NCBI GenBank assembly: GCA_005776395.1
Contig: SXPJ01000026.1
Coordinates: 1 to 64,000 of the forward strand
Length of the DNA: 64,000 nucleotides
Reading direction: 5' to 3'
From: Bdellovibrionales bacterium
GTDB lineage: Bacteria; Bdellovibrionota; FAC87; UBA2466
Each line of letters starts with the position of its first letter. The stretch's first letter is position 1. Below the pieces are notes generated by a model, which saw nothing but the letters and a program-made list of their open reading frames with translations, was not told the DNA's origin and searched no databases. The position numbers were made by a program, and so were the translations under genes. This document shows, one piece after another, positions 1 through 64,000 of the stretch.

Positions 1-231
1 ACCAAAATTTGCTAAATCAGGTGAAATCCAGAACGGATTTACGAGTGGTGTTCGGGTCATTTCCTTTCGCAGATACTCCGGCTCTGAGTGCAAATAGAGC
101 ATCGTAGTACGAACGTTGGAGTGACCTGCAATTGCCCTCACCCTCAAGCCCAGTGAGAAGCTCATTGTTGATTTGAGAAACCTCACCGTGGGATATCTTT
201 CTTCCAAAGATTTGTGGAGATATAAGTTCAA
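1..231 (-). pseudogene. Tyrosine recombinase C-terminal remnant (runs off left edge)
   Basis: An open minus-strand frame runs from about 231 off the left edge and encodes RAIAGHSNVRTTMLYLHSEP. This matches the end of phage-type integrases: GHSNVRTT is the box with the conserved Gly-His, and the Tyr in MLYLH sits where the nucleophile should be. The residues before it do not resemble the usual LRHxFAT box, and no good start is present, so I read this as a degraded fragment. Part of it may continue outside the window. It lies beside other relics of mobile DNA. The family assignment rests on this short motif alone. Confidence 0.5.
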
Positions 232-334
232 TTTACATCAACTCTTATGATTCCCATATTGATTTTCATGTCCTATCTTTCCGGTGCTCATGTCAATGAC
301 GCACCTGCTTGGACACGGAAAATCTTACGCTACC

Positions 335-694
335 TTATGCAGCAAGCACCAACTCCGAAAAATTAGCTTTTGGTGTGCTAGCTTTTCTTGGACCTGCTTC
401 TTTCAACTCAATCAATCCATATTCAGCTAAAAGCTTCACGTCTTGGTAAACATTTTTGAAGTCTCTTTCCACGACTTTGGCTAATTCCTGGATAGATTTC
501 GGCTTATTTATTCTAATCGCATGCAAAAGCCCGAGCCTTGCACCTGTGATGACTCGCCCCAAAGTTTCAAAATCAGGGAAACTAATAATGAACATACCTT
601 TGTATTTATGAGTGCGTGATTTCATCACAGAAATAGCCCTATCTAAAGCTACTTTTGGTGGTTCCACCATCAATAATACTTTTTTACCCTTCAT
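335..694 (-). CDS. HVO_A0114-type winged-helix protein, probable TumE-partner antitoxin
   Basis: A 119-residue protein with a predicted helix-turn-helix core at about residues 45-100 (GARLGLLHAI, then IQELAKVVERDFKNVYQDVKLL, then a GLIEL wing). This resembles the HVO_A0114 family of DNA-binding proteins, which commonly sit next to TumE-type toxins. Its ATG lies inside the last codons of the upstream toxin pseudogene, in a different frame, so the two were translationally coupled. A GGAGGG-like site just upstream supports the start. The gene looks intact although its toxin partner is broken. The antitoxin role comes from the gene pairing; DNA binding comes from the fold. Confidence 0.6.
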   Translation of the reverse strand: MKGKKVLLMVEPPKVALDRAISVMKSRTHKYKGMFIISFPDFETLGRVITGARLGLLHAIRINKPKSIQELAKVVERDFKNVYQDVKLLAEYGLIELKEAGPRKASTPKANFSELVLAA

Positions 695-989
695 AAATAA
701 AACCCTCCTTTTCTATCATTGCAATAATGTCCTGTCGTAACGACTCTAATCCTCTAAACACGTAACCCACCTCTATCTCTCGAACATGAAGGTGAGGACC
801 TTTTGGTTTATGATTATCCAAACCAAATAAGGTGTTACCAGCTTCCGATAACCATGCTCAATATTTAAGCCCATCTGTATAATCTTTTGAGACAGGAATT
901 TTCCAAATGATGATTTCAAATATCGCAAGTCGTTTTCCATCTCTATGCTTTAAAACTTACTTTTGATGAAAAATCCCTATCGCCTTCAT
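684..989 (-). pseudogene. TumE-family (DUF6516) toxin, inactivated by two in-frame stops
   Basis: Reading the minus strand from the ATG at 989 gives exactly 102 codons ending at 684, with a TAA at codon 11 (957-959) and a TGA at codon 44 (858-860). Otherwise the frame is continuous and protein-like: KHRDGKRLAIFEIIIWKIP, then DGLKY, then LFGLDNHKPKGPHLHVRE. The DNHxxKGxHxH motif is characteristic of TumE/DUF6516 toxins. The stop codon overlaps the start of the HTH gene downstream. The TGA could come from a single CGA-to-TGA change, since an Arg after KY would fit the family. The toxin is therefore probably dead. Two sequencing errors are an alternative but less likely explanation. Confidence 0.7.
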
Positions 990-1205
990 ATGGTATATAT
1001 ACCATTAGATGGATTTTCTTCCAAGTCCCTTGTTCGGAGATGGTGAATCACGATCTCTCTCACCATTTCAGGATGCCACTTGCTTCTTCGCTTTTTAGTA
1101 GGGATCCTCATTGCGGTAAGGGCGCGCACGATTGCCGCATTTGAGAAACGATTCTCTGCATTTTAAAAATAGAGCGGATTACTTTTTGCTCTCGTTCGGG
1201 CATGG
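986..1205 (-). pseudogene. Serine recombinase (Recombinase domain) relic
   Basis: Two overlapping minus-strand frames together resemble the recombinase domain of large serine recombinases. The first reads EREQKVIRSIFKM. After an apparent frameshift near 1155 the second reads RFSNAAIVRALTAMRIPT and then KWHPEMVREIVIHHL. The family pattern is an EQxVIxxIF helix, then IAxxLNxxxIPT, then KWHPxTVxxIL, which matches both halves in order. The catalytic serine domain is absent. No intact ORF remains. This is a second recombinase relic within 1.2 kb of the left edge. Confidence 0.4.
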
Positions 1206-1374
1206 AGGACGGCCTTGTTTAAAGTAGGTGGAAGTGTTCTAATCCTTGAAACGACTACGGTTTTTGCGTGAAGCACGTTTCCAGTACCTGGGTCTGATTG
1301 GTCCGACAGGGTTCTTTATCGACGCAATAGTACTACTGGCAAATTTCTTCTATGAACAATTTAACAGAGAGTTT

Positions 1375-1923
1375 TCACATTTCGCTGCCCTCTTGCCCCT
1401 CACTCTCAAAATCTTCATGTTTACGCCGGGCGTAGCGATAAGCTTCGCTTTCGTATTCCTTCCAGTAACCATTCTCTGACTTGATCTGGGAAAGGACCCA
1501 TAGCGATTCCTTCTCACCCAAAGATTGGAGATATGCGCCGAAAAAACATACTTGCGATGAATTATTAAGCAAGCCCCGCCACTCTTTGAGAGTAAATTCA
1601 CAGTCCCAATTAAAAGTCGGATCAAGATCATATTCGTAATGTTCAGTATTAGACGTTGCAACGATTGTCGGAGTCCTCCGCCTACTCCCATAGTCAATTT
1701 CAATACATGTTAACTCAACGGCAGCAATGGGATAACAATGCCATTCATTGTAAGATTCCCATTCCTCCTTCGAGGCCAGGGAACTGCTAAGTGCAGGTTC
1801 TTCCTGTTGAGATTCGATTTCGTAGTCTGCTTCAGTTAAAAGTAATGAAGAATGAACATCTCCCAGAATCAAAATGGGTACTAAACATAAAATTCCAATG
1901 ATTATTCGACGGATTCTTTGCAT
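1375..1923 (-). CDS. Secreted protein of unknown function
   Basis: A 182-residue protein that I do not recognise. It starts with a basic N-terminus and a hydrophobic stretch (RRIIIGILCLVPILILGDVHS), which looks like a signal peptide. The mature part is acidic, rich in Glu/Ser/Tyr, and contains four Cys residues at roughly 83-132, which could form two disulfides in the periplasm. Its ATG overlaps the end of the upstream transglycosylase gene by 22 bases, so the two are probably co-transcribed and translationally coupled. A role linked to the transglycosylase is plausible from this arrangement only. Confidence 0.6.
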   Translation of the reverse strand: MQRIRRIIIGILCLVPILILGDVHSSLLLTEADYEIESQQEEPALSSSLASKEEWESYNEWHCYPIAAVELTCIEIDYGSRRRTPTIVATSNTEHYEYDLDPTFNWDCEFTLKEWRGLLNNSSQVCFFGAYLQSLGEKESLWVLSQIKSENGYWKEYESEAYRYARRKHEDFESEGQEGSEM

Positions 1924-2669
1924 TTTTCTTTCAACCTTTCATAAAACGTTCGTAGGTCTTTCATCGAGCGCGGTATCTTTCCTTTTTTCATGTCGCTTAG
2001 ATATGACTTGTAATCCGCAATGGCCTCTTCCCAGGTAGCTTGACGTTTAAGTTTCGTGGATGCAGTTTCCCTCTTTCTAAATAGCCATCTTATTCCGGCC
2101 GCGAGATTTGCACTAGGTTCGAACATGTCCTGTTGATCCACATTTACAAGGTGGTCTCCAAGCTCCCCTTCTTCATCTTGAAGGATCTCCTGCGTCCAAT
2201 CCGTAACTTGCAATAATCCTCGAGCCCAACCGGCTCTTTTCCCAGCCCGTTTCTTTATATTCGACCGAAATCCCGACTCGGTCGCAACCAATGCCTTCAC
2301 TAGATCAGGATCTAACGGATCGGTGGGCTGAAAAATCTCATTCCAATATTTAGCCCAGCCACGAATTAACAAGTCATATTCATTACCATCGGAAAAACCT
2401 AAATCATAAGAGCAAGGCGGTCCTTTTAGATTTCCGAACTCATTCTCCGTAATTTTCTTAATTTCCGGAACATAGATTTGATCTCTTCCCGAGGAATTAT
2501 TTCTGCAAAATCCTTTTACTCCCTTGGTGCCTACGCGCAGGTGGGGCCGCACCCAATGCTGGCCTATTGGACACTCTCTCCACGGATGCAGTGGACCGAA
2601 TAGAGGATGAAGTTTTTTACGACGCTTCTTCTTGCCAGTAGTCTTCTGTTGAATGTTACGCTTTTCCAT
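1902..2669 (-). CDS. Lytic transglycosylase SLT-like domain protein with Cys/His N-terminal motif
   Basis: A 255-residue protein. From about residue 115 the sequence follows the lytic transglycosylase (SLT/lysozyme-like) pattern: DPDLVKALVATESGFRSN carries the catalytic-type Glu, WARGLLQVT replaces the usual GLMQI, and NLAAGIRWL is the NI/NLxxGxxYL motif. The first 35 residues are very basic, with no obvious signal peptide. They are followed by CPIGQHWVRPHLRVG and a later Cys (about residues 34-57), possibly a small metal-binding module. The enzyme would cleave peptidoglycan. Without a signal peptide it may be exported another way or act as part of a larger structure. It is coupled to the downstream secreted protein. 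Confidence 0.7.
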   Translation of the reverse strand: MEKRNIQQKTTGKKKRRKKLHPLFGPLHPWRECPIGQHWVRPHLRVGTKGVKGFCRNNSSGRDQIYVPEIKKITENEFGNLKGPPCSYDLGFSDGNEYDLLIRGWAKYWNEIFQPTDPLDPDLVKALVATESGFRSNIKKRAGKRAGWARGLLQVTDWTQEILQDEEGELGDHLVNVDQQDMFEPSANLAAGIRWLFRKRETASTKLKRQATWEEAIADYKSYLSDMKKGKIPRSMKDLRTFYERLKEKCKESVE

Positions 2670-2795
2670 AAGATTCCGACACGTGACATTACCACCGAGA
2701 CCAACTCTAAGTCATACTCTTCCCAGAGAATGTCGAGTCTCACATAACCAGCCCCCTACGGTTTCACCTAAATAGCCCCCTGATAGACTGTTTTT

Positions 2796-2957
2796 CTAGT
2801 GCTTAATTTGCCCTACGTTAATCTCCCTGATTTGGATCTTTCCTTTGAGGCGAAAACTGGGCCCTTTAAAAATCAAAGTTTCTGCAAGGGGTTGAAAGCC
2901 GGCAATACCTATAAACTCAGAATGGGTACCAAAGACAAAATTACCAAATCCGTACAA
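2796..2957 (-). other. 54-codon protein-like fragment in the 2670-2987 gap
   Basis: The gap between the transglycosylase gene and eutA contains one minus-strand open frame without an ATG (TTG at 2957 at best). It reads FVFGTHSEFIGIAGFQPLAE, then LIFKGPSFRLKGKIQIREIN, then a stop. The composition is that of a folded protein rather than random sequence, but I cannot name it and it has no clear ribosome site. It is probably the remnant of a lost gene. I see nothing else in this gap. Confidence 0.2.
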
Positions 2958-2987
2958 AAACTACCTCAGTAATCAAATTCTTTCAGA

Positions 2988-4346
2988 CTAGAAGCGGGTA
3001 AATTCCAAAATGCGTACTAGAATTCGTTTCGTTTCGGAATCTCTTGATAAGTCCAGTAATTGTAGGCCTATATTTTTAGTGGGGTGGGTTATTTCGTCGA
3101 GTACGCAAAATTCTATTTTCACTTGAGCCGGGAGTTGCTTTTGAAAAAGATAGCCAAAGCTTTGGGCAATGTTTTTTTGAAGAACAAATGCAATATTGAA
3201 GGGGCTTTTAAACTGGAGTTGGGACAAAATGGCAGTGAGCCGTTTCACTCGGGATTCGATGTTTTTCAGAGAAGGTTCATTTATGGAACGAACATAGATA
3301 GCGAGCGATGATATACCTTGGTCCATTTTAGAGATCTGGAATTCATTCTCTTCAATAAGACGCATATTTCTCGCCGGAAATCGAAAGCCCGCGGAGCAAT
3401 AAATAGAAGAGCCTGCCAACTGAAAACTATGTGCCGATATACCTAAGACGGTCGCTCGACCTGTGCTGGGGGCAATAAGGAGTTGCTGATTTTCACTGTG
3501 CAATTTAGTTTTTAAGGAATTTAAGAGTAGGGGACCCAAATCTCCAAAACAAAAAGGCGTGGCTGACTCAATGGACGGGCAGTCTGCAACTCCACCTGAA
3601 AGAAAAAAAATTACTTTTGGGTTTGTGGCTGTAGGTCGGCTCCAAGGAACTACGACAAATGGAAAGTGGGAGACGTTGACTGTTTCGCAATATTTCATCA
3701 GCAAGTCGGCTATGTGGGCGGTGATAGTTTTCGCTATTTCTAAATTAAACACTTGAATGGGGTGCAGATTTGGGAATAGTTCTTTTTCCAATATCTCAGC
3801 AGAATGGCCGCGATGGAGTACCTGAAGTGTTGATGGATCCAAAATCCATTTGCGGCAACCGAGATCTAGGCAAGCGGTGTCGATAATTTCCCCGTTTTCG
3901 ATTCGAGCAAGATTCGTTGTGCCACCACCAATATCTAAATGTATGATTGGGACTCCGGGATGTAGTTTGGAGTATTCAATCGCTCCTGCGCCATAAGCCG
4001 CCAGGCGACTTTCTACCTCTGGGCTGAGTTGTGCCGATAGCAGATTGGGCCAGAGCGAATTTAGGATTTTAGTACATTCACTTAGATTGGTGGAACGTTG
4101 GGCCTCCCCTGTATAAAGAATCGTTCCGGTATCAGGCGGAGGAAATTGCTCCAATTCGACATAGGCTTTAATCGTCTGAAGGACTGCCGGAATATTTAGA
4201 GATAGAGTTGAATTAAAAGGAGTATATTCACAGAGTGGCTTTTTAGAGAGTAGAGAGACTATTCTTTCTCTGCCGGAACTAAACGTTACTTCGCTGACGA
4301 TCATCCTAATAGTAGTAGTTCCGATATCAATTCCATAACAAATCAT
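2988..4346 (-). CDS. eutA: Ethanolamine ammonia-lyase reactivating factor EutA
   Basis: A 452-residue ASKHA-fold ATPase. The N-terminus carries the phosphate-1 motif (YGIDIGTTTIRMI), followed by LYTGEAQRSTN, a EutA hallmark, AAYGAGA, and a second nucleotide motif HLDIGGGTTNLARI at about residue 139. Length is close to E. coli EutA (467). EutA exchanges damaged or inactive cobalamin on ethanolamine ammonia-lyase for fresh adenosylcobalamin at the cost of ATP. It is the last gene of eutB-eutC-eutA; its ATG overlaps the eutC stop in an ATGA arrangement, which implies translational coupling. Confidence 0.88.
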   Translation of the reverse strand: MICYGIDIGTTTIRMIVSEVTFSSGRERIVSLLSKKPLCEYTPFNSTLSLNIPAVLQTIKAYVELEQFPPPDTGTILYTGEAQRSTNLSECTKILNSLWPNLLSAQLSPEVESRLAAYGAGAIEYSKLHPGVPIIHLDIGGGTTNLARIENGEIIDTACLDLGCRKWILDPSTLQVLHRGHSAEILEKELFPNLHPIQVFNLEIAKTITAHIADLLMKYCETVNVSHFPFVVVPWSRPTATNPKVIFFLSGGVADCPSIESATPFCFGDLGPLLLNSLKTKLHSENQQLLIAPSTGRATVLGISAHSFQLAGSSIYCSAGFRFPARNMRLIEENEFQISKMDQGISSLAIYVRSINEPSLKNIESRVKRLTAILSQLQFKSPFNIAFVLQKNIAQSFGYLFQKQLPAQVKIEFCVLDEITHPTKNIGLQLLDLSRDSETKRILVRILEFTRF

Positions 4347-5062
4347 GTGAATTCAAAACGGACGCTCATTCCGCTTTTTTTGATTTGAATGATGTGATGA
4401 AGGGCTTCGGCTAGCATTAACGCAGCTTCAGTCGGGGGGATACCATTGAGATGAATGTTTGAAAGTACATTTCTATCTGATTCGACGCGTTCTAAACACG
4501 GGGAATATTCAAAATAAGCACTGAGGGAATCCGCAGTTCCCAAACCTGGTCTTTCTCCTAGTAAAATAATTGCGGCTTTAGGTTTTAAGATCTCTCCTAT
4601 TTGATCGATAATTGCTACTCTCGCTCTATCGATATAAAGGGGTGGAAATATTGTGAGCCCGAAATCACTTACGTGAGTTCGCATGAGTTCCAGCATCTGG
4701 GGAACATTATTTTCAAAAGCTAAACTGGAAAGGCCGTCTGAGCATATGATTACAATATCAGGTGATGAGTGGGGTAATTGTGACTTAAGTGTTTTTAGAC
4801 TCTCAGCAGAAAGGTTTCGCCCCATCTGAATATTCATTAAATATTCTGTCCGCGTAGTAGCTTGTGAGGAAAGTCTTAAGAACCCCAATTTTTTCACCCA
4901 ATCATCAGAGACATTTTTTCGTACAGCGTCGCGGGAGGTCGCTAGATCTTGTTTGAATTTGAGATGGGCAGAAGTTGGGTAGCGAAGACCGGCGCGTCCG
5001 ATTCCAATGCGGGCTCCGGTCGTTTTCTTTAAAGTTTCTAAAAAAATATTAGGCGAAGACAC
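4343..5062 (-). CDS. eutC: Ethanolamine ammonia-lyase small subunit EutC
   Basis: Small subunit of adenosylcobalamin-dependent ethanolamine ammonia-lyase, which cleaves ethanolamine to acetaldehyde and ammonia. Typical EutC segments are ARIGIGRAGLRYPT, FKQDLATSRDAV, DIVIICSDGLSS, YIDRARVAIIDQIGE and LLGERPGLGTADSLSAYF. The frame is open up to an ATG at 5131, but that start would overlap eutB by 83 bases. The GTG at 5062 has a GGAG six bases upstream and overlaps eutB by only 14 bases, so I choose it (239 residues). The conserved ARIGIGRAG then begins about 16 residues in. It sits between eutB and eutA in a coupled operon. Confidence 0.88.
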   Translation of the reverse strand: MSSPNIFLETLKKTTGARIGIGRAGLRYPTSAHLKFKQDLATSRDAVRKNVSDDWVKKLGFLRLSSQATTRTEYLMNIQMGRNLSAESLKTLKSQLPHSSPDIVIICSDGLSSLAFENNVPQMLELMRTHVSDFGLTIFPPLYIDRARVAIIDQIGEILKPKAAIILLGERPGLGTADSLSAYFEYSPCLERVESDRNVLSNIHLNGIPPTEAALMLAEALHHIIQIKKSGMSVRFEFT

Positions 5063-6398
5063 TGGGATCTCCAAAACGTTCCGAGGGGGCACCTTCTTGA
5101 TAGAGTCCCATTGTGTGTAGCCATTTTTCAAATTCGGGTGTGGGTTTTAGCTGATACATTTTGCGAAGTGATGCGACATCGTGAAAGCTCGTGTCTTGAT
5201 AGCTCAACATGATGTCGTCATTTTGAGCGAGGCCCATAAAGTAGTTTGAACCCGCAAGAGTCAAAAGCATCGTCGCGACTTCGTGGTCGTTTTGATCAAT
5301 TTCAGCATGTGTTGTATAGCAGGGAGCCATGCCCATGGGTAAACCCATTAACTTAGCCATACAGAGATCTTCCAGATTTGCCCGAATCATTTGTTTCCCG
5401 TCGTACAAAGTTTCTGGGCCAATGAAACCCGAGACATTGTTTACCATATAAGGATTAAAGAGTCGCGCCAGTCCATAAGTGCGCGCTTCTAGTGTCACTT
5501 GATCGACTCCTTGGTGACTCTCTAAGGAAAGTTCGGAGCCTTGGCCGGTTTCAAAGTAAAGAACATTGGGCCAGGTAGGATGAGTTGCATTGCCGAGAGC
5601 TAGAGCCTCTTTGAGCATTGAGATATTGATTCCAAAATGTTTATTCGTTGCTTCGTTTCCGGCTAGGCTTTGAAATAAGATATCTATCGGAGCGCCTTTT
5701 TTAAGTGCTTCCATTTGAGTGGTTAAATGGGAAAGGACACAATTTACCGTTGGAATTTGGTGGCGTTCAATAAGTTCTCTGAGAGCTTCTGCAATTCGAG
5801 TAACATTTTCGACGCTATCTAAGGCAGGATTCACACCGATAATACAATCACCCGAACCATAGGATAGACCTTCTAGAGCGAGTGCTAATATCCCTGCGAT
5901 TGAATCTGTAGGATGGTTGGGCTGCAATCTTGAAGAGAGAGTGCCCGGAAGGCCGATGGTTGTTTTTGCTTGAGTCGTGTAGCGTAGTTTCTGAGAAATA
6001 AAAACTAAGTCCATATTGGCACAAATCTTTACGACCGCTGCTACCATTTCTGGAGTAAAACCTTGCTGAACTTCTTGGATTTTGGGTGCAGTCTCTCGAA
6101 GTAAAAATTCTCGAAAGTCAGATACAGTCCAATTTTTGACGAGTCGTAGAGAGTTTTGATCAATATTATCGATTGCGGCACGAGTAACTTCGCAGGACTC
6201 ATAGGAAACAGCAGGGTTCTCAAAAAATGTATCTAAAGTAAGTTCGGATAACAGGCTTTGGGCTGCGACCCGTTCTAATTCGGTATCTGCAGCTAGACCG
6301 ATGCTTTGATCTCCTGAGCGTAATTCATTCGCCTTGCCCATCAGGAGGTTAAGGTTTTTGAACTGATAGGTAGTATTTCTTAGTTTAATTGAATACAA
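5049..6398 (-). CDS. eutB: Ethanolamine ammonia-lyase large subunit EutB
   Basis: A 449-residue TIM-barrel catalytic subunit, nearly the length of E. coli EutB (453). Recognisable stretches are LMGKANELRSGDQSIGLAA, LRYTTQAKTTIGLPGTLSSR, QPNHPTDS, GLSYGSGDCIIGVNP, FETGQGSELSLESH and MLTLAGSNYFMGLA. It binds ethanolamine and, with EutC, adenosylcobalamin. Translation begins at a TTG with AAGGAA seven to eight bases before it; no better start lies nearby. It is first in the eutB-eutC-eutA operon. No microcompartment shell gene, EutR or aldehyde dehydrogenase is adjacent, so the acetaldehyde must be handled elsewhere; the aldehyde dehydrogenase at 21040 is one candidate, by inference only. Confidence 0.93.
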   Translation of the reverse strand: MYSIKLRNTTYQFKNLNLLMGKANELRSGDQSIGLAADTELERVAAQSLLSELTLDTFFENPAVSYESCEVTRAAIDNIDQNSLRLVKNWTVSDFREFLLRETAPKIQEVQQGFTPEMVAAVVKICANMDLVFISQKLRYTTQAKTTIGLPGTLSSRLQPNHPTDSIAGILALALEGLSYGSGDCIIGVNPALDSVENVTRIAEALRELIERHQIPTVNCVLSHLTTQMEALKKGAPIDILFQSLAGNEATNKHFGINISMLKEALALGNATHPTWPNVLYFETGQGSELSLESHQGVDQVTLEARTYGLARLFNPYMVNNVSGFIGPETLYDGKQMIRANLEDLCMAKLMGLPMGMAPCYTTHAEIDQNDHEVATMLLTLAGSNYFMGLAQNDDIMLSYQDTSFHDVASLRKMYQLKPTPEFEKWLHTMGLYQEGAPSERFGDPSVFA

Positions 6399-6491
6399 AA
6401 TGATTTCCTTATGAGTAGAGGAATATCCGTTAGAATTTGAATTGTGAAGCAGAATTGTGCAAATTTTCCATGAAAGGAGTCATTGATAAAC

Positions 6492-6635
6492 ATGAATACT
6501 AAAAAGAAAACTGATGCTGTTCGGAGGTCCCATAACTTTCGGAAAGCTTCTTGAAGCCATTCGGTTGAGAGAAGAGATGACCCAGCCCAAATTTGCTAAA
6601 TTTCTAAAAATTTCTAAATCACGATCAAGCAGGCT
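6492..6635 (+). pseudogene. XRE-family antitoxin-like regulator, frameshifted and truncated
   Basis: An ATG at 6492 with GGAG about 12 bases upstream starts MNTKKKTDAV and soon runs into a stop. The downstream frame, beginning inside codon 12, continues GGPITFGKLLEAIRLREEMT and then QPKFAKFLKISKS. This is the first half of a Cro/C1-type helix-turn-helix as found in HigA-like antitoxins. One frameshift near 6520 restores a continuous protein. The match ends at about 6625, where the recognition helix should follow, and the sequence passes into an unrelated mosaic segment. The gene is thus both frameshifted and cut. Confidence 0.55.
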
Positions 6636-6946
6636 TAAGACTCAAAGTCGATGTAAAAGCTGCTTAATCGCGCCAACGCGTCCGCATCTAGCCTTGACCT
6701 TTTGGTAGTGTAAAGCAGTTTCTCGTAAAACGTTCGGACCCCTCGCGGGCCTTGACCGCCCACCATAGTGGCAGCCAAGTGGGCCAGGTATTTTGGTTGA
6801 CTCGGGCCTAACGAACGCAAAAGGCGCCATACCGAGTGTTCTTGGGCATGGGTTAAGGATCCATTTTGTTGTGTTCGGCCGCGGTTAAATAAAAAGCCCA
6901 TTCCTTGGTTGGGAACAAATGAGGGGGGGACAAACTCATCATTCAC
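6635..6946 (-). pseudogene. Mosaic ORF containing a fragment of the NTF2-like gene
   Basis: A 103-codon minus-strand frame without a recognisable domain. Its middle, TMVGGQGPRGVRTFYEK, is encoded by a 54-base segment identical to part of the NTF2-like gene at 8374-8904; the flanking residues are unrelated. A further 19 bases (6808-6826) match a site upstream of that gene. The ORF therefore appears to be assembled from pieces by recombination or deletion, and I doubt it is a functional gene. The 3' end abuts the broken XRE gene on the other strand. Confidence 0.4.
6718..6771. repeat. 54-bp direct repeat, copy 1
   Basis: These 54 bases, beginning GTTTCTCGTAAAACGTTCGG, are identical to 8724-8777, where they are internal to the NTF2-like gene. 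Perfect identity implies recent duplication or conversion. Confidence 0.85.
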
Positions 6947-7091
6947 CCAAACGTAGCTGCTCTTTTCTATGCGTCCACTTTTTTGAGGAAGATCATAGAT
7001 CGTTCATAACTCTTATACGTTTGCTTAAGTTTTTCGCCAATTTACTTTTCCTCCCCCCTTCCCTACCGCAACACCGGTCCTGCCTCCTGAA

Positions 7092-8285
7092 CTACAAAAG
7101 CTTAGCGTACCCAATCGAACGCATTCGATCATCGATTGTCATATCTTTAGTTCCCATATGAACAAACAAAACTTTGGCGTTATGGTAGTTCTTTAAAAAA
7201 CTAATGGCCGATTGGGTTGCACTGCGATTAGGGGTTTCCTCTATCGATGGAATAATTCCTAATGTTCCCTTACCATTGGTGAAGGCAATGGGGACAAAAG
7301 CTCCCCCTCTATTCCGAAACTGAAATTGTCTGCAGCGTAACTCAGGTCGATAGTGAAACTGACTTCTTAGTTCTGAGTAAAGAAAACGAGTCAGATCAGT
7401 TAAGAGATCGTATCGACCTCCATTTAAAAAAGTTGCCTCCCCTTGATCCTCTAACCAAATCACTGGCCTTTTCTCATTTCCTTCAGTCGGGATTACCCTT
7501 AAAAGATACATCGACTCAAAAGCATCAATCAGTTTGCGGAGAGTAGGAATTGAAATACGGCTTTTTCGAGAAAGCTCTGCCAATCGAACCGGTTCTCCTT
7601 GAGTTTTTGCTACCAAAGTAAAAAGGGTTTTTAGGGTTCGATAACTTAACGATGTTTGAACAAGTAAACGAAGGTCTCGTTCCAAAATCGTTCCAAGTTG
7701 TGTCTCAAAACGTTGAATCCGTATGGCTGAATTTCTAATGGCAAAAATGCCAGGGAGTCCACCACTTTCCAAACAACTATCAAACGCATTAGAGACAGCT
7801 TCAATACGTTGCTTTAACTCGACCCGAATACTTTTGGATTGAAGAAGCCGTGGCAGGGATGCGCTTAGGGAAATCCCGTGTCGCTCAGCAAAATCCATGG
7901 GTAGAAGTTCCCAAGCTATCATTCGACCTGTCAATGATTCGCGAATAGCCTTCCTGCTGGAAAATCGAACCGATCCCGTCAAAAGATACTGCCCTGGCTT
8001 TTTATCCCGCCTAACCTTATCTTTAAGTGCTGGAAATAGGTTTGGAGCCAACTGACACTCATCTATCACCAAAGGATAGGCTGAATTCGAAAATAGAAAA
8101 GCTTCAGGTGTTTCAATGGCTCTTTCAAGAACAGCAGAGTTGTCTAAAGTTAGGTATTTTTCTGCTAGAATTTCAGCAAGAGTAGTCTTCCCGACTTGCC
8201 TGTGACCAAAGATACCTACAATTGGAGAAAAGGATAAAGATTTTTTTATTATTTGAGTAATGTGCCTACGGCGTAAATGTACCAT
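7092..8285 (-). CDS. AAA_14/DUF4143 family ATPase
   Basis: A 397-residue P-loop protein. Walker A is GHRQVGKTT (about residues 26-34), Walker B is YPLVIDECQ, and the sensor-like segment is GQYLLTGSVRF. The second half has a winged-helix-like stretch (LAELSRKSRISIPTLRKLID) and a C-terminal region with nuclease-like character (ELRCRQFQFRNRGGAFVPI), as usual for AAA_14 plus DUF4143 proteins. The cellular role of this family is not settled. It lies alone in a recombined accessory segment. A second member is at 13751, diverged enough that the two are not a recent duplication. Confidence 0.8.
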   Translation of the reverse strand: MVHLRRRHITQIIKKSLSFSPIVGIFGHRQVGKTTLAEILAEKYLTLDNSAVLERAIETPEAFLFSNSAYPLVIDECQLAPNLFPALKDKVRRDKKPGQYLLTGSVRFSSRKAIRESLTGRMIAWELLPMDFAERHGISLSASLPRLLQSKSIRVELKQRIEAVSNAFDSCLESGGLPGIFAIRNSAIRIQRFETQLGTILERDLRLLVQTSLSYRTLKTLFTLVAKTQGEPVRLAELSRKSRISIPTLRKLIDAFESMYLLRVIPTEGNEKRPVIWLEDQGEATFLNGGRYDLLTDLTRFLYSELRSQFHYRPELRCRQFQFRNRGGAFVPIAFTNGKGTLGIIPSIEETPNRSATQSAISFLKNYHNAKVLFVHMGTKDMTIDDRMRSIGYAKLL

Positions 8286-8373
8286 AACTCTATCATGACA
8301 TATTTCTGTAAATTCGCAAAATAGGGTTTCTGTTTTTACAGCAATATGGAAGGAGAAGCCATAGTCTTATACG

Positions 8374-8904
8374 TTAGCCCTCATTGAAGAACGGGTCCGG
8401 CAATGCTGGATTTCTCAGTTTTGCCGCGGCACCTGCGCCGGTGACCGGGAGCCCCTTCGGATCGAGGAGGCCGATCTGTACGAGCACACTCGCCTGATCC
8501 CACACGATGTGCTCGTAAGCAACCTTGTCATTTTCGATCCCGACGATCACCACGAATATCGCTTCGACCCGTTTCCCGGTGGGCTCGACTCCTGGCAGCA
8601 TCCAATCCATTGTGCTGGTGTGCGTGAACGAGATGATGAGTTCATCAATGAGCCGTTCCTCGCTGTAAGTACGCGACACCGTTTCAAATGTGACGTCAGG
8701 CGGAAAGAACTGCCCGACCAAACGTTTCTCGTAAAACGTTCGGACCCCTCGCGGGCCTTGACCGCCCACCATAGTGGGTACGTTCACAAGATGCGGATTC
8801 GACGCCATAGTGGCAAGAGTCTGGTCGAGATCGCCGGCCAATTCCGCCTGCATATGAGCATTGAAGATCGCATCGAGTTTCGCTTGTAAATACGGATTAA
8901 CCAT
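8374..8904 (-). CDS. NTF2/SnoaL-like domain protein, probably transferred
   Basis: A 176-residue protein with the pattern of SnoaL-like/NTF2-fold enzymes: an N-terminal helix (LQAKLDAIFNAHMQAELAG), TMVGGQGPRGVRTFYEKRLV, ELIISFTHTSTMDWMLPGVE and AYEHIVWDQASVLVQIGLL. No specific activity can be assigned. Codon use is clearly richer in G and C than its neighbours (for example around 8400-8470 and 8580-8620), which indicates horizontal acquisition. It contains the 54-base segment also found at 6718-6771, and an attC-like palindrome lies 40 bases beyond its start. NTF2-fold proteins are common cargo of integron cassettes, so a cassette origin is plausible. Confidence 0.75.
   Translation of the reverse strand: MVNPYLQAKLDAIFNAHMQAELAGDLDQTLATMASNPHLVNVPTMVGGQGPRGVRTFYEKRLVGQFFPPDVTFETVSRTYSEERLIDELIISFTHTSTMDWMLPGVEPTGKRVEAIFVVIVGIENDKVAYEHIVWDQASVLVQIGLLDPKGLPVTGAGAAAKLRNPALPDPFFNEG
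8724..8777. repeat. 54-bp direct repeat, copy 2 (within NTF2-like gene)
   Basis: Identical to 6718-6771. Here the segment is in frame within an intact gene, so this copy is probably the original. Confidence 0.85.
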
Positions 8905-8944
8905 GCTGTCTACTCTTGTATATAGACTTAGTTATTCACTATAA

Positions 8945-9026
8945 CTAACGAACGCAAAAGGCGTTTCCTATATTTATGATTTTCCGCAGTTAAATTTCTA
9001 GCAGCTTTTTATAGGGGTGTCGTTAG
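8945..9026. other. attC-like imperfect palindrome
   Basis: The 82-base segment begins CTAACGAACGCAAAAGGCG and ends TCGTTAG followed by AT. The outer 7 bases (CTAACGA/TCGTTAG) are perfectly complementary and an inner CCTATA/TATAGG pair is also present. The right core GTTAGAT fits the integron consensus GTTRRRY; the left core is close to RYYYAAC but with one mismatch. Length suits an attC site. The first 19 bases also occur at 6808-6826, where the core is a perfect GCCTAAC. No integrase gene of the IntI type is in the window. Confidence 0.3.
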
Positions 9027-9189
9027 ATTTCTTTAGCTATAGCTCCTTTCTGTTCTGTAACACAAAAATCTTTTCCTAAGATGAGCCTTGCACTTACCGT
9101 TCTAGACTGGGGATTCCTTGATCAAGGGCTCATAATCTAGTCCCTTTTCTGATATCGGTCATAACTTAGTAAGATATTACGCGCAAAGG

Positions 9190-9564
9190 TCATGGCGAGA
9201 TCCTACTAAACTCCCGATAGTTGACCCCATACTCATTCACTAAATCGGGAATCTCGAAATGTTGCGCAAGGAATTTAAAATTCAAAATAGTTTCGTCAAT
9301 ATCCCCATGTTCCGAAACGCGGATTTTATTCGGGTTACTTCCGAAATACCCATTTACTACCAATTCATATTCTCGAGCTTTTCCTCCCGGGGTAAAATCT
9401 AGTGACGGTCTTACGCGCACGAATTTTCGCTCAGCCACATCACGAACGAGTTGGTTATCCGAAAGCCGATTAGGACCATGACAACCCTCGTTGTTCACAA
9501 TCTTCGGAATTCCTTTTACAGGATCAAGTAGCAGGTGCGCCTTATCATCGAAAGTTTTCAGCAC
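9190..9564 (-). CDS. Unknown protein, probably N-terminally truncated
   Basis: A 124-codon frame that I do not recognise (NNEGCHGPNRLSDNQLVRD, then EYELVVNGYFGSNPNKIRVS). The same frame stays open without ATG up to about 9685 and that extension also looks like protein (LTLVYKGESEWLTSDGKTYS), so the real gene was probably longer and has lost its 5' end. The start drawn here is the first possible one and has no convincing ribosome site. The gene may be a relic. It lies between the attC-like site and the 45-base repeat. Confidence 0.35.
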   Translation of the reverse strand: MLKTFDDKAHLLLDPVKGIPKIVNNEGCHGPNRLSDNQLVRDVAERKFVRVRPSLDFTPGGKAREYELVVNGYFGSNPNKIRVSEHGDIDETILNFKFLAQHFEIPDLVNEYGVNYREFSRISP

Positions 9565-9827
9565 CGGACTGATACGAATCTGAATGTGGTGAGGATAGGT
9601 CAGAAGGGAATAGGTTTTGCCATCCGAGGTAAGCCATTCCGATTCCCCTTTGTATACAAGAGTTAGATTGCAAAGAGGTGGCCATTACCCAATTTCTAAG
9701 CAAGGCAGAAAATTACGATTACTCTTGCGGTATTCACCAAGAATGACAAGGCTTGCGAATTGTCAAAACACTAAATGAGTGTAAAATTTTCATGAAAGAA
9801 TTCGGCCCTCTTATGACTCCAACTTTG

Positions 9828-9872
9828 CATTTCTGGACTCTGTTGCGGAATTCCCTGGAAATTAAGCTTTAA
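9828..9872 (+). repeat. 45-bp repeat, copy 1
   Basis: A 45-base segment with core TTGCGGAATT and CCTGGAAATTAAGCTTTAA, matching 13688-13732 at 42 of 45 positions. Copy 2 ends 18 bases before the start of a DUF4143 ATPase gene. Copy 1 is followed by ATGAAT and a 10-codon ORF that stops, so it may be the preserved leader of a lost gene. Confidence 0.7.
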
Positions 9873-9964
9873 TATCCTAGATATGAATACTTTAAGAATA
9901 CTGATTATGGTTTAAATATTGCTATTGCATAGATTTGGGTAAGGGGCTGAATCTAGGAAAAGTA

Positions 9965-11770
9965 ATGACACGTCTGTTCTTCTCTTTTTTTGTTTTCTTA
10001 TTTATTTTCATTACCCTTCCGCCTGTTTTTGCAGAGAGAAATCCTCCTCCTCTTCAAAGTTCTCCAGAATATACAAATTTCCTGAAAGAGAGGTATGGAT
10101 TTCTCCCTTCTGATATTACCTGGGGAGAAAAGTACCCTGTCATTCTTAGAGGTGGAGATGAAGCTAGTTTTTCTCCAAAAGCAAATTCAGAATCCATAAG
10201 AAAAAATTCCGAACATTACGATTTAATTATAGTAGGAGGTGGGCTTTCAGGATTAACAAGTGCTAAATATGCTACTGAAAAAGGTCTAAAAGTATTAGTT
10301 CTTGAAAAAGAAAATCAACCTGGGGGATTAGCTGTTGGAAGTTCAAGTTCAGGCACTATCCGTTACGGACGTGGAGGGGCTTATTTTACAGATGCTTCAG
10401 GTAAAGCTGAAGAGATCTTTAAAGATCTAGGAATTCATGAAGGCTCTAAGGAATTTAAAATTCCCTACCCTATTGATAGTTACTTGTGGAATGGGAAATA
10501 TTATCGTGGATTATGGGAAAGTGATTCAGCTATGCGAAAACTACCTGCAAGTTTTTCTGCCTTTCGTTATGTCTTAAAAGATCTCGATAATAAAGGGTTG
10601 ATTCCAGTACAGCCTTTTGAGAATCATCCTGCAACTCAAAAATTAGACTCTCTAACTTTTGAACAATGGGTTAATTCAGTGCCTAAGCAATTAGAGACTT
10701 TAGCTAAGAACGGCGATTGGAATGCCAAACAGATCTTGGAACGTTTCAAGAAAGATTCTAAGGTGGACCCCTTAAATCCAATGAAAGAAGTACTAGGGCT
10801 TTTACAGTTATATGGGCGATCTGCTTTAGGAGATCATCCCAATAAAGTTTCAGCAGCAGCCTTTATTAATTTTTATATTTCCGAGATTTCAGAGAGATTA
10901 ACAGGAAGTTTAGGAACAGGGATCATTACTGAGAAACTTTTAAAACAGCTTGAAAACAGAAGCAACCTCACGCTTAAAACAAATTCTCCAGTAGCTAAAA
11001 TTATTGATAGCACCAATGGAGTGGAGGTTTTTTATAGAAGTGGAGGAGAGATTCATCAAGTTAAAGCTTCCAATCTTGTCTTTGCAGCAGAATTAAAACT
11101 AGCTCCTAAGTTAATTGAAAATTTTGAGCGTACAGCCCCCAAACATGTTAAAGCTCTAGAGAAACTAGATTATCGTAATTATTTAGTAGTGAATGTTCAT
11201 GTTCAAGGCCATCCCTGGAAAGAGGCTTTCGATTTATGGGTAAGAAATGATAGCACTTATTCCAAAGATAAAATTACAGATATTATAGACGGTCGTTATG
11301 TTGAGTTTGAGGGGAAACATCTTGTTCGTACCGATGATAAAGGGGTCTTGACTGTTTACCTTCCTATTTCGGAAGAAAAAACAGGAAAAGGTTTTACAAA
11401 TAAAGAAACTGTACAACTAGCTGAAGAAGCTGTTCGACAAATGTTAGATTCTCTAAACCCAATCCTAGCAAAAAACCATCAACAACCTATTCAAGTTCTT
11501 GCAGTTGAAGCCAATCGATGGCCTTATTCTATCCATGTTGCAGCTCCAGGCCATTTTAATGAGAGAGTCAAAGTTTTATCTACCCCTGTAGGGAACATCT
11601 ACTTTGCACAAAACAATCTAGGAACCCCCTCTGTTGAAGAGGCTCTTTATCGAGGATGGAAAAGTATCGAAGATTTAGTTAGTGCTTCAAAATTTCATAA
11701 GCAGCAACAACAAAATCGTAGCTCTTGCCATTTCCTAATGAAAAAGTTGGAAAACAGTCCACATCTCTAA
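9965..11770 (+). CDS. Exported FAD-dependent amine oxidase-like oxidoreductase
   Basis: A 601-residue flavoprotein with a clear signal peptide (TRLFFSFFVFLFIFITLPPVFA). The dinucleotide-binding motif follows at about residue 75: DLIIVGGGLSGLTSAKYATE, then VLVLEKENQPGGLA. Near the C-terminus, NIYFAQNNLGTPSVEEALYRG corresponds to the second FAD-contacting motif of the amine-oxidase family. Substrate is unknown; relatives oxidise amines or desaturate isoprenoids. The frame also opens at a TTG at 9935, but the ATG at 9965 has AGGA seven bases upstream and places the signal peptide correctly. It is likely transcribed alone. Export of an FAD enzyme suggests Tat-like or post-export flavin loading; no twin-arginine motif is seen. 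Confidence 0.8.
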   Translation: MTRLFFSFFVFLFIFITLPPVFAERNPPPLQSSPEYTNFLKERYGFLPSDITWGEKYPVILRGGDEASFSPKANSESIRKNSEHYDLIIVGGGLSGLTSAKYATEKGLKVLVLEKENQPGGLAVGSSSSGTIRYGRGGAYFTDASGKAEEIFKDLGIHEGSKEFKIPYPIDSYLWNGKYYRGLWESDSAMRKLPASFSAFRYVLKDLDNKGLIPVQPFENHPATQKLDSLTFEQWVNSVPKQLETLAKNGDWNAKQILERFKKDSKVDPLNPMKEVLGLLQLYGRSALGDHPNKVSAAAFINFYISEISERLTGSLGTGIITEKLLKQLENRSNLTLKTNSPVAKIIDSTNGVEVFYRSGGEIHQVKASNLVFAAELKLAPKLIENFERTAPKHVKALEKLDYRNYLVVNVHVQGHPWKEAFDLWVRNDSTYSKDKITDIIDGRYVEFEGKHLVRTDDKGVLTVYLPISEEKTGKGFTNKETVQLAEEAVRQMLDSLNPILAKNHQQPIQVLAVEANRWPYSIHVAAPGHFNERVKVLSTPVGNIYFAQNNLGTPSVEEALYRGWKSIEDLVSASKFHKQQQQNRSSCHFLMKKLENSPHL

Positions 11771-11937
11771 AATTTTCTCTCGAAGTAGCGCGGAACCCAA
11801 AGAGCTCGATCTGGGGCATGGTTTAAATAGCCATTATTTACACCTCTTAAGGAAACACCCCTAGGTTCGATGTATCCGGACCAAATGGAGTCGGACAAAG
11901 AGGGGTAAATAATAAATTGGTACTTTAAAGTTCCTAA
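11767..11937 (-). other. Start-less protein fragment in the 11771-12076 gap
   Basis: A minus-strand frame of 56 sense codons between a TAG and a terminal TAG encodes protein-like sequence, including YQFIIYPSLSDSIWSGYIEP and then GYLNHAPDRALWVPRYFERK. It has no ATG, and its 3' end overlaps the end of the FAD oxidoreductase gene by four bases. I cannot assign a family. It is most likely the 3' remnant of a lost gene. Within it, 11834-11848 and 11898-11912 form a 15-base inverted repeat with one mismatch. Nothing else is visible in this gap. Confidence 0.25.
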
Positions 11938-12076
11938 CTAAAGCCTAACAAACTCGACAGGGTACCGGCCAGTTTTTCTACCAATGAATAATCCATTTTG
12001 GCATTTTCGATGCATTGATTAGTTCTAGTCCTGTAGTGAAAGGTAAAGAACAAGAGAGATATAAAAAATAAAAAAA

Positions 12077-12409
12077 ATGAAAAGATATTTTAACTCAAAT
12101 AAAAACTGGTCTTACTTTGTGGGCGGGCTTTTCGTATTATGGGGATTAACTCCTGTTGCAAACGCCATGATTAAGAATTCTCTAGTGGTGCATAATTCGA
12201 GAACTGAAACCATTACAGTTTCAGTTAATAACTCCCAAGGTAGATATGTGGGAACATTTTATATCGATGCAAAAAGCACCAAATCTATTAGAGTTGAGGA
12301 CACTGAAGAAGGAAGCGATTATTTTGAGGCTTACGATATGAGCGGAAGTTTACTTAAGACTGGCATCGCAAGTGGCATCTATTCTAACTTTGATTGGTGG
12401 GTAGATTAA
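12077..12409 (+). CDS. Small exported protein of unknown function
   Basis: A 110-residue protein with an N-terminal signal-like segment (YFVGGLFVLWGLTPVANA, cleavage likely after ANA at about residue 30). The mature 80 residues have alternating polar and hydrophobic residues (SLVVHNSRTETITVSVNNSQ, then GTFYIDAKSTKSIRVEDTEE), suggesting a small beta-sandwich. No family is recognised. The ribosome site is weak: GAGAGA lies rather far upstream. It converges with the Cys-rich gene downstream; a short ATCCC/GGGAT hairpin lies between the two stops. Confidence 0.6.
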   Translation: MKRYFNSNKNWSYFVGGLFVLWGLTPVANAMIKNSLVVHNSRTETITVSVNNSQGRYVGTFYIDAKSTKSIRVEDTEEGSDYFEAYDMSGSLLKTGIASGIYSNFDWWVD

Positions 12410-12440
12410 ATCCCAAACAGGGATCAGGAGAGCACGGCAT

Positions 12441-13472
12441 TTACTCTTCTTGACGACGCTCATCGCGCCTTTCCAGCACCCTGCGGCGGGCGTAATCCCA
12501 AATGGAGCCGAAATTCTTGGACTTAAAGCAAACATGGCCTTCGATAAAATCCTCTCCTTGAGAACAGGTTTCTCCTATTTCCCATAGATAAGTGGCTTTT
12601 TTCGATAGGTCCCTACAGCAGCAGCGCTGAGCAGTCTCCTTGCTGTCTTTATCCATACATTGATAATTTTTTCCCTGGTTCAAATCAAAACAATGGGTCT
12701 CAGGAGTACAGCTAGGGAGAAAGAAAGTTTGCCCCTTTTTTTGAACCTTCAGTTTCGCTGGCATAGCAGAATACCAAGAGTTTTGATTGTAGGGGCCATA
12801 ACAGGTATTGGCCCTCATAGTCACTTCACATTCCTGTGGAAGTTTTTTAAGGCAAGCTTCTATTTTAGCGCCGCATTTTCGTACTAAGTCCTCGTTTGCG
12901 AAGGTATTGCAACCACCAAAAAAGGCATCTACACAGACCGTATTGGGCCCCACACAAGACTCTACTTGTTTGGTAAATTGATGACAGTACTCTTCATTTG
13001 AATGCCCTCCACGAACAAGATAGACATGGGTACAAGCGGGCGTAAATGTTTTCTCGGCGTTAAAATTAATCTCTTTATAAATACCACCTTCGTTACACTT
13101 ACTTCCGTGAAGTTCCCAATACTCTAAGCAAGCAGAGTGGGTATCATCAAAGCATTGTCCCTGACCATTTCTGGAGCTAGCATGCCAGCCGCAATGATCT
13201 TTAGGGCTGCATTTGTGCTTAGGTAAAATCGAACAAGCAGCATCGTGATCAGTTTGATAGAGACAGGTACAGCAATTACGCCGAGTGGGGGACTTACTTA
13301 AGGGGCGAGATTCCATCCCCGACATTTGATTGATTACACACTTAGTCGGATCAGCTGCGTGTTCAGATCCTCCGGCTTGCACACAATTATATTGTTCTCT
13401 CTTTTCGCCAAATAGAGAAAGACAAGAGAGCAAAGAAAGTATGAGGACCTCTCTATAATAAAGCCAAATCAT
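12441..13472 (-). CDS. Cysteine-rich exported protein of unknown function
   Basis: A 343-residue protein with a hydrophobic N-terminus (REVLILSLLSCLSLFG) that is a likely signal peptide, possibly a lipoprotein signal since a Cys lies near its end. The mature chain has about 35 cysteines, often as CC or CxC (RRNCCTCLYQ, RCCCRDL) and in C-x(5-8)-C spacing, and the C-terminal 20 residues are strongly charged (ARRRVLERRDERRQEE). Such density implies a heavily disulfide-bonded periplasmic or surface protein. I recognise no family. The dsbD-like gene at 46565 shows the organism can process disulfides in the envelope. Confidence 0.65.
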   Translation of the reverse strand: MIWLYYREVLILSLLSCLSLFGEKREQYNCVQAGGSEHAADPTKCVINQMSGMESRPLSKSPTRRNCCTCLYQTDHDAACSILPKHKCSPKDHCGWHASSRNGQGQCFDDTHSACLEYWELHGSKCNEGGIYKEINFNAEKTFTPACTHVYLVRGGHSNEEYCHQFTKQVESCVGPNTVCVDAFFGGCNTFANEDLVRKCGAKIEACLKKLPQECEVTMRANTCYGPYNQNSWYSAMPAKLKVQKKGQTFFLPSCTPETHCFDLNQGKNYQCMDKDSKETAQRCCCRDLSKKATYLWEIGETCSQGEDFIEGHVCFKSKNFGSIWDYARRRVLERRDERRQEE

Positions 13473-13687
13473 TATCGTATTTTATCGGAATAGATAAGAG
13501 AAGGGAATGAAGAATCTTCCTGATTTTTAGTCGTACATTCCAGAACTAGGGTTTGTAGTTCTTGTTCAAGTCAGGCTCTTTACAGCGTTGGAAACACACG
13601 TTACTACAAGATAATTCGTTGAAATATGAAAGAATTCTGTTTGTCGTCGCAACACGAATAAAAAAATAAAAATTAGAATAAGAATTA

Positions 13688-13732
13688 CATTTCGGGACTC
13701 TATTGCGGAATTTCCTGGAAATTAAGCTTTAA
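13688..13732 (+). repeat. 45-bp repeat, copy 2, upstream of DUF4143 ATPase
   Basis: Matches 9828-9872 at 42 of 45 positions. It ends 18 bases before the ATG of the downstream ATPase, so it may contain its promoter or an operator. The remaining upstream gap (13473-13687) shows nothing else. Confidence 0.7.
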
Positions 13733-13750
13733 ATGTGATTAAATTCTAAT

Positions 13751-14896
13751 ATGAATTACATTGCCAGACTGCTACCCGTGGCGCAACAGCTGAAGAGACG
13801 GAGTGTCCTCCTCCTGGGTCCGAGGCGAACGGGAAAAAGCAGTCTAATTCGGAATGAGATTCGAGCCGATCGTGTTTTTAATCTTCTGCAAGTAGACACC
13901 TATCGCGATATTATTTCTAGACCCAGTCTCATTCGCGAAAGCGCGAAACGAGGGGATCTCATTGTTATCGATGAAATTCAAAAACTGCCCAATCTTATGG
14001 ATGAAGTGCATCTTATGATCGAGGAATACGGGGTTCGATTTCTATTAACTGGCAGCAGCGCTAGAAAGCTACGAAGGACCCACACCTCTTTAATGGCAGG
14101 TCGGGCAAAGACACTACACCTTATGCCATTTTCTCATGCCGAACTCTCTCATTTTGATTTGAGCCGAAGATTAGCATTCGGATCCCTCCCGCCTGTCTGG
14201 CTTTCGGAAGAGCCCTGGGATGAACTTTCAACTTACGTGGGTGAATACCTACGGGATGAGATTCAAGCCGAGGCATTGTCTCGCAACATAGAAGGTTTTT
14301 CGAGATTTCTTACTCATGCCGCCGCCACAAACACAGAAATCATCAATTTTGAATCGGTGGCAAGTGATGCTCAAGTGCCAGCTCGTACGGTGCGTGAGTA
14401 TTATTCAGTCTTGGTAGACACTCTTCTGGGAACATTACTGGAACCTCTTGCAAAGAAAAAAGGCAACACACGCAAGGCCGTTGCAAAATCGAAGTTTTAT
14501 TTTTTTGATACTGGAGTAGCGAACGCTATTTTAAGAAGAAAAATCCTACCAGAAGCAAGCAATGAATTCGGAAAGGCCTTTGAACATTTCATCTTCCAAG
14601 AACTATTTACTTATCGTTGCTATAAAAAAACTGACGGCACATTAAATTTCTGGGCAATCCACCAGGGACCAGAAGTGGATTTTGTTCTGGATGGAGAAAT
14701 AGCGGTGGAAGTTAAGGCAACTCAACTTGCAAGCGAGAAACATTTTCGTGGACTAATGGCGTTCGCAGATGAACACAAGTTAAAGCGTCTTATCGTTGTT
14801 AGCAGAGATCAACGATATCGAAAGGTGGGGAAAATTGAAGTTTACCCCTTTGCCCACTTTTTAAATGATCTTTGGAACGATAAAATTTGGAAGTAA
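13751..14896 (+). CDS. AAA_14/DUF4143 family ATPase
   Basis: A 381-residue P-loop ATPase. Walker A is LLGPRRTGKSS (about residues 21-31), Walker B is DLIVIDEIQKLP, and the following strand ends in FLLTGSSARKLR, all standard for AAA_14. The second half is the DUF4143 region, ending with the nuclease-like core HQGPEVDFVLDGEIAVEVKA (Asp, and Glu-Val-Lys), which resembles a PD-(D/E)XK fold. Function of the family is not established. The 45-base repeat lies just upstream. The gene stands alone in an accessory region. Confidence 0.82.
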   Translation: MNYIARLLPVAQQLKRRSVLLLGPRRTGKSSLIRNEIRADRVFNLLQVDTYRDIISRPSLIRESAKRGDLIVIDEIQKLPNLMDEVHLMIEEYGVRFLLTGSSARKLRRTHTSLMAGRAKTLHLMPFSHAELSHFDLSRRLAFGSLPPVWLSEEPWDELSTYVGEYLRDEIQAEALSRNIEGFSRFLTHAAATNTEIINFESVASDAQVPARTVREYYSVLVDTLLGTLLEPLAKKKGNTRKAVAKSKFYFFDTGVANAILRRKILPEASNEFGKAFEHFIFQELFTYRCYKKTDGTLNFWAIHQGPEVDFVLDGEIAVEVKATQLASEKHFRGLMAFADEHKLKRLIVVSRDQRYRKVGKIEVYPFAHFLNDLWNDKIWK

Positions 14897-15047
14897 GATT
14901 AAGACAGTCATAAGGCTCAGCATGAATGCCTACTCGGCAAAAGAGCCAAACACTTCGTTAGTGAACAATTTAAAAAAGTGTCTCTTCTCAAAGGTCATAT
15001 CAAAGGAATGATAAGTGCATTTACTTTCATTTAAAGGAGGAATTATT

Positions 15048-15707
15048 ATGTTAATTAAATTAAAAGAGCGAGTCAGAGATGTTTATTTAAAATCTCTGAC
15101 ATTTATTTCATTGGGGATACTATCTGCTATGGGGTCTTCTATCAGCTTGGCTGATATGCCAGATCCTAATCAGATCTTTATTCGACAAATTGCTTACAAT
15201 GGTTCTGGATGTCCGCTTGGAACTGTAGCTGGAAATTTAGCTTCAGATCGGCAAGCCTTTACATTAATTTTTAATAGCTTTATCGCTGAAGCGGGTCCAG
15301 GAATTCCATTGTCAGCGGGACGAAAAAATTGTCGACTTCTTGTGGATCTTCATTTTCCTCAAGGATGGCAATACTCCATCATGACAGTGGATTATCGAGG
15401 ATATGCTCAATTAGATCCTGGAAGTTGGGGAATGCAACGTTCATTTTACTATTTCCAAGGGAGTTTACGTCAAGCTCCTTTACGAACTAGAATTACTGGT
15501 CCCTTCAATGATGACTACATGATTCGTGATAGGTTAGGACTAGAATCGGTTATCTGGTCCCCTTGCGGAGCAAGTAGAGCTGTTAATATTGATAGTTCAG
15601 TCCAGGTCAGCGCTCGTCGTGGGGCTCAAGCACTTATGACCATTGATTCTATTGATGGCGAAGTGAGACATATCTATGGAATTCAATGGCGACAATGCCC
15701 ATTTTAA
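15048..15707 (+). CDS. DUF4360 family secreted protein
   Basis: A 219-residue exported protein. After a signal peptide (SLTFISLGILSAMGSSISLA) the chain follows the DUF4360 pattern closely: GCPLGTVAGNLASDRQAFTL, FNSFIAEAGPG, RKNCRLLVDLHFPQGWQYSI, DYRGYAQLDPG, VIWSPCGASRAVNI and a final IQWRQCPF. The four conserved Cys probably form disulfides. Function is unknown; several copies occur in Bdellovibrio-type genomes. An upstream GTG at 15015 is possible, but ATG at 15048 follows a strong AAAGGAGG and is chosen. A terminator-like hairpin follows. Confidence 0.88.
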   Translation: MLIKLKERVRDVYLKSLTFISLGILSAMGSSISLADMPDPNQIFIRQIAYNGSGCPLGTVAGNLASDRQAFTLIFNSFIAEAGPGIPLSAGRKNCRLLVDLHFPQGWQYSIMTVDYRGYAQLDPGSWGMQRSFYYFQGSLRQAPLRTRITGPFNDDYMIRDRLGLESVIWSPCGASRAVNIDSSVQVSARRGAQALMTIDSIDGEVRHIYGIQWRQCPF

Positions 15708-15766
15708 AATTGGGTTAAGTTCTAAACTGAACTGAACTCTATATTGTTGCAATAGGCAACACAGGC

Positions 15767-15855
15767 TATCCCGAGATATGAACTTTAAAGAATGGAAAAA
15801 TAGAATTTATTTTCTTAAACCAGTCTTTCAGTCAGTATCTCGGGATGGTTTTTAT
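15767..15855 (+). terminator. Hairpin with U-tract after the DUF4360 gene
   Basis: ATCCCGAGATA (15768-15778) and TATCTCGGGAT (15836-15846) are perfect 11-base complements, followed by GGTTTTTATTT. The 57-base loop has further weak pairing. Position 60 bases after the stop and the T-run fit a transcription terminator; the long loop is unusual and the structure could be a small RNA. Confidence 0.45.
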
Positions 15856-15928
15856 TTAATTTGTTAATGAGACTGATTTTAAATAAAAAAAAGAAATGCT
15901 TTGCTTACCAGTTCATCCAAGGAAATTT

Positions 15929-16408
15929 CTAAGATTTCTCAAAAACTCCAAGAACGGAAGTTCCCCAAGGAAACCGAACATAATGCCCAATAGGGCTCTC
16001 AGCAGAAAATATCTTGGATAAAAGGAAGTTAATAAAGGAATTGGGAACTTTATGCTCTCTTTCAATAGCGTTCTCGATCTCCTTTTTAGACAGTCCTTTA
16101 GGCTTTACTTTACGGGATAGCCAATAGAGCGGACTGAGAAAGAACATGAAATAACGAGCATCAATAAGCTTAAACTTAGTAAGTGTTGCCAGTTTCTCGT
16201 AGTCCGATAGGCTGTAACGTCTTAGATGATTCATAGATTCATCATTATAGGACCAAAAACACATTAGAGCTGGGGTGCTTACAAATAGCAAGCCACCAGG
16301 CTTAAGAGATTCATAGGCTTGATTGAATATAGAAACATCGTCAGGACAATGTTCAACCACATCAAGTAGAAAAATCACATCCCATTTTTCTTTCCAATGT
16401 GTCGCCAT
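15929..16408 (-). pseudogene. Class I SAM methyltransferase, N-terminally truncated
   Basis: The 159-codon frame contains the later half of a class I methyltransferase: KWDVIFLLDVVEHCPDD is motif II, and YESLKPGGLLFVSTPA is motif III, followed by YSLSDYEKLATLTKFKLIDA. The glycine-rich SAM-binding motif I and about 80 residues that normally precede it are missing. The in-frame codons just upstream (SVDL) still look like the family, then a stop follows. The gene has thus lost its 5' end, at a junction about 25 bases from another shortened methyltransferase on the opposite strand. An active protein is unlikely. Confidence 0.6.
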
Positions 16409-16435
16409 TAAATCAACTGAGCAAGAACTCTATCT

Positions 16436-16987
16436 ATGGCAAAGATCACACAACTAATGAAATCTAAACCCTACTTTCCTGAGGTGTGGCCTGGAGAACA
16501 TTATAAACTTTTAGGCGCCCTAACGCAGGTGCTTCAACCTAAGTTAGTAATTGAAATAGGAACTGCCTCTGGTTTATCTGCTTTAGCGATTAAAGAAAAC
16601 CTGCCTCAAGAGGGTCGGCTAATCACCTTTGATATCCTACCCTGGAAAAATTTCTGGGATACTGTATTGAAAGACTCTGATTTTAAAGAGGGGAAAATAG
16701 AACAGATTCTTGGTGATCTATCGAAGTCTGAAGTCTTTCAAAAATATCAACATCTGTTCCAAGAGGCTGATTTGATCTTCTCTGACGCTCCAAAAGATGG
16801 ATATTTTGAGCAGCAATTAATGGATCAAATGTTGCAAATAACTTTACCCAAAAAACCATTGTTAGTATTCGATGATATCCGTCTTTGGGAAATGTTATCT
16901 ATTTGGAGAAATATCACTTTTCCTAAGATGGATATTACTTCCTTTGGTCATTGGTCAGGAACTGGCATCGTTGATTGGCAAGGTTAA
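16436..16987 (+). CDS. Class I SAM-dependent methyltransferase, possibly shortened at the N-terminus
   Basis: A 183-residue methyltransferase with motif I LVIEIGTASGLSALAIKENL at about residue 38, the acidic strand GRLITFDILPW, ADLIFSDAPKDG, and LLVFDDIRLWEM, ending FGHWSGTGIVDW. It resembles small-molecule O-methyltransferases of the caffeoyl-CoA type in general layout; the substrate is unknown. The SAM site is complete, so the protein could work, but relatives seem to carry more residues before PYFPEVWPGEHY. An in-frame TGA lies 19 bases upstream and no good ribosome site is present, so the start may be damaged. Confidence 0.6.
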   Translation: MAKITQLMKSKPYFPEVWPGEHYKLLGALTQVLQPKLVIEIGTASGLSALAIKENLPQEGRLITFDILPWKNFWDTVLKDSDFKEGKIEQILGDLSKSEVFQKYQHLFQEADLIFSDAPKDGYFEQQLMDQMLQITLPKKPLLVFDDIRLWEMLSIWRNITFPKMDITSFGHWSGTGIVDWQG

Positions 16988-17281
16988 AGAGTGGTACTTC
17001 ACATCTGAATCCGGAATCTCTTGTTTTAATTTCTTCTTTGATTTTAAAGACTTAAAAATCCATGCCTAAAACCCTCCTTTTTAGAGTTTTTACATCTAGA
17101 CTATGCGCGTCATCACGTGTATAAAGCTCCTCACAGGTTAAGCCCAAACAAATAAAAAAATCGAATAAACAGAAGGCTAATAGTTGCGATAGCTAAAAGC
17201 TTTCTCTCTAAGAACACAGGCTCTTAAAACACAAAAGTAGCAATATTTTTGTCGAAAAAAGGGCCCCAGTAGAAGGAAAAA

Positions 17282-19048
17282 ATGAACCCTAAATTTAAAT
17301 TGATGATAATGGGAATCTTTTTTACTCTGACCATGGTTTCAGCAAAAGAGAACCTCATGGAAGTCCTTAATAGTGACGGAGATCTTGTGGCCTCTTCAGA
17401 TTCCCTTACACCTATTTCTTCTTCATCTCCAAAACTTTGTGCAGCAATCAGAGGTAATGGTGCCCATCTCATGGCTCACTTTGGAGGGCTAGCTTCCATC
17501 GTTGAAAACTTTGGTATTGTTGATGGAGCCTCAGGTGGGAGTTCTGCTTCGATCTCTATTTTCCTTTATGAAAGCATGTTTGCAAATCCCCTGCTTTGGA
17601 AGTGTGGAGATAGGCAGTGTACTGAAAAAGAGGTGCAGCCTCGTCTGGCTTTGATGTTGAAATCAATGATGGGCGGAGTGGCTGCCGTTATCGATTTAGC
17701 TGGAGGTCAAGAGGTGATTGAAGGGTTCGGGAAAATCGATGCCTCTTCTACCCAAATGGGGGAAATGCTAGAGTATCTTAAAGATGGATTTGATAATCCT
17801 GGCCGAGGTCCTTTACGTCGACGACTTGTCGAACGCATTGCAAACCGAATCATGAATGAAAAATTATCTAAGTTTGAAGCAAGTACTTTGGGTCGACTCA
17901 TTAATCAAAAACACAAAGATTCTTTAAAGGATTACGGATTACACCTCCCCCCTTATCGTCGATGGGAAATTTTACTAGCAACTCAAGGGCTTGATTTTAA
18001 CACTGATAATATCTCTCTGGTTTTTCGTGAAGGTTTATTAAGTTATCCTACTCTAATTAATATCATTGGACGAATTGGAGATTTTTACGCAAATCGTGGC
18101 CCTATCGATCCAAAATTTTGGGAAACCATGCTTTCTAACGATTGCCTAGAAGCTGCAAAACAAAAAACATGGGAAGAGATGATAACCTCTACAACAGGCA
18201 AGGCGTGTGAAAGAGAATTTACTGAAGCTTTCATTAACTATACTCAAACCACTTTCCAAACGGGTTATGAAAGTTCTCGACTAGAAGATCCTGTGGGTTT
18301 CCATTTAAATTCTTTGATTTCAGATTCTGTTATTATCGGTGAAGGGGTCACTAAATATAATCAAGCTTACCTCGAGTATCGCAACTTAATTGATAATGGA
18401 CCTAGCTATGCAAATTTTGAAACTGACTATCCTAAATTTAGAGCTGCCGTAGGGGAGATTCCATTTGAACTGGATTTTCTAAAAGAGGTTCGTTTTGGAT
18501 ATTGGGGTCGCAAGTCAGAATTAAAACAGGTTGAAGAAGCCACCTCTCTTAGAAAAGATGATATGAAGTCTTCTTTATTTATGAGCCTTGGCACTCGTTC
18601 TTGGGAATATGTTTTACTAAGATCCCCAGCTGAACCTGGGCTTTCAAATTTAGTGCCTATGGGAGATGAAATGTACTCCAGCGGCGGCTGGAGCGATTTG
18701 CATCCCATTCCCGTTTTAGAAGATATTGGATGTGAAAAAGTAGTCTACATTTCAAGAACTGATTTAATCGACAGCGAATACGGGCAAGGAATTACCCGCT
18801 TATTTAATATCCCAGAGGAAGTGAGTCACAAGCTGTACGATATCAATAATCCAGAAAGCTCTTCTTCCAAAGCCTTAAAAGCTGCGGATGCAGTCATCTG
18901 CTCTGACTGGAATAGTTTCTCTGCAGTCCAATTTAAAAGCCATTTTGAAGACTCTTATAATGCTCCAGTGGCAACACAAGATTCTGAATTTAAATCAAAA
19001 AGTAAAACTCTTTTGGCAGATCCACTTCCTGGTTGTGTCGTGTATTAA
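17282..19048 (+). CDS. Exported patatin-like phospholipase
   Basis: A 588-residue protein with a signal peptide (KLMIMGIFFTLTMVSA). The patatin nucleophile elbow is visible as DGASGGSSAS (GxSxG) at about residue 80, preceded by an oxyanion-type AAIRGNGAHLMAHFGGLA. The catalytic Asp expected in a DG[GA] motif is less clear; SSGGWSDLHPIPVL near residue 465 is the best candidate region. The long insertion between the Ser and Asp regions is larger than in typical bacterial patatins. It would hydrolyse lipid esters outside the cytoplasm. The ATG follows GAAGGA at good spacing. Confidence 0.7.
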   Translation: MNPKFKLMIMGIFFTLTMVSAKENLMEVLNSDGDLVASSDSLTPISSSSPKLCAAIRGNGAHLMAHFGGLASIVENFGIVDGASGGSSASISIFLYESMFANPLLWKCGDRQCTEKEVQPRLALMLKSMMGGVAAVIDLAGGQEVIEGFGKIDASSTQMGEMLEYLKDGFDNPGRGPLRRRLVERIANRIMNEKLSKFEASTLGRLINQKHKDSLKDYGLHLPPYRRWEILLATQGLDFNTDNISLVFREGLLSYPTLINIIGRIGDFYANRGPIDPKFWETMLSNDCLEAAKQKTWEEMITSTTGKACEREFTEAFINYTQTTFQTGYESSRLEDPVGFHLNSLISDSVIIGEGVTKYNQAYLEYRNLIDNGPSYANFETDYPKFRAAVGEIPFELDFLKEVRFGYWGRKSELKQVEEATSLRKDDMKSSLFMSLGTRSWEYVLLRSPAEPGLSNLVPMGDEMYSSGGWSDLHPIPVLEDIGCEKVVYISRTDLIDSEYGQGITRLFNIPEEVSHKLYDINNPESSSSKALKAADAVICSDWNSFSAVQFKSHFEDSYNAPVATQDSEFKSKSKTLLADPLPGCVVY

Positions 19049-19140
19049 AAAACCCTAAAAAAAGTCAGCTATTCTCGGTGAATAAATTTTGAGACCAATT
19101 AAAGAACACTAGAAAAACTTTTTCGCAAAGTCTCGATGTG

Positions 19141-19294
19141 CCATTGGGGTGATTTTATGAGGGTTCATTCAAGAATTTGGATATGAAAGTGGAGCGTACA
19201 GCGACTTTCCTTGGAGCTGGCAGCACCACTTTCATATCCAAATTCTTGAATGACTCCGCTTTTTATCATGTACTGTGGCTCACCGAGAATCGCT
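19141..19294 (+). repeat. 154-bp hairpin repeat, copy 1 (upstream of alsS-like gene)
   Basis: Begins CCATTGGGGTGATTTTATG and ends TCACCGAGAATCGCT. It contains a perfect 28-base inverted repeat (19165-19192 with 19226-19253) around a 33-base loop. The loop reads AGCGTACAGCGACTTTCC and onward. A second full copy of the same length is at 46366-46519, and a partial one at 45830-45885. The outer TTCTCGGTGA at about 19073 also pairs with TCACCGAGAA. It lies 80 bases before the acetolactate synthase ATG. The rest of the 19049-19374 gap shows nothing else. Confidence 0.85.
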
Positions 19295-19374
19295 AAAAAA
19301 AAGTGAAGAAAGTTGGTCGTTTTACAATTCTGAAGTACTATTAATAAAAATAAAACTTCAGGAGTTAAACCCTC

Positions 19375-21021
19375 ATGACCGCAGCTGAACTATTTGTTTC
19401 TTGTCTTGAACGAGAAGGTGTTACTACTATTTTTGGGGTTCCCGGAGAAGAAAATGCCCATCTCATGATGGCACTTGAAAAATCTTCAATAAAATTTGTT
19501 CTTACGCGCCATGAGCAAGGGGCTGCATTTATGGCTGATGCCTACGGCCGACTCACTGGTGAAGCGGGTGTGTGCCTTGCAACATTAGGCCCTGGAGCAA
19601 CTAATCTTGTCACAGGAGTTGCCGATGGAAATATGGATCGTGCTCCTATGGTAGTGATTACGGCTCAAGCCGGAATGCAACGCCAACACAAGGAAAGTCA
19701 TCAGCACATGGACGTAGTGGCCATGTTTAAGCCCATCACAAAGTGGGCCGCTACGGTAGTTCATCCAGATAATATTCCAGAAGTCGTACGAAAAGCATTT
19801 AAGCTAGCCACGACTGAAAAACCCGGGGCCTGTCATATTGAGTTGCCTGAAGACATCATGAAGTTATCTAGTGAAAAACTGCCAATTTCGCCGGAGCGAT
19901 TACGTCGTCCCGTAGCCGATAATAAGATCATTGATAAAGCGATGGCTCTTATTCTAAATGCTAAACGTCCGATTATCTTAGCGGGTAACGGTGCTATTCG
20001 CAAAAGAGCTAGTAAACAATTACAAGCTTTTGCATCTCAAACGGGCATAGGTGTAATCAGCACGTTTATGGGAAAAGGGGCTGTTCCTCGCAGTACGGAC
20101 CAATGTCTTTATACAGTGGGATTACAAGCGAAAGATATTGTGAATTGTGCCATAGATGCATCGGATCTGGTAATCTGTATTGGTTATGATTTAGTTGAAT
20201 ACCATCCCTGGCTTTGGAATTCCAAAGGTGACAAACAAATTATTCATGTGGATTTTTTACCTGCTGAAATTGATGCTCATTATCTTGCGCAAGTGGAAAT
20301 TGTCGGTGATATCGCTTACACACTTTGGATGTTCAATGAACGTATTAAAGGGCAACAACTTAACTATAATTTAAAACAACAACGGGTGGTACGTACCCAA
20401 ATGCTTGAAGAGATTTCTGCGTACAAAAACGATCTCACTGAAGGAACCATTCGTCCACAAAAAGCACTTTGGGACGTTCGTGAAGCACTGGGCCCATCAG
20501 ATATTTTACTAAGTGATGTCGGGGCGCATAAAATGTGGACAGCACGCTATTACGCAGCTGATGAACCTAATACCTGCCTTATTTCTAATGGATTCTGCTC
20601 AATGGGATTTGCATTGCCAGGTGCGATTGCTGCAAAAATGGTTTATCCCGATCGTAAAGTAGTTGCAATTTGTGGGGATGGAGGCTTTTTAATGAACGTA
20701 CAGGAAATGGAAACTGCAAAACGTATGGGAGCAAACATTGTAGTTCTAGTGTGGGAAGATGGTGGATATGGACTCATTAAATGGAAACAAAATAATGAGT
20801 TTGGTAAACACACTGAGTTGAATTTCGAAAATCCTGACTGGGTGAAACTCGCCGATTCTTTTGGATGGGTTGGAATGAGAATTAATAATGCCATCGACTT
20901 AAGACCTGCTCTTGATAAAGCTTTTTCGCTGAATGCCCCTTGTTTAATTAGTATTCCGATTGATTACAGAGAAAATGCTTTATTAACTCAGCGTCTAGGC
21001 AATATTGCGTGTGCTATTTAA
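19375..21021 (+). CDS. Acetolactate synthase large subunit (ThDP enzyme)
   Basis: A 548-residue thiamine-diphosphate enzyme. N-terminal GVTTIFGVPGEEN and RHEQGAAFMADAYGR contain the catalytic Glu; LGPGATNLVTGVADGNMDRA and QRQHKESHQHMDVVAMF follow. The ThDP/metal motif is AICGDGGFLMNVQEMETAKR near residue 430. It condenses pyruvate to 2-acetolactate. The sequence is of the AlsS/single-subunit type and no regulatory ilvN-like subunit is adjacent, which suggests a catabolic enzyme or another ThDP carboligase activity. It is followed 18 bases later by an aldehyde dehydrogenase, so the pair is probably one operon. The 154-bp repeat lies upstream. Confidence 0.85.
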   Translation: MTAAELFVSCLEREGVTTIFGVPGEENAHLMMALEKSSIKFVLTRHEQGAAFMADAYGRLTGEAGVCLATLGPGATNLVTGVADGNMDRAPMVVITAQAGMQRQHKESHQHMDVVAMFKPITKWAATVVHPDNIPEVVRKAFKLATTEKPGACHIELPEDIMKLSSEKLPISPERLRRPVADNKIIDKAMALILNAKRPIILAGNGAIRKRASKQLQAFASQTGIGVISTFMGKGAVPRSTDQCLYTVGLQAKDIVNCAIDASDLVICIGYDLVEYHPWLWNSKGDKQIIHVDFLPAEIDAHYLAQVEIVGDIAYTLWMFNERIKGQQLNYNLKQQRVVRTQMLEEISAYKNDLTEGTIRPQKALWDVREALGPSDILLSDVGAHKMWTARYYAADEPNTCLISNGFCSMGFALPGAIAAKMVYPDRKVVAICGDGGFLMNVQEMETAKRMGANIVVLVWEDGGYGLIKWKQNNEFGKHTELNFENPDWVKLADSFGWVGMRINNAIDLRPALDKAFSLNAPCLISIPIDYRENALLTQRLGNIACAI

Positions 21022-21039
21022 TCTCTTTAGAGGTGAATC

Positions 21040-22470
21040 TTGTTAAAAACGAAATATCCTTATTATTTAGCAAATAAGCCCCATCAACCCAATTTTGATC
21101 TTGAGGTCACTGATAAGTTTACTGGGGAAGTTGCAACAAGAGTGGCAATGGCAGATGCCAAAGCTATTGATCTTGCGATTTCAAAAAGTGTAGAAGCTGT
21201 TGAGCCCATGAGAAAAATGCCAGCTTACAGTCGACAAAATGTATTAAATCACTGTGCCAACCGCTTTAAAGAGCGAGAAGAGGAACTTGCTTATAGTCTG
21301 TGTGTAGAAGCGGGCAAACCCATAAAAGACAGTCGAGGAGAGGTTAGTCGTTTAATAGATACCTTTCGAATTGCAGCTGAAGAATCGGTAAGAGTATTGG
21401 GGGAAGTGATGCCACTTGATATTTCTCCGAGAGCCAAAAACTATACTGGGATGTGGAAGAGAGTTCCTATTGGGCCTTGTTCTTTTATTTCACCGTTTAA
21501 TTTCCCTTTAAATCTTGCAGCTCATAAAATAGCCCCTGCGATTGCAGCAGGTTGTCCATTTGTTTTAAAGCCCGCAAGCAAAACTCCACTTGGCGCTTTG
21601 ATTATTGGAGAGGTGCTTGCTGAGACCGAGTTGCCTGTTGGGGCTTTTTCGATCTTACCGTGTCATCGTGAAGGGGCCGATTTATTTACTACCGATGAAA
21701 GGTTCAAACTTTTAAGTTTTACTGGCTCTCCTTCGGTCGGATGGGATTTAAAAAAACGAGCAGGCAAAAAGAAGGTCATTTTAGAATTAGGTGGAAATGC
21801 CCCAGTCATCATTGATGAAGATGCCGATCTTGAAGATGCAGTACAACGAATAGTGTTTGGAGCTTTTTATCAATCGGGTCAAAGTTGCATTAGTGTACAG
21901 CGAGTTTTGGTGCATGAAAAAATCTATAATACTTTTCGCGATAAACTCATAATAGAAACCAAAAAATTAAAAATGGGGAACCCAAAAGAAGAATCTACTT
22001 TTATTGGACCGATGATTTCAGAACAGGAAGCCATTCGACTTGAAGGCTGGATTAATTCTGCTGTTAAAAATGGGGCCCGTCTTTTGTGTGGAGGAAAACG
22101 TCAAGGGGTGATGTTAGAAGCTACATTACTAGAGAATGTTTCTCGAATAGAGAAAGTTTGTACGGAGGAAGCCTTCGGTCCTGTAGCTCTCTTGATTCCC
22201 TTTTCAAATTTTGATGAGGCATTGAAAGAGGCTAATCAAAGTCAGTTTGGATTGCAGGCCGGAATTTTCACTAGAGATCTTTATAAATCGATGAAGGCAT
22301 GGAACGAATTAGAAGTGGGTGGGGTTGTGATTGGAGATGTGCCTTCATGGAGAGTAGATAATATGCCTTATGGTGGAGTTAAAGAAAGTGGCTTAGGGAG
22401 AGAAGGCATTCGTTTTGCCATGGAAGACATGACCGAAATTCGTATGCTTGTAGTCAGAACAAAAGATTAA
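21040..22470 (+). CDS. NAD(P)-dependent aldehyde dehydrogenase
   Basis: A 476-residue ALDH-superfamily protein. Key elements are GPCSFISPFNFPLNLAAHKI, the coenzyme loop SFTGSPSVGWDLKKRAG, the catalytic Glu in ILELGGNAPVII and the catalytic Cys in FYQSGQSCISVQRVL, with EEAFGPVALLIPF and MPYGGVKESGLGREG near the end. It resembles lactaldehyde, phosphonoacetaldehyde or succinate-semialdehyde dehydrogenases; the substrate cannot be fixed from sequence. It starts at TTG after AGAGGTGA. Its tight link to the acetolactate synthase suggests a shared pathway acting on a small aldehyde. Confidence 0.87.
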   Translation: MLKTKYPYYLANKPHQPNFDLEVTDKFTGEVATRVAMADAKAIDLAISKSVEAVEPMRKMPAYSRQNVLNHCANRFKEREEELAYSLCVEAGKPIKDSRGEVSRLIDTFRIAAEESVRVLGEVMPLDISPRAKNYTGMWKRVPIGPCSFISPFNFPLNLAAHKIAPAIAAGCPFVLKPASKTPLGALIIGEVLAETELPVGAFSILPCHREGADLFTTDERFKLLSFTGSPSVGWDLKKRAGKKKVILELGGNAPVIIDEDADLEDAVQRIVFGAFYQSGQSCISVQRVLVHEKIYNTFRDKLIIETKKLKMGNPKEESTFIGPMISEQEAIRLEGWINSAVKNGARLLCGGKRQGVMLEATLLENVSRIEKVCTEEAFGPVALLIPFSNFDEALKEANQSQFGLQAGIFTRDLYKSMKAWNELEVGGVVIGDVPSWRVDNMPYGGVKESGLGREGIRFAMEDMTEIRMLVVRTKD

Positions 22471-22679
22471 TAGATTCACTTCTTAGATTAATCACACTCT
22501 CGCTTCCTGCGCTCTTATAGAAAGCCAAGTATTCTATTGGAATATAGACACTTGAGCGACCTTCATTGTCACTCTCCTAGTTTTTTCCCATAAAAACATT
22601 CTCTTGAACCTGGAATCTATTTTGCAAATTCTGGGAGCCAGTGTGGAATCAAAGAATACATAAGTTAAGTGGGGAATTG

Positions 22680-23885
22680 ATGGTACGCTCTAGTTTATTT
22701 TCACTTTTAGCCGGTATTGCGCTACTACCCTCTGGAATTCATGCTGAAACTCATTCTGAAGCTCAAAGTACAAATTCAAGGGCTATCCCGATTCACACAA
22801 GAGCTGTGGCACCGTTAGCAACCCCCTCTGGAATTCAATTTACTTGTTCGGCCGAGCAAATAAAAGAGTTAGAAAAAGATTTTGAAAAATTATTCCTTGA
22901 TTATGGTTGGATAAGGCCTTTTCCTTCTTCCTTAGCTAAAATCAGGTTATCTTCAGATAATAAACAACTCTATTTAAACCTAAACACTCCAGTATCCGAT
23001 ACCGACACTTTAAGTCTACACAGCCGTCCCGAATTCATGATCACACCTGAAATTGATTCCTTTGTCGATCGAGCCGGAATTAAACACGATTACAAAGTTG
23101 CAAGCCAACAAGAAATTATAACCTCCATGTTACAGAATGGTCGTCTTTTCAAGTTTGATAAAACATTCTGCACCTTTGATAAATTCATGGAGCATGTAAG
23201 GATTCGAAAAAACATTATCAAATGGGGAATCCGCGCGATGTGGAAATTTCCGGAAGGAGAAACCCAGTACAATAAAAAACTATGGGCTCATGGCTGGAAA
23301 CTTCAACCTGGAGTTAAAAGTAGTGAAGCTATTTCCGATGCCTTTACTGGAAAGGTTAATTATGAAATCGGCTGCACCAAAGCCTGCCAAAAAATCATGG
23401 CACAAGGAATTCTAGACTTTTACAAAAATGTTAAAAAAGATTCAAAAATGATCGATTATTTAGATGGAATTACAGCTCCTACTCCTCTTGATACGATGGA
23501 AATGACCGTTCACGGTACCTCCATAATAGATAGGGTCCAAGAAGGAACCTTAGTTGATCGGCACTTTAAAGTTCCCTCTAATCATTGGGTTCCTGGTGAT
23601 TGGGGATGGATAAAAAATCCTGATGAAGAATCAGCCGAAGAGAATGGACTAGAAGGCTGTAATATCGTATACATTGGACGCGGTTTATTTGTAGTTTATT
23701 ATGAGACCGATCCCGATCGAACCCTAGATGAAGCCCTTGTGAGAGTCTACCAGTGGCGAAAAGACTCCAAGGAAGAGCCCATTACCGATGGACTCAAAAA
23801 AAGGCTAAGAAAAGATCCTAGGGATGCTGGCCTGCTAAGAGATGTTAGGGACTTTCCGAAAAATTTTCACCAGTTTTCCGAATAA
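22680..23885 (+). CDS. Exported protein of unknown function
   Basis: A 401-residue protein with a signal peptide (VRSSLFSLLAGIALLPSGIHA). I recognise no domain. The mature chain has a Lys/Trp-rich central part (MWKFPEGETQYNKKLWAHGW), a Cys pair (GCTKACQKI) and a C-terminal segment GLEGCNIVYIGRGLFVVYYE with DPDRTLDEALVRVYQWR. The last piece and GNWVPGDWGWIKNPD-type residues resemble a papain or transglutaminase-like fold only loosely, so I make no claim. Start: the upstream GTG at 22641 is possible, but ATG at 22680 has GGGG five bases before it and begins the signal peptide. Confidence 0.62.
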   Translation: MVRSSLFSLLAGIALLPSGIHAETHSEAQSTNSRAIPIHTRAVAPLATPSGIQFTCSAEQIKELEKDFEKLFLDYGWIRPFPSSLAKIRLSSDNKQLYLNLNTPVSDTDTLSLHSRPEFMITPEIDSFVDRAGIKHDYKVASQQEIITSMLQNGRLFKFDKTFCTFDKFMEHVRIRKNIIKWGIRAMWKFPEGETQYNKKLWAHGWKLQPGVKSSEAISDAFTGKVNYEIGCTKACQKIMAQGILDFYKNVKKDSKMIDYLDGITAPTPLDTMEMTVHGTSIIDRVQEGTLVDRHFKVPSNHWVPGDWGWIKNPDEESAEENGLEGCNIVYIGRGLFVVYYETDPDRTLDEALVRVYQWRKDSKEEPITDGLKKRLRKDPRDAGLLRDVRDFPKNFHQFSE

Positions 23886-24012
23886 AAAAACTTAAACCCA
23901 CAATAACAAAACCTGTTACACTTAAGAAAATTTCGGAATTCAAATTACTTTTTAGAGAAATATAAATTTCATCTCTCTCATCCAATAGAGAGGTCTAGGA
24001 TTTCAAACCTAA

Positions 24013-25152
24013 ATGAAAGTACTCATACATGCATTAGGTGCTGATATGGGGGGGGCTGTAAGACACCTCACCCATTTTCTTCCGGCACTTGCCAACTTAA
24101 AATCTGAACTTTCTCCGCCCCCTCAATATATTATTTTGCTAAGAAATAAATTAAGAACCCATACCAAGGCTACCCACATTAAGTTTTTTTATCTTCCTAA
24201 CAGTGTAGGATCCTTTTTTTTACTTCGGCTTTTGTTTGATAATATTTTCTTGCCCTTATATCTCAAACTAAAGCGCATTGAGACGGTCATTACGCTGACC
24301 AATTCGGGTCCTCTTTGGGGAATTAAAAATCATATTCTTTTCCAGAGAAATGCACTCTACTTTTCCCAATGGTACTATCAACAATTATCTTTTAAAGACA
24401 AGATTCCCTATCTAACCAGAAAATATTACAGCTATTTATTAATAAAAACCTCGAAAATGACTCTCGTACCAACTCAAGCCATGAAAGAAAGTATCATTCA
24501 AACTTTCCCCTCACTGGCCCCCGATATTTTCACCGTTTTTCCACATGCTCTTGAATTAAAACAAAATGAGGCAAATTCAATTCCAAAAAATTTGATAGAT
24601 CTCTTTCCAAAAAAAACCATAACTTTTCTCTACCCTTCCCACTTAGCCCCGTACAAAGGCTGCGATATTCTGCTTAGAGCACTAGGCAGCTTAAAAAGGG
24701 TTCATAGGGTGCAATTTCAATGTCTTCTAACCTCTTCACTACAGGAATGGCCCAAAGGGAAAGAGCTTATTTTAAACCTCATTCAACAAGAGCAATTACA
24801 AGATGAGGTTAAACTGGTCGGATCGGTCTCTCATTCAGTAATGGCCTATCTCTATAAGAACTCAGATGTAGTCGTTTTCCCATCCCTAGTTGAAAGCTTT
24901 GGCTTCCCCTTGGCTGAAGCCTTGAGCTTCGAAAAACCGGTGGTCGCCGCCAATACCGCTGTAAACCGAGAGATCTGTCAGGGGGGGGCTCTATACTATT
25001 CCCCCTTAAATTCAGAGGCCATGGCCCAGCAACTTAAATCGGTGTTTGCCCCCCTCACCCGAACTAAGCTTATCCAGGAGGGTAAAGCCCAATTTGCCAG
25101 CCGAGATTGGAGCTGGGAAACTTATGTCCGTCAATTTGAAAGGTTAATCTAA
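24013..25152 (+). CDS. GT4-type glycosyltransferase
   Basis: A 379-residue GT-B fold glycosyltransferase. N-terminal VLIHALGADMGGAVRHLTHF is the acceptor-domain glycine loop. The donor domain has TFLYPSHLAPYKGCDILLRA, VKLVGSVSHSVMAYLYKNSD and the family signature FPSLVESFGFPLAEALSFEK, whose ExFGxxxxE residues bind the nucleotide sugar. It would act at the cytoplasmic membrane on a lipid-linked or surface glycan. It is isolated from other polysaccharide genes here; the GT-like protein at 31431 and the short methyltransferases near 16 kb are the only possible companions. Confidence 0.85.
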   Translation: MKVLIHALGADMGGAVRHLTHFLPALANLKSELSPPPQYIILLRNKLRTHTKATHIKFFYLPNSVGSFFLLRLLFDNIFLPLYLKLKRIETVITLTNSGPLWGIKNHILFQRNALYFSQWYYQQLSFKDKIPYLTRKYYSYLLIKTSKMTLVPTQAMKESIIQTFPSLAPDIFTVFPHALELKQNEANSIPKNLIDLFPKKTITFLYPSHLAPYKGCDILLRALGSLKRVHRVQFQCLLTSSLQEWPKGKELILNLIQQEQLQDEVKLVGSVSHSVMAYLYKNSDVVVFPSLVESFGFPLAEALSFEKPVVAANTAVNREICQGGALYYSPLNSEAMAQQLKSVFAPLTRTKLIQEGKAQFASRDWSWETYVRQFERLI

Positions 25153-25209
25153 CTCGCAATTCTTGCTTGATTTTTTTAACCCTAATTTCTGAATATTTTA
25201 ATCTGATGT

Positions 25210-25539
25210 TACGAATTAGCCGTTCAATTTTATCGCTTGGTGCGAATTAAGAAAATTCCAGGACCGTTAAAGGGGCAATTGCAACGAGCGGCTTCAAGTG
25301 TGGTTTTGAACTTGGCTGAAGGTTGGGGGCGAGCCACTCCTGCAGATAGGCGAAGGTTCTTCCAAATCGCTTTTGGAAGTCACAGAGAGATACAGGCCAT
25401 TATTCAACTTGAACCTGATGAATTTAACGAAGAGGAACGAGATACTTCAGCGTCTTCAAACTCATACGCAATTCCGGGTGCCTTGACCGCAACCCGGTAT
25501 GCCGGTTTTGCCGCGATGCCGAAATCAGATATCACCTAG
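25210..25539 (+). pseudogene. Four-helix-bundle (23S rRNA intervening-sequence type) protein, broken
   Basis: The plus frame reads YELAVQFYRLVRIKKIPGPL, then AASSVVLNLAEGWGRATPAD and RFFQIAFGSHREIQAIIQLE, which is the four-helix-bundle protein family found in rRNA intervening sequences and as free genes. An in-frame TGA precedes the first helix, so the initiation region is lost. After QAIIQLE the sequence departs from the family and becomes unlike a fourth helix, indicating a frameshift or replacement. The remaining GTG at 25237 would remove most of helix 1. I read it as a decayed gene. Confidence 0.6.
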
Positions 25540-25625
25540 GAATAAGCTTTGCGACCAATAAATCTCCAATATAAAAAAAATCTAGGCATACTTTTCTCCG
25601 ACACAAAGTGTACAATTACTGAATT

Positions 25626-26588
25626 ATGATAGAAAATCTTAAATCTACGGCAAGGGAAGATTTTGGTGTGGTTCAACTAAAATTCCTTATATTTTTTTTA
25701 ATCGTCGTCACACTCAGTTCCGCAACATTCTCTTTGGGGGATCATCTATCCGTTCAATCAGAACGATCGGTAAACTCCAAAACGACACCGCCAGTAAGAA
25801 AAACTTTTAGTGGAGAGGAAAATACGCCCCATACGGCCACTTCCGCCCAATGGCCTAGAACATTTTTTCAAAATTTTTCTAGAAGCCAAGACGGTGAAAC
25901 CGAAGATGCTCATTTTCAAATTCGATTTACAGCAGTCCCCTTTCAAACCGCTCCAGGAGCCCCCCGCTGCATCCAAGTCAAGCTTAGTCTGGCTGCTGAA
26001 TACGCATCAAAGCGTACCTACTATCGCCGTCGACTTGATTCGTTACGCCTATTCAATGACGGTAAGATTGCCACGGGAGGTGCAAGCACTTCCACCCAAT
26101 TTATAACGGATGAAATTCGTCGAAATGGACGACGAATAGAAACTCCGCCAATCTCAAAACCTCCTTCTTTCAAGTCCTTCTTTGAAATTGGCTCGCCACA
26201 AAAAACTCATCCCATCTACATCAGTAATGGTACCGAAAACGGTGAAGGAGAAATAGGGGTCGCCTGCGTACGAGAACATGGAAACTATTCAGGATCGGTC
26301 GAACTAAAAGCAGCAGAAAACGCGCCTGAAAAAATTACCATCCCGTGGTCTTTTCGCTTCGATTCCAATGGAATCTCTACTATATCCTTTCGTCTAAATG
26401 AAATGGCCGTTCCAGATCCCGAAGAGTTCATGGGGGATCTCCATCCAAGACAGAAATTGCGTGCAGGGGAGCGTCTTGAAAACGTAAACTACCGACTCGT
26501 CAATAGCAGTCGATATCCCTCAAATGCACCAGACGGCTATTACCAAAGCCGCTTTCCGAACCCGAATTCCCAACGCGAAACTTATTGA
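25626..26588 (+). CDS. Exported or membrane-anchored protein of unknown function
   Basis: A 320-residue protein. A single hydrophobic segment (LKFLIFFLIVVTLSSATFSL, about residues 18-37) after a charged N-terminus suggests an uncleaved anchor or signal peptide. The rest is polar, with Arg-rich stretches (SKRTYYRRRLDSLRLF, EIRRNGRRIETPP) and a beta-rich part (ENAPEKITIPWSFRFDSNGI). No family is recognised. It stands alone between the broken four-helix gene and cystathionine beta-synthase. The start at 25626 lacks a strong ribosome site. Confidence 0.55.
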   Translation: MIENLKSTAREDFGVVQLKFLIFFLIVVTLSSATFSLGDHLSVQSERSVNSKTTPPVRKTFSGEENTPHTATSAQWPRTFFQNFSRSQDGETEDAHFQIRFTAVPFQTAPGAPRCIQVKLSLAAEYASKRTYYRRRLDSLRLFNDGKIATGGASTSTQFITDEIRRNGRRIETPPISKPPSFKSFFEIGSPQKTHPIYISNGTENGEGEIGVACVREHGNYSGSVELKAAENAPEKITIPWSFRFDSNGISTISFRLNEMAVPDPEEFMGDLHPRQKLRAGERLENVNYRLVNSSRYPSNAPDGYYQSRFPNPNSQRETY

Positions 26589-26703
26589 GCCATAGACACA
26601 GTCCCTAGAGCAGATGGCACTCACCGAGAATCGTTGTAATCTAATCGTCACCTTTGCCTAGTCTCACTATTTTTGGTAGGCTTCGCTTAATTTAGGAGCC
26701 GAA

Positions 26704-28053
26704 ATGCTACATAACAATATTTTAAGTGCTATTGGAAATACCCCTCTAGTTAAAATTAACCGATTAGCTTCCCACTTGGATTGTAATCTCTATGCAAAGT
26801 GCGAGTTCATGAATCCAGGGGGCTCCGTAAAAGATCGAATCGGATGGAGAATGGTTGAAGACGCTGAAAAATCCAGACGAATTAAACCAGGGGACACTCT
26901 AATTGAACCCACTAGCGGTAACACAGGTATTGGAATCGCCTTAGCCGGTGCCGTTAAAGGCTATCGGGTTATCATCACCATGCCCGAGAAGATGAGTCGC
27001 GAGAAGCAGGTTATCCTAGAGGCTCTAGGAGCCGAAATTATTAGAACCCCAACCGCAGCTGCATGGGATTCTCCAGAGAGTCACATTGGGGTCGCAAAAA
27101 AACTACAGAAAGAGTTGCCCAATGCCCATATTCTAGACCAATATGCCAATCCTTCTAATCCACAGGCCCATTACGAAACCACAGCAAAGGAGATCATTCA
27201 GGATCTCAATGGAAAAATTGACATGGTAGTCATGACTGCGGGAACCGGTGGAACCTTAACGGGGGTTGCTCGAAAATTAAAAGAACATAATCCTCAAATT
27301 CAAGTTATAGGAGTGGATCCTGTAGGTTCTATCTTGGGAGGGGGCACCTTAATAGCCCCTTATAAAGTTGAGGGAATTGGCTACGATTTCATACCCGATG
27401 TTCTAGACAGATCCCTAGTGACTCGCTGGATTAAGACCACAGATCGAGAGTCTTTCATTTTGGCCCGACGAATGATTAGAGAGGAAGGACTCCTTGGCGG
27501 TGGCTCTTGTGGCTCTGCAATGTATGGAGCCCTTGAAGCCGCAAGTTCACTGAAAAAAGGCCAAAATTGCGTTGTGATACTCCCTGACGGAGTTCGCAAC
27601 TATATGACCAAATTTATTGATAACCAATGGATGAAAGAAAATAAATTTTCAAGCATCTCCTCGCTTCACGGAACGGTCTCTGAACTTGTAAGTCAGCAAG
27701 ATAAAAATAGTTTAATCACTTTGGAACACACCGAGAAAATTTCAAAAGCCATAGCTATCATGAAGGACAAGGGAATTTCCCAAATTCCTGTAACCCAAGA
27801 TGGATGGCTTTTAGGGCTTTTGACTGAAGATTATATCTTACAGGTACTTTCCACCAAACAGGTCAACGGAGAAAGTTATGTTTACATGGTCACCGATAGA
27901 TCTGTGGCCTGTGTTGAGGGGGCTACTCCATTAGATGCACTTCACGATATTTTAATGAGAAGCCATTGTGCAGTAGTCATAAATGAAGAAAAACACCCCC
28001 AAAAAATAGTCACCAAGATCGATTTAGTGGAGTGGATGACGAGAGCTCGGTAA
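26704..28053 (+). CDS. cbs: Cystathionine beta-synthase with CBS-domain pair
   Basis: A 449-residue PLP enzyme. The catalytic domain has the PLP lysine K43 in NPGGSVKDRIG, the substrate loop TSGNTGIGIALA, and the phosphate-binding AGTGGTLTGVARK. From about residue 320 two CBS motifs follow (ISKAIAIMKDKGISQIPVTQ and ATPLDALHDILMRSHCAVVI). This architecture is that of cystathionine beta-synthase, which joins serine and homocysteine, rather than of cysteine synthase. The enzyme is cytosolic and part of transsulfuration; no cystathionine gamma-lyase is adjacent. An AGGAG site sits just upstream. Thioredoxin follows 80 bases downstream. Confidence 0.88.
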   Translation: MLHNNILSAIGNTPLVKINRLASHLDCNLYAKCEFMNPGGSVKDRIGWRMVEDAEKSRRIKPGDTLIEPTSGNTGIGIALAGAVKGYRVIITMPEKMSREKQVILEALGAEIIRTPTAAAWDSPESHIGVAKKLQKELPNAHILDQYANPSNPQAHYETTAKEIIQDLNGKIDMVVMTAGTGGTLTGVARKLKEHNPQIQVIGVDPVGSILGGGTLIAPYKVEGIGYDFIPDVLDRSLVTRWIKTTDRESFILARRMIREEGLLGGGSCGSAMYGALEAASSLKKGQNCVVILPDGVRNYMTKFIDNQWMKENKFSSISSLHGTVSELVSQQDKNSLITLEHTEKISKAIAIMKDKGISQIPVTQDGWLLGLLTEDYILQVLSTKQVNGESYVYMVTDRSVACVEGATPLDALHDILMRSHCAVVINEEKHPQKIVTKIDLVEWMTRAR

Positions 28054-28134
28054 CACCACAAATCACTTGAATTTGAGAGGATAACCCTCAATAATAAAAT
28101 TGGTTTAAAGATTTAATTGATGGAAGGAATTCTT

Positions 28135-28470
28135 ATGGCAAACGCAAATATTATTAATTTGGACGACAACTCTTTTTCTGATGCGGTAGAAAAAAACACC
28201 ACCCCAATCTTAGTCGATTTCTGGGCCGAATGGTGTATGCCTTGTCGTGCCTTAGCTCCTATCATCGATGAGTTGGCCAATGAATTCCAAGGCAAAGTTC
28301 GATTCGCTAAAGTTAACGTTGATGATTGTAAGATGGTTCCTGGACAATTCGGAATCAGAGGAATTCCTACTTTAATCCTCTTCCAAGATGGTAAAAAAGT
28401 GAATGAACTTGTCGGAAATCAGCCCAAAGAAAAGATCAAAATGATGCTTTCTAAAGTAGCAGCTTCCTAA
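28135..28470 (+). CDS. trxA: Thioredoxin
   Basis: A 111-residue thioredoxin, normal family length. The active site is WAEWCMPCRALAP, with Met replacing the usual Gly in WCGPC, and the cis-Pro segment is RGIPTLILFQDGK. It reduces disulfides in the cytoplasm; there is no signal peptide. The frame opens earlier at TTG 28117 and ATG 28120, but ATG 28135 has GGAAGGA at ideal spacing and yields the canonical length. The Cys-Met-Pro-Cys motif could alter redox potential. Confidence 0.92.
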   Translation: MANANIINLDDNSFSDAVEKNTTPILVDFWAEWCMPCRALAPIIDELANEFQGKVRFAKVNVDDCKMVPGQFGIRGIPTLILFQDGKKVNELVGNQPKEKIKMMLSKVAAS

Positions 28471-28477
28471 TTTAAGT

Positions 28478-29065
28478 ATGAAGAGCCCTAAGCTCACCGA
28501 AGCCTTTGGTTTAGCGGTTAAGATCCATCAACATAAGAAGTGGAAAAAAACAGAGAGAGCATTTCTCCATCATCCACTTGGAGTGGCGTCGCTTGTTCAA
28601 TTTTATGGAGGAGATGAAGAACAGGTTCAGGCGGCTCTTATCCACGATACCCTTTCAGAAGGGGTTACTTATGAGGAAATTCACCACCAGTTTGGAATAG
28701 AGGTCGCCAACTTAGTAAAAGCTTTTGAAGACCCTCCAGAGGTTGCAGCATTAAAAATGAATTGGGCTCAGAGTAAAAGGGGCTACATTCAAAAAATTGA
28801 ACATCTTCCCCCTAGAGCTATTTTTGTAATTGCTTGCGAGGAGCTACACGAGCTTATGGCTATCATACATGATGCTAAATATTTCGGGGCCTCAGTATGG
28901 AACAACTATCCTGTTCCCGGAAGAGATCTCGGTTGGTATTACAAAACCCTAACTTCTACTTTTTACACCCAACTAAGCGAAGAAAAATATCGACCTTTAG
29001 TTTCAGAATTTGCAAGCCAGACTAAAATACTTTCCAATCGAGTTTTTGAAGGTATCGATAGTTAA
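28478..29065 (+). CDS. HD-domain protein (RelA/SpoT hydrolase-like)
   Basis: A 195-residue single-domain protein. AFLHHPLGVASLVQFYGGDE, then AALIHDTLSEGVTYEEIHHQ and FGIEVANLVKAFEDPP give the His, His-Asp pattern of HD phosphohydrolases, and the spacing is like the hydrolase half of RelA/SpoT. There is no synthetase or TGS domain. It might act on (p)ppGpp or another nucleotide; this is inference. The ATG is 8 bases after the thioredoxin stop. The 3' end overlaps the convergent HNH gene by four bases. Confidence 0.7.
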   Translation: MKSPKLTEAFGLAVKIHQHKKWKKTERAFLHHPLGVASLVQFYGGDEEQVQAALIHDTLSEGVTYEEIHHQFGIEVANLVKAFEDPPEVAALKMNWAQSKRGYIQKIEHLPPRAIFVIACEELHELMAIIHDAKYFGASVWNNYPVPGRDLGWYYKTLTSTFYTQLSEEKYRPLVSEFASQTKILSNRVFEGIDS

Positions 29066-29604
29066 TAAGTGACTTGCGATAGAGTTTTCTCAATCAAATT
29101 TAAATAGGGCTCCCAAAGAGAATGGGCAGTGCGTGTCTGTAAAGTATTATAGAATCCTGGAAGCAAAGCAGGAATTCGAGGTTTGGTAAGAAGTTTCATT
29201 CCTGCATCTTCAAGACTCTTATCACTCTTCTTCTGATTACACTTAATACAAGCGGTGACAATATTCTCCCACGTCTTTTTTCCTCCCTTAACAGCAGGTT
29301 TAACGTGATCCATCGTAAGTTCTTTATCACTGAACTTTTTATAACAATACTGGCAGTGATACTCATCCCGAGCGTAGAGATTGGCTCTAGAAAATCGAAT
29401 GACAGGTCCCTGTTTTTTTAGATTTACCCAACGACGAAGTCTAATAACCGCAGGAATTTTAAAACTTCGATTCACAGTATTCACTGAAGTGAAATACTCT
29501 TCTAAAATTTCAACTTTGTTTTGAAAAACTAAAATGAAAGCCCGTTGCCAAGAAACCACTCGTAAAGGCTCAAAGCCTGCATTAAGAAGCAAAGTGTGAT
29601 GCAT
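29062..29604 (-). CDS. HNH endonuclease domain protein
   Basis: A 180-residue protein of the widespread single-copy HNH_5 type. The N-terminus LLLNAGFEPLRVVSWQRAFI is typical of this group. The nuclease core is YHCQYCYKKFSDKELTMDHV, then PAVKGGKKTWENIVTACIKC and NQKKSD: two CxxC zinc knuckles and the HNH His in DHV. Its physiological substrate is not established. It converges on the HD-protein gene with overlapping stops. Confidence 0.82.
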   Translation of the reverse strand: MHHTLLLNAGFEPLRVVSWQRAFILVFQNKVEILEEYFTSVNTVNRSFKIPAVIRLRRWVNLKKQGPVIRFSRANLYARDEYHCQYCYKKFSDKELTMDHVKPAVKGGKKTWENIVTACIKCNQKKSDKSLEDAGMKLLTKPRIPALLPGFYNTLQTRTAHSLWEPYLNLIEKTLSQVTY

Positions 29605-29629
29605 GTGAATACTTTTATTGTAAAAAGGT

Positions 29630-30037
29630 TTATTTAAAAGGCAAACCAGTTTTAAGTATTACTTGATCCCCTAACATTAAACTCTGGTAATCCATAGCTG
29701 GAAGAGCGTTTATTTCCCTCTCCCGTTCAAATCTAGCCACACTGGTTGACTCCCCCACCTGTTTTATCTTCAATTCTCCCAGCCCCACTTTCATTACATG
29801 CCAATCACTAGAGGCCATGCGATTGGGGACTGGTACATAACGATAAGTTTCAACGATATCTCCGACCTTTAAACCATCTCGTTCGCCTAAATCGATGAAA
29901 TAATCCTTGGGAGGTAAGGGCTCGCTGTAGCTCATTCTGAGGCGCCTTGCCACCTGAATGATAGTTCCGGTTACCGTAGCATGAGCTAGATTAGCCCAGA
30001 GAGTCGAAATAACCATTAGAGAGATTAAGTGTTTCAC
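29630..30037 (-). CDS. Exported protein of unknown function
   Basis: A 135-residue protein when started at GTG 30037: KHLISLMVISTLWANLAHA is then a signal peptide. The frame extends to 30157 but that would bury the signal and overlap rsmI. The mature part (YFIDLGERDGLKVGDIVETY, then VGLGELKIKQVGESTSVARF) looks like a small beta-barrel reminiscent of flagellar assembly FlgT C-terminal or LysM-adjacent domains in Bdellovibrio-type exported proteins; I do not assign one. A short AGAGG lies very near the GTG, so the start remains uncertain. Confidence 0.55.
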   Translation of the reverse strand: MKHLISLMVISTLWANLAHATVTGTIIQVARRLRMSYSEPLPPKDYFIDLGERDGLKVGDIVETYRYVPVPNRMASSDWHVMKVGLGELKIKQVGESTSVARFEREREINALPAMDYQSLMLGDQVILKTGLPFK

Positions 30038-30069
30038 ATCCCTCTTTTCGACAAAATATGAAATTTTCT

Positions 30070-30891
30070 TCACATTCGATTTGATTTTATCTTTTGCAAC
30101 GCATTGTATATCTCTGAAGAGGCCATTCCAAAACGACGCCCCATCTCCTTTGCCCACTCTTTATCCGTAGCAAGTCTAAGAGAGATCTCTTTTTTCCAGT
30201 CTAACTCCAGCTCCTTTTGGCCTGGAACCAAAATCGCTGCATATTCTCCAAGATCGGTAAGTGAATTGCTCTCCACATTTTCTAAAGATAGCCAGCGATA
30301 CTCTTCAAACTTCTTAGTCATTTCACGACCGATGAACAGCTCCCCTTTTGGAAATTCTTTTTTTAATTCTGATACAGTTTCTCGGATTCGCTTTGGAGAT
30401 TCAAAAAAAACCAGAGGAATATTTCGCTTTGCGACCCTTTCCCACAACTGAGTTCTCTGCTTCTCCTGAAAAGGTAAAAAGCCCACAAACTCAAATTCAC
30501 CTGAATCCATTCCACTTACCGAAATCAGTGTTGTTAGGCTAGAGACTCCAGGGACTGGAATCACTGGAATTTTTTCTTCATAAGCCTGTTTAACAAGTCT
30601 AGCGCCAGGATCTGAGATCGCAGGGGTCCCTCGATCGGTCACCAAGCCCACAGATTTTCCTTCCAATAACAGCTTAATTGCGTGTTCAGTTGACTCCTTC
30701 AAGTTGTGCGACGCATAAGAAAAAACCTTTTTACCCTCACTGGAAATCTGTAGAGCCATCAGAAGCCTTTGAAACTCTCGACTGTCTTCAGCGAAAAAAA
30801 CATCCAGACTTTTAAAGAGTTCAATTGCTCGAAGCGTTATATCCCCTAGGTTTCCTAAGGGGGTCGCAATGATGTATAATTTAGATGTCAT
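30070..30891 (-). CDS. rsmI: 16S rRNA (cytidine-1402-2'-O)-methyltransferase RsmI
   Basis: A 273-residue tetrapyrrole-methylase-fold enzyme. Diagnostic segments are LYIIATPLGNLGDITLRAIE, FFAEDSREFQRLL, LVTDRGTPAISDPGARLVKQ and VIPVPGVSSLTTLISVSGMD, then GFLPFQEKQR and FESPKRIRETV. It methylates the ribose of C1402 in 16S rRNA in the cytoplasm. Length matches the family (about 285). It is divergent from the STAS gene and followed by the exported protein in the same direction. Confidence 0.93.
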   Translation of the reverse strand: MTSKLYIIATPLGNLGDITLRAIELFKSLDVFFAEDSREFQRLLMALQISSEGKKVFSYASHNLKESTEHAIKLLLEGKSVGLVTDRGTPAISDPGARLVKQAYEEKIPVIPVPGVSSLTTLISVSGMDSGEFEFVGFLPFQEKQRTQLWERVAKRNIPLVFFESPKRIRETVSELKKEFPKGELFIGREMTKKFEEYRWLSLENVESNSLTDLGEYAAILVPGQKELELDWKKEISLRLATDKEWAKEMGRRFGMASSEIYNALQKIKSNRM

Positions 30892-30920
30892 CTTAACTTC
30901 TCTCTTCCTAAGGAATCCCC

Positions 30921-31322
30921 ATGATAATGCGAGCTAAGCAAAACGGTAAAGTAGTTGTTTTTGAACTTGAAGGACATCTTGAATTTGAAACTACAGTTAG
31001 GTTTCAAGATGCCTGTAAAAATATTCTAGCTAAACAACCCGACAGTCGTCTTGTCTTTGATTTTAAAAAATTAAAGTTTGTAGGCTCCAGCGGAATCAAT
31101 CACTTTATTACCACGATGAAACAATTATTACTGCTCTCTCCGACTCCTAAAATGATCCATGTTTCAACCGAGTTCGATAAAATTTTTAATGCTTACAGAA
31201 CTGCAAAATATCCTTTTGTGGTTCATGAAAATATGGATCAGGCCCTTATCGCCTTTGATGCTCCTGAACTTAAAAAAACTAAAAAGAAAAAAAGCCCTGA
31301 GCCCCCAAATTTAGAACAGTAA
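30921..31322 (+). CDS. STAS-domain protein (anti-sigma factor antagonist-like)
   Basis: A 133-residue STAS protein: VVVFELEGHLEFETTVRFQD, then RLVFDFKKLKFVGSSGINHF, where the Ser in GSSGI is at the position phosphorylated in SpoIIAA-type antagonists. A charged tail (ELKKTKKKKSPEPPNLEQ) extends beyond the fold. It would act in a partner-switching regulatory system, but no anti-sigma kinase or phosphatase is next to it. The ATG follows AAGGA. Confidence 0.8.
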   Translation: MIMRAKQNGKVVVFELEGHLEFETTVRFQDACKNILAKQPDSRLVFDFKKLKFVGSSGINHFITTMKQLLLLSPTPKMIHVSTEFDKIFNAYRTAKYPFVVHENMDQALIAFDAPELKKTKKKKSPEPPNLEQ

Positions 31323-31430
31323 ATGTGATATATTCCTGATTTTTAACTTATTTTTGTCACTTTAAACCTTCTGAGTTTAAATGCCCAATGCTAAAATAAC
31401 TTCCACACCTATTTAATAAAAAGGCTCTAT

Positions 31431-32192
31431 ATGCTTCCAGAAGTTACATTTTTTACCAATTGCTGGGAGGGTGACTGGCGTTATCTACTTAAAACCCCTC
31501 GTCTCCAAAATATGATCGAGAATAATAATTTTAAGTTTAAGGAAAAAATTCTCTGTATAAGCAACGTAAATAATCCTTCAATCGTAAAAAAACACGCCGA
31601 TTATTGGGTTAAAAAAGGAGTTTTAACCTCCTACTTCATGGCTCAGGATTATACAAAAGAGACTTTAGAGTTTTTTGGCCTCTCATCTGAAGAACTAAAA
31701 CAAAGCTACAAATACACTATTCCACCGTTAACATCTTTATACCTTTGTAAAACAGAGTATTTGCTTCATCATACAGGAGATGTAATTCTCCCTAGAAAAA
31801 CTGACTGGATCTCACCCTCTTTCATAGAGCTAAATAAAAATAATCAGTTTGTCGTTGCCAATCCAGTTTGGGACAGTAACTACGAGAGCGCCAAAAGCGA
31901 ATCGCTAAGTGAAATCGAACATTTTTACATCGGTTTCGGTTTTTCAGATCAATGCTATTTGATTAAACGTGATGTTTTTCGTCGCCCAATTTATCAAGAA
32001 TGGAATGACGCCTCCGCGCGTTTTCCGGAGTACGGTATGTGGGGGTTTGAACGGCGGATAGACTCATGGATGAGAAATCATAACCTTTATAGACTTACTT
32101 ACAAACTTGCCTCCTATCGTCATGATACCTTTCCAAAAAAAATATGGAAGCAACGGATTGAGATACTTTTAGGAACCAGGAATGAAAAATAG
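31431..32192 (+). CDS. Unknown protein, possibly GT-A-type glycosyltransferase
   Basis: A 253-residue soluble protein. The N-terminus EVTFFTNCWEGDWRYLLKTP, the middle YLLHHTGDVILPRKTDWISP and the end EYGMWGFERRIDSWMRNHNL resemble the beta-alpha and acidic-site layout of GT-A glycosyltransferases, with GD in place of a DxD. The match is a judgement from pattern, not a recognised family signature. The GT-B enzyme at 24013 is 6 kb away. It is transcribed alone. Confidence 0.45.
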   Translation: MLPEVTFFTNCWEGDWRYLLKTPRLQNMIENNNFKFKEKILCISNVNNPSIVKKHADYWVKKGVLTSYFMAQDYTKETLEFFGLSSEELKQSYKYTIPPLTSLYLCKTEYLLHHTGDVILPRKTDWISPSFIELNKNNQFVVANPVWDSNYESAKSESLSEIEHFYIGFGFSDQCYLIKRDVFRRPIYQEWNDASARFPEYGMWGFERRIDSWMRNHNLYRLTYKLASYRHDTFPKKIWKQRIEILLGTRNEK

Positions 32193-32249
32193 ACTAATTA
32201 AACCCTGTTGCGCTATGTGACCAGTTATGAACGTGAAACTCGACAGAAT

Positions 32250-32687
32250 CTAATTAGCAATTTCATAATCCATTATACACAGGCCTAATTTCTCAGGAAA
32301 ATACTCAATTCCCCATCGTAAATAGGCATGAGGAAGTGGGCCTATGACCTCCAATAAAAAGATTCTAACTGAACTTTTTTTTTGCTGAGCTAACGATACT
32401 GCAAATTGCCTCAGCTTTAACATCTTCCTAGGTGAAAGAAATTTTGAAGGGGCATAATTTCTATTACATCGTCCCCTAACCTCAATCACAATATATATAT
32501 TTCTTTTAGAGTCCCATGCGAGACAATCAATTTCAGTGTTTTTAACCCTTAAATTCTGTTTAAGAATCTGGAATCCCTTTTTGCGACAATAAGCCCTGGC
32601 GCATCTTTCATAGAGGTTTCCCTTCTCTGAGGAAGTAAGTGAAGTTTTAAATTGAGAGTTGATTTGAAGATTGTTTTTTCTGTTCAC
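32250..32687 (-). CDS. YraN (UPF0102) family endonuclease-like protein
   Basis: A 145-residue protein of the YraN family, which has a restriction-endonuclease-like fold: YERCARAYCRKKGFQILKQN, then NTEIDCLAWDSKRNIYIVIE and VRGR keep the E-x-D and E-x-[KR] acidic pattern, although the family EVK is here EVR. Function is not established. The order rplS-rnhB-yraN, all minus, is a conserved arrangement and supports the call. The first residues before the domain are a short basic extension. Confidence 0.82.
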   Translation of the reverse strand: MNRKNNLQINSQFKTSLTSSEKGNLYERCARAYCRKKGFQILKQNLRVKNTEIDCLAWDSKRNIYIVIEVRGRCNRNYAPSKFLSPRKMLKLRQFAVSLAQQKKSSVRIFLLEVIGPLPHAYLRWGIEYFPEKLGLCIMDYEIAN

Positions 32688-32748
32688 AAACAGACTGAAA
32701 GCAATTTCAGATCCTATTCAATTGCAATGCCACTCTAAAGATAGAATC

Positions 32749-33348
32749 TTAAACTGGAGTCCAGGAAAAGCTTTTTCGATGAATAATAGAAGGGCCTATC
32801 TCAGTTAAACATTGTCTATGAAATACGCTTCCATAGCCTTTATGTTTGGAGAAACCATAACCTGGAATTGTCTGGTCAAATTCTTCCATCCATTGATCTC
32901 TAGTGACTTTTGCAATAATCGAGGCAGCTCCAATTGAAAGAGAGAGTGAGTCGCCTTTCACAATGGCCAAATGAGGAATAGAGATCTCTAAGCTCCCTCT
33001 TCCATCCATCAGCACATAATCGGATTTAAGACTTAAACCTTCGATAGCTCTCTTCATGGCCAACTTAGCAGCATGGTAAATATTAATGGAATCTATCTCT
33101 TCAACTGAAGCCTGAGCGATATGAAAAGCCAAAGCGCGCTTTTTCACCTCTAAACTTATCTGCTCTCTTTTTTTGGCAGATAACTTCTTAGAATCATCAA
33201 TTCCATCAGGAATGTCATTTGGGTCTAATATAACTGCCGCCGCCACCACAGGCCCAGCCAAACAGCCCATACCTACTTCATCAACCCCAGAAATACACCT
33301 GTACCCCTTTGCGGAACACTCAAGTTCGTATTTCCATCGGGGATTCAA
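32749..33348 (-). CDS. rnhB: Ribonuclease HII
   Basis: A 199-residue RNase HII that removes ribonucleotides and RNA from RNA-DNA hybrids. Active-site acids appear in ISGVDEVGMGCLAGPVVAAA (DE), YVLMDGRGSLEI (D) and the later RDQWMEEFDQTIPGYGFSKH, which is followed by GYGSVFHRQCL. Length matches the family. Translation starts at TTG 33348. It lies between rplS and yraN in the same direction. Confidence 0.92.
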   Translation of the reverse strand: MNPRWKYELECSAKGYRCISGVDEVGMGCLAGPVVAAAVILDPNDIPDGIDDSKKLSAKKREQISLEVKKRALAFHIAQASVEEIDSINIYHAAKLAMKRAIEGLSLKSDYVLMDGRGSLEISIPHLAIVKGDSLSLSIGAASIIAKVTRDQWMEEFDQTIPGYGFSKHKGYGSVFHRQCLTEIGPSIIHRKSFSWTPV

Positions 33349-33374
33349 TGTTGAATTGTTCTTTATTTAAAAGA

Positions 33375-33827
33375 CTACTTATCTTTTTTGGGAGTCGCTT
33401 CAGAAGCTTTAGCGTCGCCAATTTCAGTTCCGGTTAAAACCGGAGCCGTTTCTTGGATCATTTCAGTTCCAAAACGATTAGATTCTTTCAAGCGAGCTTT
33501 TTTGCCTTTGAGCTCTCTTAAGAAATAGAGACGAGAACGACGAACTTCGCTTGAAGCTTCTATCTCAATTTTTTCAATAAATGGAGAGTGAACAGGGAAA
33601 ATTCTCTCAACGCCTACGCCTTCAGAAATTTTTCTGACAGTGAATGTAGCGCTAGGACCTCTGCCAGATTTAGGGCTTTTAGAGATTACAAGTCCTTTAA
33701 AAGCTTGAATACGCTCTTTCTCACCCTCTTTGAGTCGAACTGAAATATTAACTCGGTCTCCGACTCTAAAAGAAGGTCGTTTTTTTTCCTGAGCTTTATT
33801 GATCGTTTCTAAAATCTGGTTCTGCAT
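33375..33827 (-). CDS. rplS: 50S ribosomal protein L19
   Basis: A 150-residue L19: [20 protein letters not shown], then [40 protein letters not shown] and [20 protein letters not shown]. The frame is open to 33878 but ATG 33827 has GGAG nine to ten bases upstream and fits the family N-terminus ([12 protein letters not shown]). After the canonical end at about residue 117 there is a tail of about 30 residues ([18 protein letters not shown] at the end), longer than the roughly 115 residues of E. coli L19. It binds at the 30S/50S interface. Confidence 0.95.
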
Positions 33828-34026
33828 TTTCAATTTCTCCAAAACGGGCAATCTAAAAAAGTAGCCACACTTAGTCAAGTGATTTCTCGGGATTCCCAGG
33901 TCACAAAACCTTGAGATTTTAACAACTTGGAAAGCTCTCCTCTTTCAGTTGCCCCTTTGACACTCTTTAGAGCCCCAGCTACTATCGAAGAGCTAAAGAC
34001 TAACTCGTTAAAGAGAGGTCCCTACA

Positions 34027-34473
34027 GTGCCAAAAAATACAAAAAAATCCACAACTTCCGTAAAAAAAAAGGGGGGAGCCCAGCCCCTCAGAGCCTCTTT
34101 AAGACTGAGAATCCCCAATAGTGAGGCCCATTATGGAGGGAACCTGGTTTCTGGAAGCAAAATACTAGAGTATTTCGGAGATGTTGCGACCGAACTTCTC
34201 ATCCGCTTAGATGGAGATGAGGGATTATTTCGAGCCTATGACAACATAGAATTTCTGGCCCCGGTTTACGGTGGAGATTATCTTGAAATTGAAGGCGAAA
34301 TCACTGAAATCGGGAATACCTCTCGAAAAATGGCCTTTGAAGCCAAAAAGGTTATAGAACCCGAACCCAACATTGCCCCCAGTGCCGCTCGAGTTTTAAA
34401 GAGTCCAATAGTTGTCGTAAAAGCGACTGGAACCTGCGTAACTCCTAAAAACCTACAGAGAAACCCTGAATGA
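34027..34473 (+). CDS. Hotdog protein, 3-aminobutyryl-CoA ammonia-lyase (Kal)-like
   Basis: A 148-residue hotdog-fold protein. After a basic 22-residue N-terminus it follows the Kal pattern closely: [20 protein letters not shown], then [40 protein letters not shown] and [15 protein letters not shown], ending [11 protein letters not shown]. In lysine fermenters this enzyme removes ammonia from L-3-aminobutyryl-CoA to give crotonyl-CoA. None of the other lysine-fermentation genes (kamA, kamDE, kdd, kce) is in the window, so the pathway is unproven. It starts at GTG and overlaps purM by four bases, so it may be co-translated with purine genes. Confidence 0.72.
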
Positions 34474-35522
34474 GTTCTATAACTTATCAACAAAGCGGAG
34501 TCGATGCAAACAAAGCTGAACAGATCATTGATAGCTTTTCTGACTTTTTAAAATCGAGACCTAAAGACCCTCGACTTCTATCAGGAATCGGCCCCTACGC
34601 CTCCTGTTTTTCCTTAAAAGACACCCTTACAAAGTATGAGGATCCGCTTCTAGTCTCCTGTTGCGATGGGGTGGGAACAAAAGCCAAGTTAGCCCTTGAT
34701 TGGAATAAGATCGACCGTTTAGGAGAAGATCTGGTTGCCATGAACGTGAATGATCTTCTCTGTATGGGGGCAACTCCTTTAGTCTTTCTTGATTACTACG
34801 CCTGTGGAAAACTAGAGAAGGCTCAACTTTTATCTCTTCTTAAAAGCATTCAGCTAGCGTGCGAAATGGCGGAATGCTCCTTGGCCGGTGGCGAAACGGC
34901 TGAAATGCCAGGACTCTATCAGGAAAAAGATTTTGATCTTGCCGGTTTTAGCGTGGGACTAATGGATCGAAAAAACATTCTAGGAGAGACCAAAGTTCGT
35001 CCTGGAGACTATCTTATTGGAATAGAATCGAGCGGACTTCACTCCAATGGGTACTCTTTAGTTCGAAAGCTCGTGGAAAAAGAGAGCCTATCACCGAGTA
35101 GCCACTGCTCTTTTTCAGATGACACTTGGGCCGAAACGCTCCTTAAACCCACTCAGATTTATGTGAAAAATCTAAAAAGTCATTTAACTCAAATCACGGG
35201 GCTTGCTCACATTACAGGAGGAGGACTTACGGGTAACATCCCAAGAATTTTACCTAAGGGAACAAAAGCCAAAATCTCTGTAGATAAGATCTTCTTTCCA
35301 GCTCTTTTTAAATGGATTCAAAAAAGTGCAGGTATCTCAACCCTTCAAATGCTTGAAACATTTAATTGTGGCACCGGCATGATTGCGGCGTGCCGTTCCA
35401 ACTATGCAGAAACCTTAATCCGCTCACTCAAAGAAAACTCATTAAAAGCACAAATTGTAGGAAGTGTAGAGCCCTCATCAAAAGGCCAAAATAACGACGA
35501 TGCCTCGGTGCTATGGGATTAA
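34470..35522 (+). CDS. purM: Phosphoribosylformylglycinamidine cyclo-ligase
   Basis: A 350-residue AIR synthetase, cytosolic purine pathway, converting FGAM to AIR with ATP. Signatures are [85 protein letters not shown] and the C-terminal [20 protein letters not shown] and [12 protein letters not shown]. Length is as expected. It overlaps the Kal-like gene upstream and purN downstream (10 bases), forming a tight operon. Confidence 0.95.
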
Positions 35523-36103
35523 AAAACCGTATTGTAGTTTTATCTTCAGGACGAGGAAGCAACTTCTGTGCAATTGCAGATGGGATCACTCAAGGGAAAA
35601 TTCCTAACGCTGAAATTGTGGGGCTAATTTCGAATAGATCAGATGCCCTAGCCCTCAGTCACGCTAAATTACGTGCCATTTCTTACCATGTAATTGAATC
35701 CAAATTATACAGAGCAAATAATAAATTTGATCGACCTACCTATGAAAAACCTCTCTTATCCTTACTCCTATCATTAAAACCAGACCTCATTTTACTTGCG
35801 GGCTACATGCTGGTTTTAGGTAAAGAGATTATTCAAACATTCCCAAAAAAAATTATAAACATTCACCCTTCCCTACTCCCTAAATTTCGGGGGCTTCACG
35901 CTCAGAAACAGGCTCTAGAAAATGGAGAAAAAGAGACAGGTTGCACCGTTCATTGGGTGACTGAAGGATTAGATGAAGGACCTACGATTCTACAAGCTAG
36001 AGTCCCTATTCTACCCAACGACACTGAAGAATCTCTAAGCTTAAGACTTTTACCTTTAGAACATGAAACTTACGTTTCTGCCCTAAAATTAATACTCAAA
36101 TAA
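35513..36103 (+). CDS. purN: Phosphoribosylglycinamide formyltransferase
   Basis: A 196-residue GAR transformylase using 10-formyl-tetrahydrofolate. Motifs are IVVLSSGRGSNFCAIADGI, LAGYMLVLGKEIIQTF, INIHPSLLPKFRGLHAQKQA with the catalytic His region, and GCTVHWVTEGLDEGPTILQA with the catalytic Asp. It overlaps purM by 10 bases. Typical length is about 200-210. Confidence 0.94.
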   Translation: MGLKNRIVVLSSGRGSNFCAIADGITQGKIPNAEIVGLISNRSDALALSHAKLRAISYHVIESKLYRANNKFDRPTYEKPLLSLLLSLKPDLILLAGYMLVLGKEIIQTFPKKIINIHPSLLPKFRGLHAQKQALENGEKETGCTVHWVTEGLDEGPTILQARVPILPNDTEESLSLRLLPLEHETYVSALKLILK

Positions 36104-36112
36104 CCAATGCTA

Positions 36113-36304
36113 TCAGAACTGGAAGCCCCAATAAAATAAAGCTCGTAACAACAACACCTTGGTCACAAAAACTCTAACAACTTTTTTATAATTTACGGGC
36201 TCAAATCGATACCAAAGCCCCAATCTAGTGATAGGGCCTTCGCAAAAGATACGATCGGCTTCAGTGACTAGCCTCAAGTGACGAGGAAATTTTATTTGCT
36301 TCAT
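36113..36304 (-). CDS. Small unknown protein downstream of MaoC-type genes
   Basis: A 63-residue protein when started at ATG 36304, which has AAGG eight bases upstream. It is basic, with a hydrophobic end (VRVFVTKVLLLRALFYWGFQ). The frame is open further up to 36436, which would overlap the MaoC-type gene by 67 bases; a TTG at 36352 is intermediate. It reads in the same direction as that gene and follows its stop, so it could be a third member of the operon. I recognise no family. Confidence 0.35.
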   Translation of the reverse strand: MKQIKFPRHLRLVTEADRIFCEGPITRLGLWYRFEPVNYKKVVRVFVTKVLLLRALFYWGFQF

Positions 36305-36369
36305 GGCCCAAACCTTAACCCCAGGAATAACACGATGTATTATGTTGTGCAACTTTTGAAGAGAAGAGG

Positions 36370-36771
36370 TTAAGTTCGAGGAGTCATTAGGGCTTCCCCC
36401 TCTAAAGTATGTTGACCCGATTGATTTTCGCTCCACAAGGTTACAATCAATGATCCGTCAGGATTTACCCCTTTAATCTTGCCAGAAGAGGTAATGATAT
36501 CGCCTGGGAATGTTACTTTTTTAAATCGACAACTAAATTTTTTAAGCTCAAATTTTTCTGGTGGAAAGTTATAATTCAGACAATCTCCAAGAAACGCCAT
36601 AGACAGCATTCCATGAGCAATGACCGAAGGAAATCCGGCTTTTTTAGCAAAGACTTCATCCAAATGAATGGGATTATTATCCTCCGAAGCGATCGCATAT
36701 TCCTGCAACTGCTCTCTAGTAATTGAAGGTTTTACTAATGGTTTTAATAGCTGGTTTAGTTCACAATTCAT
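36370..36771 (-). CDS. MaoC-like dehydratase subunit (HadB type)
   Basis: A 133-residue hotdog protein with the R-hydratase motif: EYAIASEDNNPIHLDEVFAK (Asp and His are catalytic in the family) and FPSVIAHGMLSMAFLGDCL. The upstream partner, whose stop overlaps this start in TAATG, is a second hotdog lacking that motif. Together they resemble the HadA/HadB two-subunit (3R)-hydroxyacyl-thioester dehydratase. The natural substrate is unknown. Confidence 0.82.
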   Translation of the reverse strand: MNCELNQLLKPLVKPSITREQLQEYAIASEDNNPIHLDEVFAKKAGFPSVIAHGMLSMAFLGDCLNYNFPPEKFELKKFSCRFKKVTFPGDIITSSGKIKGVNPDGSLIVTLWSENQSGQHTLEGEALMTPRT

Positions 36772-37166
36772 TACTTAGCCTTTTCTGTTTCTCTTAGAAC
36801 AAAAGATGAAACACTTCGAACTCTAACCTGAACTCCAACTTTAACCTCCGACTCAAGGGAAACAAATACCATGCCCCTTTTTTGTCGTGTTGAAGATAGT
36901 TTTGTTTCTACTTCCAAGAGATCCCCCTCGCATATAGGGGCTACAAATTGATACTCCTGGTCCGTATGAAGCAAACCCATTAAATTAACGCGCAACCTCT
37001 CTAAGAATTCAAACTCCCCTTTTCGCAAAGTTGTTGCGAAAGTTGGAGCCGTCCCCACACTATAGTCAGCTCTCACGGCTCTATTAAACTGACTTAATTT
37101 CTCCTGAGTTATCGGCCCCACTGTAAACCTAATAGGGGTAAGATCAGCATTTAAATCAATAAGCAT
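36771..37166 (-). CDS. FAS1-like/MaoC_dehydrat_N hotdog protein (HadA type)
   Basis: A 131-residue hotdog subunit: FTVGPITQEKLSQFNRAVRA, then APTFATTLRKGEFEFLERLR, GLLHTDQEYQFVAPICEGDL and FVSLESEVKVG. It lacks the catalytic Asp/His motif and fits the noncatalytic N-terminal half of MaoC heterodimers. Its TAA overlaps the ATG of the catalytic subunit, so both should be made in equal amounts. Confidence 0.78.
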   Translation of the reverse strand: MLIDLNADLTPIRFTVGPITQEKLSQFNRAVRADYSVGTAPTFATTLRKGEFEFLERLRVNLMGLLHTDQEYQFVAPICEGDLLEVETKLSSTRQKRGMVFVSLESEVKVGVQVRVRSVSSFVLRETEKAK

Positions 37167-37301
37167 AGGAAACCTTTTTCAAATAAGGCTAATAGTTTAC
37201 CATTACTATTGCTCAGAAGAACCTCATAATGTTAATTCCTTACTTCGCCAAACTCAATGTTAAGAGATAAACTCTAAACAAGAGAGCCGTCAAAAGAAAG
37301 G

Positions 37302-38156
37302 GTGAGATTGAAAATAGCTTTTAACAGGTTTATCCGATGGGGGCTTTTTGCACTCTATTTGACAGTTTTATTCACACTGCCTGTCACTATTTTGGGAAGC
37401 TATCTTGGGCTGGGTCTAGGCTTAACCTTTTCCTCTCTTGCCCTTTTTTTACTGCTTTTTCGGGGAGAAGAAAAAGTATTTAAGAAACTTAATTTGACCC
37501 ACCTTTCTCTTGCTGAAGCTCCGGAAGTTCATCACCTAATTAAGGAACTAAGTCGCAGACTAAATATTCCACCTCCTAAAATTGCAAAGCTAAAAACTGA
37601 ATCATTAAATATCGGGGTTTTTGGTTTGAGTCGAAAAAAAAGCGTCGTGATCTTGACCGAAGGGCTTTTAAAGACAATGAGTCGTCCCCAGCTCTCTGCT
37701 CTTCTGGGACGAGAGCTTACTGCCATTTGGTATGGAGATACTTTTCTATCCTCTTGGTTTTCTAGATTCTTGGCTGTTATTGAACAGATCTCTCTTTCCC
37801 ACCTCTTAGCCAAGAGTTCAAAGGGGAAGAGATTTTATTCTCTTCAATGGGTCTTATCCCAAATTATATTTTTGCCTATAGCTTTAATACCTCAATATTT
37901 GCTCTTAGGAATTCGCCGTTCAACAAACTTAGACCTAGAATCTTTAAAACTTACTCAGCTACCAAAAGACTTGGCTGAGAGTTATCGATTATTAGAGGTG
38001 TCAGCCCCCAGAAATGCACTTCGTACTCCGTGGAGTCTGAGCCCACTTTTTCTACTCCCCCCAACTACTTTAGATCCTATTTCAAAACTTATTTTTTCTG
38101 AGCCCTATAATTCGAAGCCTTTAGCTTCTCTAAATAAATTGAGACAATACACATGA
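37302..38156 (+). CDS. M48/HtpX-like membrane protein without zinc-binding histidines
   Basis: A 284-residue protein with two N-terminal membrane segments (LFALYLTVLFTLPVTILGSY and LTFSSLALFLLLF) and a domain like HtpX proteases: PEVHHLIKELSRRLNIPPPK, then NIGVFGLSRKKSVVILTEGL and RPQLSALLGRELTAIWYGDT. In active members that last segment is HExxH; here it is R137-E138-L-T-A141, so both His zinc ligands are gone while Glu and the trailing GD remain. It is a likely pseudo-protease. Starts at GTG; the next gene overlaps its end by four bases. Confidence 0.68.
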   Translation: MRLKIAFNRFIRWGLFALYLTVLFTLPVTILGSYLGLGLGLTFSSLALFLLLFRGEEKVFKKLNLTHLSLAEAPEVHHLIKELSRRLNIPPPKIAKLKTESLNIGVFGLSRKKSVVILTEGLLKTMSRPQLSALLGRELTAIWYGDTFLSSWFSRFLAVIEQISLSHLLAKSSKGKRFYSLQWVLSQIIFLPIALIPQYLLLGIRRSTNLDLESLKLTQLPKDLAESYRLLEVSAPRNALRTPWSLSPLFLLPPTTLDPISKLIFSEPYNSKPLASLNKLRQYT

Positions 38157-38881
38157 CGTTATCTTTATCACTCTATGGAGTTCTAATTTTCTTAGCTGCC
38201 TTTATCGGTGGGCTATTCCCACTCTGGGTAAACTCAAAAAATGAAAACCATCTTAAACTCTTTATCAGTTTTGGTGCTGGGCTTTTACTTTCAATGGCTT
38301 TTCTACACATGATACCTGAAGCCTTTAAGCTGTTACCGCGTTCTTTTGGTATTTGGCTTTTAGCGGGTTTTTGTCTTTTGCTATTTCTGGAAAGATTTAT
38401 CATGGTCCATGCTTGTGAAGAGCACGGATGCCATTATCACACCATAGGTATCGCCGCTTTTGTAGGTCTCACTATTCATGGTGTTATTGAAGGCTTTGCA
38501 TTGGCTTCAAGTCAAATGGTAGCCAACTTAGGGCCTCTAGTATTGATAGCCATTGTATCTCACAAGGCTCCGGCAGGAATTGCCTTAACCTCTATTTTGA
38601 AAATGGCCCATAAAAAACCAAAGCAAATTTTGCAGTTCGTATTGGGCGTTGCTCTCTCGGGTCCATTGGGAATTCTTTTAGCTTATTGGATTTTAAAAAA
38701 CGAACACTATACTGCAACTGCTGGGATTCTATTATCGCTTTCGGCCGGTACTTTTTTATATATCGGTGCCTGTGACCTACTTCCAGAACTTCATCGCACT
38801 GATGGAGAAAAAGTTAAACGCTTAATCGCATTCTGTTTTGGTATTCTTGTAAGTATTCTTAGTGGATATTTAATCGAATAG
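38153..38881 (+). CDS. ZIP family metal transporter
   Basis: A 242-residue inner-membrane protein with about eight membrane helices. Helix IV reads FVGLTIHGVIEGFALAS and helix V VLIAIVSHKAPAGIALTS, carrying the conserved His and Glu of the ZIP metal path; FLHMIPEAFKLLP and YIGACDLLPELHR also fit. A His/Cys-rich loop (VHACEEHGCHYH) between helices III and IV is a probable zinc-binding site. It imports zinc or iron. It overlaps the pseudo-M48 gene by four bases; the pair suggests a shared membrane context. Confidence 0.88.
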   Translation: MTLSLSLYGVLIFLAAFIGGLFPLWVNSKNENHLKLFISFGAGLLLSMAFLHMIPEAFKLLPRSFGIWLLAGFCLLLFLERFIMVHACEEHGCHYHTIGIAAFVGLTIHGVIEGFALASSQMVANLGPLVLIAIVSHKAPAGIALTSILKMAHKKPKQILQFVLGVALSGPLGILLAYWILKNEHYTATAGILLSLSAGTFLYIGACDLLPELHRTDGEKVKRLIAFCFGILVSILSGYLIE

Positions 38882-38921
38882 GCAGTTTTCAACAACTCTC
38901 GCCGAAGGCTCCTTACAGATT

Positions 38922-40700
38922 TCACTTTTTACTCTTCTCAGCAGAAGGCACACGGCTATCTTTTTTTGCTTCAGCGGGAACTTCAAGAATAGCCACCTTA
39001 CTTTCAATTTTCTTAACCATATCTGGATCTTTGCCTTTTGCTAAACTCGCTGCCTTTTTATAAGCGGAAACAGCCTTGTCTATGTCATTTTTAGCTGAGT
39101 AAACATCCCCTAGGTGTTCAAAGACAATGGCCTCTTCCGGAATGATTTCTGCGGCCTTTTCCAATTTCTCAATAGCTGCAGCTATCTCACCTTTCTTAAA
39201 TTTCACCCAAGCCAACGTGTCTGTAATGTAACCATCATTGGGACGAATGCTCAAAGCTTTACTAGCCTTTTCTTCGGCTTCAGCTAAATTCTCACCTCTA
39301 TCCGCGTAAAAATAGGCAATAAAATTTAGAGCATGTGCATGTTCAGGATTAGCTTCAACAAGTTGCTTCATTACCATCAGGGCCTCTTTTGATTTCCCTG
39401 TTTTATCGAGTAATGCCCCTTGAAAATACAGAAGCTTTTCGTCATTTTTAACCTGTTTTAATCCTACTTTCAAAACTTTTAATGCTTCCGAATACCTCTT
39501 TTCACTTTCAAAAAGAGAGGCTCTTAGATCATAAAACTCTGGAACATCTTTATTTTTTCGGATTAGCTCCTTAGAGAATGCCAATCCGTCTTTAATTCGA
39601 TTAGATTCTTTGAACATATATCCCGCATGCAACATTGACTCTTGAAACATAGAGGATTCGGAAGAGACTTTCTTGAATTCTCCCAGAGCCAAATCCCACT
39701 GTTTCTGAGCTTGATAAACCCAACCTAAATAGAAATGAACATTGTCCGAACCCGGTTGTTCTTTTAAAAGCTTTAAAAACTTCTCTTTAGCTTTTTCATA
39801 GTTCTTCAACTCAAAATGCAACAAACCAACTTTAACCCTGGCCGTATAATCATCAGGTTGGCTTTCTTCATATTCAGAAAGAGAATCTAGTGCCTGAGCC
39901 AATTGATTCTTTTGAATATAGAGAAAAGCTAATCGTTTTTTAAATGGGCCTTGTCCTTGTATTTTTGAATAAATCCGAATTGCTTCATCGATTTCATTGT
40001 CTTTCTCAAAAATCAATCCCAATGCAGTTCCCGCCTCAACAAATGAAGGACGTTGCTGTAAACATTTTTCAAGATCAGCTTTGGCCTCATCGATTTGGTT
40101 TTTTTCAATATAAATTCTAGCGCGATAAAAAAATACAAGCGGATTGTCAGGGTTTTCTTTAACTAATTTAGTTAATTGCTCGATAGCTTTTGCAGTTTCC
40201 CCCATTTCCGAATCCAACATAGCAATTAACAACCCAGCTCTCTGATTACTAGGATCTAGCTCCACAACCTTGGCATATTCCTCTCTTGCCGCCGAATAAT
40301 TCTTATTAGCTGTCAGGACTTCAGCTAGATTAAATCTAAATTCAACCTTTTTAGGTTCGGCTTCGACTGCCTTGTTTCCTGTAGTAATCGCTTTATCTAA
40401 AGCCCCTATCTGAGCATACACCTTTGAAAGCTCATTATTAAGGTGCGCACTTTTAGGATCTCGCTGTAAAGCTCTCTCCAGAAACACAATAGCCTCGGCA
40501 TATTTTTGCTCAAAAATTTTGTCTTTAGCCTTAAGATAATCTGACTCAGCCTCTCCATCATCACCGCCCTGAAGCTCACTCTCTTTAGCGATATCAGACG
40601 AGCCATTATTTTCCTGTTTGTTTTTTATAGAATCCGCCCAAATGGCAGATGCCATAAAACAGGTTATTAGTAGATGACTTAGAAATAATTTAAACTGCAT
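38922..40700 (-). CDS. Exported tetratricopeptide repeat protein
   Basis: A 592-residue protein with a signal peptide (LFLSHLLITCFMASAIWA) followed by about 14 TPR units, for example YAEAIVFLERALQRDPKSAH, YSAAREEYAKVVELDPSNQR and IAAAIEKLEKAAEIIPEEAI. An acidic linker precedes the repeats and a Lys-rich tail follows. It is a periplasmic or outer-membrane scaffold with no enzymatic motif. It is transcribed alone. Confidence 0.85.
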   Translation of the reverse strand: MQFKLFLSHLLITCFMASAIWADSIKNKQENNGSSDIAKESELQGGDDGEAESDYLKAKDKIFEQKYAEAIVFLERALQRDPKSAHLNNELSKVYAQIGALDKAITTGNKAVEAEPKKVEFRFNLAEVLTANKNYSAAREEYAKVVELDPSNQRAGLLIAMLDSEMGETAKAIEQLTKLVKENPDNPLVFFYRARIYIEKNQIDEAKADLEKCLQQRPSFVEAGTALGLIFEKDNEIDEAIRIYSKIQGQGPFKKRLAFLYIQKNQLAQALDSLSEYEESQPDDYTARVKVGLLHFELKNYEKAKEKFLKLLKEQPGSDNVHFYLGWVYQAQKQWDLALGEFKKVSSESSMFQESMLHAGYMFKESNRIKDGLAFSKELIRKNKDVPEFYDLRASLFESEKRYSEALKVLKVGLKQVKNDEKLLYFQGALLDKTGKSKEALMVMKQLVEANPEHAHALNFIAYFYADRGENLAEAEEKASKALSIRPNDGYITDTLAWVKFKKGEIAAAIEKLEKAAEIIPEEAIVFEHLGDVYSAKNDIDKAVSAYKKAASLAKGKDPDMVKKIESKVAILEVPAEAKKDSRVPSAEKSKK

Positions 40701-40839
40701 AGCACACCCTAGGTTAGTAGAGGATTCGTCTCTCTTATTTTCGGCACAGAGACAAATTTAGCTAACTAGAGAAAAGTGTGTTTTTTTACATAATTCAGAA
40801 TTCGATTCTATCTATACTTTCAACTAGATAGAGTGATGA

Positions 40840-41421
40840 CTAAAACTGAAGTGCTTTTGATCTATTTTTAACATCCGCTATGAAACGGTGCCACAATGAA
40901 TTATATTTCTTTTCTCGATGCGCTACGACTTCGAAAGTTTGGTCCCCTGGAAAATTACTCTCGCTTACTAAAATATTTAAGGAGAGATCACTTGGCAAAA
41001 TGTAGCTTTCCCCCAATTGAAACGAGGCTGATGAAAGACTAGCCTTTGAGGTTGTTTTGTAGGCTTGTAATGTATCTCTAGTAATTTTCTTTCCTGAAAG
41101 AATAAATTCCCCATATTCGAACTCTTTTTTATTTTCATCCAGACACTTCTTAAAAATAAGAGTATTTTTAATTTTCTTAAATTCAGACTCAAGCTGCTCA
41201 TCCGTCAACAGCAGTGAAAAAAGCTTTCCGCTTTCAAAATACCGCTCTAAATCAGGCCAAGCATCTTCCATTTTCTTGCTAGGCTTTTCTCTGTAACTCT
41301 GCTCCACTACAACCGTACAAAAAATATCCACTAAGGAATGACGCTCAGGACTCTCAACCTGTTCGGCAGCCCAAGAGAATCGGGTAAATAGCATCAATAA
41401 ACTTATTATTTTGCTCTTCAT
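40840..41421 (-). CDS. Exported protein of unknown function
   Basis: A 193-residue protein with a short signal peptide (SKIISLLMLFTRFSWA). The mature part is mostly helical and polar (YFESGKLFSLLLTDEQLESE) followed by a beta-rich end (DLSLNILVSESNFPGDQTFE). I recognise no family. It lies between the TPR gene and the receiver-like gene, both on the same strand, but the gaps (139 and 54 bases) allow separate promoters. Confidence 0.58.
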   Translation of the reverse strand: MKSKIISLLMLFTRFSWAAEQVESPERHSLVDIFCTVVVEQSYREKPSKKMEDAWPDLERYFESGKLFSLLLTDEQLESEFKKIKNTLIFKKCLDENKKEFEYGEFILSGKKITRDTLQAYKTTSKASLSSASFQLGESYILPSDLSLNILVSESNFPGDQTFEVVAHREKKYNSLWHRFIADVKNRSKALQF

Positions 41422-41475
41422 ATCCCCCTATAAAAACGCCCTTTAGCGTCACTGTAATAACAAAAATTGGCCCTG

Positions 41476-41907
41476 TTATTTCTTCTCATACCTACTGTGG
41501 TTTCTAAAAAAATGGGTGAGTGGTTTTAGCTCTTGCCTTGTCCGAGGAAGCGGAAAACAGCTCTCGGCATTTTTAATCCCCCCATTTTCATGAGATGAAA
41601 ACTGAATAACAGGAATACATTGATCGAGCTTTTTAATCTGTTTAATTAACTCTTTAGAATTCAAATCCTGATTGGCGTATGAATCAGCTAAGATCACAAG
41701 ATCAAAGACATTATCGGTAGCACTGTAAAGGGTCTCCCAAGCAGTAAATCTTGAAACCACTTCAACTTCTTGTCCCAGCTCCCTGGATAAAAAATCCTTC
41801 AAGAGAGGCACCATCGTAGTATGAAGGCGTTTATTCTCATGAGAAAACAGAACTTTAAGTTTCTGAGTCCCAAACTCCACAATCGTATTAAGTTGTCGTT
41901 TTTCCAA
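41476..41907 (-). CDS. Receiver-like protein lacking standard phospho-acceptor motif
   Basis: A 143-residue protein resembling a CheY-type receiver: LKVLFSHENKRLHTTMVPLL, then VEVVSRFTAWETLYSATDNV, FDLVILADSYANQDL, and CIPVIQFSSHENGG. The acidic pair after beta-1 is replaced by SHE and the phospho-acceptor strand reads VILADS rather than VLxDxxM, so it may be a pseudo-receiver. The first 16 residues may not belong to the domain. Its partner is unknown. Confidence 0.5.
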   Translation of the reverse strand: MEKRQLNTIVEFGTQKLKVLFSHENKRLHTTMVPLLKDFLSRELGQEVEVVSRFTAWETLYSATDNVFDLVILADSYANQDLNSKELIKQIKKLDQCIPVIQFSSHENGGIKNAESCFPLPRTRQELKPLTHFFRNHSRYEKK

Positions 41908-42010
41908 CTTGCCCCCTGGTCACTGAGTCCAAATAATGTCAGAGCACTTTGTGCAAAGGGCTTGCCAGTTCTAAACTACTGTTTCGAACCTATTTTAAAG
42001 TTCTAAAACT

Positions 42011-43375
42011 TTATCTTTTGCCTGAACGAAATAAATTAAAGGGGCTGTAACTGCGAAGAAGGCTTTTGGTTAAAATGGGAACTGCAACATCTAGAAGAGA
42101 ACTTTTAGTATCTAGCTGCTTGGCAACTCCTTCTACCATTAAGCAAGATCTAATCATAAGAACATACCGATTAGGAATGAAAATTTGGTTTTGATGAGCC
42201 GCTTTAAACAGCTGATCTATTGTCTTTTTGATTTTTATATTTCTAACACCCATTTCTTTTACTTCATCAAGAATCTTATCAATATCATTTTCAAATCTTA
42301 TAAAATCACTGGATTTTCCAGGAACACCTAATTGATAAAGCGCTTTAGATAAGTCTTTCCGATCTCTTCGTATAATCGCTAGCATGACTCTGATAAATCT
42401 TTTTCGGTCCTCACCCTCTAATTGTCCGACCAATCCCAGATCAATGAAAGCAATCTTGCCTGAATCTTCCAAAAAAAACAGATTCCCAGAATGGGGATCG
42501 GCATGAAAAAAACCATATTCAAAAATCTGTTCCAATACTGCCGAGGAGCTTAAAAATGCCGCCCTTTTTGCGGTTCTAGAATTCACTTTTATCTCAGATG
42601 CCTTTTTGCCTCTTATAGGCTCTAGAGCGATAATCTTTTTCGTTAACAGGTCTTTTTCATAAGTTGGAAAAACTACTGATGAATTCGAAAAGAAACTTCG
42701 GTTATTTTTTTGAAACCTATCTATGTTTTTGGCCTCTTCTTGATAATCAAGTTCCCGTAAAGTGGCCTGTTTAAAGTCGTTGAATGCGAGCTTTAAATTC
42801 AACTTAGGATAAAGAGAATCAAAAATAGTCACTGCACTTTCAATCAACAGCAGATCCAAGGTAACAATTTTCTCCACACCTGGTTTTTGAACTTTTAAAA
42901 CAACCTCTCTTCCATCTTTTAAAATAGCAATATGGGTCTGACTTAGACTGGCTGAAGCCAAAGATTTTTTTTCAATCTTTTGTATAACCTCATTAAACTT
43001 TTTATTTCCCCACTCAGTTTTAAGAATCTTTTCTACTTTACGGTAAGAGATAGGGGGAACTCTATCAAATAGAATCCTAAGTTCAGTGGCTACAGAGTCT
43101 CCAACCCATTCAGGGCGCTGAGCTAACAATTGACCCAGCTTAATAAAACTAGGCCCAAGCTCCACAAAGGTTGTAGCTAAATTTTTTCCGAGGACAAAAT
43201 CAAGAGACTTAGCTTCCCCTTTGGATTTTCTAACCTTGGCGACTCCTCGTTTTCCGATTTCAACTCCAAGGCTTTTAAGCGTTCCTGCAATCCCATACCT
43301 AGAAAAAACATAGCTAATCTCTTGAGATCTAAAAATGAGGGCTACTGGGGTGCTTATCCAAGAAACTAGATTCAT
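42011..43375 (-). CDS. ABC1/AarF (UbiB) family atypical kinase
   Basis: A 454-residue UbiB-family protein. GPSFIKLGQLLAQRPEWVGD carries the KxGQ motif, LASASLSQTHIAILKDGREV is the A-rich loop replacing the glycine loop, and GFFHADPHSGNLFFLEDSGK with IAFIDLGLVGQ holds the catalytic and metal-binding residues. Such proteins assist ubiquinone or other isoprenoid lipid metabolism. The C-terminal hydrophobic anchor seen in UbiB is weak here. The palindrome at 43446 lies upstream. Confidence 0.87.
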   Translation of the reverse strand: MNLVSWISTPVALIFRSQEISYVFSRYGIAGTLKSLGVEIGKRGVAKVRKSKGEAKSLDFVLGKNLATTFVELGPSFIKLGQLLAQRPEWVGDSVATELRILFDRVPPISYRKVEKILKTEWGNKKFNEVIQKIEKKSLASASLSQTHIAILKDGREVVLKVQKPGVEKIVTLDLLLIESAVTIFDSLYPKLNLKLAFNDFKQATLRELDYQEEAKNIDRFQKNNRSFFSNSSVVFPTYEKDLLTKKIIALEPIRGKKASEIKVNSRTAKRAAFLSSSAVLEQIFEYGFFHADPHSGNLFFLEDSGKIAFIDLGLVGQLEGEDRKRFIRVMLAIIRRDRKDLSKALYQLGVPGKSSDFIRFENDIDKILDEVKEMGVRNIKIKKTIDQLFKAAHQNQIFIPNRYVLMIRSCLMVEGVAKQLDTKSSLLDVAVPILTKSLLRSYSPFNLFRSGKR

Positions 43376-43445
43376 AAATCTCTTATCGTTAAAACGATAC
43401 TTTTTTGTGACTTGATTTACAGGCTAAGGAAAATAAAATATTCAA

Positions 43446-43609
43446 TTAATCCCTGAGTTCAGTTGCATGTAGTCCAGCGACGAGTGGATTTTGGTTGGCG
43501 ACAAGGCGCTCCAACGACCGTGTACTCTTGGTACTCGTAGGAGGCGCAACAAAGCTCGGCGACCAAAAACCGCCGGTCTGGACTAAATACAACTGAACTC
43601 AGGGATTAA
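43446..43609. repeat. 164-bp imperfect palindrome
   Basis: A perfect 20-base inverted repeat (TTAATCCCTGAGTTCAGTTG at 43446-43465, complement at 43590-43609) closes the element. Inside, TAGTCCAG (43470-43477) pairs with CTGGACTA (43578-43585), and the GC-rich core pairs partly (GGATTTTGGT with ACCAAAAACC; GGCGCTCC with GGAGGCGC). The right arm includes the stop codon of the HNOBA kinase. It lies between two same-strand genes and is more GC-rich than its surroundings. Confidence 0.8.
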
Positions 43610-45132
43610 GCTGCAACTTGAATTGAACTTGATTTACTTTTGTTTTTAGGAAGTAAAATTACAAATCGAGTATTTAAAGAGGTCTCATCTAGAGTTAAAG
43701 TTCCTCCATGCTCCATAATAAGAGTGCGCGAAATTCCTAGTCCCAAACCAGTTCCTTTTCCCACCTCTTTTGTAGTGAAAAACTGGTCAAAGAGATTACT
43801 CCTGTAGGATTGAGGAATGCCAGCTCCACTATCTATCACTGAAATCTCAATATGCTCTTCCTTTTCTTTAATATCGATCTCAATCCATTTCATATTTAAT
43901 GTTTCAACCGCATCACAGGCATTATTAATAAGATTAATGAGCACTTGAGATATTTGTGAAGGACGACACTCTATCAGCAACTGATCTGAAATAACTGTTG
44001 TTTTTAAAGAGATCTCATGGTTTTTAATCTTTTGTCGACACAAGGCTATAGTTTCATTAATAATCAATTGTAAAGAGGTACTAATGAAAGGATCCTTTTT
44101 CCCCTCGCGAGCGAGTCGACGCATACCCTGCATTACACTAGAAATTCTTAATGCACTCTTTTCTATAGATTGTGCCATATCAATAATAACTGGCAAATTA
44201 CTAAGCTCCTCTTTAACTATCTCTTGAATTTGATTTGAATAGCTCGTGATTATTGCTAAGGGGGTCCCTATCTCATGCATAATTTCAGCGGCCATCTTTC
44301 CAATCTCAGACAAGCGATTAGTTGAGATCAGTTGCATCCTCTGTTCTAAGGCTAGCCGTTCTGCGGCCCTCTTTTCTGTAATATCCATTCCAAAAACATC
44401 AATAGATTGAGATTTTTTATTAAAAACAAACTCCAGTAAAAAGATCTGATTCGAACTTAAAATCTCCTGTCGCTGGATCTCATTAGTTTTGAGAACAGTT
44501 TGAATCACCTCTTGTTCAAGTGGCGGGACAAGACTCCCTTTTTGACAATTCCACACATAAACTATAGGCATTGCTGCCGCATTGAAATAGTTTAAATACC
44601 CATTAAAATCGATCCGTAATATAGGGAAAGGGGATTCTGAAGGAATTCCTGCGGGACCATACTTTTCTTGTTCTGTTTTAGTAGTCAACTCTTTTTCAAA
44701 GTGACTACTTTCAATTAATGCCTGTTCTGTTGTATGCACCAACATAAGGTAATCAAAAAGTGTATCATGAATACAAAAGTCGGAGAGAGAAATTCCTTTT
44801 GCGGTTAATTCTTCGAGATGTTCAACAACAGGGCTTCCTACAAATATCGTATAGGATTCAGAAGGCAGTAAAATTACCTGACCTTTGAATTTAAATCCAT
44901 TAGCCTTATATTTAATTATTATCATCTCTTCTGGGATCAACACATTATCTGGCATTGATTCAGAAACCACTATTTGAAATAAATTCGATACCGTTTGATG
45001 AGAGTCGATTTTAGGGCATGCTTTTTTTATGGCTTGACTAGCCTCCACAATCACCTGTTTGCTATCAAAAAGAAAATAAAAGGCTGTGATCTTTTCTAAA
45101 GTGGATTTTTCGATGTTGAGTGTCTTTATCAT
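43606..45132 (-). CDS. HNOBA-domain sensor histidine kinase (H-NOX partner)
   Basis: A 508-residue soluble kinase. Residues 1-138 match the heme-NO-binding-associated (HNOBA) domain of soluble guanylate cyclase: FYFLFDSKQVIVEASQAIKK, then FKGQVILLPSESYTIFVGSP, VVEHLEELTAKGISLSDFCI and HDTLFDYLMLVHTTE. A PAS-like segment (about 165-255) follows. The kinase core has H286 in AAEIMHEIGTPLAIITSYSN, the N box NLINNACDAVETL, DSGAGIPQSYRSNLFDQFFT and GKGTGLGLGISRTL. It starts one base after the H-NOX stop. It should autophosphorylate in response to NO bound by the H-NOX protein. No response regulator is adjacent. Confidence 0.85.
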   Translation of the reverse strand: MIKTLNIEKSTLEKITAFYFLFDSKQVIVEASQAIKKACPKIDSHQTVSNLFQIVVSESMPDNVLIPEEMIIIKYKANGFKFKGQVILLPSESYTIFVGSPVVEHLEELTAKGISLSDFCIHDTLFDYLMLVHTTEQALIESSHFEKELTTKTEQEKYGPAGIPSESPFPILRIDFNGYLNYFNAAAMPIVYVWNCQKGSLVPPLEQEVIQTVLKTNEIQRQEILSSNQIFLLEFVFNKKSQSIDVFGMDITEKRAAERLALEQRMQLISTNRLSEIGKMAAEIMHEIGTPLAIITSYSNQIQEIVKEELSNLPVIIDMAQSIEKSALRISSVMQGMRRLAREGKKDPFISTSLQLIINETIALCRQKIKNHEISLKTTVISDQLLIECRPSQISQVLINLINNACDAVETLNMKWIEIDIKEKEEHIEISVIDSGAGIPQSYRSNLFDQFFTTKEVGKGTGLGLGISRTLIMEHGGTLTLDETSLNTRFVILLPKNKSKSSSIQVAA

Positions 45133-45133
45133 T

Positions 45134-45676
45134 TTAGTAAGTTACTTCAAACTCATCATGATCATGACCATCTTTTTTGCTTTTAATTGAACGAATAGTC
45201 GCAGGTGTCTCAAATCGCTTTCCTAATCCTTTAACTAATCCTATCATCATTGAAGTCAAACCTGGTCGATTGGAGTAGTAGTGAAGAATGAGAGAATGCT
45301 CTTTTTGATCGGTACAAATAATTTTAGGAGGGATAAGAGCGGGATGAGTCAGTCTAATTCTAGAATGAAGATTATTCATGTTAGATAAAAACTCTCCCAC
45401 ATTATTTCCGCACATTTTCACTAAATCCCCATAGCCCTCATCTGCAGTAAAGAGAATCCAATACTCGCCAAATCCTTCAAGAGCCGCTTCTAAGGAGACA
45501 CCTAATGTTTCAGCAGCAGCGATTGCTAGTTTATAGGTAATCTCATCCGGATAGGGCAACATACTGACAAAGGTTTGCTCACTGACCTCTGCCTTTTCTC
45601 GAATTTTATTCCACCCCTCTTTACCTACTTTACTAGTCACAAAATCTTGAAGCCCTTTATTGACCAATCCATACAT
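45134..45676 (-). CDS. Heme NO-binding (H-NOX) sensor protein
   Basis: A 180-residue H-NOX protein: YGLVNKGLQDFVTSKVGKEG, then YPDEITYKLAIAAAETLGVS, FGEYWILFTADEGYGDLV and LSNMNNLHSRIRLTHPALIP. H104 in NNLHSRI is the proximal heme ligand and Y133/S135/R137 form the YxSxR motif that binds heme propionates. The distal pocket lacks an obvious Tyr at position 140, which suits NO selectivity over oxygen. The gene precedes the HNOBA kinase by one base, so together they rebuild a sensor that is one polypeptide in guanylate cyclase. Confidence 0.92.
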   Translation of the reverse strand: MYGLVNKGLQDFVTSKVGKEGWNKIREKAEVSEQTFVSMLPYPDEITYKLAIAAAETLGVSLEAALEGFGEYWILFTADEGYGDLVKMCGNNVGEFLSNMNNLHSRIRLTHPALIPPKIICTDQKEHSLILHYYSNRPGLTSMMIGLVKGLGKRFETPATIRSIKSKKDGHDHDEFEVTY

Positions 45677-45829
45677 AAAAATCCTTTCGTTTAAACCTCA
45701 TTTTTTTTTAACAACCCCTAACCTCATAAATATCGGAAAAGATCTCTCTAATGTTTAGGAATTGTTGTGATTATTCTACTTAACGAATTAACTCACAATT
45801 AAGATGACTTAGGTGCAGCAGTTCTCGAA

Positions 45830-45885
45830 GAGCCACAGTGCATGATAAAAAGCGGAGTCATTCAAGAGTTTAAATATAAAAGTGG
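45830..45885 (-). repeat. Partial copy (56 bp) of the 154-bp hairpin repeat
   Basis: On the minus strand this matches the right part of the repeat at 19141-19294: CTTGAATGACTCCGC and TTTTTATCATGCACTGTGG, continuing as a diverged arm with about five substitutions, mostly transitions. The other arm and the loop are missing. It is a decayed copy 480 bases before the full copy at 46366. Confidence 0.65.
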
Positions 45886-45906
45886 GACTAGCAAAAAAAC
45901 AAAAAG

Positions 45907-46191
45907 CTACATTCCTTTTGAACAAACGCCCTTTTTAGGACACTCATCGATATGCCAATCGAGATCGCAGTATTCACTCTTTCCACAGGTGGAATCTTTC
46001 AAGCAGCATTTGTATTTTTTTGGGGGTGCATCAGCTTCTTTGATTGGTCTGGTTAGCGAACTTCCGGAGACAGCAGGATCATTACTGGCTCCATGATTTA
46101 CACTTTCCTTATCATCGGCTTGAGTTGTCCCCGTTAAACTGACGAAGATTGCAATGATAATGAAAAATATTAGTCCGGTCCTTGCTACCAT
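45907..46191 (-). CDS. Small exported Cys-rich protein
   Basis: A 94-residue protein with a signal peptide (RTGLIFFIIIAIFVSLTGTTQA). The last 40 residues hold six to seven Cys (KYKCCLKDSTCGKSEYCDLD, then DECPKKGVCSKG), a disulfide-knotted mini-domain. The ATG at 46191 follows GGGAGGA with five bases spacing. I recognise no family. Like the large Cys-rich protein at 12441 it points to an oxidising envelope. Confidence 0.6.
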   Translation of the reverse strand: MVARTGLIFFIIIAIFVSLTGTTQADDKESVNHGASNDPAVSGSSLTRPIKEADAPPKKYKCCLKDSTCGKSEYCDLDWHIDECPKKGVCSKGM

Positions 46192-46365
46192 CAAAATCCT
46201 CCCATTTTCTGCATTTTATTTTATTAGTTAGTTTCCCCTAAAACAAGAAGTAAAGTAGTAACCTTTTTGATTTTTTGGATTAGATAGATCATTTTCTATA
46301 CTCCAAAATTTCGACGATTGTTGTGGGAATTAATAAGCACGACTTAGCGAGTTAATACGGCTGTA

Positions 46366-46519
46366 CCATTGGGGTGATTTTATGGCAGTTCATTCAAGAA
46401 TTTGGATATGAAAGTGGGGCGTACAGCGACTTTCCTTGGAGCTGGTAGCCCCATTTTCATATCCAAATTCTTGAATGGCTCCACTTTTTATCGCGCGCTG
46501 TGACTTACCGAGAATCGCT
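46366..46519 (+). repeat. 154-bp hairpin repeat, copy 2 (upstream of dsbD-like gene)
   Basis: Same length and ends as 19141-19294 (CCATTGGGGTGATTTTATG to CCGAGAATCGCT). Arms 46390-46417 and 46451-46478 form the 28-base inverted repeat with a few mismatches, and the loop is almost identical. It ends 45 bases before the ATG of the dsbD-like gene. The rest of the 46192-46564 gap shows nothing else. Confidence 0.85.
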
Positions 46520-46564
46520 GAAAGAATTTTGCTTTTTTAGGCTGCATAGATTTAAAATAATAAA

Positions 46565-47749
46565 ATGTCTTTACCATTTGTGTCTTCAGATATCTTGGCA
46601 AGCCTAAGCAGCTTTTGGCACCTTCTAAGAAGTGTCGATTCCAACCAAATTAAAACCATTGCCAATGAACAAAGCTGGCTAGCCATTCTCTTGTGTTTTG
46701 GCTCAGGTATTTTAACCAGTCTTACCCCCTGCATCTATCCAATGATTCCCATTACAATTAATATTTTTGGACGCGCATCTCAAAAACAAGGGGCTCATAA
46801 AAAAATAGCTTCCTTCAACCTACATACATTTTTCTTAAGCTCTGTATATGTAGCCGGAATGGCCACTACCTATTCCATCATGGGCTTAGTCGCCGGAATG
46901 ACAGGCTCCTTATTTGGAAAAATTCTTCAAAGCAGTTTTACTCTCGGTTTCCTTACTATTCTTTTTTTAGTATTGGCCCTAGGCCAATGGGGATTATTTA
47001 AGATTGCTCTACCAGCTTCATGGCAAACCAAACTTTCCAGAATAGGCGATTCTGAAAGCCTGCCAGGAATTTTTTTGATGGGCCTTTTCTCAGGACTCAT
47101 TATAAGTCCTTGCGTCGGCCCGGTCATTGCGGGAATTCTCGCCTTTATTTTTGACACCTCAAATGCTTGGCGCGGATTCATTTACTTTTTAAGTTTTTCA
47201 TTGGGGTTAGGGGTTTTATTTCTGTTAATTGGTGGATTCTCAGGGGTTCTTGCAAAACTTCCACGATCAGGCAATTGGATGTTGAACATCAATCGCTTTT
47301 TAGCCACCCTCATGTTACTCGCCGCAGGTTATTATGGAGGTCTCTGGTATCACAAAGCCTTAGGCCCCTCCCCTAAGCCCAACACTTCTCAAGTCAGCTC
47401 AGATATTCACTGGAAAAACAATGAAACTGAGGCTCTAAAAATCGCTAAAGAAAAAAACATTCCTATCTTCGTCGACTTTGCAGCTGAGTGGTGTGAAGCT
47501 TGTCATGTAATCGAAAAAACTGTCTTTACAAATGTCGAGGTGATTTCTGAATTAAACTCTCGTTTTGTGCCTCTTCGAATTGATGTCACTGAGTCCAATG
47601 ACGCCAATGAAAAAATATTACAGAAATATGGAATTCTAAGCCTTCCCACTTTGGTGTTCATTAACTCAGCAGGAAAAATCCTGAAAAATCCTAGAGTACA
47701 TGGTGTTATATCTTCTCAGGAATTCTTAAAAATATTAAAAACTTTTTAG
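46565..47749 (+). CDS. DsbD-like thiol:disulfide interchange protein
   Basis: A 394-residue protein. Residues about 35-265 form the eight-helix electron-relay domain, with LTSLTPCIYPMIPITINIFG and LFSGLIISPCVGPVIAGILA carrying the two membrane cysteines. Residues about 275-394 form a periplasmic thioredoxin domain with FVDFAAEWCEACHVIEKTVF. The N-terminal alpha domain of E. coli DsbD is missing, so it is the CcdA-plus-thioredoxin form. It carries reducing power from cytoplasmic thioredoxin (see 28135) to envelope proteins. The 154-bp repeat lies upstream. Confidence 0.87.
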   Translation: MSLPFVSSDILASLSSFWHLLRSVDSNQIKTIANEQSWLAILLCFGSGILTSLTPCIYPMIPITINIFGRASQKQGAHKKIASFNLHTFFLSSVYVAGMATTYSIMGLVAGMTGSLFGKILQSSFTLGFLTILFLVLALGQWGLFKIALPASWQTKLSRIGDSESLPGIFLMGLFSGLIISPCVGPVIAGILAFIFDTSNAWRGFIYFLSFSLGLGVLFLLIGGFSGVLAKLPRSGNWMLNINRFLATLMLLAAGYYGGLWYHKALGPSPKPNTSQVSSDIHWKNNETEALKIAKEKNIPIFVDFAAEWCEACHVIEKTVFTNVEVISELNSRFVPLRIDVTESNDANEKILQKYGILSLPTLVFINSAGKILKNPRVHGVISSQEFLKILKTF

Positions 47750-47882
47750 TTCCCTACCGAAAAACATTCTAATTCCTCAATGATTTCAGAGCAAAAAATG
47801 CTTCTTTATTCATAATCGTTTTCTGCCCCAAGTCACTCTATTAAGTTTCTCACCTTTTTCTTCGGTTTTTCCGAACCATTTA

Positions 47883-48860
47883 GTGGAGAACTCTATAGTG
47901 TTCACGGCTTTCCGAAAAAACTCAAAAGGCTTAAGTCAGAGACTTAGGCAAATCTTTTTACCTTCGCTTTCTGTGCTATTAATTTCCTCAGGGCTTACTG
48001 CGTTAATTTGGACTGTTCTAACACCTATACAGCCCAAGAACTATCCACCAGAGACCAAAAATGACAAGCATTCCCTTTTTTCTACGAACTACCCTGCAAA
48101 TAGCAACTTTCAACGAGAGCTTGTAGAGCTTAAAAATAAAAATGAACTTAAACCCAATGATGAGTTAGAAATTCAAAGAAGTCTCCTTGCCACCACCGAT
48201 TACCTAGACATTCCTCCCTCAGTACTCTGGTGCCTCTTATTTCAGGAGAGTCGGCTCAACCATCTAGAGGGAATTGAATCCGAAAAATCTTCCTCTGGTC
48301 TCGGACAATTTTCACGTTTCAGTTTTTTTGAAATTAATTATCAACTAGAACGTTACAGTCCTAACAATCTAAATTTACTGTATTTGACATTCGGCCGAGA
48401 CATTAGACCCATTGAAGCTAAACGCAAGGACCCCTTGAGCCCCTCCTCCTACTACTCGATTCCAACTGCGGTTACCTCTTCGGCTATTTTTCTGAACAAT
48501 CGCTACTATCAACTATCTCGAATTCTAGATAAACGATCAATTGCCTACAATCCGGAAATACTATGGATGTTTGCCGCGATGGCGTACAACAAAGGATCTC
48601 GTTCTGTATTAAGTCTTTGGAATACTATCCATCGAAAAAGAGGAACTGAGAAATTTAACCAATTTCTGAACGACTATGAATATTTTAAGAATACTATCAA
48701 TGACTCAAGCATTCTTACCAAGTCCTTAATAAAAATCTGGGACAAAACCAAAGCTATTCCTTATGCAAATGAGCTACGAATCCACACCCGAAATATTTCC
48801 TCCTGTGCAATATCCCCCCTTCTGCAAACCACCCGTTCATTAACCGAGGTGGGACCATGA
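47883..48860 (+). CDS. Membrane-anchored lytic transglycosylase-like protein
   Basis: A 325-residue protein with one N-terminal membrane segment (FLPSLSVLLISSGLTALIWT). The domain at about residues 105-250 fits the SLT pattern: IPPSVLWCLLFQESRLNHLE with the probable catalytic Glu, SSSGLGQFSRFSFFEI, and later WMFAAMAYNKGSRSVLSLWN. It would cut peptidoglycan. Its stop overlaps the next gene by four bases, and a TonB-like gene follows, so the three may form an envelope-energised unit. Start at GTG; a second GTG lies five codons later. Confidence 0.68.
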   Translation: MENSIVFTAFRKNSKGLSQRLRQIFLPSLSVLLISSGLTALIWTVLTPIQPKNYPPETKNDKHSLFSTNYPANSNFQRELVELKNKNELKPNDELEIQRSLLATTDYLDIPPSVLWCLLFQESRLNHLEGIESEKSSSGLGQFSRFSFFEINYQLERYSPNNLNLLYLTFGRDIRPIEAKRKDPLSPSSYYSIPTAVTSSAIFLNNRYYQLSRILDKRSIAYNPEILWMFAAMAYNKGSRSVLSLWNTIHRKRGTEKFNQFLNDYEYFKNTINDSSILTKSLIKIWDKTKAIPYANELRIHTRNISSCAISPLLQTTRSLTEVGP

Positions 48861-49396
48861 AACTCCAAAACCTAAATTTAAAACAACTACACCTTTTCAT
48901 CTCTACACCTCAGGGTGTGACTATCCTATTTCTATTCGTGTCCGCATTTGCCTTTACTTTGCTCTATCGTTCTTCAACCCTCTCACAATTTAAAGGACAA
49001 CCGTTATCAACAAGCTACCTAACCCTGCTAAAATCTGTAAACGAAGGGGGTTACTCGAAATTTCAACAGGATAAAAGTGAACTAAAAAAATACATCTCTA
49101 CAATTTTAAATGATCCCAGAAATGAAGATGAAGAGACTCATGCTTCCAATATCGCTCTCTATTTTTTTCCAGAACTTTTGTCAGACTCAAACTTTGAAAA
49201 ATCAGCAGCTCTTGAGCTTTGGGCACCTTTTGAAATTGCCATAGAAAAAAGCCCCAGGACTCCTGAGGCTAGAATGCTCTTTGAAATAATGAAGAGCAAT
49301 ATTTGGAATTACGAAAACCCAAAAATGAAAAATGCAGGGTTGTCACCTCATGCGCAAGAGACCCTGAAGGTTTATCATGAACTTAGTTCACCTTAA
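48857..49396 (+). CDS. Single-pass membrane protein of unknown function
   Basis: A 179-residue protein with a membrane segment (GVTILFLFVSAFAFTLLY, about residues 20-37) and a helical periplasmic part (SELKKYISTILNDPRNEDEE, then ALELWAPFEIAIEKSPRTPE). No family is recognised. It is between a transglycosylase gene (overlap of four bases) and a TonB-like gene (18 bases), and is likely part of the same complex. Confidence 0.6.
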   Translation: MKLQNLNLKQLHLFISTPQGVTILFLFVSAFAFTLLYRSSTLSQFKGQPLSTSYLTLLKSVNEGGYSKFQQDKSELKKYISTILNDPRNEDEETHASNIALYFFPELLSDSNFEKSAALELWAPFEIAIEKSPRTPEARMLFEIMKSNIWNYENPKMKNAGLSPHAQETLKVYHELSSP

Positions 49397-49414
49397 TAGA
49401 ACTGGAGATATTTT

Positions 49415-50431
49415 TTGAACTCCTCAAACGGATATTTCGATGACTTTTATAGTACCCCCAAGCGAGGAGCTGGGTTTACTTTTATTATTTCCGTTCTACT
49501 GCACTCTGCTCTACTTTTCCTTTACGTTCCCACCTTTATTGCTGAAACCTCAGAATCCAAAAAGCAGGAACCTATTGAAATTATCGATTACAGAGAAGTT
49601 TTACCACAATCTTCCCAACAACCATCTCGACAAGTTGTCCCCAAATTAAAAACACCTGAGTCTCAAATCGCTGAAACAGAGGATGCTCTTAATCGAAATA
49701 TTGATCCCAATGCAAAATACCTAGGGGCCAAAAATCAAAGTGCAGAGAAAGAGATGCGAGCGAGTCGAATTGATGATTTTAGAAGTCAACAAGGAACCGG
49801 AGCCAAGGGAATTCCTACTCAGGTCGAAGCCATCCCTCCCACTGTAGAGGAACTAGGTAAGGAAGAGGAACTTTCAGAGGAGGGAGATTTCCCAAGTCAG
49901 GCCAATTCAAAACAAAAAACCGGAATCAAAAGAGATTGGAAAACGCTCTCTTTAAAAGATCTCAGCATCGAAGGTGATGGAGGAGCTGCGGCGGCAACTG
50001 ATGACAAACTTGATGTGGATCGCGGAGAGAGAACTTTACTCAGTACCCGAGAATATAAGTTTTTCGGTTACTATCAAAGAATCAAAGAGCTATTACGACA
50101 GTACTGGAAACCCAATATCGAACATCAGATGGCTCGAATTTGGGGAAAAGGAAAACAGATTAAAGAAGATGAGCTTGTAACACGAGTCTTAGTCCTTTTA
50201 GATGAAAAAGGACAGATCAGTAAAATCTCAAAACTAACTAGTTCAGGATATATCGAATTAGATGAAGCCGCCGTAGAGGCATTTCAAACCGCAGCCCCCT
50301 TTCCTAACCCTCCAAAAGCAATGTTAGATGATGACGGTTTTGTAAGAATCAATTGGGACTTTATTCTCACAACCGATAATAGCCCCAGAATTCAGTTTCG
50401 AAATGTGGGAAGTGTTCCCCCTCCTTACTAA
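49415..50431 (+). CDS. TonB-like protein
   Basis: A 338-residue protein: a membrane segment near the N-terminus (AGFTFIISVLLHSALLFLYV), a long Pro/Gln/Glu-rich linker, and a C-terminal TonB/TolA-type domain (YYQRIKELLRQYWKPNIEHQ, then VTRVLVLLDEKGQISKISKL, SGYIELDEAAVEAFQTAAPF and PNPP). It spans the periplasm. In this operon with a transglycosylase it could serve motility, gliding or cell-wall work instead of nutrient uptake. It starts at TTG. Confidence 0.75.
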   Translation: MNSSNGYFDDFYSTPKRGAGFTFIISVLLHSALLFLYVPTFIAETSESKKQEPIEIIDYREVLPQSSQQPSRQVVPKLKTPESQIAETEDALNRNIDPNAKYLGAKNQSAEKEMRASRIDDFRSQQGTGAKGIPTQVEAIPPTVEELGKEEELSEEGDFPSQANSKQKTGIKRDWKTLSLKDLSIEGDGGAAAATDDKLDVDRGERTLLSTREYKFFGYYQRIKELLRQYWKPNIEHQMARIWGKGKQIKEDELVTRVLVLLDEKGQISKISKLTSSGYIELDEAAVEAFQTAAPFPNPPKAMLDDDGFVRINWDFILTTDNSPRIQFRNVGSVPPPY

Positions 50432-50451
50432 CAAAAGCAATCTCCACGAAC

Positions 50452-50751
50452 CTATCTCGGTTGATAGGTCATGCATCGAATGGTTTTTTCTATTCTCCCC
50501 ACCTGAATCGATTCTGTAGTACATTCATAATCTCGATTAAATTTGCAATTCTTAACCTTGCACGCCCCCACTCCCGCTAGAGGGGTAATAAGCTCAGCAT
50601 GACCATCCACGGGCAGATAGGTGTCACAGTCTGGAAAAATAAAATCTCCAATAGTAATGGCCTTTGCATGACAGGTATTGCCCGTGTTGTAAGCACAAGC
50701 AACTGCATCACACTTTGTAACTTGTGGCATTTCAAGAATCGTCTTAGGCAT
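50452..50751 (-). CDS. DUF1540 double-domain protein
   Basis: A 99-residue cytosolic protein with two DUF1540 units: KCDAVACAYNTGNTCHAKAI with a later CDTY, and ACKVKNCKFNRDYECTTESI with CMTYQP. Each has four Cys in the C-x4-C-x6-C spacing expected of a small metal-binding module. Function unknown; the family is common in spore formers and some deltaproteobacteria. A good AGGAGG site precedes the ATG. Confidence 0.82.
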   Translation of the reverse strand: MPKTILEMPQVTKCDAVACAYNTGNTCHAKAITIGDFIFPDCDTYLPVDGHAELITPLAGVGACKVKNCKFNRDYECTTESIQVGRIEKTIRCMTYQPR

Positions 50752-50825
50752 AGCTTCCTCCTAGAAAATTAATATATGCAACTCAGAAGCCATGAAATTT
50801 GAAATAAGATTGAGAGGGTCAGCTT

Positions 50826-51329
50826 TTACGATTCGATCACAAACTTAATAGGGGCCACAAGAACTCGCTTTTTAAAAAGCGGGTCAAACTTCCACTCTTT
50901 GCTGGCTTGAATCGCCGCTAGATCTAACAAAGGATACCCAGAGGTCCGAAGAATTTCAGTGTGAGAAACTTGACCATTAGTTTTTAAAGTAAGTTTAAGT
51001 TCAACAGTTCCCTGCCATCCATGATCAATCGCCTCTTGTGGATAAACAGGCAAAGTATTTCCGCTTTTGACTATCTCTTCCGGAGTAAGGGTTTTTGCAA
51101 CTCCCAAGAATCTATTATCCTTTGAATCTAATTTTAAATCAGACAAAACATTCTCAGTTCTTTTCTGTTGAAGTTTTTTCTTCTCTATTCTTTGAATCCC
51201 ATGAACTCCAGTCACAAAAACAGGGGCTACAGTCTCAGCTTTCAAGTTCGCAGTAAATCCAAAGGGGCTCACCCCCTTTAAAAAAAAGAGGTGAAGTACC
51301 AGCGAAACAATAAGAGCAATAAAACTCAT
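50826..51329 (-). CDS. TonB-family energy transducer
   Basis: A 167-residue protein with an N-terminal membrane anchor (SFIALIVSLVLHLFFLKGVS) and a C-terminal TonB domain (AIDHGWQGTVELKLTLKTNG, then TEILRTSGYPLLDLAAIQAS and KEWKFDP). The linker is short. It closes the receptor-lipoprotein-TonB operon, so it most likely powers the receptor at 52504. It begins one base after the lipoprotein stop. Confidence 0.82.
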   Translation of the reverse strand: MSFIALIVSLVLHLFFLKGVSPFGFTANLKAETVAPVFVTGVHGIQRIEKKKLQQKRTENVLSDLKLDSKDNRFLGVAKTLTPEEIVKSGNTLPVYPQEAIDHGWQGTVELKLTLKTNGQVSHTEILRTSGYPLLDLAAIQASKEWKFDPLFKKRVLVAPIKFVIES

Positions 51330-51330
51330 C

Positions 51331-52488
51331 TTAATTAGCTAATACCATATGGTATGGAGGTAAGCCCACTTCATAGTAGGTATTAAATACGGGCTGTAAT
51401 GTCTTTATATCATAAACCCAAATCCCTGGTTTTTTAGGATCTCTATCACTCAAGTAAAAAAAGGACCGATCTTCATCCATAAGAATCTGATGAAGCGAGT
51501 AGTTTCCAGGATCTCTTAAAATAGATATCACCTTTCCGTCACTCCTTCTAAATGCAACTAATTGAGTTTCAGGCTTCATTCCGTAAATATTTTTAGCAAT
51601 TATCGCTACTCCCACAGTCTTACTAAGCAATGCACAATCGATAATATCTCCTCCTAACTTTTGCTCATCCGTAACCCATCCCAAAGATTTTAAGTTCGAA
51701 TCAAAGAGCTCGACTCCGCCATACAACACCCCAAGTTTTCCCGCTTCCCCTACCGACAACTCACCTTCAAGTATTTTGAGTTCAGTTACGGGATTGGTTC
51801 CTTTAAGGGTTATGATCTGAAGCACTCTATCAGTAGCTAAATCTAGTACAGCCAACTGAGATTTATTAGAGGGTTTAAATCCTTCTTCAGAGTTCAACCG
51901 CTGCATGAGGATGAGTAGCTGGTTGTTGAGCAATTTCATCCATGTCATTTCAGGAAACCCATCGGGATCGGTGCTTTCAAGGGTCTTACTATCGGCCGAT
52001 TCAAAAAGATCGATCTCTTTTAAGGTTTCTCCTGTAGTGGGATTTAATTTAAGCAGTATCTTACTTTCAAGGCGGCTCACATAGGCTACCTTAGAACTCA
52101 CAACAGCTATATCCTGAGGATTAGTCCCTCTCCCCACACTAAACTGTCCTAATACCTGTTTTTTATTTCTCTGTCCCCACTGGATATTGTCGGCCCCAAG
52201 ACGGTTAACAACATAAAAATAGGGACTGTTTTCAGGCGAACGAACAATAGCATCAGAATAAATGGAACTTTCAAAGGATTGTAATTCGGATTGAAGTAAG
52301 TCGACCCCTACCAAAACACCTGAATGATAATCAGAGGTAGCTACAAGCAGGTGATTAAATCTCTCAGAAGATAAGGGCGGAAGCTTCGCAGGAACAATCT
52401 TAATTCGATCACAACCCAATAAAGTTATAATGACGACAATAGAAAATAAAACATTCCAAATTACCTGCTCCCATCTTTTATCAACCAT
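51331..52488 (-). CDS. Lipoprotein with predicted beta-propeller
   Basis: A 385-residue protein whose signal sequence ends in a lipobox (VVIITLLGCDRIKI), so it is likely lipid-anchored. Repeated strands (HLLVATSDYHSGVLVGVDLL, AVVSSKVAYVSRLESKILLK, AVLDLATDRVLQIITLKGTN) look like YVTN-type propeller blades. It sits between a TonB-dependent receptor gene and a tonB gene and may be a surface or periplasmic substrate-binding partner. The transported compound is unknown. Confidence 0.65.
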   Translation of the reverse strand: MVDKRWEQVIWNVLFSIVVIITLLGCDRIKIVPAKLPPLSSERFNHLLVATSDYHSGVLVGVDLLQSELQSFESSIYSDAIVRSPENSPYFYVVNRLGADNIQWGQRNKKQVLGQFSVGRGTNPQDIAVVSSKVAYVSRLESKILLKLNPTTGETLKEIDLFESADSKTLESTDPDGFPEMTWMKLLNNQLLILMQRLNSEEGFKPSNKSQLAVLDLATDRVLQIITLKGTNPVTELKILEGELSVGEAGKLGVLYGGVELFDSNLKSLGWVTDEQKLGGDIIDCALLSKTVGVAIIAKNIYGMKPETQLVAFRRSDGKVISILRDPGNYSLHQILMDEDRSFFYLSDRDPKKPGIWVYDIKTLQPVFNTYYEVGLPPYHMVLAN

Positions 52489-52503
52489 ACTTTCCTCTTC
52501 TTT

Positions 52504-54507
52504 CTAAAGTTGGTAATTCCAACTTAAATAAATTCGTCGACCCGGTGCCGGATACCCTAAGTACCCTGTAGTATTATCAATCGTCTGAAATCCTGAAACT
52601 AAGGAATAGGCCGTTACCGCATCTAAAATATTCAGTACATCTAGCCCCCACTGTCCCCAACCTTGTGGATTATAATTCAAGGAAAACCCATGATCTGTGG
52701 TAGCACTCAACTTTCTAGTATTCGCCAGATCTAAATATCTTTCCCCCACCCACTGCAATTGATATGAAACCCCAAATCGGTCGTTCTGATAACCCAACTT
52801 CTGTAATAATCTAAAAGCAGGACGATTGGGGATTTTTTTTCCATAATAATAGGGCAAAGCACTCAAGTTTTCAGTATTGAGAGAGGTAACCCTCGTCTGA
52901 AAAATTCCCAATCGAAAAAGCTTCATCTCTAAAGAGGTTTCATGAGACTGAATAAGACTTTCCCCTACATTAGTAGCCACCTGAGAATTTTGAGAATTTT
53001 GAATATAAGTAATCAACTCTTTTGAAGCCGCTATCGAGTAGTTATAGGCCACTCTAAACTCCGATACAAAACTATCAGCCCCATCTCTTTGATACGTTAA
53101 GCCCGTAGAAACCTTATCCGATTTCTCAGGAACCAGAGAAAAAGATGAAGCTAAACCAAATGGAGTCCCATTAATCTCCTGCATACTTGGAGCTCGATAA
53201 AACTTTCCCCAATGGGTTTCCCAAGTCAGATTTTTTATACTGCCTATATTATTAACCCCCATTCCGATACGCGGAGAACCGAGAAAGTATTTTTTTTCAA
53301 CTTCCCCTTGATAAATCACCGACTGAAAAATCACAGCAGGCCTTAGCTCCCATTGATTAAAGGGAACTATTGCCGCTAAAGAAATGGGAACATCCCATCT
53401 TTCATGATTAATATTTTTGTTTTCCCCCTCTAAAGAGTTCAAACGATAAGTTTCATAATTTCCTGCTAGAGTCTGTTCGATTCGAATAGGATAATAGGAA
53501 TAGTATTGCAATTGATGCCTTACACCTATCGCTCGATCCCTACTTTCATTGGAATTAGGAGTTGAAAGAGACTTGGATCTATTTTGAGCTCGATATTCCT
53601 CCGAGTTAAGACGAGCATAGATTAAAGATTTACTCTTCCATTGACTATTTAACCAGGTTTCCCCTGTTAAGGCCGAGAGATGAAACAGTTGGCTTAACTT
53701 TCCATTGATAGGAAGAGAAATAGCTCCGGGAGTCTGAAGATTTCGATAACTATTGACTCCAAAATAGCGAATACTAGAAAGGGTGGTTCGATAGAGGGGA
53801 ATGATAGGAACTAACCCTAATCGCAAAAAACGATTATGTTCTCTAGTTTTAAAAGTTCCAGAACTCGTATTAAAGGGGGTTCCCCCATCGTCATAATAGG
53901 TATAGTTCTCATCCGATCTTGTGAAATTTATTGTTAAGTTTTTATTAAGCTCCCCCAATGAACTTTTACCGAACAGCTCCCAGTATCCAAAGTTTCCCGT
54001 TTTTAATCCAATTGAAGATTGGGGTGTTTCCTCTAAATGAAAATCTATGGCCCCACCTAATCCGTCCGAAACTAAACCTGCGGGTACCCCCTCTGGATAA
54101 ACATCAACTCTTCCCACGCTTTGAAAAGGTAAGACTGCGATCGCATCTGAATTAAATTGAGCATCTGTTAAGGGAACACCCTCGATGAAATAGCGATTTT
54201 CCGAAGGGTCCTGAGCCCTTAGAATCACATGTGGGGCCCCTTGAGTACCACTCTCTTGAACAAAAACTGCGCTAGAATTTTGTAAGACTTGGGCCAATGA
54301 GGGCTGCGGATTAGGCCCCACTTCTAAGGTCTCAGACGCACTCTCAGAGATCTCGATCGATTTCGCATGCCCTTTCTTCTTAGCTTTGACCTCAATAGGG
54401 CTCAATACCGTTTGTTCGGCAGTGCTTTGTAGGGCTTTAACTTCCCCTAACCCCAGACACAAAAGGCTTAAAACTACTTGCAAATTCCGCCACATGCTTC
54501 GGGCCAT
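52504..54507 (-). CDS. TonB-dependent outer-membrane receptor
   Basis: A 667-residue receptor. After the signal peptide (LQVVLSLLCLGLGEVKA) comes a possible TonB box (EQTVLSPIEVKAKK), a plug domain (SLAQVLQNSSAVFVQESGTQ, FIEGVPLTDAQFN, GRVDVYPEGVPAGLVSDGLG) and a beta-barrel ending in an aromatic-rich strand (RRIYLSWNYQL). It imports a large or scarce nutrient; barrel size and plug do not define it. I looked upstream for a cobalamin riboswitch, since eutBC needs B12, and saw none. It heads the operon. Confidence 0.88.
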   Translation of the reverse strand: MARSMWRNLQVVLSLLCLGLGEVKALQSTAEQTVLSPIEVKAKKKGHAKSIEISESASETLEVGPNPQPSLAQVLQNSSAVFVQESGTQGAPHVILRAQDPSENRYFIEGVPLTDAQFNSDAIAVLPFQSVGRVDVYPEGVPAGLVSDGLGGAIDFHLEETPQSSIGLKTGNFGYWELFGKSSLGELNKNLTINFTRSDENYTYYDDGGTPFNTSSGTFKTREHNRFLRLGLVPIIPLYRTTLSSIRYFGVNSYRNLQTPGAISLPINGKLSQLFHLSALTGETWLNSQWKSKSLIYARLNSEEYRAQNRSKSLSTPNSNESRDRAIGVRHQLQYYSYYPIRIEQTLAGNYETYRLNSLEGENKNINHERWDVPISLAAIVPFNQWELRPAVIFQSVIYQGEVEKKYFLGSPRIGMGVNNIGSIKNLTWETHWGKFYRAPSMQEINGTPFGLASSFSLVPEKSDKVSTGLTYQRDGADSFVSEFRVAYNYSIAASKELITYIQNSQNSQVATNVGESLIQSHETSLEMKLFRLGIFQTRVTSLNTENLSALPYYYGKKIPNRPAFRLLQKLGYQNDRFGVSYQLQWVGERYLDLANTRKLSATTDHGFSLNYNPQGWGQWGLDVLNILDAVTAYSLVSGFQTIDNTTGYLGYPAPGRRIYLSWNYQL

Positions 54508-54628
54508 TTATCATGCAACTAAATATTCAACTAGTTAATTCTTTTAGCCCCATTTAAGTTCTTAACTTCCCTATGGAAATTAGGGGGCTTTTTAGAGTAT
54601 GGTAGGGTTCTAATTTAGGGAGATTTTT

Positions 54629-55198
54629 ATGACCCATGAACCTGTTACAGTCACTTTAGAGTTTACCCCAAACCCTAACACACTAAAATTTGTGGTGAAT
54701 CGTAAGTTTTTAGATAAAGGGGCTGCCAATTTTTCTGAGGTGGGAAAAGCTTCAGTCTCTCCTCTAGCTCAAAAGCTTTTTCAAATCAAAGGAATCGCAG
54801 GGGTTATGATTGGAACCCACTTCATCACGATCACCAAAGCCACAGAGGGCGATTGGGATGTCATCGCTGACGAAGTTCCAAAAACAGTTGAGGCGTTTAT
54901 TTTAGGAGGCTCTCCATTTTTCTCTCCTGAGTGGTCTCCCGAATCTCCTGTAATAGCCACGGGCGAAACAGCTGAAATCGAAAATAAAATTCGTGAAATA
55001 TTAGATAGCGAAATCCGTCCTGCAGTTGCCATGGACGGAGGGGACATCACATTCGGTCGATATGAGGATGGGATTGTTTATCTACATCTGCAAGGGGCTT
55101 GCAGTTCTTGCCCTAGTTCAGTGGCTACTCTAAAAATGGGTGTTGAGACTCGACTCAAAGAGGTTATTCCTCAGATTAAAGAGGTTGTTCAGGTTTGA
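54629..55198 (+). CDS. Nfu-type Fe-S cluster scaffold protein
   Basis: A 189-residue protein with the Nfu_N domain (LEFTPNPNTLKFVVNRKFLD, GVMIGTHFITITKA, AFILGGSPFF) and a C-terminal NifU-like domain (IRPAVAMDGGDITFGRYEDG, then GACSSCPSSVATLKMGVETR). The two Cys in CSSC bind a [4Fe-4S] cluster at a dimer interface for transfer to target enzymes. Cytosolic. It converges on the matrixin gene, four bases apart. Confidence 0.9.
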   Translation: MTHEPVTVTLEFTPNPNTLKFVVNRKFLDKGAANFSEVGKASVSPLAQKLFQIKGIAGVMIGTHFITITKATEGDWDVIADEVPKTVEAFILGGSPFFSPEWSPESPVIATGETAEIENKIREILDSEIRPAVAMDGGDITFGRYEDGIVYLHLQGACSSCPSSVATLKMGVETRLKEVIPQIKEVVQV

Positions 55199-55202
55199 GT
55201 TA

Positions 55203-55967
55203 CTAAAAGGGAAACCGACTGGCTCTTCGGCCCCACCCCATAGCACCTAAAATAAAAAGTAATCCCAATAGCAACATAGGCCAATGAGTGGCCGGACCTT
55301 CTCCGTTCCTTGGGAACTTAACGGCAGAACAGCCCATCACTCCTCCGCCAAGTTCATTTCGTGGATAGATATGAACGATGCCATCAAGATCATCTTCTGT
55401 AAGAAGAGCCTGTTGTTTAGATCCCAAGCTGTAATACATTAAAGCCTCACTTTGACTACTGTGCCCCAATCCCAAGGCATGGCCCATTTCGTGAGCTAAA
55501 GTGAGCTCTACTTGCCCTTTAGATAAATAGGCTATGTTGGCACCAGCACCCGATGCAGAATTAAGCAGAATACCTGAATAGATCAGATTTCCCTTGTCGT
55601 CCGTAGCGGTTTTGAAAGTAGCTGCGGGAATCACATGAACTCCAGAGGCCCCCACCTGAGTTGCAAAGTCGGTGTCACATAAAATAATAGGAAGTTGAGT
55701 TGTGTTTCCAGCTAAAAACTCACTGACCGAGACTGAACTTCTAGCTCTCTCAACCACTAATCGCGAATCGGTCACTCCATTCCAAGCTAAAATCGCAGCA
55801 TCTACAATTTCATTAAGCTCAGATTCCGATATGGGACAATTCGCAGGATTTAGATAAAAGGTAACCGGTGCCTGTTTCCAACCACGAATATTATTTCCTA
55901 CATGGGTCCAACCCAAAGCAATCGATGAAATCACCATCCACAGAGATATCCATTTCATAGTCTCCAC
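55203..55967 (-). CDS. Matrixin-type zinc metalloprotease with C-terminal membrane anchor
   Basis: A 254-residue protein: signal peptide (KWISLWMVISSIALGWTHVG), PVTFYLNPANCPISESELNE typical of matrixins, and the zinc site TLAHEMGHALGLGHS (H159, H163, H169 with E160), followed by the Met-turn (ALMYYSL). A C-terminal GEGPATHWPMLLLGLLFILG helix ends in an Arg-rich tail (WGRRASRFPF), like sorting/anchoring tails of exported proteins in myxobacteria. It overlaps the upstream barrel gene by 13 bases. Confidence 0.85.
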   Translation of the reverse strand: METMKWISLWMVISSIALGWTHVGNNIRGWKQAPVTFYLNPANCPISESELNEIVDAAILAWNGVTDSRLVVERARSSVSVSEFLAGNTTQLPIILCDTDFATQVGASGVHVIPAATFKTATDDKGNLIYSGILLNSASGAGANIAYLSKGQVELTLAHEMGHALGLGHSSQSEALMYYSLGSKQQALLTEDDLDGIVHIYPRNELGGGVMGCSAVKFPRNGEGPATHWPMLLLGLLFILGAMGWGRRASRFPF

Positions 55968-56551
55968 CCTAATGTAGCTGCTATATCAAAATTCCGACGT
56001 AATCTATTAAGCAGTCCAGAACCATAAATTTCTAAATTAAGGGAAACCTTAGAATCCAATAAAAAACTTAAACCACTTTGAGCGGTTAGAGTAAAACTAT
56101 GGCTCGCATATCCAGGCGTATAAAAGGTCGAGGTTGAAGTTCCATTATTTAATTCAACGGGCCCCCCATCGGCAATAGAGAGTAACCACTGAACTCCTGG
56201 CCCCAACCTAAATCGTAACCAGTTAGCGAAAGGATAGGTGAAAGTAAGATCAAGATGGCTGGTAAATTTCCTCACATTGCCATCTTTGCCAGACTTCCAA
56301 GGGATGAGAGTTCCTACAGAGGGTTCCCATCCCAACTTTTTTCCTAAAAGTAGGGTAGCTCTAATCCTGGCATAACCTGAGAATGAGCTCACTTGGTTCT
56401 CAAAACCTGATGGAGCTTCAAATCGTTGTTTGAGGTGCGTTTGGTATCCTCCTAAATCAATATGAATGCCCTTTTTATAGGAGTCCCCAGCAGCTCTTAG
56501 CTCAAAGCAGATGATAAACAAAAGACAAAATCCATATCTGAGTAATAGCAC
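55955..56551 (-). CDS. Predicted outer-membrane beta-barrel protein
   Basis: A 198-residue exported protein (signal: RYGFCLLFIICFELRAAG) with alternating amphipathic strands (FTSHLDLTFTYPFANWLRFR, LGPGVQWLLSIADGG, SFTLTAQSGLSFLLDSKVSL) ending in an aromatic LGWRL, typical of the last strand. No specific family is recognised. It is upstream of and overlaps the matrixin gene, so they form a small envelope operon. Confidence 0.6.
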   Translation of the reverse strand: MLLLRYGFCLLFIICFELRAAGDSYKKGIHIDLGGYQTHLKQRFEAPSGFENQVSSFSGYARIRATLLLGKKLGWEPSVGTLIPWKSGKDGNVRKFTSHLDLTFTYPFANWLRFRLGPGVQWLLSIADGGPVELNNGTSTSTFYTPGYASHSFTLTAQSGLSFLLDSKVSLNLEIYGSGLLNRLRRNFDIAATLGWRL

Positions 56552-56648
56552 TCAAAAATAATAACCCGACTCCAAGGGTGGTACGCTGAGTTATCTTCAT
56601 TTCTGAGTCGATATGTTAGAATAAAATAAACGTAACTCGGAGCCTCTC

Positions 56649-57347
56649 ATGCTTATAAATAAATTTTCAACCATTTCATCTTTGTTTATTCTGATCTTAG
56701 CTATCTTTTCTTTTAATTGTTTCGCTGAGGAAGAGAATGCAACTCCTGTTGAGGAACTCCAACCGGCTCAACAAGAGATCCCCATCTCCCAAACCCCAAG
56801 CGCCCCTACACCTAAAAAAGAGAAACGCTATTTTGGAACTGAAAAAGAGCCTCGAATAGATGCCGGAATTTTTCATGTCGCATTTGCAGGAGGGGGAAAC
56901 TTCTTTATTGAGCCTAAAGTTGATGCCACGACTCAAGCCCCTATCGGTGAATATTTTAATGACTTTGGTTTCGGCGGAGGAGTCTATTTTGACTACGACT
57001 ATTCTCAAATGACAGAGAATATTCCCCTTATGCTTAGAGGTTTTGTAGGATACAAATATGTTTTACAATCGGTGCATGTTTTTGATGTCGAGGGGATAGT
57101 TAGAAGAATGTGGCAGTTTTCTAATTCGGCCACCTTCGGAATAGGGGCTGGGGTCAGTAACGCCCTCTGGTACCGAGCTTTGACAGACAACTCTCCTTAC
57201 GAAGAAACCCTGTTTTTACCTAGCTTTATTGTAGAGACAGGTTTTGAGTTTAACCCCTTGATGGTCGAACTCAAATGGTTAATTAACCGATTAGGCAGCG
57301 AATCCAGCATCAATGGCCTAGAATTTATGTTGGGCATAAGGCTCTAA
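56649..57347 (+). CDS. Predicted outer-membrane beta-barrel protein
   Basis: A 232-residue exported protein (signal: FSTISSLFILILAIFSFNCFA, with a Cys at the end that could also be a lipobox). A Pro/Gln-rich linker is followed by beta-strands (IDAGIFHVAFAGGGNFFIEP, FGFGGGVYFDYDYSQ, MLRGFVGYKYVLQSVHVFDV) and the terminal LEFMLGIRL. It looks like a small OmpA-like or porin-like barrel; the family is not certain. It precedes the CHASE2 kinase on the same strand. Confidence 0.6.
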   Translation: MLINKFSTISSLFILILAIFSFNCFAEEENATPVEELQPAQQEIPISQTPSAPTPKKEKRYFGTEKEPRIDAGIFHVAFAGGGNFFIEPKVDATTQAPIGEYFNDFGFGGGVYFDYDYSQMTENIPLMLRGFVGYKYVLQSVHVFDVEGIVRRMWQFSNSATFGIGAGVSNALWYRALTDNSPYEETLFLPSFIVETGFEFNPLMVELKWLINRLGSESSINGLEFMLGIRL

Positions 57348-57433
57348 AAAACTTAGGTATTCACTCAAAATTCTGCTTTATCCTCTCTAAGCATAGGTTG
57401 TTTTCATTCTTATTTTTGCTATAGTGCCCCGCC

Positions 57434-59212
57434 ATGCTCAGGCTTAATCTTATTTTCCGTCTTGCAGTTTGTATTGCCTTGATTTTTCTCCCCTTAGGCA
57501 ATTTAGATGAATGGCTGTACGACCAATTTTTCAAATTAAGAGGAGTTCAAAAAAGAGAAACCCCTATTGTTTTAATTAAGGTGAGTGATGCCAAAGTTTA
57601 CCAACTCTTGCAGCAGGACAAGGCCACCTTATCTACAAACACTCTAGCTATCGAACACGGAAATCTATCTCTATGGCTTCGTCCTTTTTACTCAGAGATT
57701 ATTAAAAAGTTATCATTAACAAAGCCCCAGCTTTTAGTTTTTACTCAATTTTATGATTGGGTAGACCATAGAAAACCTGGAAATCTTAATCTTAAAAATA
57801 TTGTATATTCAGGAACGATTAATGACGAAAACCGTCTAATTCCCCCTACAAGACTCACTCTCGGAGATAATTACGGGTTCAATAATCTGTTCCCAGACTC
57901 TGATAATACAGTTCGACAAAGCTATCTGTTTTATTCCTATGGAGCTTCACTAGCACTTGCAGCACAAAAAGCCATGAGTTGGACTCCCATCACCCGAAAC
58001 TTACTAGAACCGTTGAGAATAGACTTTCGAGGCCCCACTGGAAGCTTTCCCAGTTTTAATGCCTGGGATCTTTTTAACTCCGACAAAATTAATTCCGATC
58101 TTTTTAAAAATAAAATTATTCTCATTGGCCACGAAGGATCTCCGGCTTCAGACTTTAATACCCCCTTTGGCAAGATGGCTCGTCTAGAAGTTCAGGCCAA
58201 TATTTTAGATACCTTTATTAACCATCATGAAATAAATATTTTACCTCGTTCCTACAGTTTAATCATTGCTGCCATTTCCTTAATAATATCCGGATTTATT
58301 GTTCTATATTATCCATTAACCCTTGCATGGGTTTTGATTCTGCTCTTCTGCTCCTTTATTGTTCTTATCAATTTATTCATGTTTTCAGAGTTAAAACTTT
58401 GGCTGGGGTTTTCTAATGTAATAGCCACAGTACTAGGAACTCATTTAATCCTTTTAGGTTATACATTACGACGACAAGAGGAATCTCAATGGCTGCTAGA
58501 ACAAGAAGCTAAGTACTTCAAAGAACTCGACCAATTTAAGAACAACTTTATCTCTCTTTTTAGCCATGATCTTAAAACCCCAATTGCAAAGATTAAAGCT
58601 ATCACTCACAGAGTCATGACGGAACATAAGCAACTCCCCACCGAAATCACTGAAGCCCTGAAGGGAATCGACAGAACAAGCGGAGATTTAGCCCGGTTGA
58701 TTTCAGACATTTTAAAGATCACTCGCTTAGAATCAATGTCTTTAGAAACTCTAAAAGAGGTCATTGATCTTAATCGACTAGTAGAAACCAGTGCAGCGGA
58801 TTTAAAATTTTTAGCGGACGAAAAACAGATAAAAATGACACTAGATTTAGAGCCTTTATTCTCAATCGAAGGGGATCAAAAATTAATTCAAGAGGTGATT
58901 ACAAACCTGATTGAGAATGCTCTTAAGTACAGCCCTAGCAATTCAGAGGTTGTCATCAAGACTGAGGAAACCCATAATTTTGTGACCGTTTCGGTCACCG
59001 ACCAAGGGATTGGAATTAGTTCTGAAGATCTTCCACGAGTTAAAGAAAAATTCTTTCGCTGCTCAAACACTATCAATACAACCCAGGGGACTGGTTTAGG
59101 GCTATATCTCGCTAACTATTTTGTTGAACTCCACAAAGGAAAAATGACTATCGAAAGTCAGTTGGGCCTAGGAACCCAAGTAAAATTCTCACTTCCTATC
59201 GAAACAAAATGA
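57434..59212 (+). CDS. CHASE2-domain sensor histidine kinase
   Basis: A 592-residue membrane kinase. The N-terminal membrane helix (LIFRLAVCIALIFLPLGNLD) leads into a CHASE2 extracytoplasmic domain (LYDQFFKLRG, then FRGPTGSFPSFNAWDLFNSD, FKNKIILIGHEGSPASDFNT), then three membrane helices (about 272-345). The kinase core has H378 in SLFSHDLKTPIAKIKAITHR, NLIENALKYSPSNSEVVIKT, DQGIGISSEDLPRVKEKFFR and GTGLGLYLANYFVE. It senses an unknown periplasmic signal. The NtrC-type regulator 165 bases downstream is its probable partner. Confidence 0.87.
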   Translation: MLRLNLIFRLAVCIALIFLPLGNLDEWLYDQFFKLRGVQKRETPIVLIKVSDAKVYQLLQQDKATLSTNTLAIEHGNLSLWLRPFYSEIIKKLSLTKPQLLVFTQFYDWVDHRKPGNLNLKNIVYSGTINDENRLIPPTRLTLGDNYGFNNLFPDSDNTVRQSYLFYSYGASLALAAQKAMSWTPITRNLLEPLRIDFRGPTGSFPSFNAWDLFNSDKINSDLFKNKIILIGHEGSPASDFNTPFGKMARLEVQANILDTFINHHEINILPRSYSLIIAAISLIISGFIVLYYPLTLAWVLILLFCSFIVLINLFMFSELKLWLGFSNVIATVLGTHLILLGYTLRRQEESQWLLEQEAKYFKELDQFKNNFISLFSHDLKTPIAKIKAITHRVMTEHKQLPTEITEALKGIDRTSGDLARLISDILKITRLESMSLETLKEVIDLNRLVETSAADLKFLADEKQIKMTLDLEPLFSIEGDQKLIQEVITNLIENALKYSPSNSEVVIKTEETHNFVTVSVTDQGIGISSEDLPRVKEKFFRCSNTINTTQGTGLGLYLANYFVELHKGKMTIESQLGLGTQVKFSLPIETK

Positions 59213-59376
59213 ACTCAGAAACACTCAATTTGACAATATGCGTAACAAACTTTATTAAGCAATTCCAAACACTTACAATAATCCAACCTGTGTTTCCATT
59301 GCGATTAAAGTTAAATTCTGTTATATAGCACTCTCCTTTGGGATTAAACAAATTATCTGTTTTTGGGGTTAATCAA

Positions 59377-60783
59377 GTGTATTCGATTTTAGTCGTAGAT
59401 GACGAAGAGGCTTTACGAAAACAGGTCGTAAGTCTGCTTATCTCTCATGGATACCAAGTAGATGAGGCCTGCGATGGAATGGAGGCCGCCCAGAAAATAG
59501 CACAACATCCCTACCCTCTGGCTCTTTGCGATGTAAGAATGCCACGACTTACGGGCTTAGAATTGCTCAGACACATTCGTGAACACGAATTTTCTACTAC
59601 CGTAGCGCTCATCACTGCGCACGCTAATATAAAAGATGCTGTTGAAGCCATGAGAGAAGGGGCTTTTGATTACATCGAAAAGCCTATTAAAGAGGCTACA
59701 CTGCTTGAAATCGTAGCTAAGGCCAAAAAAGCTCATGACATGATTGAGAAGCTAACTCTCTCTGCCCCTATGTTAACTCCCGGGGAAGGTAGAGAGTGCG
59801 TAGGTCAAAGCAAAGAAATGAAACGGGTATTCCAAGTCGTTGAAAAACTAACCCGAGTCAACACCTCTGTTTTAGTGCGAGGAGAAAATGGGACCGGTAA
59901 AGAGCTTGTAGCCAGAGCTATTCATTTTAACAGTCCACGAAAAGATGGCCCCTTTGTTGCGGTGAACTGCGCAGCAATTCCAGAAACACTGATTGAAAGT
60001 GAACTATTTGGACACGAAAAGGGGGCTTTCACTGGGGCTGATCAAAGACAAATTGGTAAATTTCAGTCCGCGGCCAAAGGAACTCTGTTCTTAGATGAAA
60101 TTGGCGATACCAGCCCAGCTACCCAAGTAAAACTTTTGAGAGTTCTTCAGGAACATGCTTTTACCCCGGTAGGAAGTTCCCGAGAGATTAAATCTGATGT
60201 CCGAATTATTGCGGCTACAAATCGTGATCTAGAAAAAATGATTCGGGAAGGAAAATTTCGAGAAGATCTCTATTACCGTCTCAATGTGATGCCTATATTT
60301 CTCCCCTCTCTAAAAGAGAGAAGAGATGATATCGCTGGTTTAGTAAACCATTTCATTGAAAAATTTAATCAAGAGCACGGACAAAGGATAACAACCCTAT
60401 CTCCAGAGGCTCTAAGCGCCCTTGAAAATTTTCATTGGCCCGGTAATATTCGCGAACTTGAGAACGCCATTGAGCATGGATTTGTAGTTGAATCCTCATC
60501 ATTTCTAACTTTTGCGAGCTTACCCGATTACATAAAAAGAGCGACTCGAAGAGCTCACTCTCCTCACAAAACCACGCTTCAGGTTGAAGCCTTAGATTGG
60601 GAAAGAGGAAAAGAGAGTTTCGAGAGGGAATTCATCGTTCAGGCACTAAAGAAAAATAGTGGCCGAATTAATTTAACAGCCGAAATTGCAAATATTCCCA
60701 AGAACACTCTTCTTAGAAAAATTAAAAAGTACAACATCAATCCGCGAGAACATGGCGGATGGGAAGGCAATCTTGAATCCTAA
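59377..60783 (+). CDS. NtrC-family sigma-54-dependent response regulator
   Basis: A 468-residue regulator with three parts. The receiver has SILVVDDEEALRKQ and LALCDVRMPRLTGLELL, with the acceptor Asp. The AAA+ domain has Walker A VRGENGTGKELVARAIH, the sigma-54 contact loop GHEKGAFTGADQRQIGKF, LFLDEIGDTSP, and RLNVMPIFLPSLKERRDDI. A Fis-type HTH ends the protein (GRINLTAEIANIPKNTLLRK). It activates sigma-54 promoters after phosphorylation, probably by the CHASE2 kinase just upstream. The frame opens at TTG 59338, but GTG 59377 has GGGG eight bases before it and starts at the receiver. Confidence 0.93.
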   Translation: MYSILVVDDEEALRKQVVSLLISHGYQVDEACDGMEAAQKIAQHPYPLALCDVRMPRLTGLELLRHIREHEFSTTVALITAHANIKDAVEAMREGAFDYIEKPIKEATLLEIVAKAKKAHDMIEKLTLSAPMLTPGEGRECVGQSKEMKRVFQVVEKLTRVNTSVLVRGENGTGKELVARAIHFNSPRKDGPFVAVNCAAIPETLIESELFGHEKGAFTGADQRQIGKFQSAAKGTLFLDEIGDTSPATQVKLLRVLQEHAFTPVGSSREIKSDVRIIAATNRDLEKMIREGKFREDLYYRLNVMPIFLPSLKERRDDIAGLVNHFIEKFNQEHGQRITTLSPEALSALENFHWPGNIRELENAIEHGFVVESSSFLTFASLPDYIKRATRRAHSPHKTTLQVEALDWERGKESFEREFIVQALKKNSGRINLTAEIANIPKNTLLRKIKKYNINPREHGGWEGNLES

Positions 60784-61564
60784 AATCCCTTCACCAAATA
60801 AAGAGCTAACCTATTCCTCCTACTTAAAAGTTGAAGAATTGTTATCACTACAGACCCCCCTCTCTCAACCTGTGGCTCATGACGAACTATTATTCATTGT
60901 TATTCATCAGGTTTATGAACTCTGGTTTAAGTTGGTTCTTTTCGAATTACGCTCGCTGATTTCTTATCTAGAGAAAGATAACCTCATTCAGAGTTTTCAT
61001 GCCTTAAAAAGAGTTTCTGAAATTTTTAAAGTTCTGATTCAGCAGTTGGACATACTAGAAACAATGACCCCAACCGACTTTAATAAATTTCGTTCAAGCT
61101 TAAATCCTGCGAGTGGTTTTCAAAGTTTACAATTTAGAGAACTGGAGATTATCTCGGGAGCTAACATCGCAGATTACCAAAAATTTGCCCCACTAGCGCC
61201 TGAATGGCTCCCTAAACTCCAGGAATTAGCTAACCAAGGTAATCTTCCTGAGGCTTTTAAAAATTTACTTTTAAAGAGAAAAATTACAGAAGATTTATCA
61301 CCTGACAAACTTCGAAAAGGGCTTTTAGAGATTTACCAAAACCCAACGCACCAAGACCTCCAAACCCTTTGCGAAGCTCTTCTAAGCTATGATGAGCAAC
61401 TTTCTCTTTGGCGATTTCGTCATGTTCAAATGGTTGAAAGAATGATTGGAATGAAAAAAGGAACTGGTGGTTCCCTAGGAGTCTCATACCTTGCGCAAAC
61501 TTTAACCAAGCGTTTTTTTCCAGAGCTTTGGGAGCTTAGAACCCATCTCTCTAATGGCTATTAA
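60752..61564 (+). CDS. kynA: Tryptophan 2,3-dioxygenase
   Basis: A 270-residue heme dioxygenase that opens the indole ring of tryptophan to give N-formylkynurenine. LTYSSYLKVEELLSLQ, then LLFIVIHQVYELWFKLVLFE with the distal His (H52) and the substrate-contacting YELWFK, then LWRFRHVQMVERMIGMKKGT with the heme-ligating His, and GGSLGVSYL are diagnostic. The frame extends up to 60686, but ATG 60752 gives the family length and overlaps the regulator gene by 32 bases. It faces the formamidase fusion gene, which performs the next step. Confidence 0.94.
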   Translation: MADGKAILNPKIPSPNKELTYSSYLKVEELLSLQTPLSQPVAHDELLFIVIHQVYELWFKLVLFELRSLISYLEKDNLIQSFHALKRVSEIFKVLIQQLDILETMTPTDFNKFRSSLNPASGFQSLQFRELEIISGANIADYQKFAPLAPEWLPKLQELANQGNLPEAFKNLLLKRKITEDLSPDKLRKGLLEIYQNPTHQDLQTLCEALLSYDEQLSLWRFRHVQMVERMIGMKKGTGGSLGVSYLAQTLTKRFFPELWELRTHLSNGY

Positions 61565-61610
61565 GTCTCTCTTCACAGTTTAGTGACAACAATAGATAGT
61601 CGATATTCTC

Positions 61611-63200
61611 TCAATTAACCATCTCTGTAAGAACAGCTCGAACAGGGCTAGCATCAGCCCCTTGGATTCTCAGCGGAATAGCAGAGAAGCTATAGATCCC
61701 CTCATCAACTCCATTTAAGACAATTCCCTCAAGAATATTCATTCCCGCTTTCACTGTCGCATGGTGAGCCGGAAAATCTTTCGAAGCAAAGGAATCTATC
61801 GAGGGGGTATCTATCCCTATCAAAACAACCCCCTGCTCTCCTAAATATTCAATAGCCTCTTTCGACATGCAAACGAAATCCTGATTAAATTGATTAGGAT
61901 CAGGAAAAGAATCTGTCCTTATTAATACTCGTCGAGATAAAATATTTTTTCCTGTTAAATCTTTCTTCTCAACCCACGTTCCTCGTGTTTTCTTTAAATG
62001 AATAACCTGGGCCTCTCCACAATAAGGTTCAAGCTCATGACTTTCTATTCCTTGAGTGGTTTTCTCGAAATGATTTATTGCATCTGTATGGGCTCCTACA
62101 TGAACCGTGGTCTCAAAGCTTGATAACGTCATGTGATTACCTTTAAGTGTATCCATTGCAACGTTTCTTCTAAATCCGACATCCCCAGGCCAAACAGCTA
62201 TCTTTTCACTTAACTCAGGACTGATATCGAAAACTTTTTTGATCTCTTTTTTAAAAGGCTGATAGTGATACGTGATCTCATGGTCCGGGGAATAATCCTC
62301 TACGGGATTAAGATGTAACTCTCTAAGAAGAGGCGCTAAAGCTAAAGCCGCTAATTTAGGGTGATATCCCGCCCAAGTCTTCACTACGATACCAAGCCCA
62401 TTCAGATATTTACTATTAGGTAAAATACTTAGCCCCAATAAGCCATCGGCCCCCTCTTTTGCAATGAGGCTTAAGTTTTTTTGCATAAGCAGGGTATCAA
62501 CTCGATCGGGTCCGCCTATCCACATTGGATTGTTAAGCATCATTTGCTGAACTATTTTCAAATCGGTTGCTGGCTTAGCCTGAGCCAGTCTTTGATATAA
62601 CTTTGCCATCTCCCCCAAACTCAAAACAGGTGAAGGCAACTTACATCCATCGACTACAGTTTTTGGCTCGGTTAGATTTAAATCTAAAAGACGAGCTAAG
62701 ATCTCAATAAGTCTCTTATGATAAGGATGATTGATCTCATTATAGCTCTCCAAATCCCATCCATTTTTTTCACAAGCTTCTAGAATCGCTAAATGCTTTG
62801 AAAAACACATATGAAAATAGTGAGAAGGGACCTCCTTTTTATTTTTAAAATAGACTCTCGATTCTTCATCGGAAGGATAATTTGGAATAAATTTTAGTTT
62901 TGATAAAAACTTTGAATGGACAGCCTCACCGTACCATTTTTTAAGTTGTTCAACTTGAGCTAAAGAGGCCGAAACAGATCCCAAACACGGTACATATCTC
63001 AAATCGGTCACTGAATCTGCATGAATTCCCGTTGCTAGAAACTGAAAAGGTTTTAAAAGAGATCTCATAGGATACTGCCCTAGAGAATCTCGGGTTTGAA
63101 ATATCACTCGATTTCCATCGTGAACCACGATTTCGCCATGAACCACGATTTCCGTACAACCGTCTCTTTTAAGCGAGAATAATCGAGTTTTATCCCACAT
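61611..63200 (-). CDS. Fusion of class-3 asparaginase-like amidase and kynurenine formamidase (KynB)
   Basis: A 529-residue two-domain protein. Residues 1-310 match the asparaginase II (PF06089, Rhizobium etli type) family: YPMRSLLKPFQ (S47, K50), GSVSAS (S75-S79), MCFSKHLAI (C132, K135), VVDGCKLPS (C186) and LIAKEGADG (K248), so the Ser-Lys pairs and Cys/Lys zinc site of that family appear retained. Residues 325-529 are KynB: AVWPGDVGF, then HVGAHTDAINHFEK with metal ligands H367, H371, D373 and H377. KynB hydrolyses N-formylkynurenine to kynurenine. The start has no upstream alternative. It is coded 9 bases after the hydratase gene. Confidence 0.85.
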   Translation of the reverse strand: MWDKTRLFSLKRDGCTEIVVHGEIVVHDGNRVIFQTRDSLGQYPMRSLLKPFQFLATGIHADSVTDLRYVPCLGSVSASLAQVEQLKKWYGEAVHSKFLSKLKFIPNYPSDEESRVYFKNKKEVPSHYFHMCFSKHLAILEACEKNGWDLESYNEINHPYHKRLIEILARLLDLNLTEPKTVVDGCKLPSPVLSLGEMAKLYQRLAQAKPATDLKIVQQMMLNNPMWIGGPDRVDTLLMQKNLSLIAKEGADGLLGLSILPNSKYLNGLGIVVKTWAGYHPKLAALALAPLLRELHLNPVEDYSPDHEITYHYQPFKKEIKKVFDISPELSEKIAVWPGDVGFRRNVAMDTLKGNHMTLSSFETTVHVGAHTDAINHFEKTTQGIESHELEPYCGEAQVIHLKKTRGTWVEKKDLTGKNILSRRVLIRTDSFPDPNQFNQDFVCMSKEAIEYLGEQGVVLIGIDTPSIDSFASKDFPAHHATVKAGMNILEGIVLNGVDEGIYSFSAIPLRIQGADASPVRAVLTEMVN

Positions 63201-63209
63201 AAATATCTC

Positions 63210-63980
63210 TTACTCTGCAGTGAAACTTAGAACCTCTTGAGGCCATTCAACTTCAATTCTATCGTTTCTTTTAAAGGGCACACTTTGAGTGATCCCACCT
63301 GTCAAGATCACCATGCCTGGTAAAATACTTTTTGCCTCTTCAGCTAAACTATTAGCCAATGAAACTACGGAAAGCAAAGGATCTCCCAGAACGGCAGAGG
63401 GGGCCCCAGTCTCAACAATCGCCCCATTTTTCCTAACACAAATTCCCATAAGATTAAGATCGTTTAGTTCGGAAAGTAAATTCACTCGTCCCACCATAAA
63501 ACCAGCCGCCGATGTATTATCTGCAATCACATCTTCCAATTTAAAAACAAAGTTCTCGTACCGACTATCGACTATTTCCAAAGCAGGATAGATCCCTTCT
63601 AAGGCTGAAACCACGTCCCTTAATGTCACTCCAGGCCCTTTTAATTCTCGATTTAATACCACAGCAACTTCGGGCTCTACACGTGGATGAATTCGTGCCC
63701 CCATCTTAACAGTTCCCCCCTTTGGGATTTCAAAACTTTTAAGAATATAACCACGGATAGGCTCGTACACATTCACGTCTCTTTGCTTAGCTTTTGAGGT
63801 CAGTCCCATTTTATAACCCGCTAAATTCTCACCGGCTTCCTGGGCCAAAATACAACTTAAATCCTGGACTTCCCTTGCATCTTTCAAAGAAAATTGAGTT
63901 TCCGTTTTACTTATCTGAGGCACAGCTCTTTGATTCATTAACGCTTGTCTTAACATCTCTGCAATAGATTGATTATTCAT
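63210..63980 (-). CDS. 2-oxopent-4-enoate hydratase/4-oxalocrotonate decarboxylase family enzyme
   Basis: A 256-residue MhpD/FAH-like enzyme: LAGYKMGLTSKAKQRDVNVY, then ILKSFEIPKGGTVKMGARIH, PRVEPEVAVVLNRELKGPGV, YPALEIVDSRYENFVFKLED and VIADNTSAAGFMVG, with PEVAV Glu residues binding Mg. Such enzymes act late in meta-cleavage routes, including the 2-aminomuconate branch of kynurenine degradation. The ATG follows AAGGA. It precedes the amidase-KynB fusion in one operon; further pathway genes probably lie beyond the right edge. Confidence 0.85.
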   Translation of the reverse strand: MNNQSIAEMLRQALMNQRAVPQISKTETQFSLKDAREVQDLSCILAQEAGENLAGYKMGLTSKAKQRDVNVYEPIRGYILKSFEIPKGGTVKMGARIHPRVEPEVAVVLNRELKGPGVTLRDVVSALEGIYPALEIVDSRYENFVFKLEDVIADNTSAAGFMVGRVNLLSELNDLNLMGICVRKNGAIVETGAPSAVLGDPLLSVVSLANSLAEEAKSILPGMVILTGGITQSVPFKRNDRIEVEWPQEVLSFTAE

Positions 63981-64000
63981 TGGATTTTCCTTTGCAGCGA

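Follow-up and report, generated by a model that had tools for sequence, protein, structure and literature searches.

An intact SnoaL-like gene and the probable scrap of a second copy 2 kb away in a Bdellovibrionales genome

Background

The genome of a Bdellovibrionales bacterium (assembly GCA_005776395.1) carries the same 54-bp word twice, on either side of an ATPase gene, within an intact gene and within a patchwork open reading frame. How did the second of these places come by its piece of the first gene? The question was addressed in the window, here the whole 64,000-nt stretch at the start of contig SXPJ01000026.1, and in the genome from which it comes (2,758,714 bases, 106 contigs, 98% complete). 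A sequence-only reading of the window had proposed a recent event, such as the capture of an already deleted version of a cassette.

Results

Two exact repeats of common origin

The 54-bp direct repeat joins 6718-6771 (copy 1) to 8724-8777 (copy 2), both on the minus strand, and is identical at 54/54 positions. No exact direct repeat in the 64-kb window is longer; the longest repeat in any of 100 shuffles of the window under a first-order Markov model measured 20 nt (mean 16). A second repeat of 19 bp (6808-6826 and 8945-8963, minus strand) is identical at 19/19 positions. Taken alone in 64 kb it is borderline, a length of at least 19 nt being reached in 1 of the 100 shuffles; the two blocks are nevertheless colinear and in the same orientation in both copies, and the chance of a colinear 19-mer on the same side as the 54-mer is about 2e-7 for two 250-nt stretches. 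The spacing between the blocks is 36 bp in copy 1 versus 167 bp in copy 2. The genome holds no third copy of the 54-mer, and none of the 19-mer with fewer than three mismatches. Both identities are thus exact, as the sequence-only reading had given them.

All 73 compared sites are identical between the copies. The corresponding 95% upper bound on divergence, 4.0%, is optimistic since the blocks were picked as identical. Over the 54-bp segment, 22 relatives from outside (L014-L035, without the partial match L036) agree at 24-45 of the 54 positions, versus 54/54 between the copies, and this difference argues for a recent common origin of the two, as had been proposed. To judge from these sequences, the copies may either have split recently within this lineage or have stayed alike by gene conversion.

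The intact gene and its relatives

Copy 2 of the 54-bp repeat occupies nucleotides 128-181 (codons 43-61) of a gene at 8374-8904 on the minus strand. This gene is intact, as the sequence-only reading held, and encodes a SnoaL/NTF2-like protein of 176 aa that passes the curated Pfam cut-off for PF07366 (SnoaL, SnoaL-like polyketide cyclase; 33.2 versus 28.4 bits, E 5e-8). The protein has no match in NCBIfam, and sequence comparison with solved structures gave none below E 0.01, the best being AclR at 0.039.

The gene has a GC content of 0.55 versus about 0.35-0.48 in its surroundings and is horizontally acquired. Relatives are encoded in 23 of 62 candidate stretches of the genome collection, with 64-89% protein identity in the best segment, and their hosts, many of them metagenome bins, include cyanobacteria, beta-, gamma- and deltaproteobacteria, Actinomycetes and Nitrospira. 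Within the phylum of the host, 2 of 368 genomes matched, namely the host itself and one other, whose match is distant and partial (65% across some 200 bp), and a search of plasmids yielded SnoaL relatives only at less than 60% identity. Synonymous and non-synonymous codon differences number 51 and 34 from L014, 53 and 33 from L015, 51 and 36 from L016, and 58 and 46 from L018, an excess of synonymous differences such as would be expected for a gene under selection.

Cassette boundaries in the relatives

The word cassette, used in the sequence-only reading, finds support in the boundaries of the relatives. In the six pairs formed by L014-L017, 7-14 of 30 positions are identical before the motif GTTAG and 10-18 of 20 after it. 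In L014, L015 and L018 a common block starting CTAACAACAG lies 3' of the gene, 31 nt past the start of the stop codon, and similarity is lost at or just past its GCGTT region; the known anatomy of attC sites is the basis for likening this block to such a site. Hairpins stronger than in shuffled sequences were found in L014 (z -4.25) and in L017 (z -3.13), where the site lies upstream of the gene, and those in L015 and L018 (z -0.76 and -0.36) are not significant. The arrangement of an integron gene cassette, with close relatives bounded by attC or R' and set in unrelated flanks, was found in 5 of the 23 relatives, the ones examined in detail. L014, L015 and L018, from Planktothrix, Dolichospermum and a deltaproteobacterial bin, thus have both the SnoaL-like gene and a similar attC-like block, as a cassette common to several phyla.

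The integron integrase IntI scores over the cut-off of TIGR02249 in 4 of 10 genomes carrying SnoaL relatives. A search with the same model at E 1e-40 found it in 0 of 144 relatives, the genome of the host included; the controls of this search were silent, and the model is shown to work by its matches in the SnoaL-relative genomes. No IntI integrase was found in the host genome, where three tyrosine recombinases (PF00589) are encoded, none of them IntI-like; two have the look of XerC and XerD and the third that of a phage integrase.

The minus-strand end of both 19-mers of the window is GCGTTCGTTAG, as would suit the R' end of an attC site, the consensus of the R' core being GTTRRRY. In copy 1 the next two letters are GC and complete a core of GTTAGGC; upstream of copy 2 it would be, by comparison with the relatives, the R'-like end of an attC-type site. 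The folding z is about -1 at 8943-9028 and -0.1 to -0.2 at 6804-6881. A first attC scan placed the window sites within the noise, not above other parts of the window. With a stricter scan, the 12 best of 24 filter-passing candidates all fell within 6806-9028, both 19-mer sites included, and the L014 control was missed; these 12 candidates represent five places, three of them inside the coding sequence of the ATPase gene. No attC site at the window copies passed a test, whether by folding or in the two scans.

Copy 1 and the tip of a host MITE

Read on the minus strand, copy 1 consists of the 19-mer with GTTAGGC, a short leader (6792-6807), the element tip ATACCTGGCCCACTTGGCTGC (6791-6771) and the 54-bp gene piece, which is the sole coding remainder of the second gene copy; beyond it lies an antitoxin remnant on the opposite strand. 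The 14 nt that come directly after GTTAG are similar to the SnoaL cassette leaders of L014-L017, with 35/56 identities in copy 1 versus 12/56 in copy 2, in a register chosen after seeing the sequences; a score of 35/56 is equalled by 0.08% of the 14-mers of the window. Alignment of the whole leader with L014-L018 is not significant (p 0.72 for copy 1 and 0.26 for copy 2). The resemblance suggests a leader of cassette type in copy 1 and, if the signal is real, copy 1 would hold the older leader and that of copy 2 would have been altered.

The 21 nt at 6771-6791 (minus strand) are the tip of a MITE of about 246 bp, cut where the gene piece begins and overlapping it by one nucleotide (G at 6771). 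Five full copies of this element occur in the host genome (L066 on C82, L071 on C43, L072 on C72, L073 on C39 and L074 on C67). They measure about 246-250 bp, are 91-96% identical, and have inverted-repeat ends of about 40-50 nt and flanking target duplications of about 9 bp, the latter read by eye. These five thus show what is expected of a MITE, that is several short copies, terminal inverted repeats, target duplications and no transposase; copy 1 contributes the 21-nt tip only. The parental element was not found. When 20 nt of the tip were searched in 39 genomes with up to three mismatches, six places were found in the host and one three-mismatch place in each of three others, which on inspection have no further element in common with the MITE; the 38 other genomes contain no match with fewer than three mismatches. 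Since the tip abutting the 54-mer belongs to a MITE that, among the 39 genomes searched, is full-length only in this one, the deletion came after an insertion of the MITE that most probably took place in this lineage.

The mosaic open reading frame at 6635-6946 is a stitched remnant and no gene. It matches no Pfam family, and a search with the mosaic DNA gave no match. Three weak protein matches (E 3 to 10) were judged to be due to chance: that in H22 starts outside the annotated gene, that in H24 passes from one gene end into another, and H23 carries no annotation. The same verdict was reached for the one match to the stretch 8905-9934. Rfam yielded nothing relevant, with one chance match to mir-375, and four scans of viral contigs found no related locus.

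A decaying interval

The gene next to copy 1 is truncated, as the sequence-only reading had observed of this XRE gene. The HigA/XRE-like antitoxin remnant (6492-6667, plus strand) measures 176 nt versus 318 nt in its relative L039, to which it is 73% identical over the conserved part, and in comparison it has lost a small piece near its start, which shifts the frame, and a large internal one. Its HTH_31 match (E 0.077) is below the cut-off. No toxin ORF was seen beside it when the ORF list was inspected by eye, and the locus thus holds a remnant only, not an intact HigA/XRE antitoxin with its toxin partner. On the other side of copy 1 lies a solo repeat (6961-6999, plus strand) that recurs on contigs C70 and C98 with 94-95% identity and in G005 with 91%. 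This repeat of 35-39 nt also occurs in G006 with three mismatches, has no longer homology in the two related genomes and is probably the end of a mobile element. The AAA_14/DUF4143 ATPase gene (7092-8285, minus strand; relatives in G007, G043 and G052) separates the two copies. Given the antitoxin deletions, the solo repeat and the copy 1 scrap, the interval between the ATPase gene and the flanking gene that we take to be eutB is a collection of remnants decaying by deletion.

Other repeats were noted in the region. An 11-bp direct repeat, TCTTATACGTT, flanks the ATPase gene at 7011-7021 and 8365-8375; as a mark of insertion of that gene it is a weak hint only, three other 11-bp repeats being present in the same 3.5 kb and chance being possible. 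A 48-bp repeat, 92% identical, links 9825-9872 to 13685-13732, and its second copy immediately precedes a further AAA_14/DUF4143 ATPase gene, at 13751. Related palindromic repeats at 19150-19268 and 45816-46520, with long inverted arms of 53 nt and 37-78 nt, may represent a further small mobile element.

For a comparison of sister strains, this locus was found in no genome of the genus or family. When 6300-9980 was compared with 59 genomes, matches were obtained in six of them (the host's own included) and concerned nothing beyond the ATPase, one HigA relative, one distant SnoaL relative and the solo repeat. The flanking EutB protein was matched in 7 of 20 genomes (at best 52% outside its own), and the flanking oxidoreductase in 17 of 20, mostly in part, the best near-full-length match outside its own genome being 45%.

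Discussion

The best reading of the locus, to which we give a probability of about two in three, is that an acquired gene of cassette type was duplicated and that one copy decayed in place. The gene, SnoaL-like, rich in GC and of a type travelling as an integron cassette in aquatic bacteria, would have entered the lineage and been duplicated, giving two copies that pointed the same way, some 2 kb from each other. We infer the order of events and the duplication itself, the latter from identity and colinearity, and the site would be the relic of a cassette insertion. A host MITE would then have inserted into the short leader of copy 1, a first deletion joining MITE nucleotide 21 to gene nucleotide 128, and a second would have removed everything past gene nucleotide 181, leaving 54 bp; the adjoining HigA antitoxin gene bears the marks of the same deletion-type decay. 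Copy 2 would have kept its coding frame and lost its original leader and its downstream attC. Copy 1 would be without function, and copy 2 probably still makes the predicted protein.

It is unlikely, though less so than the other alternatives, that copy 1 was never a whole gene and that templated insertion patched a break in the interval from eutB to the ATPase gene with 54 nt of the SnoaL gene, 21 nt of a MITE end and about 39 nt of the solo repeat. Three short stretches whose sources lie elsewhere in the genome do fall inside 282 bp (6718-6999), and the 54-mer and the MITE tip abut with a 1-nt overlap; yet the 54- and 19-bp blocks are ordered and oriented as in the gene, copy 1 has a cassette-like leader and not a copy of that of copy 2, and the adjoining antitoxin remnant shows plain deletions. 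That the whole mosaic was made from these sources in one repair event, as a bacterial multi-patch templated insertion, seems slightly less probable still; that the two blocks keep the gene order makes it less likely than duplication and decay.

Capture by an integron of an already deleted cassette beside a full one, as the sequence-only reading envisaged, would account for a cassette-type leader and R'-like ends at both copies of a gene that is a cassette elsewhere. This proposal fared poorly: the deletion junction holds the tip of a MITE that is full-length only in this genome among the 39 searched, none of the three recombinases of the host is IntI-like, and TIGR02249 at E 1e-40 is silent in all 144 relatives although it scores over its cut-off in 4 of 10 SnoaL-relative genomes. 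Capture in deleted form is accordingly improbable, and the host-type tip in copy 1 favours decay in situ. Least probable of all, and very much so, is a misjoin of draft or metagenome-assembled flanks at the 54-bp common word. The genome is in 106 contigs and 54 bp is within the range of assembly word lengths, but even a misjoin presupposes two real copies, colinearity is seen again in the 19-mer of one flank, and the flanks of copy 2 form an intact conserved gene and are hence right, as are those of copy 1 by elimination.

The locus can be compared with known systems. The window protein is like SnoaL/NTF2-like proteins in scoring over the PF07366 cut-off, and Bal32a is one such SnoaL-like protein. 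Bal32a is described as an integron cassette protein (PMC3548836); the window protein, by contrast, matched no solved structure by sequence below E 0.01, and no molecule named Bal32a is among the seven listed. CALINs are described as clusters of attC sites without a neighbouring integrase (PMC7923331). The locus resembles integron cassettes and CALINs in its cassette-type leader after an R'-like GTTAG, in close relatives lying between attC-like sites elsewhere and in a host where no integrase was found; it differs from them in that no window attC passes a test, the gene lacks an attC of its own downstream, and there is a single gene and no array. The host element is like the bacterial MITEs used for comparison (PMC6382973, PMC5896051), being about 246 bp long with no room for a transposase and having five copies with inverted-repeat ends of about 40-50 bp and duplications of about 9 bp.

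The locus is an ordinary case of genome decay, in which the broken scrap of a second copy lies 2 kb from an intact acquired gene. Its main value is a correction of annotation, the frame at 6635-6946 being a stitched remnant. It also documents a SnoaL-like cassette that is spread over several phyla and has settled in a lineage in which the search for an integron integrase was negative, and it would be useful for following how cassettes turn into ordinary genes and how surplus copies decay.

Follow-up and report, generated by a model that had tools for sequence, protein, structure and literature searches.

An asparaginase-like domain fused to kynurenine formamidase in Bdellovibrionota and a candidate kynureninase-free route of tryptophan catabolism

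We identified in a Bdellovibrionales bacterium a gene in which a class 3 asparaginase-like domain (PF06089) is fused to kynurenine formamidase (KynB). The gene lies in a stretch of 64,000 nucleotides, hereafter the window. We consider it reasonably probable that the encoded protein is bifunctional and that its N-terminal domain evolved as the second half of a kynurenine-cleaving pair whose first half is a luciferase-like monooxygenase (LLM; Bac_luciferase family PF00296). The chances are also somewhat better than even that the phylum has an undescribed tryptophan pathway that dispenses with kynureninase, with the window protein being the hydrolase of this pathway fused to KynB. The fusion is a new combination of known families and the kynurenine route, if confirmed, is new. 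The main value of the fusion is the evidence that its relatives provide for this probable route.

The fusion is encoded by one open reading frame (61611-63200, minus strand) that starts with ATG and runs for 529 amino acids without internal stops. It belongs to the PF06089 family by a match over residues 10-300 (152 bits against the Pfam cut-off of 25). The cyclase profile PF04199 (Pfam) matches residues 324-469 with 69 bits, and the arylformamidase profile TIGR03035 (NCBIfam) matches residues 323-526 over positions 2-205 of its 206 with 179 bits, short of the equivalog cut-off of 223 bits. Because the profile is covered almost in full while the score stays below the equivalog cut-off, we regard the KynB half, as judged by its profile match, as complete but divergent.

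The fusion is present once in its genome, and the same joint is found in one open frame in eight other genomes at 43-64% identity: three of the window's genus (G001, G002 and G003), four of the same family (G009, G010, G012 and G013) and one of the same order (G014). The fusions of G004 and G005 run off contig ends and were left out of this count. Since eight other genomes have the joint in one frame, so that it is kept in nine including the window, we excluded a frame error, an assembly artefact or a chance joint. A search of genome contigs with the fusion as query matched only close genus relatives, plasmids showed separate asparaginases and cyclases but no fusion, and phages gave a single distant, unannotated PF06089 match. 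As far as searched, the fusion is confined to one family and its order. The first-pass annotation had described one frame joining a PF06089 amidase to a complete KynB in an architecture it did not recognize, and had asked for a search for both domains in one protein and for a check against a frame error; its description holds on each of these points, and we found no paper describing this asparaginase-like/KynB fusion in the open-access literature.

The N-terminal domain (residues 1-312; 62265-63200, minus strand) is predicted by AlphaFold with a pLDDT of about 90. Its top Foldseek match is ReAV (E 2.5e-22), and no solved structures lie nearer than ReAV and ReAIV, the class 3 (type IV/V) L-asparaginases of Rhizobium etli. 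We aligned the domain with the R. etli ReAV sequence from p42e, for which the catalytic roles have been described and alanine substitution at any of five catalytic residues abolishes activity (PMC12292245). All five are kept. The motif R46-S47-L-L-K50-P (63048-63065, minus strand) supplies the catalytic arginine, the serine nucleophile and the first lysine (ReAV R47, S48 and K51), GSVSAS (62964-62981, minus strand) contains S75, equivalent to ReAV S80, and A-K248-E-G-A251 (62442-62462, minus strand) holds the second catalytic lysine and the oxyanion-hole alanine (ReAV K263 and A266). The Cys-Lys-Cys zinc site is likewise kept, with C132 and K135 in M-C132-F-S-K135-H (62793-62810, minus strand; ReAV C135 and K138) and C186 in D184-G-C186 (62634-62651, minus strand; ReAV C189). 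In ReAV the zinc anchors the alpha-amino and alpha-carboxy groups of the substrate (PMC12951835).

The active site is complete in every alignment row that covers it, which bears out the earlier observation that the key Ser, Lys and Cys positions are present and answers the question of whether homologues have lost the active site. The domain thus shares with ReAV and ReAIV the fold, the Arg-Ser-Lys/Ser/Lys set, the oxyanion alanine and the zinc ligands, but differs from them in its identity of only about 20%, its fusion to KynB, its location in kynurenine/2-aminophenol operons and the loss of the H81-S82 motif. None of the fusions retains the H-S/N-G motif that follows S75 in other PF06089 proteins, and a variant zinc loop is common to all of them. 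The substrate is probably an aspartate aryl ester or anilide rather than asparagine. We also observed that most unfused orthologues have Ser/His/Asp or Ser/Gln/Asp in place of the zinc-binding Cys/Lys/Cys (e.g. L035:8632-9738; ReAV positions 135/138/189), a replacement that suggests a changed metal or none.

The KynB domain occupies residues 319-529 (61614-62246, minus strand) and matches KynB crystal structures with E 2e-31. It is a full-length TIGR03035-type domain that keeps the HxxxHxD...H...E pattern of metal ligands, and H367, H371, D373, H479 and E491 are invariant in all nine fusions. It differs from known KynB in carrying the asparaginase-like domain at its N-terminus and in scoring below the equivalog cut-off; the unfused KynB of locus L172 also falls below it, with 196 bits. 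The structural model that had been proposed as a check agrees with the domain assignment: its C-terminal half matches KynB structures, with part of this half modelled at low confidence, and the N-terminal half matches ReAV first.

As the first-pass annotation noted, the gene faces tryptophan 2,3-dioxygenase (TDO) and follows a hydratase-family gene. TDO (60686-61564, plus strand; PF03301 and TIGR03036, profile match at residues 39-288 with the ORF call including upstream overlap) adjoins the fusion in convergent orientation, linking its KynB half to TDO. On the other side lies HYD1 (63210-63980, minus strand), of the 4-oxalocrotonate decarboxylase/2-oxopent-4-enoate hydratase family (TIGR03218/TIGR03220 below cut-off). 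The operon extends upstream past the window with a second hydratase/decarboxylase gene (HYD2), ALDH and RidA (L002 3973-6733), so that the order in the window's genus is fusion, HYD1, HYD2, ALDH and RidA, then guaA and guaB, with TDO convergent (L002, L049 and L050). The ALDH has 2-aminomuconate 6-semialdehyde dehydrogenase as its best solved-structure match (E 2e-124), and the solved structures matched by the RidA include a 2-aminomuconate deaminase along with other RidA proteins.

An LLM gene adjoins the fusion, with TDO convergent, in three genomes of the same family (G010, G012 and G013; L052, L053 and L056). The order in genus g6 is guaB, guaA, LLM and fusion, again with TDO convergent (L053 and L056), while contig L052 ends after LLM. 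In G014, one contig (L093) ends with LigB, RidA, ALDH, HYD2, HYD1 and LLM and another (L054) begins inside the fusion by TDO; we infer that the two join as one operon. The position of guaA and guaB directly upstream of tryptophan-catabolic genes recurs in this family (L002:6737-9749, L050, L053 and L056).

The unfused orthologues of the N-terminal domain lie in operons ordered SDR-LLM-ALDH-LigB-LigB-ASN-RidA or SDR-LLM-ASN-ALDH-LigB-LigB/RidA, where ASN denotes the asparaginase-like gene. Several of these operons have KynB or TDO in the same cluster (L035, L037, L039, L040, L059, L169, L171, L176, L179, L182, L186 and L187), as in genome G245, where SDR-LLM-ASN-ALDH-LigB-LigB/RidA-KynB stands beside TDO (L176). 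Genome G194 has LLM, ASN, KynB and TDO as four adjacent unfused genes with ASN overlapping KynB (L172), an arrangement that could have given rise to the fusion. The two LigB proteins match solved subunits of 2-aminophenol 1,6-dioxygenase (E 5e-113 for beta and 3e-44 for alpha). The ring substrate in these operons is therefore probably 2-aminophenol, which a single oxidation and a single hydrolysis separate from kynurenine. In a domain tree, built quickly and with long branches, the fused and LLM-linked proteins together split from the remaining PF06089 proteins, with the fusions grouped in a single clade (SH-aLRT 99). Those remaining PF06089 proteins of the phylum branch separately and lie outside kynurenine/2-aminophenol operons.

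Two further gene associations were seen in these clusters. In a subset of operons the alpha-type LigB and RidA form a single fused protein (L059:9231-10514, L169:12766-14334, L171:4263-5843, L176:4195-5664 and L179:4549-6012), a second fusion inside the same proposed route. At L182:11111-14170 and L047:7159-10236, a PurT-type formate-dependent GAR transformylase comes after an LLM-KynB pair and could recycle the formate that KynB releases.

We surveyed 325 genomes of the phylum that are at least 80% complete. LLM is present in 50 and the unfused domain in 41, every one of which has LLM; the fused domain is present in 11, four of them with LLM. Altogether 45 of the 50 LLM genomes have the domain in fused or unfused form. 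Kynureninase above the cut-off (PF22580) is found in 69 of the 325 genomes but in none of the 50 with LLM. Both systems occur in five families; in the TDO-bearing genomes of these families, and with stratification by family, 7.5 overlaps of LLM and kynureninase were expected and none was observed (P = 1.3e-6, an indicative value as family is a coarse control for ancestry). Within the 33 genomes checked for both kynureninase and 3-HAO, the two were absent from the seven with the unfused domain and the four with the fused domain and LLM, and all 11 genomes of the phylum in this set that have KynB without the domain have kynureninase. TDO occurs without kynureninase or LLM in many of the phylum's genomes.

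The conversion of kynurenine to 2-aminophenol amounts to swapping the acyl side chain for a hydroxyl, and by established chemistry an aryl-side Baeyer-Villiger insertion followed by hydrolysis achieves this swap and leaves aspartate. The fusion, its catalytic residues, the operon contents, the co-occurrence and the mutual exclusion are observed, and from them we infer the substrate and the chemistry of LLM and the substrate of the hydrolase. In the proposed route, the KynB half would convert N-formylkynurenine to kynurenine, and the FMN-dependent LLM would carry out the Baeyer-Villiger step on kynurenine, placing an oxygen beside its aryl ketone. The product would be the beta-(2-aminophenyl) ester of L-aspartate, and a rearrangement of this ester to N4-(2-hydroxyphenyl)asparagine may follow. 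Cleavage of the beta-aspartyl bond by the Ser-Lys/zinc domain would then release L-aspartate and 2-aminophenol, so that one chain would carry out steps two and four of the route. Enzymes of the ReAV family cleave the beta-acyl bond of aspartyl substrates (PMC12951835), and the proposed aspartyl ester would carry the same alpha-amino and alpha-carboxy groups that the zinc of ReAV holds. In the relatives, 2-aminophenol 1,6-dioxygenase, ALDH and RidA would take 2-aminophenol to 2-aminomuconate and on to 4-oxalocrotonate.

The placement of the hydrolase follows from two observations. Known amn operons take 2-aminophenol to acetyl-CoA and lack an asparaginase (PMC3790839), which makes a position upstream of 2-aminophenol the most likely one for the hydrolase. 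The domain tracks LLM and the absence of kynureninase, and it is therefore placed directly after kynurenine. In the LLM-bearing genomes the route fits the genomic facts. Compared with the canonical TDO-KynB-KMO-KynU-HAAO-ACMSD-AMSDH-RidA pathway, it would have the same start and the same end, 2-aminomuconic semialdehyde, with LLM, the asparaginase-like protein and the LigB pair in place of KMO, kynureninase (KynU), 3-HAO (HAAO) and ACMSD. The canonical pathway is intact elsewhere in the phylum, as the operon KMO-KynU-HYD with KynB-ALDH-RidA-HAAO-ACMSD-SDR (L061, L063 and L103). The amnBA-type dioxygenase, amnC-type ALDH and RidA-family protein of the relatives resemble the amn pathway of Burkholderia xenovorans LB400 and pseudomonads, but the known pathway is fed by 2-aminophenol, supplied for example by nitrobenzene, and includes neither LLM nor an asparaginase, while here it is apparently fed by kynurenine (PMC3790839). 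In the open-access literature we found no paper that joins kynurenine, Baeyer-Villiger chemistry and 2-aminophenol in this sense, and none that links aminomuconate with asparaginase.

Several observations weigh against the pairing with LLM. The type II, FMNH2-dependent Baeyer-Villiger enzymes are taken to include both luciferases and diketocamphane monooxygenases (PMC8706424), and LLM is linked to them by membership in PF00296. However, its sequence is distant from every proven Baeyer-Villiger ketone monooxygenase, and its reaction is read from context: a phmmer search against the PDB gave no match, and by profile the solved matches were alkanal monooxygenases only (best E 1e-6). No flavin reductase was identified in the LLM operons. 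Four genomes (G223, G236, G297 and G298) have a full-length LLM but lack the domain. Outside the phylum, one full-length LLM homologue with 46% identity on the Streptomyces clavuligerus plasmid pCLA1 (L109:12001-13245) stands beside DUF389 and polyprenyl synthetase genes, with no kynurenine genes within 12 kb; we regard this case as uninformative. The replaced zinc ligands of most unfused orthologues and the H-S/N-G motif lost in the fusions count on the same side. At three loci (L174, L175 and L178) LLM adjoins KynB in a genome where no asparaginase-like orthologue was found; there, ester hydrolysis may be spontaneous or due to another esterase.

A further objection comes from the window's own genus. 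Neither LLM nor LigB was found in the window genome, in targeted searches, or in five genus relatives (G000-G005), although LLM was found in G010, G012, G013 and G014, which have the same fusion. The five relatives (G001-G005) carry HAAO, ACMSD, KynU and a KMO-like FAD monooxygenase in one operon. Targeted searches of the draft window genome (G000) found neither KynU and 3-HAO nor the flanking gene of the KynU operon, and a gap in the draft or a loss of the region is possible. In this genus the N-terminal domain could be a relic: LLM would have been lost when the kynureninase module was gained, and the domain kept through its fusion to KynB, perhaps to stabilize or dimerize it. The loss of the H-S/N-G motif would also agree with this explanation, which we take seriously but hold to be less likely than not. 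Of the columns invariant in LLM-bearing relatives, 88-91% are kept in the N-terminal domain of the window's genus against 91-97% in KynB, and the ratio of -ln(identity) between the N-terminal domain and KynB is 1.13 within the window's genus against 1.30 within g6. Constraint on the domain there thus equals that in the LLM-bearing relatives, with all catalytic residues and zinc ligands kept, and a degenerate N-terminal domain was rejected on both grounds. A relic concerns the present role of the domain in this genus and is compatible with its origin in a pair with LLM. The domain there either acts on another substrate, or receives the ester from an unrecognized oxygenase, or is kept for the fold of KynB.

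It is improbable that the domain is an ordinary L-asparaginase of nitrogen or aspartate metabolism whose link to kynurenine genes is incidental. The conserved catalytic and zinc residues of ReAV and the structural proximity to ReAV and ReAIV would suit such an enzyme, but the invariable company of LLM around the unfused orthologues, mostly inside 2-aminophenol or kynurenine operons, would not, nor would the separate branch formed by the other PF06089 proteins of the phylum outside such operons. We judge it very unlikely that LLM hydroxylates the kynurenine ring and that the asparaginase-like protein is a C-C hydrolase replacing kynureninase, giving alanine and (3-hydroxy)anthranilate. Such a pair would account equally for the genomic exclusion of kynureninase. 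Yet the ring-cleaving enzyme of these operons is of the 2-aminophenol 1,6-dioxygenase type, and they lack an ACMSD-type decarboxylase for the anthranilate carboxyl. Kynureninase relies on PLP to stabilize the leaving carbanion, and a site for PLP is lacking in the PF06089 fold.

The least credible role is a late one, in which 2-aminomuconate, or an enamine or amide related to it, would be the substrate of the domain and ammonia would be released; the ALDH, RidA and two hydratase/decarboxylase-family genes of the window-genus operon would suit it, but RidA, the deaminase for aminomuconate, is already in these operons, characterized amn clusters have no asparaginase (PMC3790839), and G010, G012 and G013 keep the fusion and LLM beside TDO although neither LigB nor 3-HAO was found in them, and aminomuconate is therefore unreachable by either known route. 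The first-pass annotation was thus right that two hydrolases of one route are fused with the N-terminal active site intact, while the role it suggested for that domain, on 2-aminomuconate-derived or formyl-amide compounds or in ammonia release, is not supported.

If the pairing with LLM is true, tryptophan catabolism would have a branch that yields aspartate and 2-aminophenol rather than alanine and (3-hydroxy)anthranilate. Class 3 asparaginases, which are under study for leukaemia therapy, would gain a natural role on a substrate other than asparagine. The amn pathway, for which nitrobenzene is named as a source of 2-aminophenol in the LB400 work (PMC3790839), would gain a kynurenine source. 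Obligate predators have been reported to keep TDO and no other kynurenine-pathway gene, with an unknown pathway proposed as one explanation (PMC4646340), and the TDO-only genomes of our survey agree with this report. For part of the phylum, the LLM, asparaginase-like and LigB set offers a concrete candidate for such a pathway.
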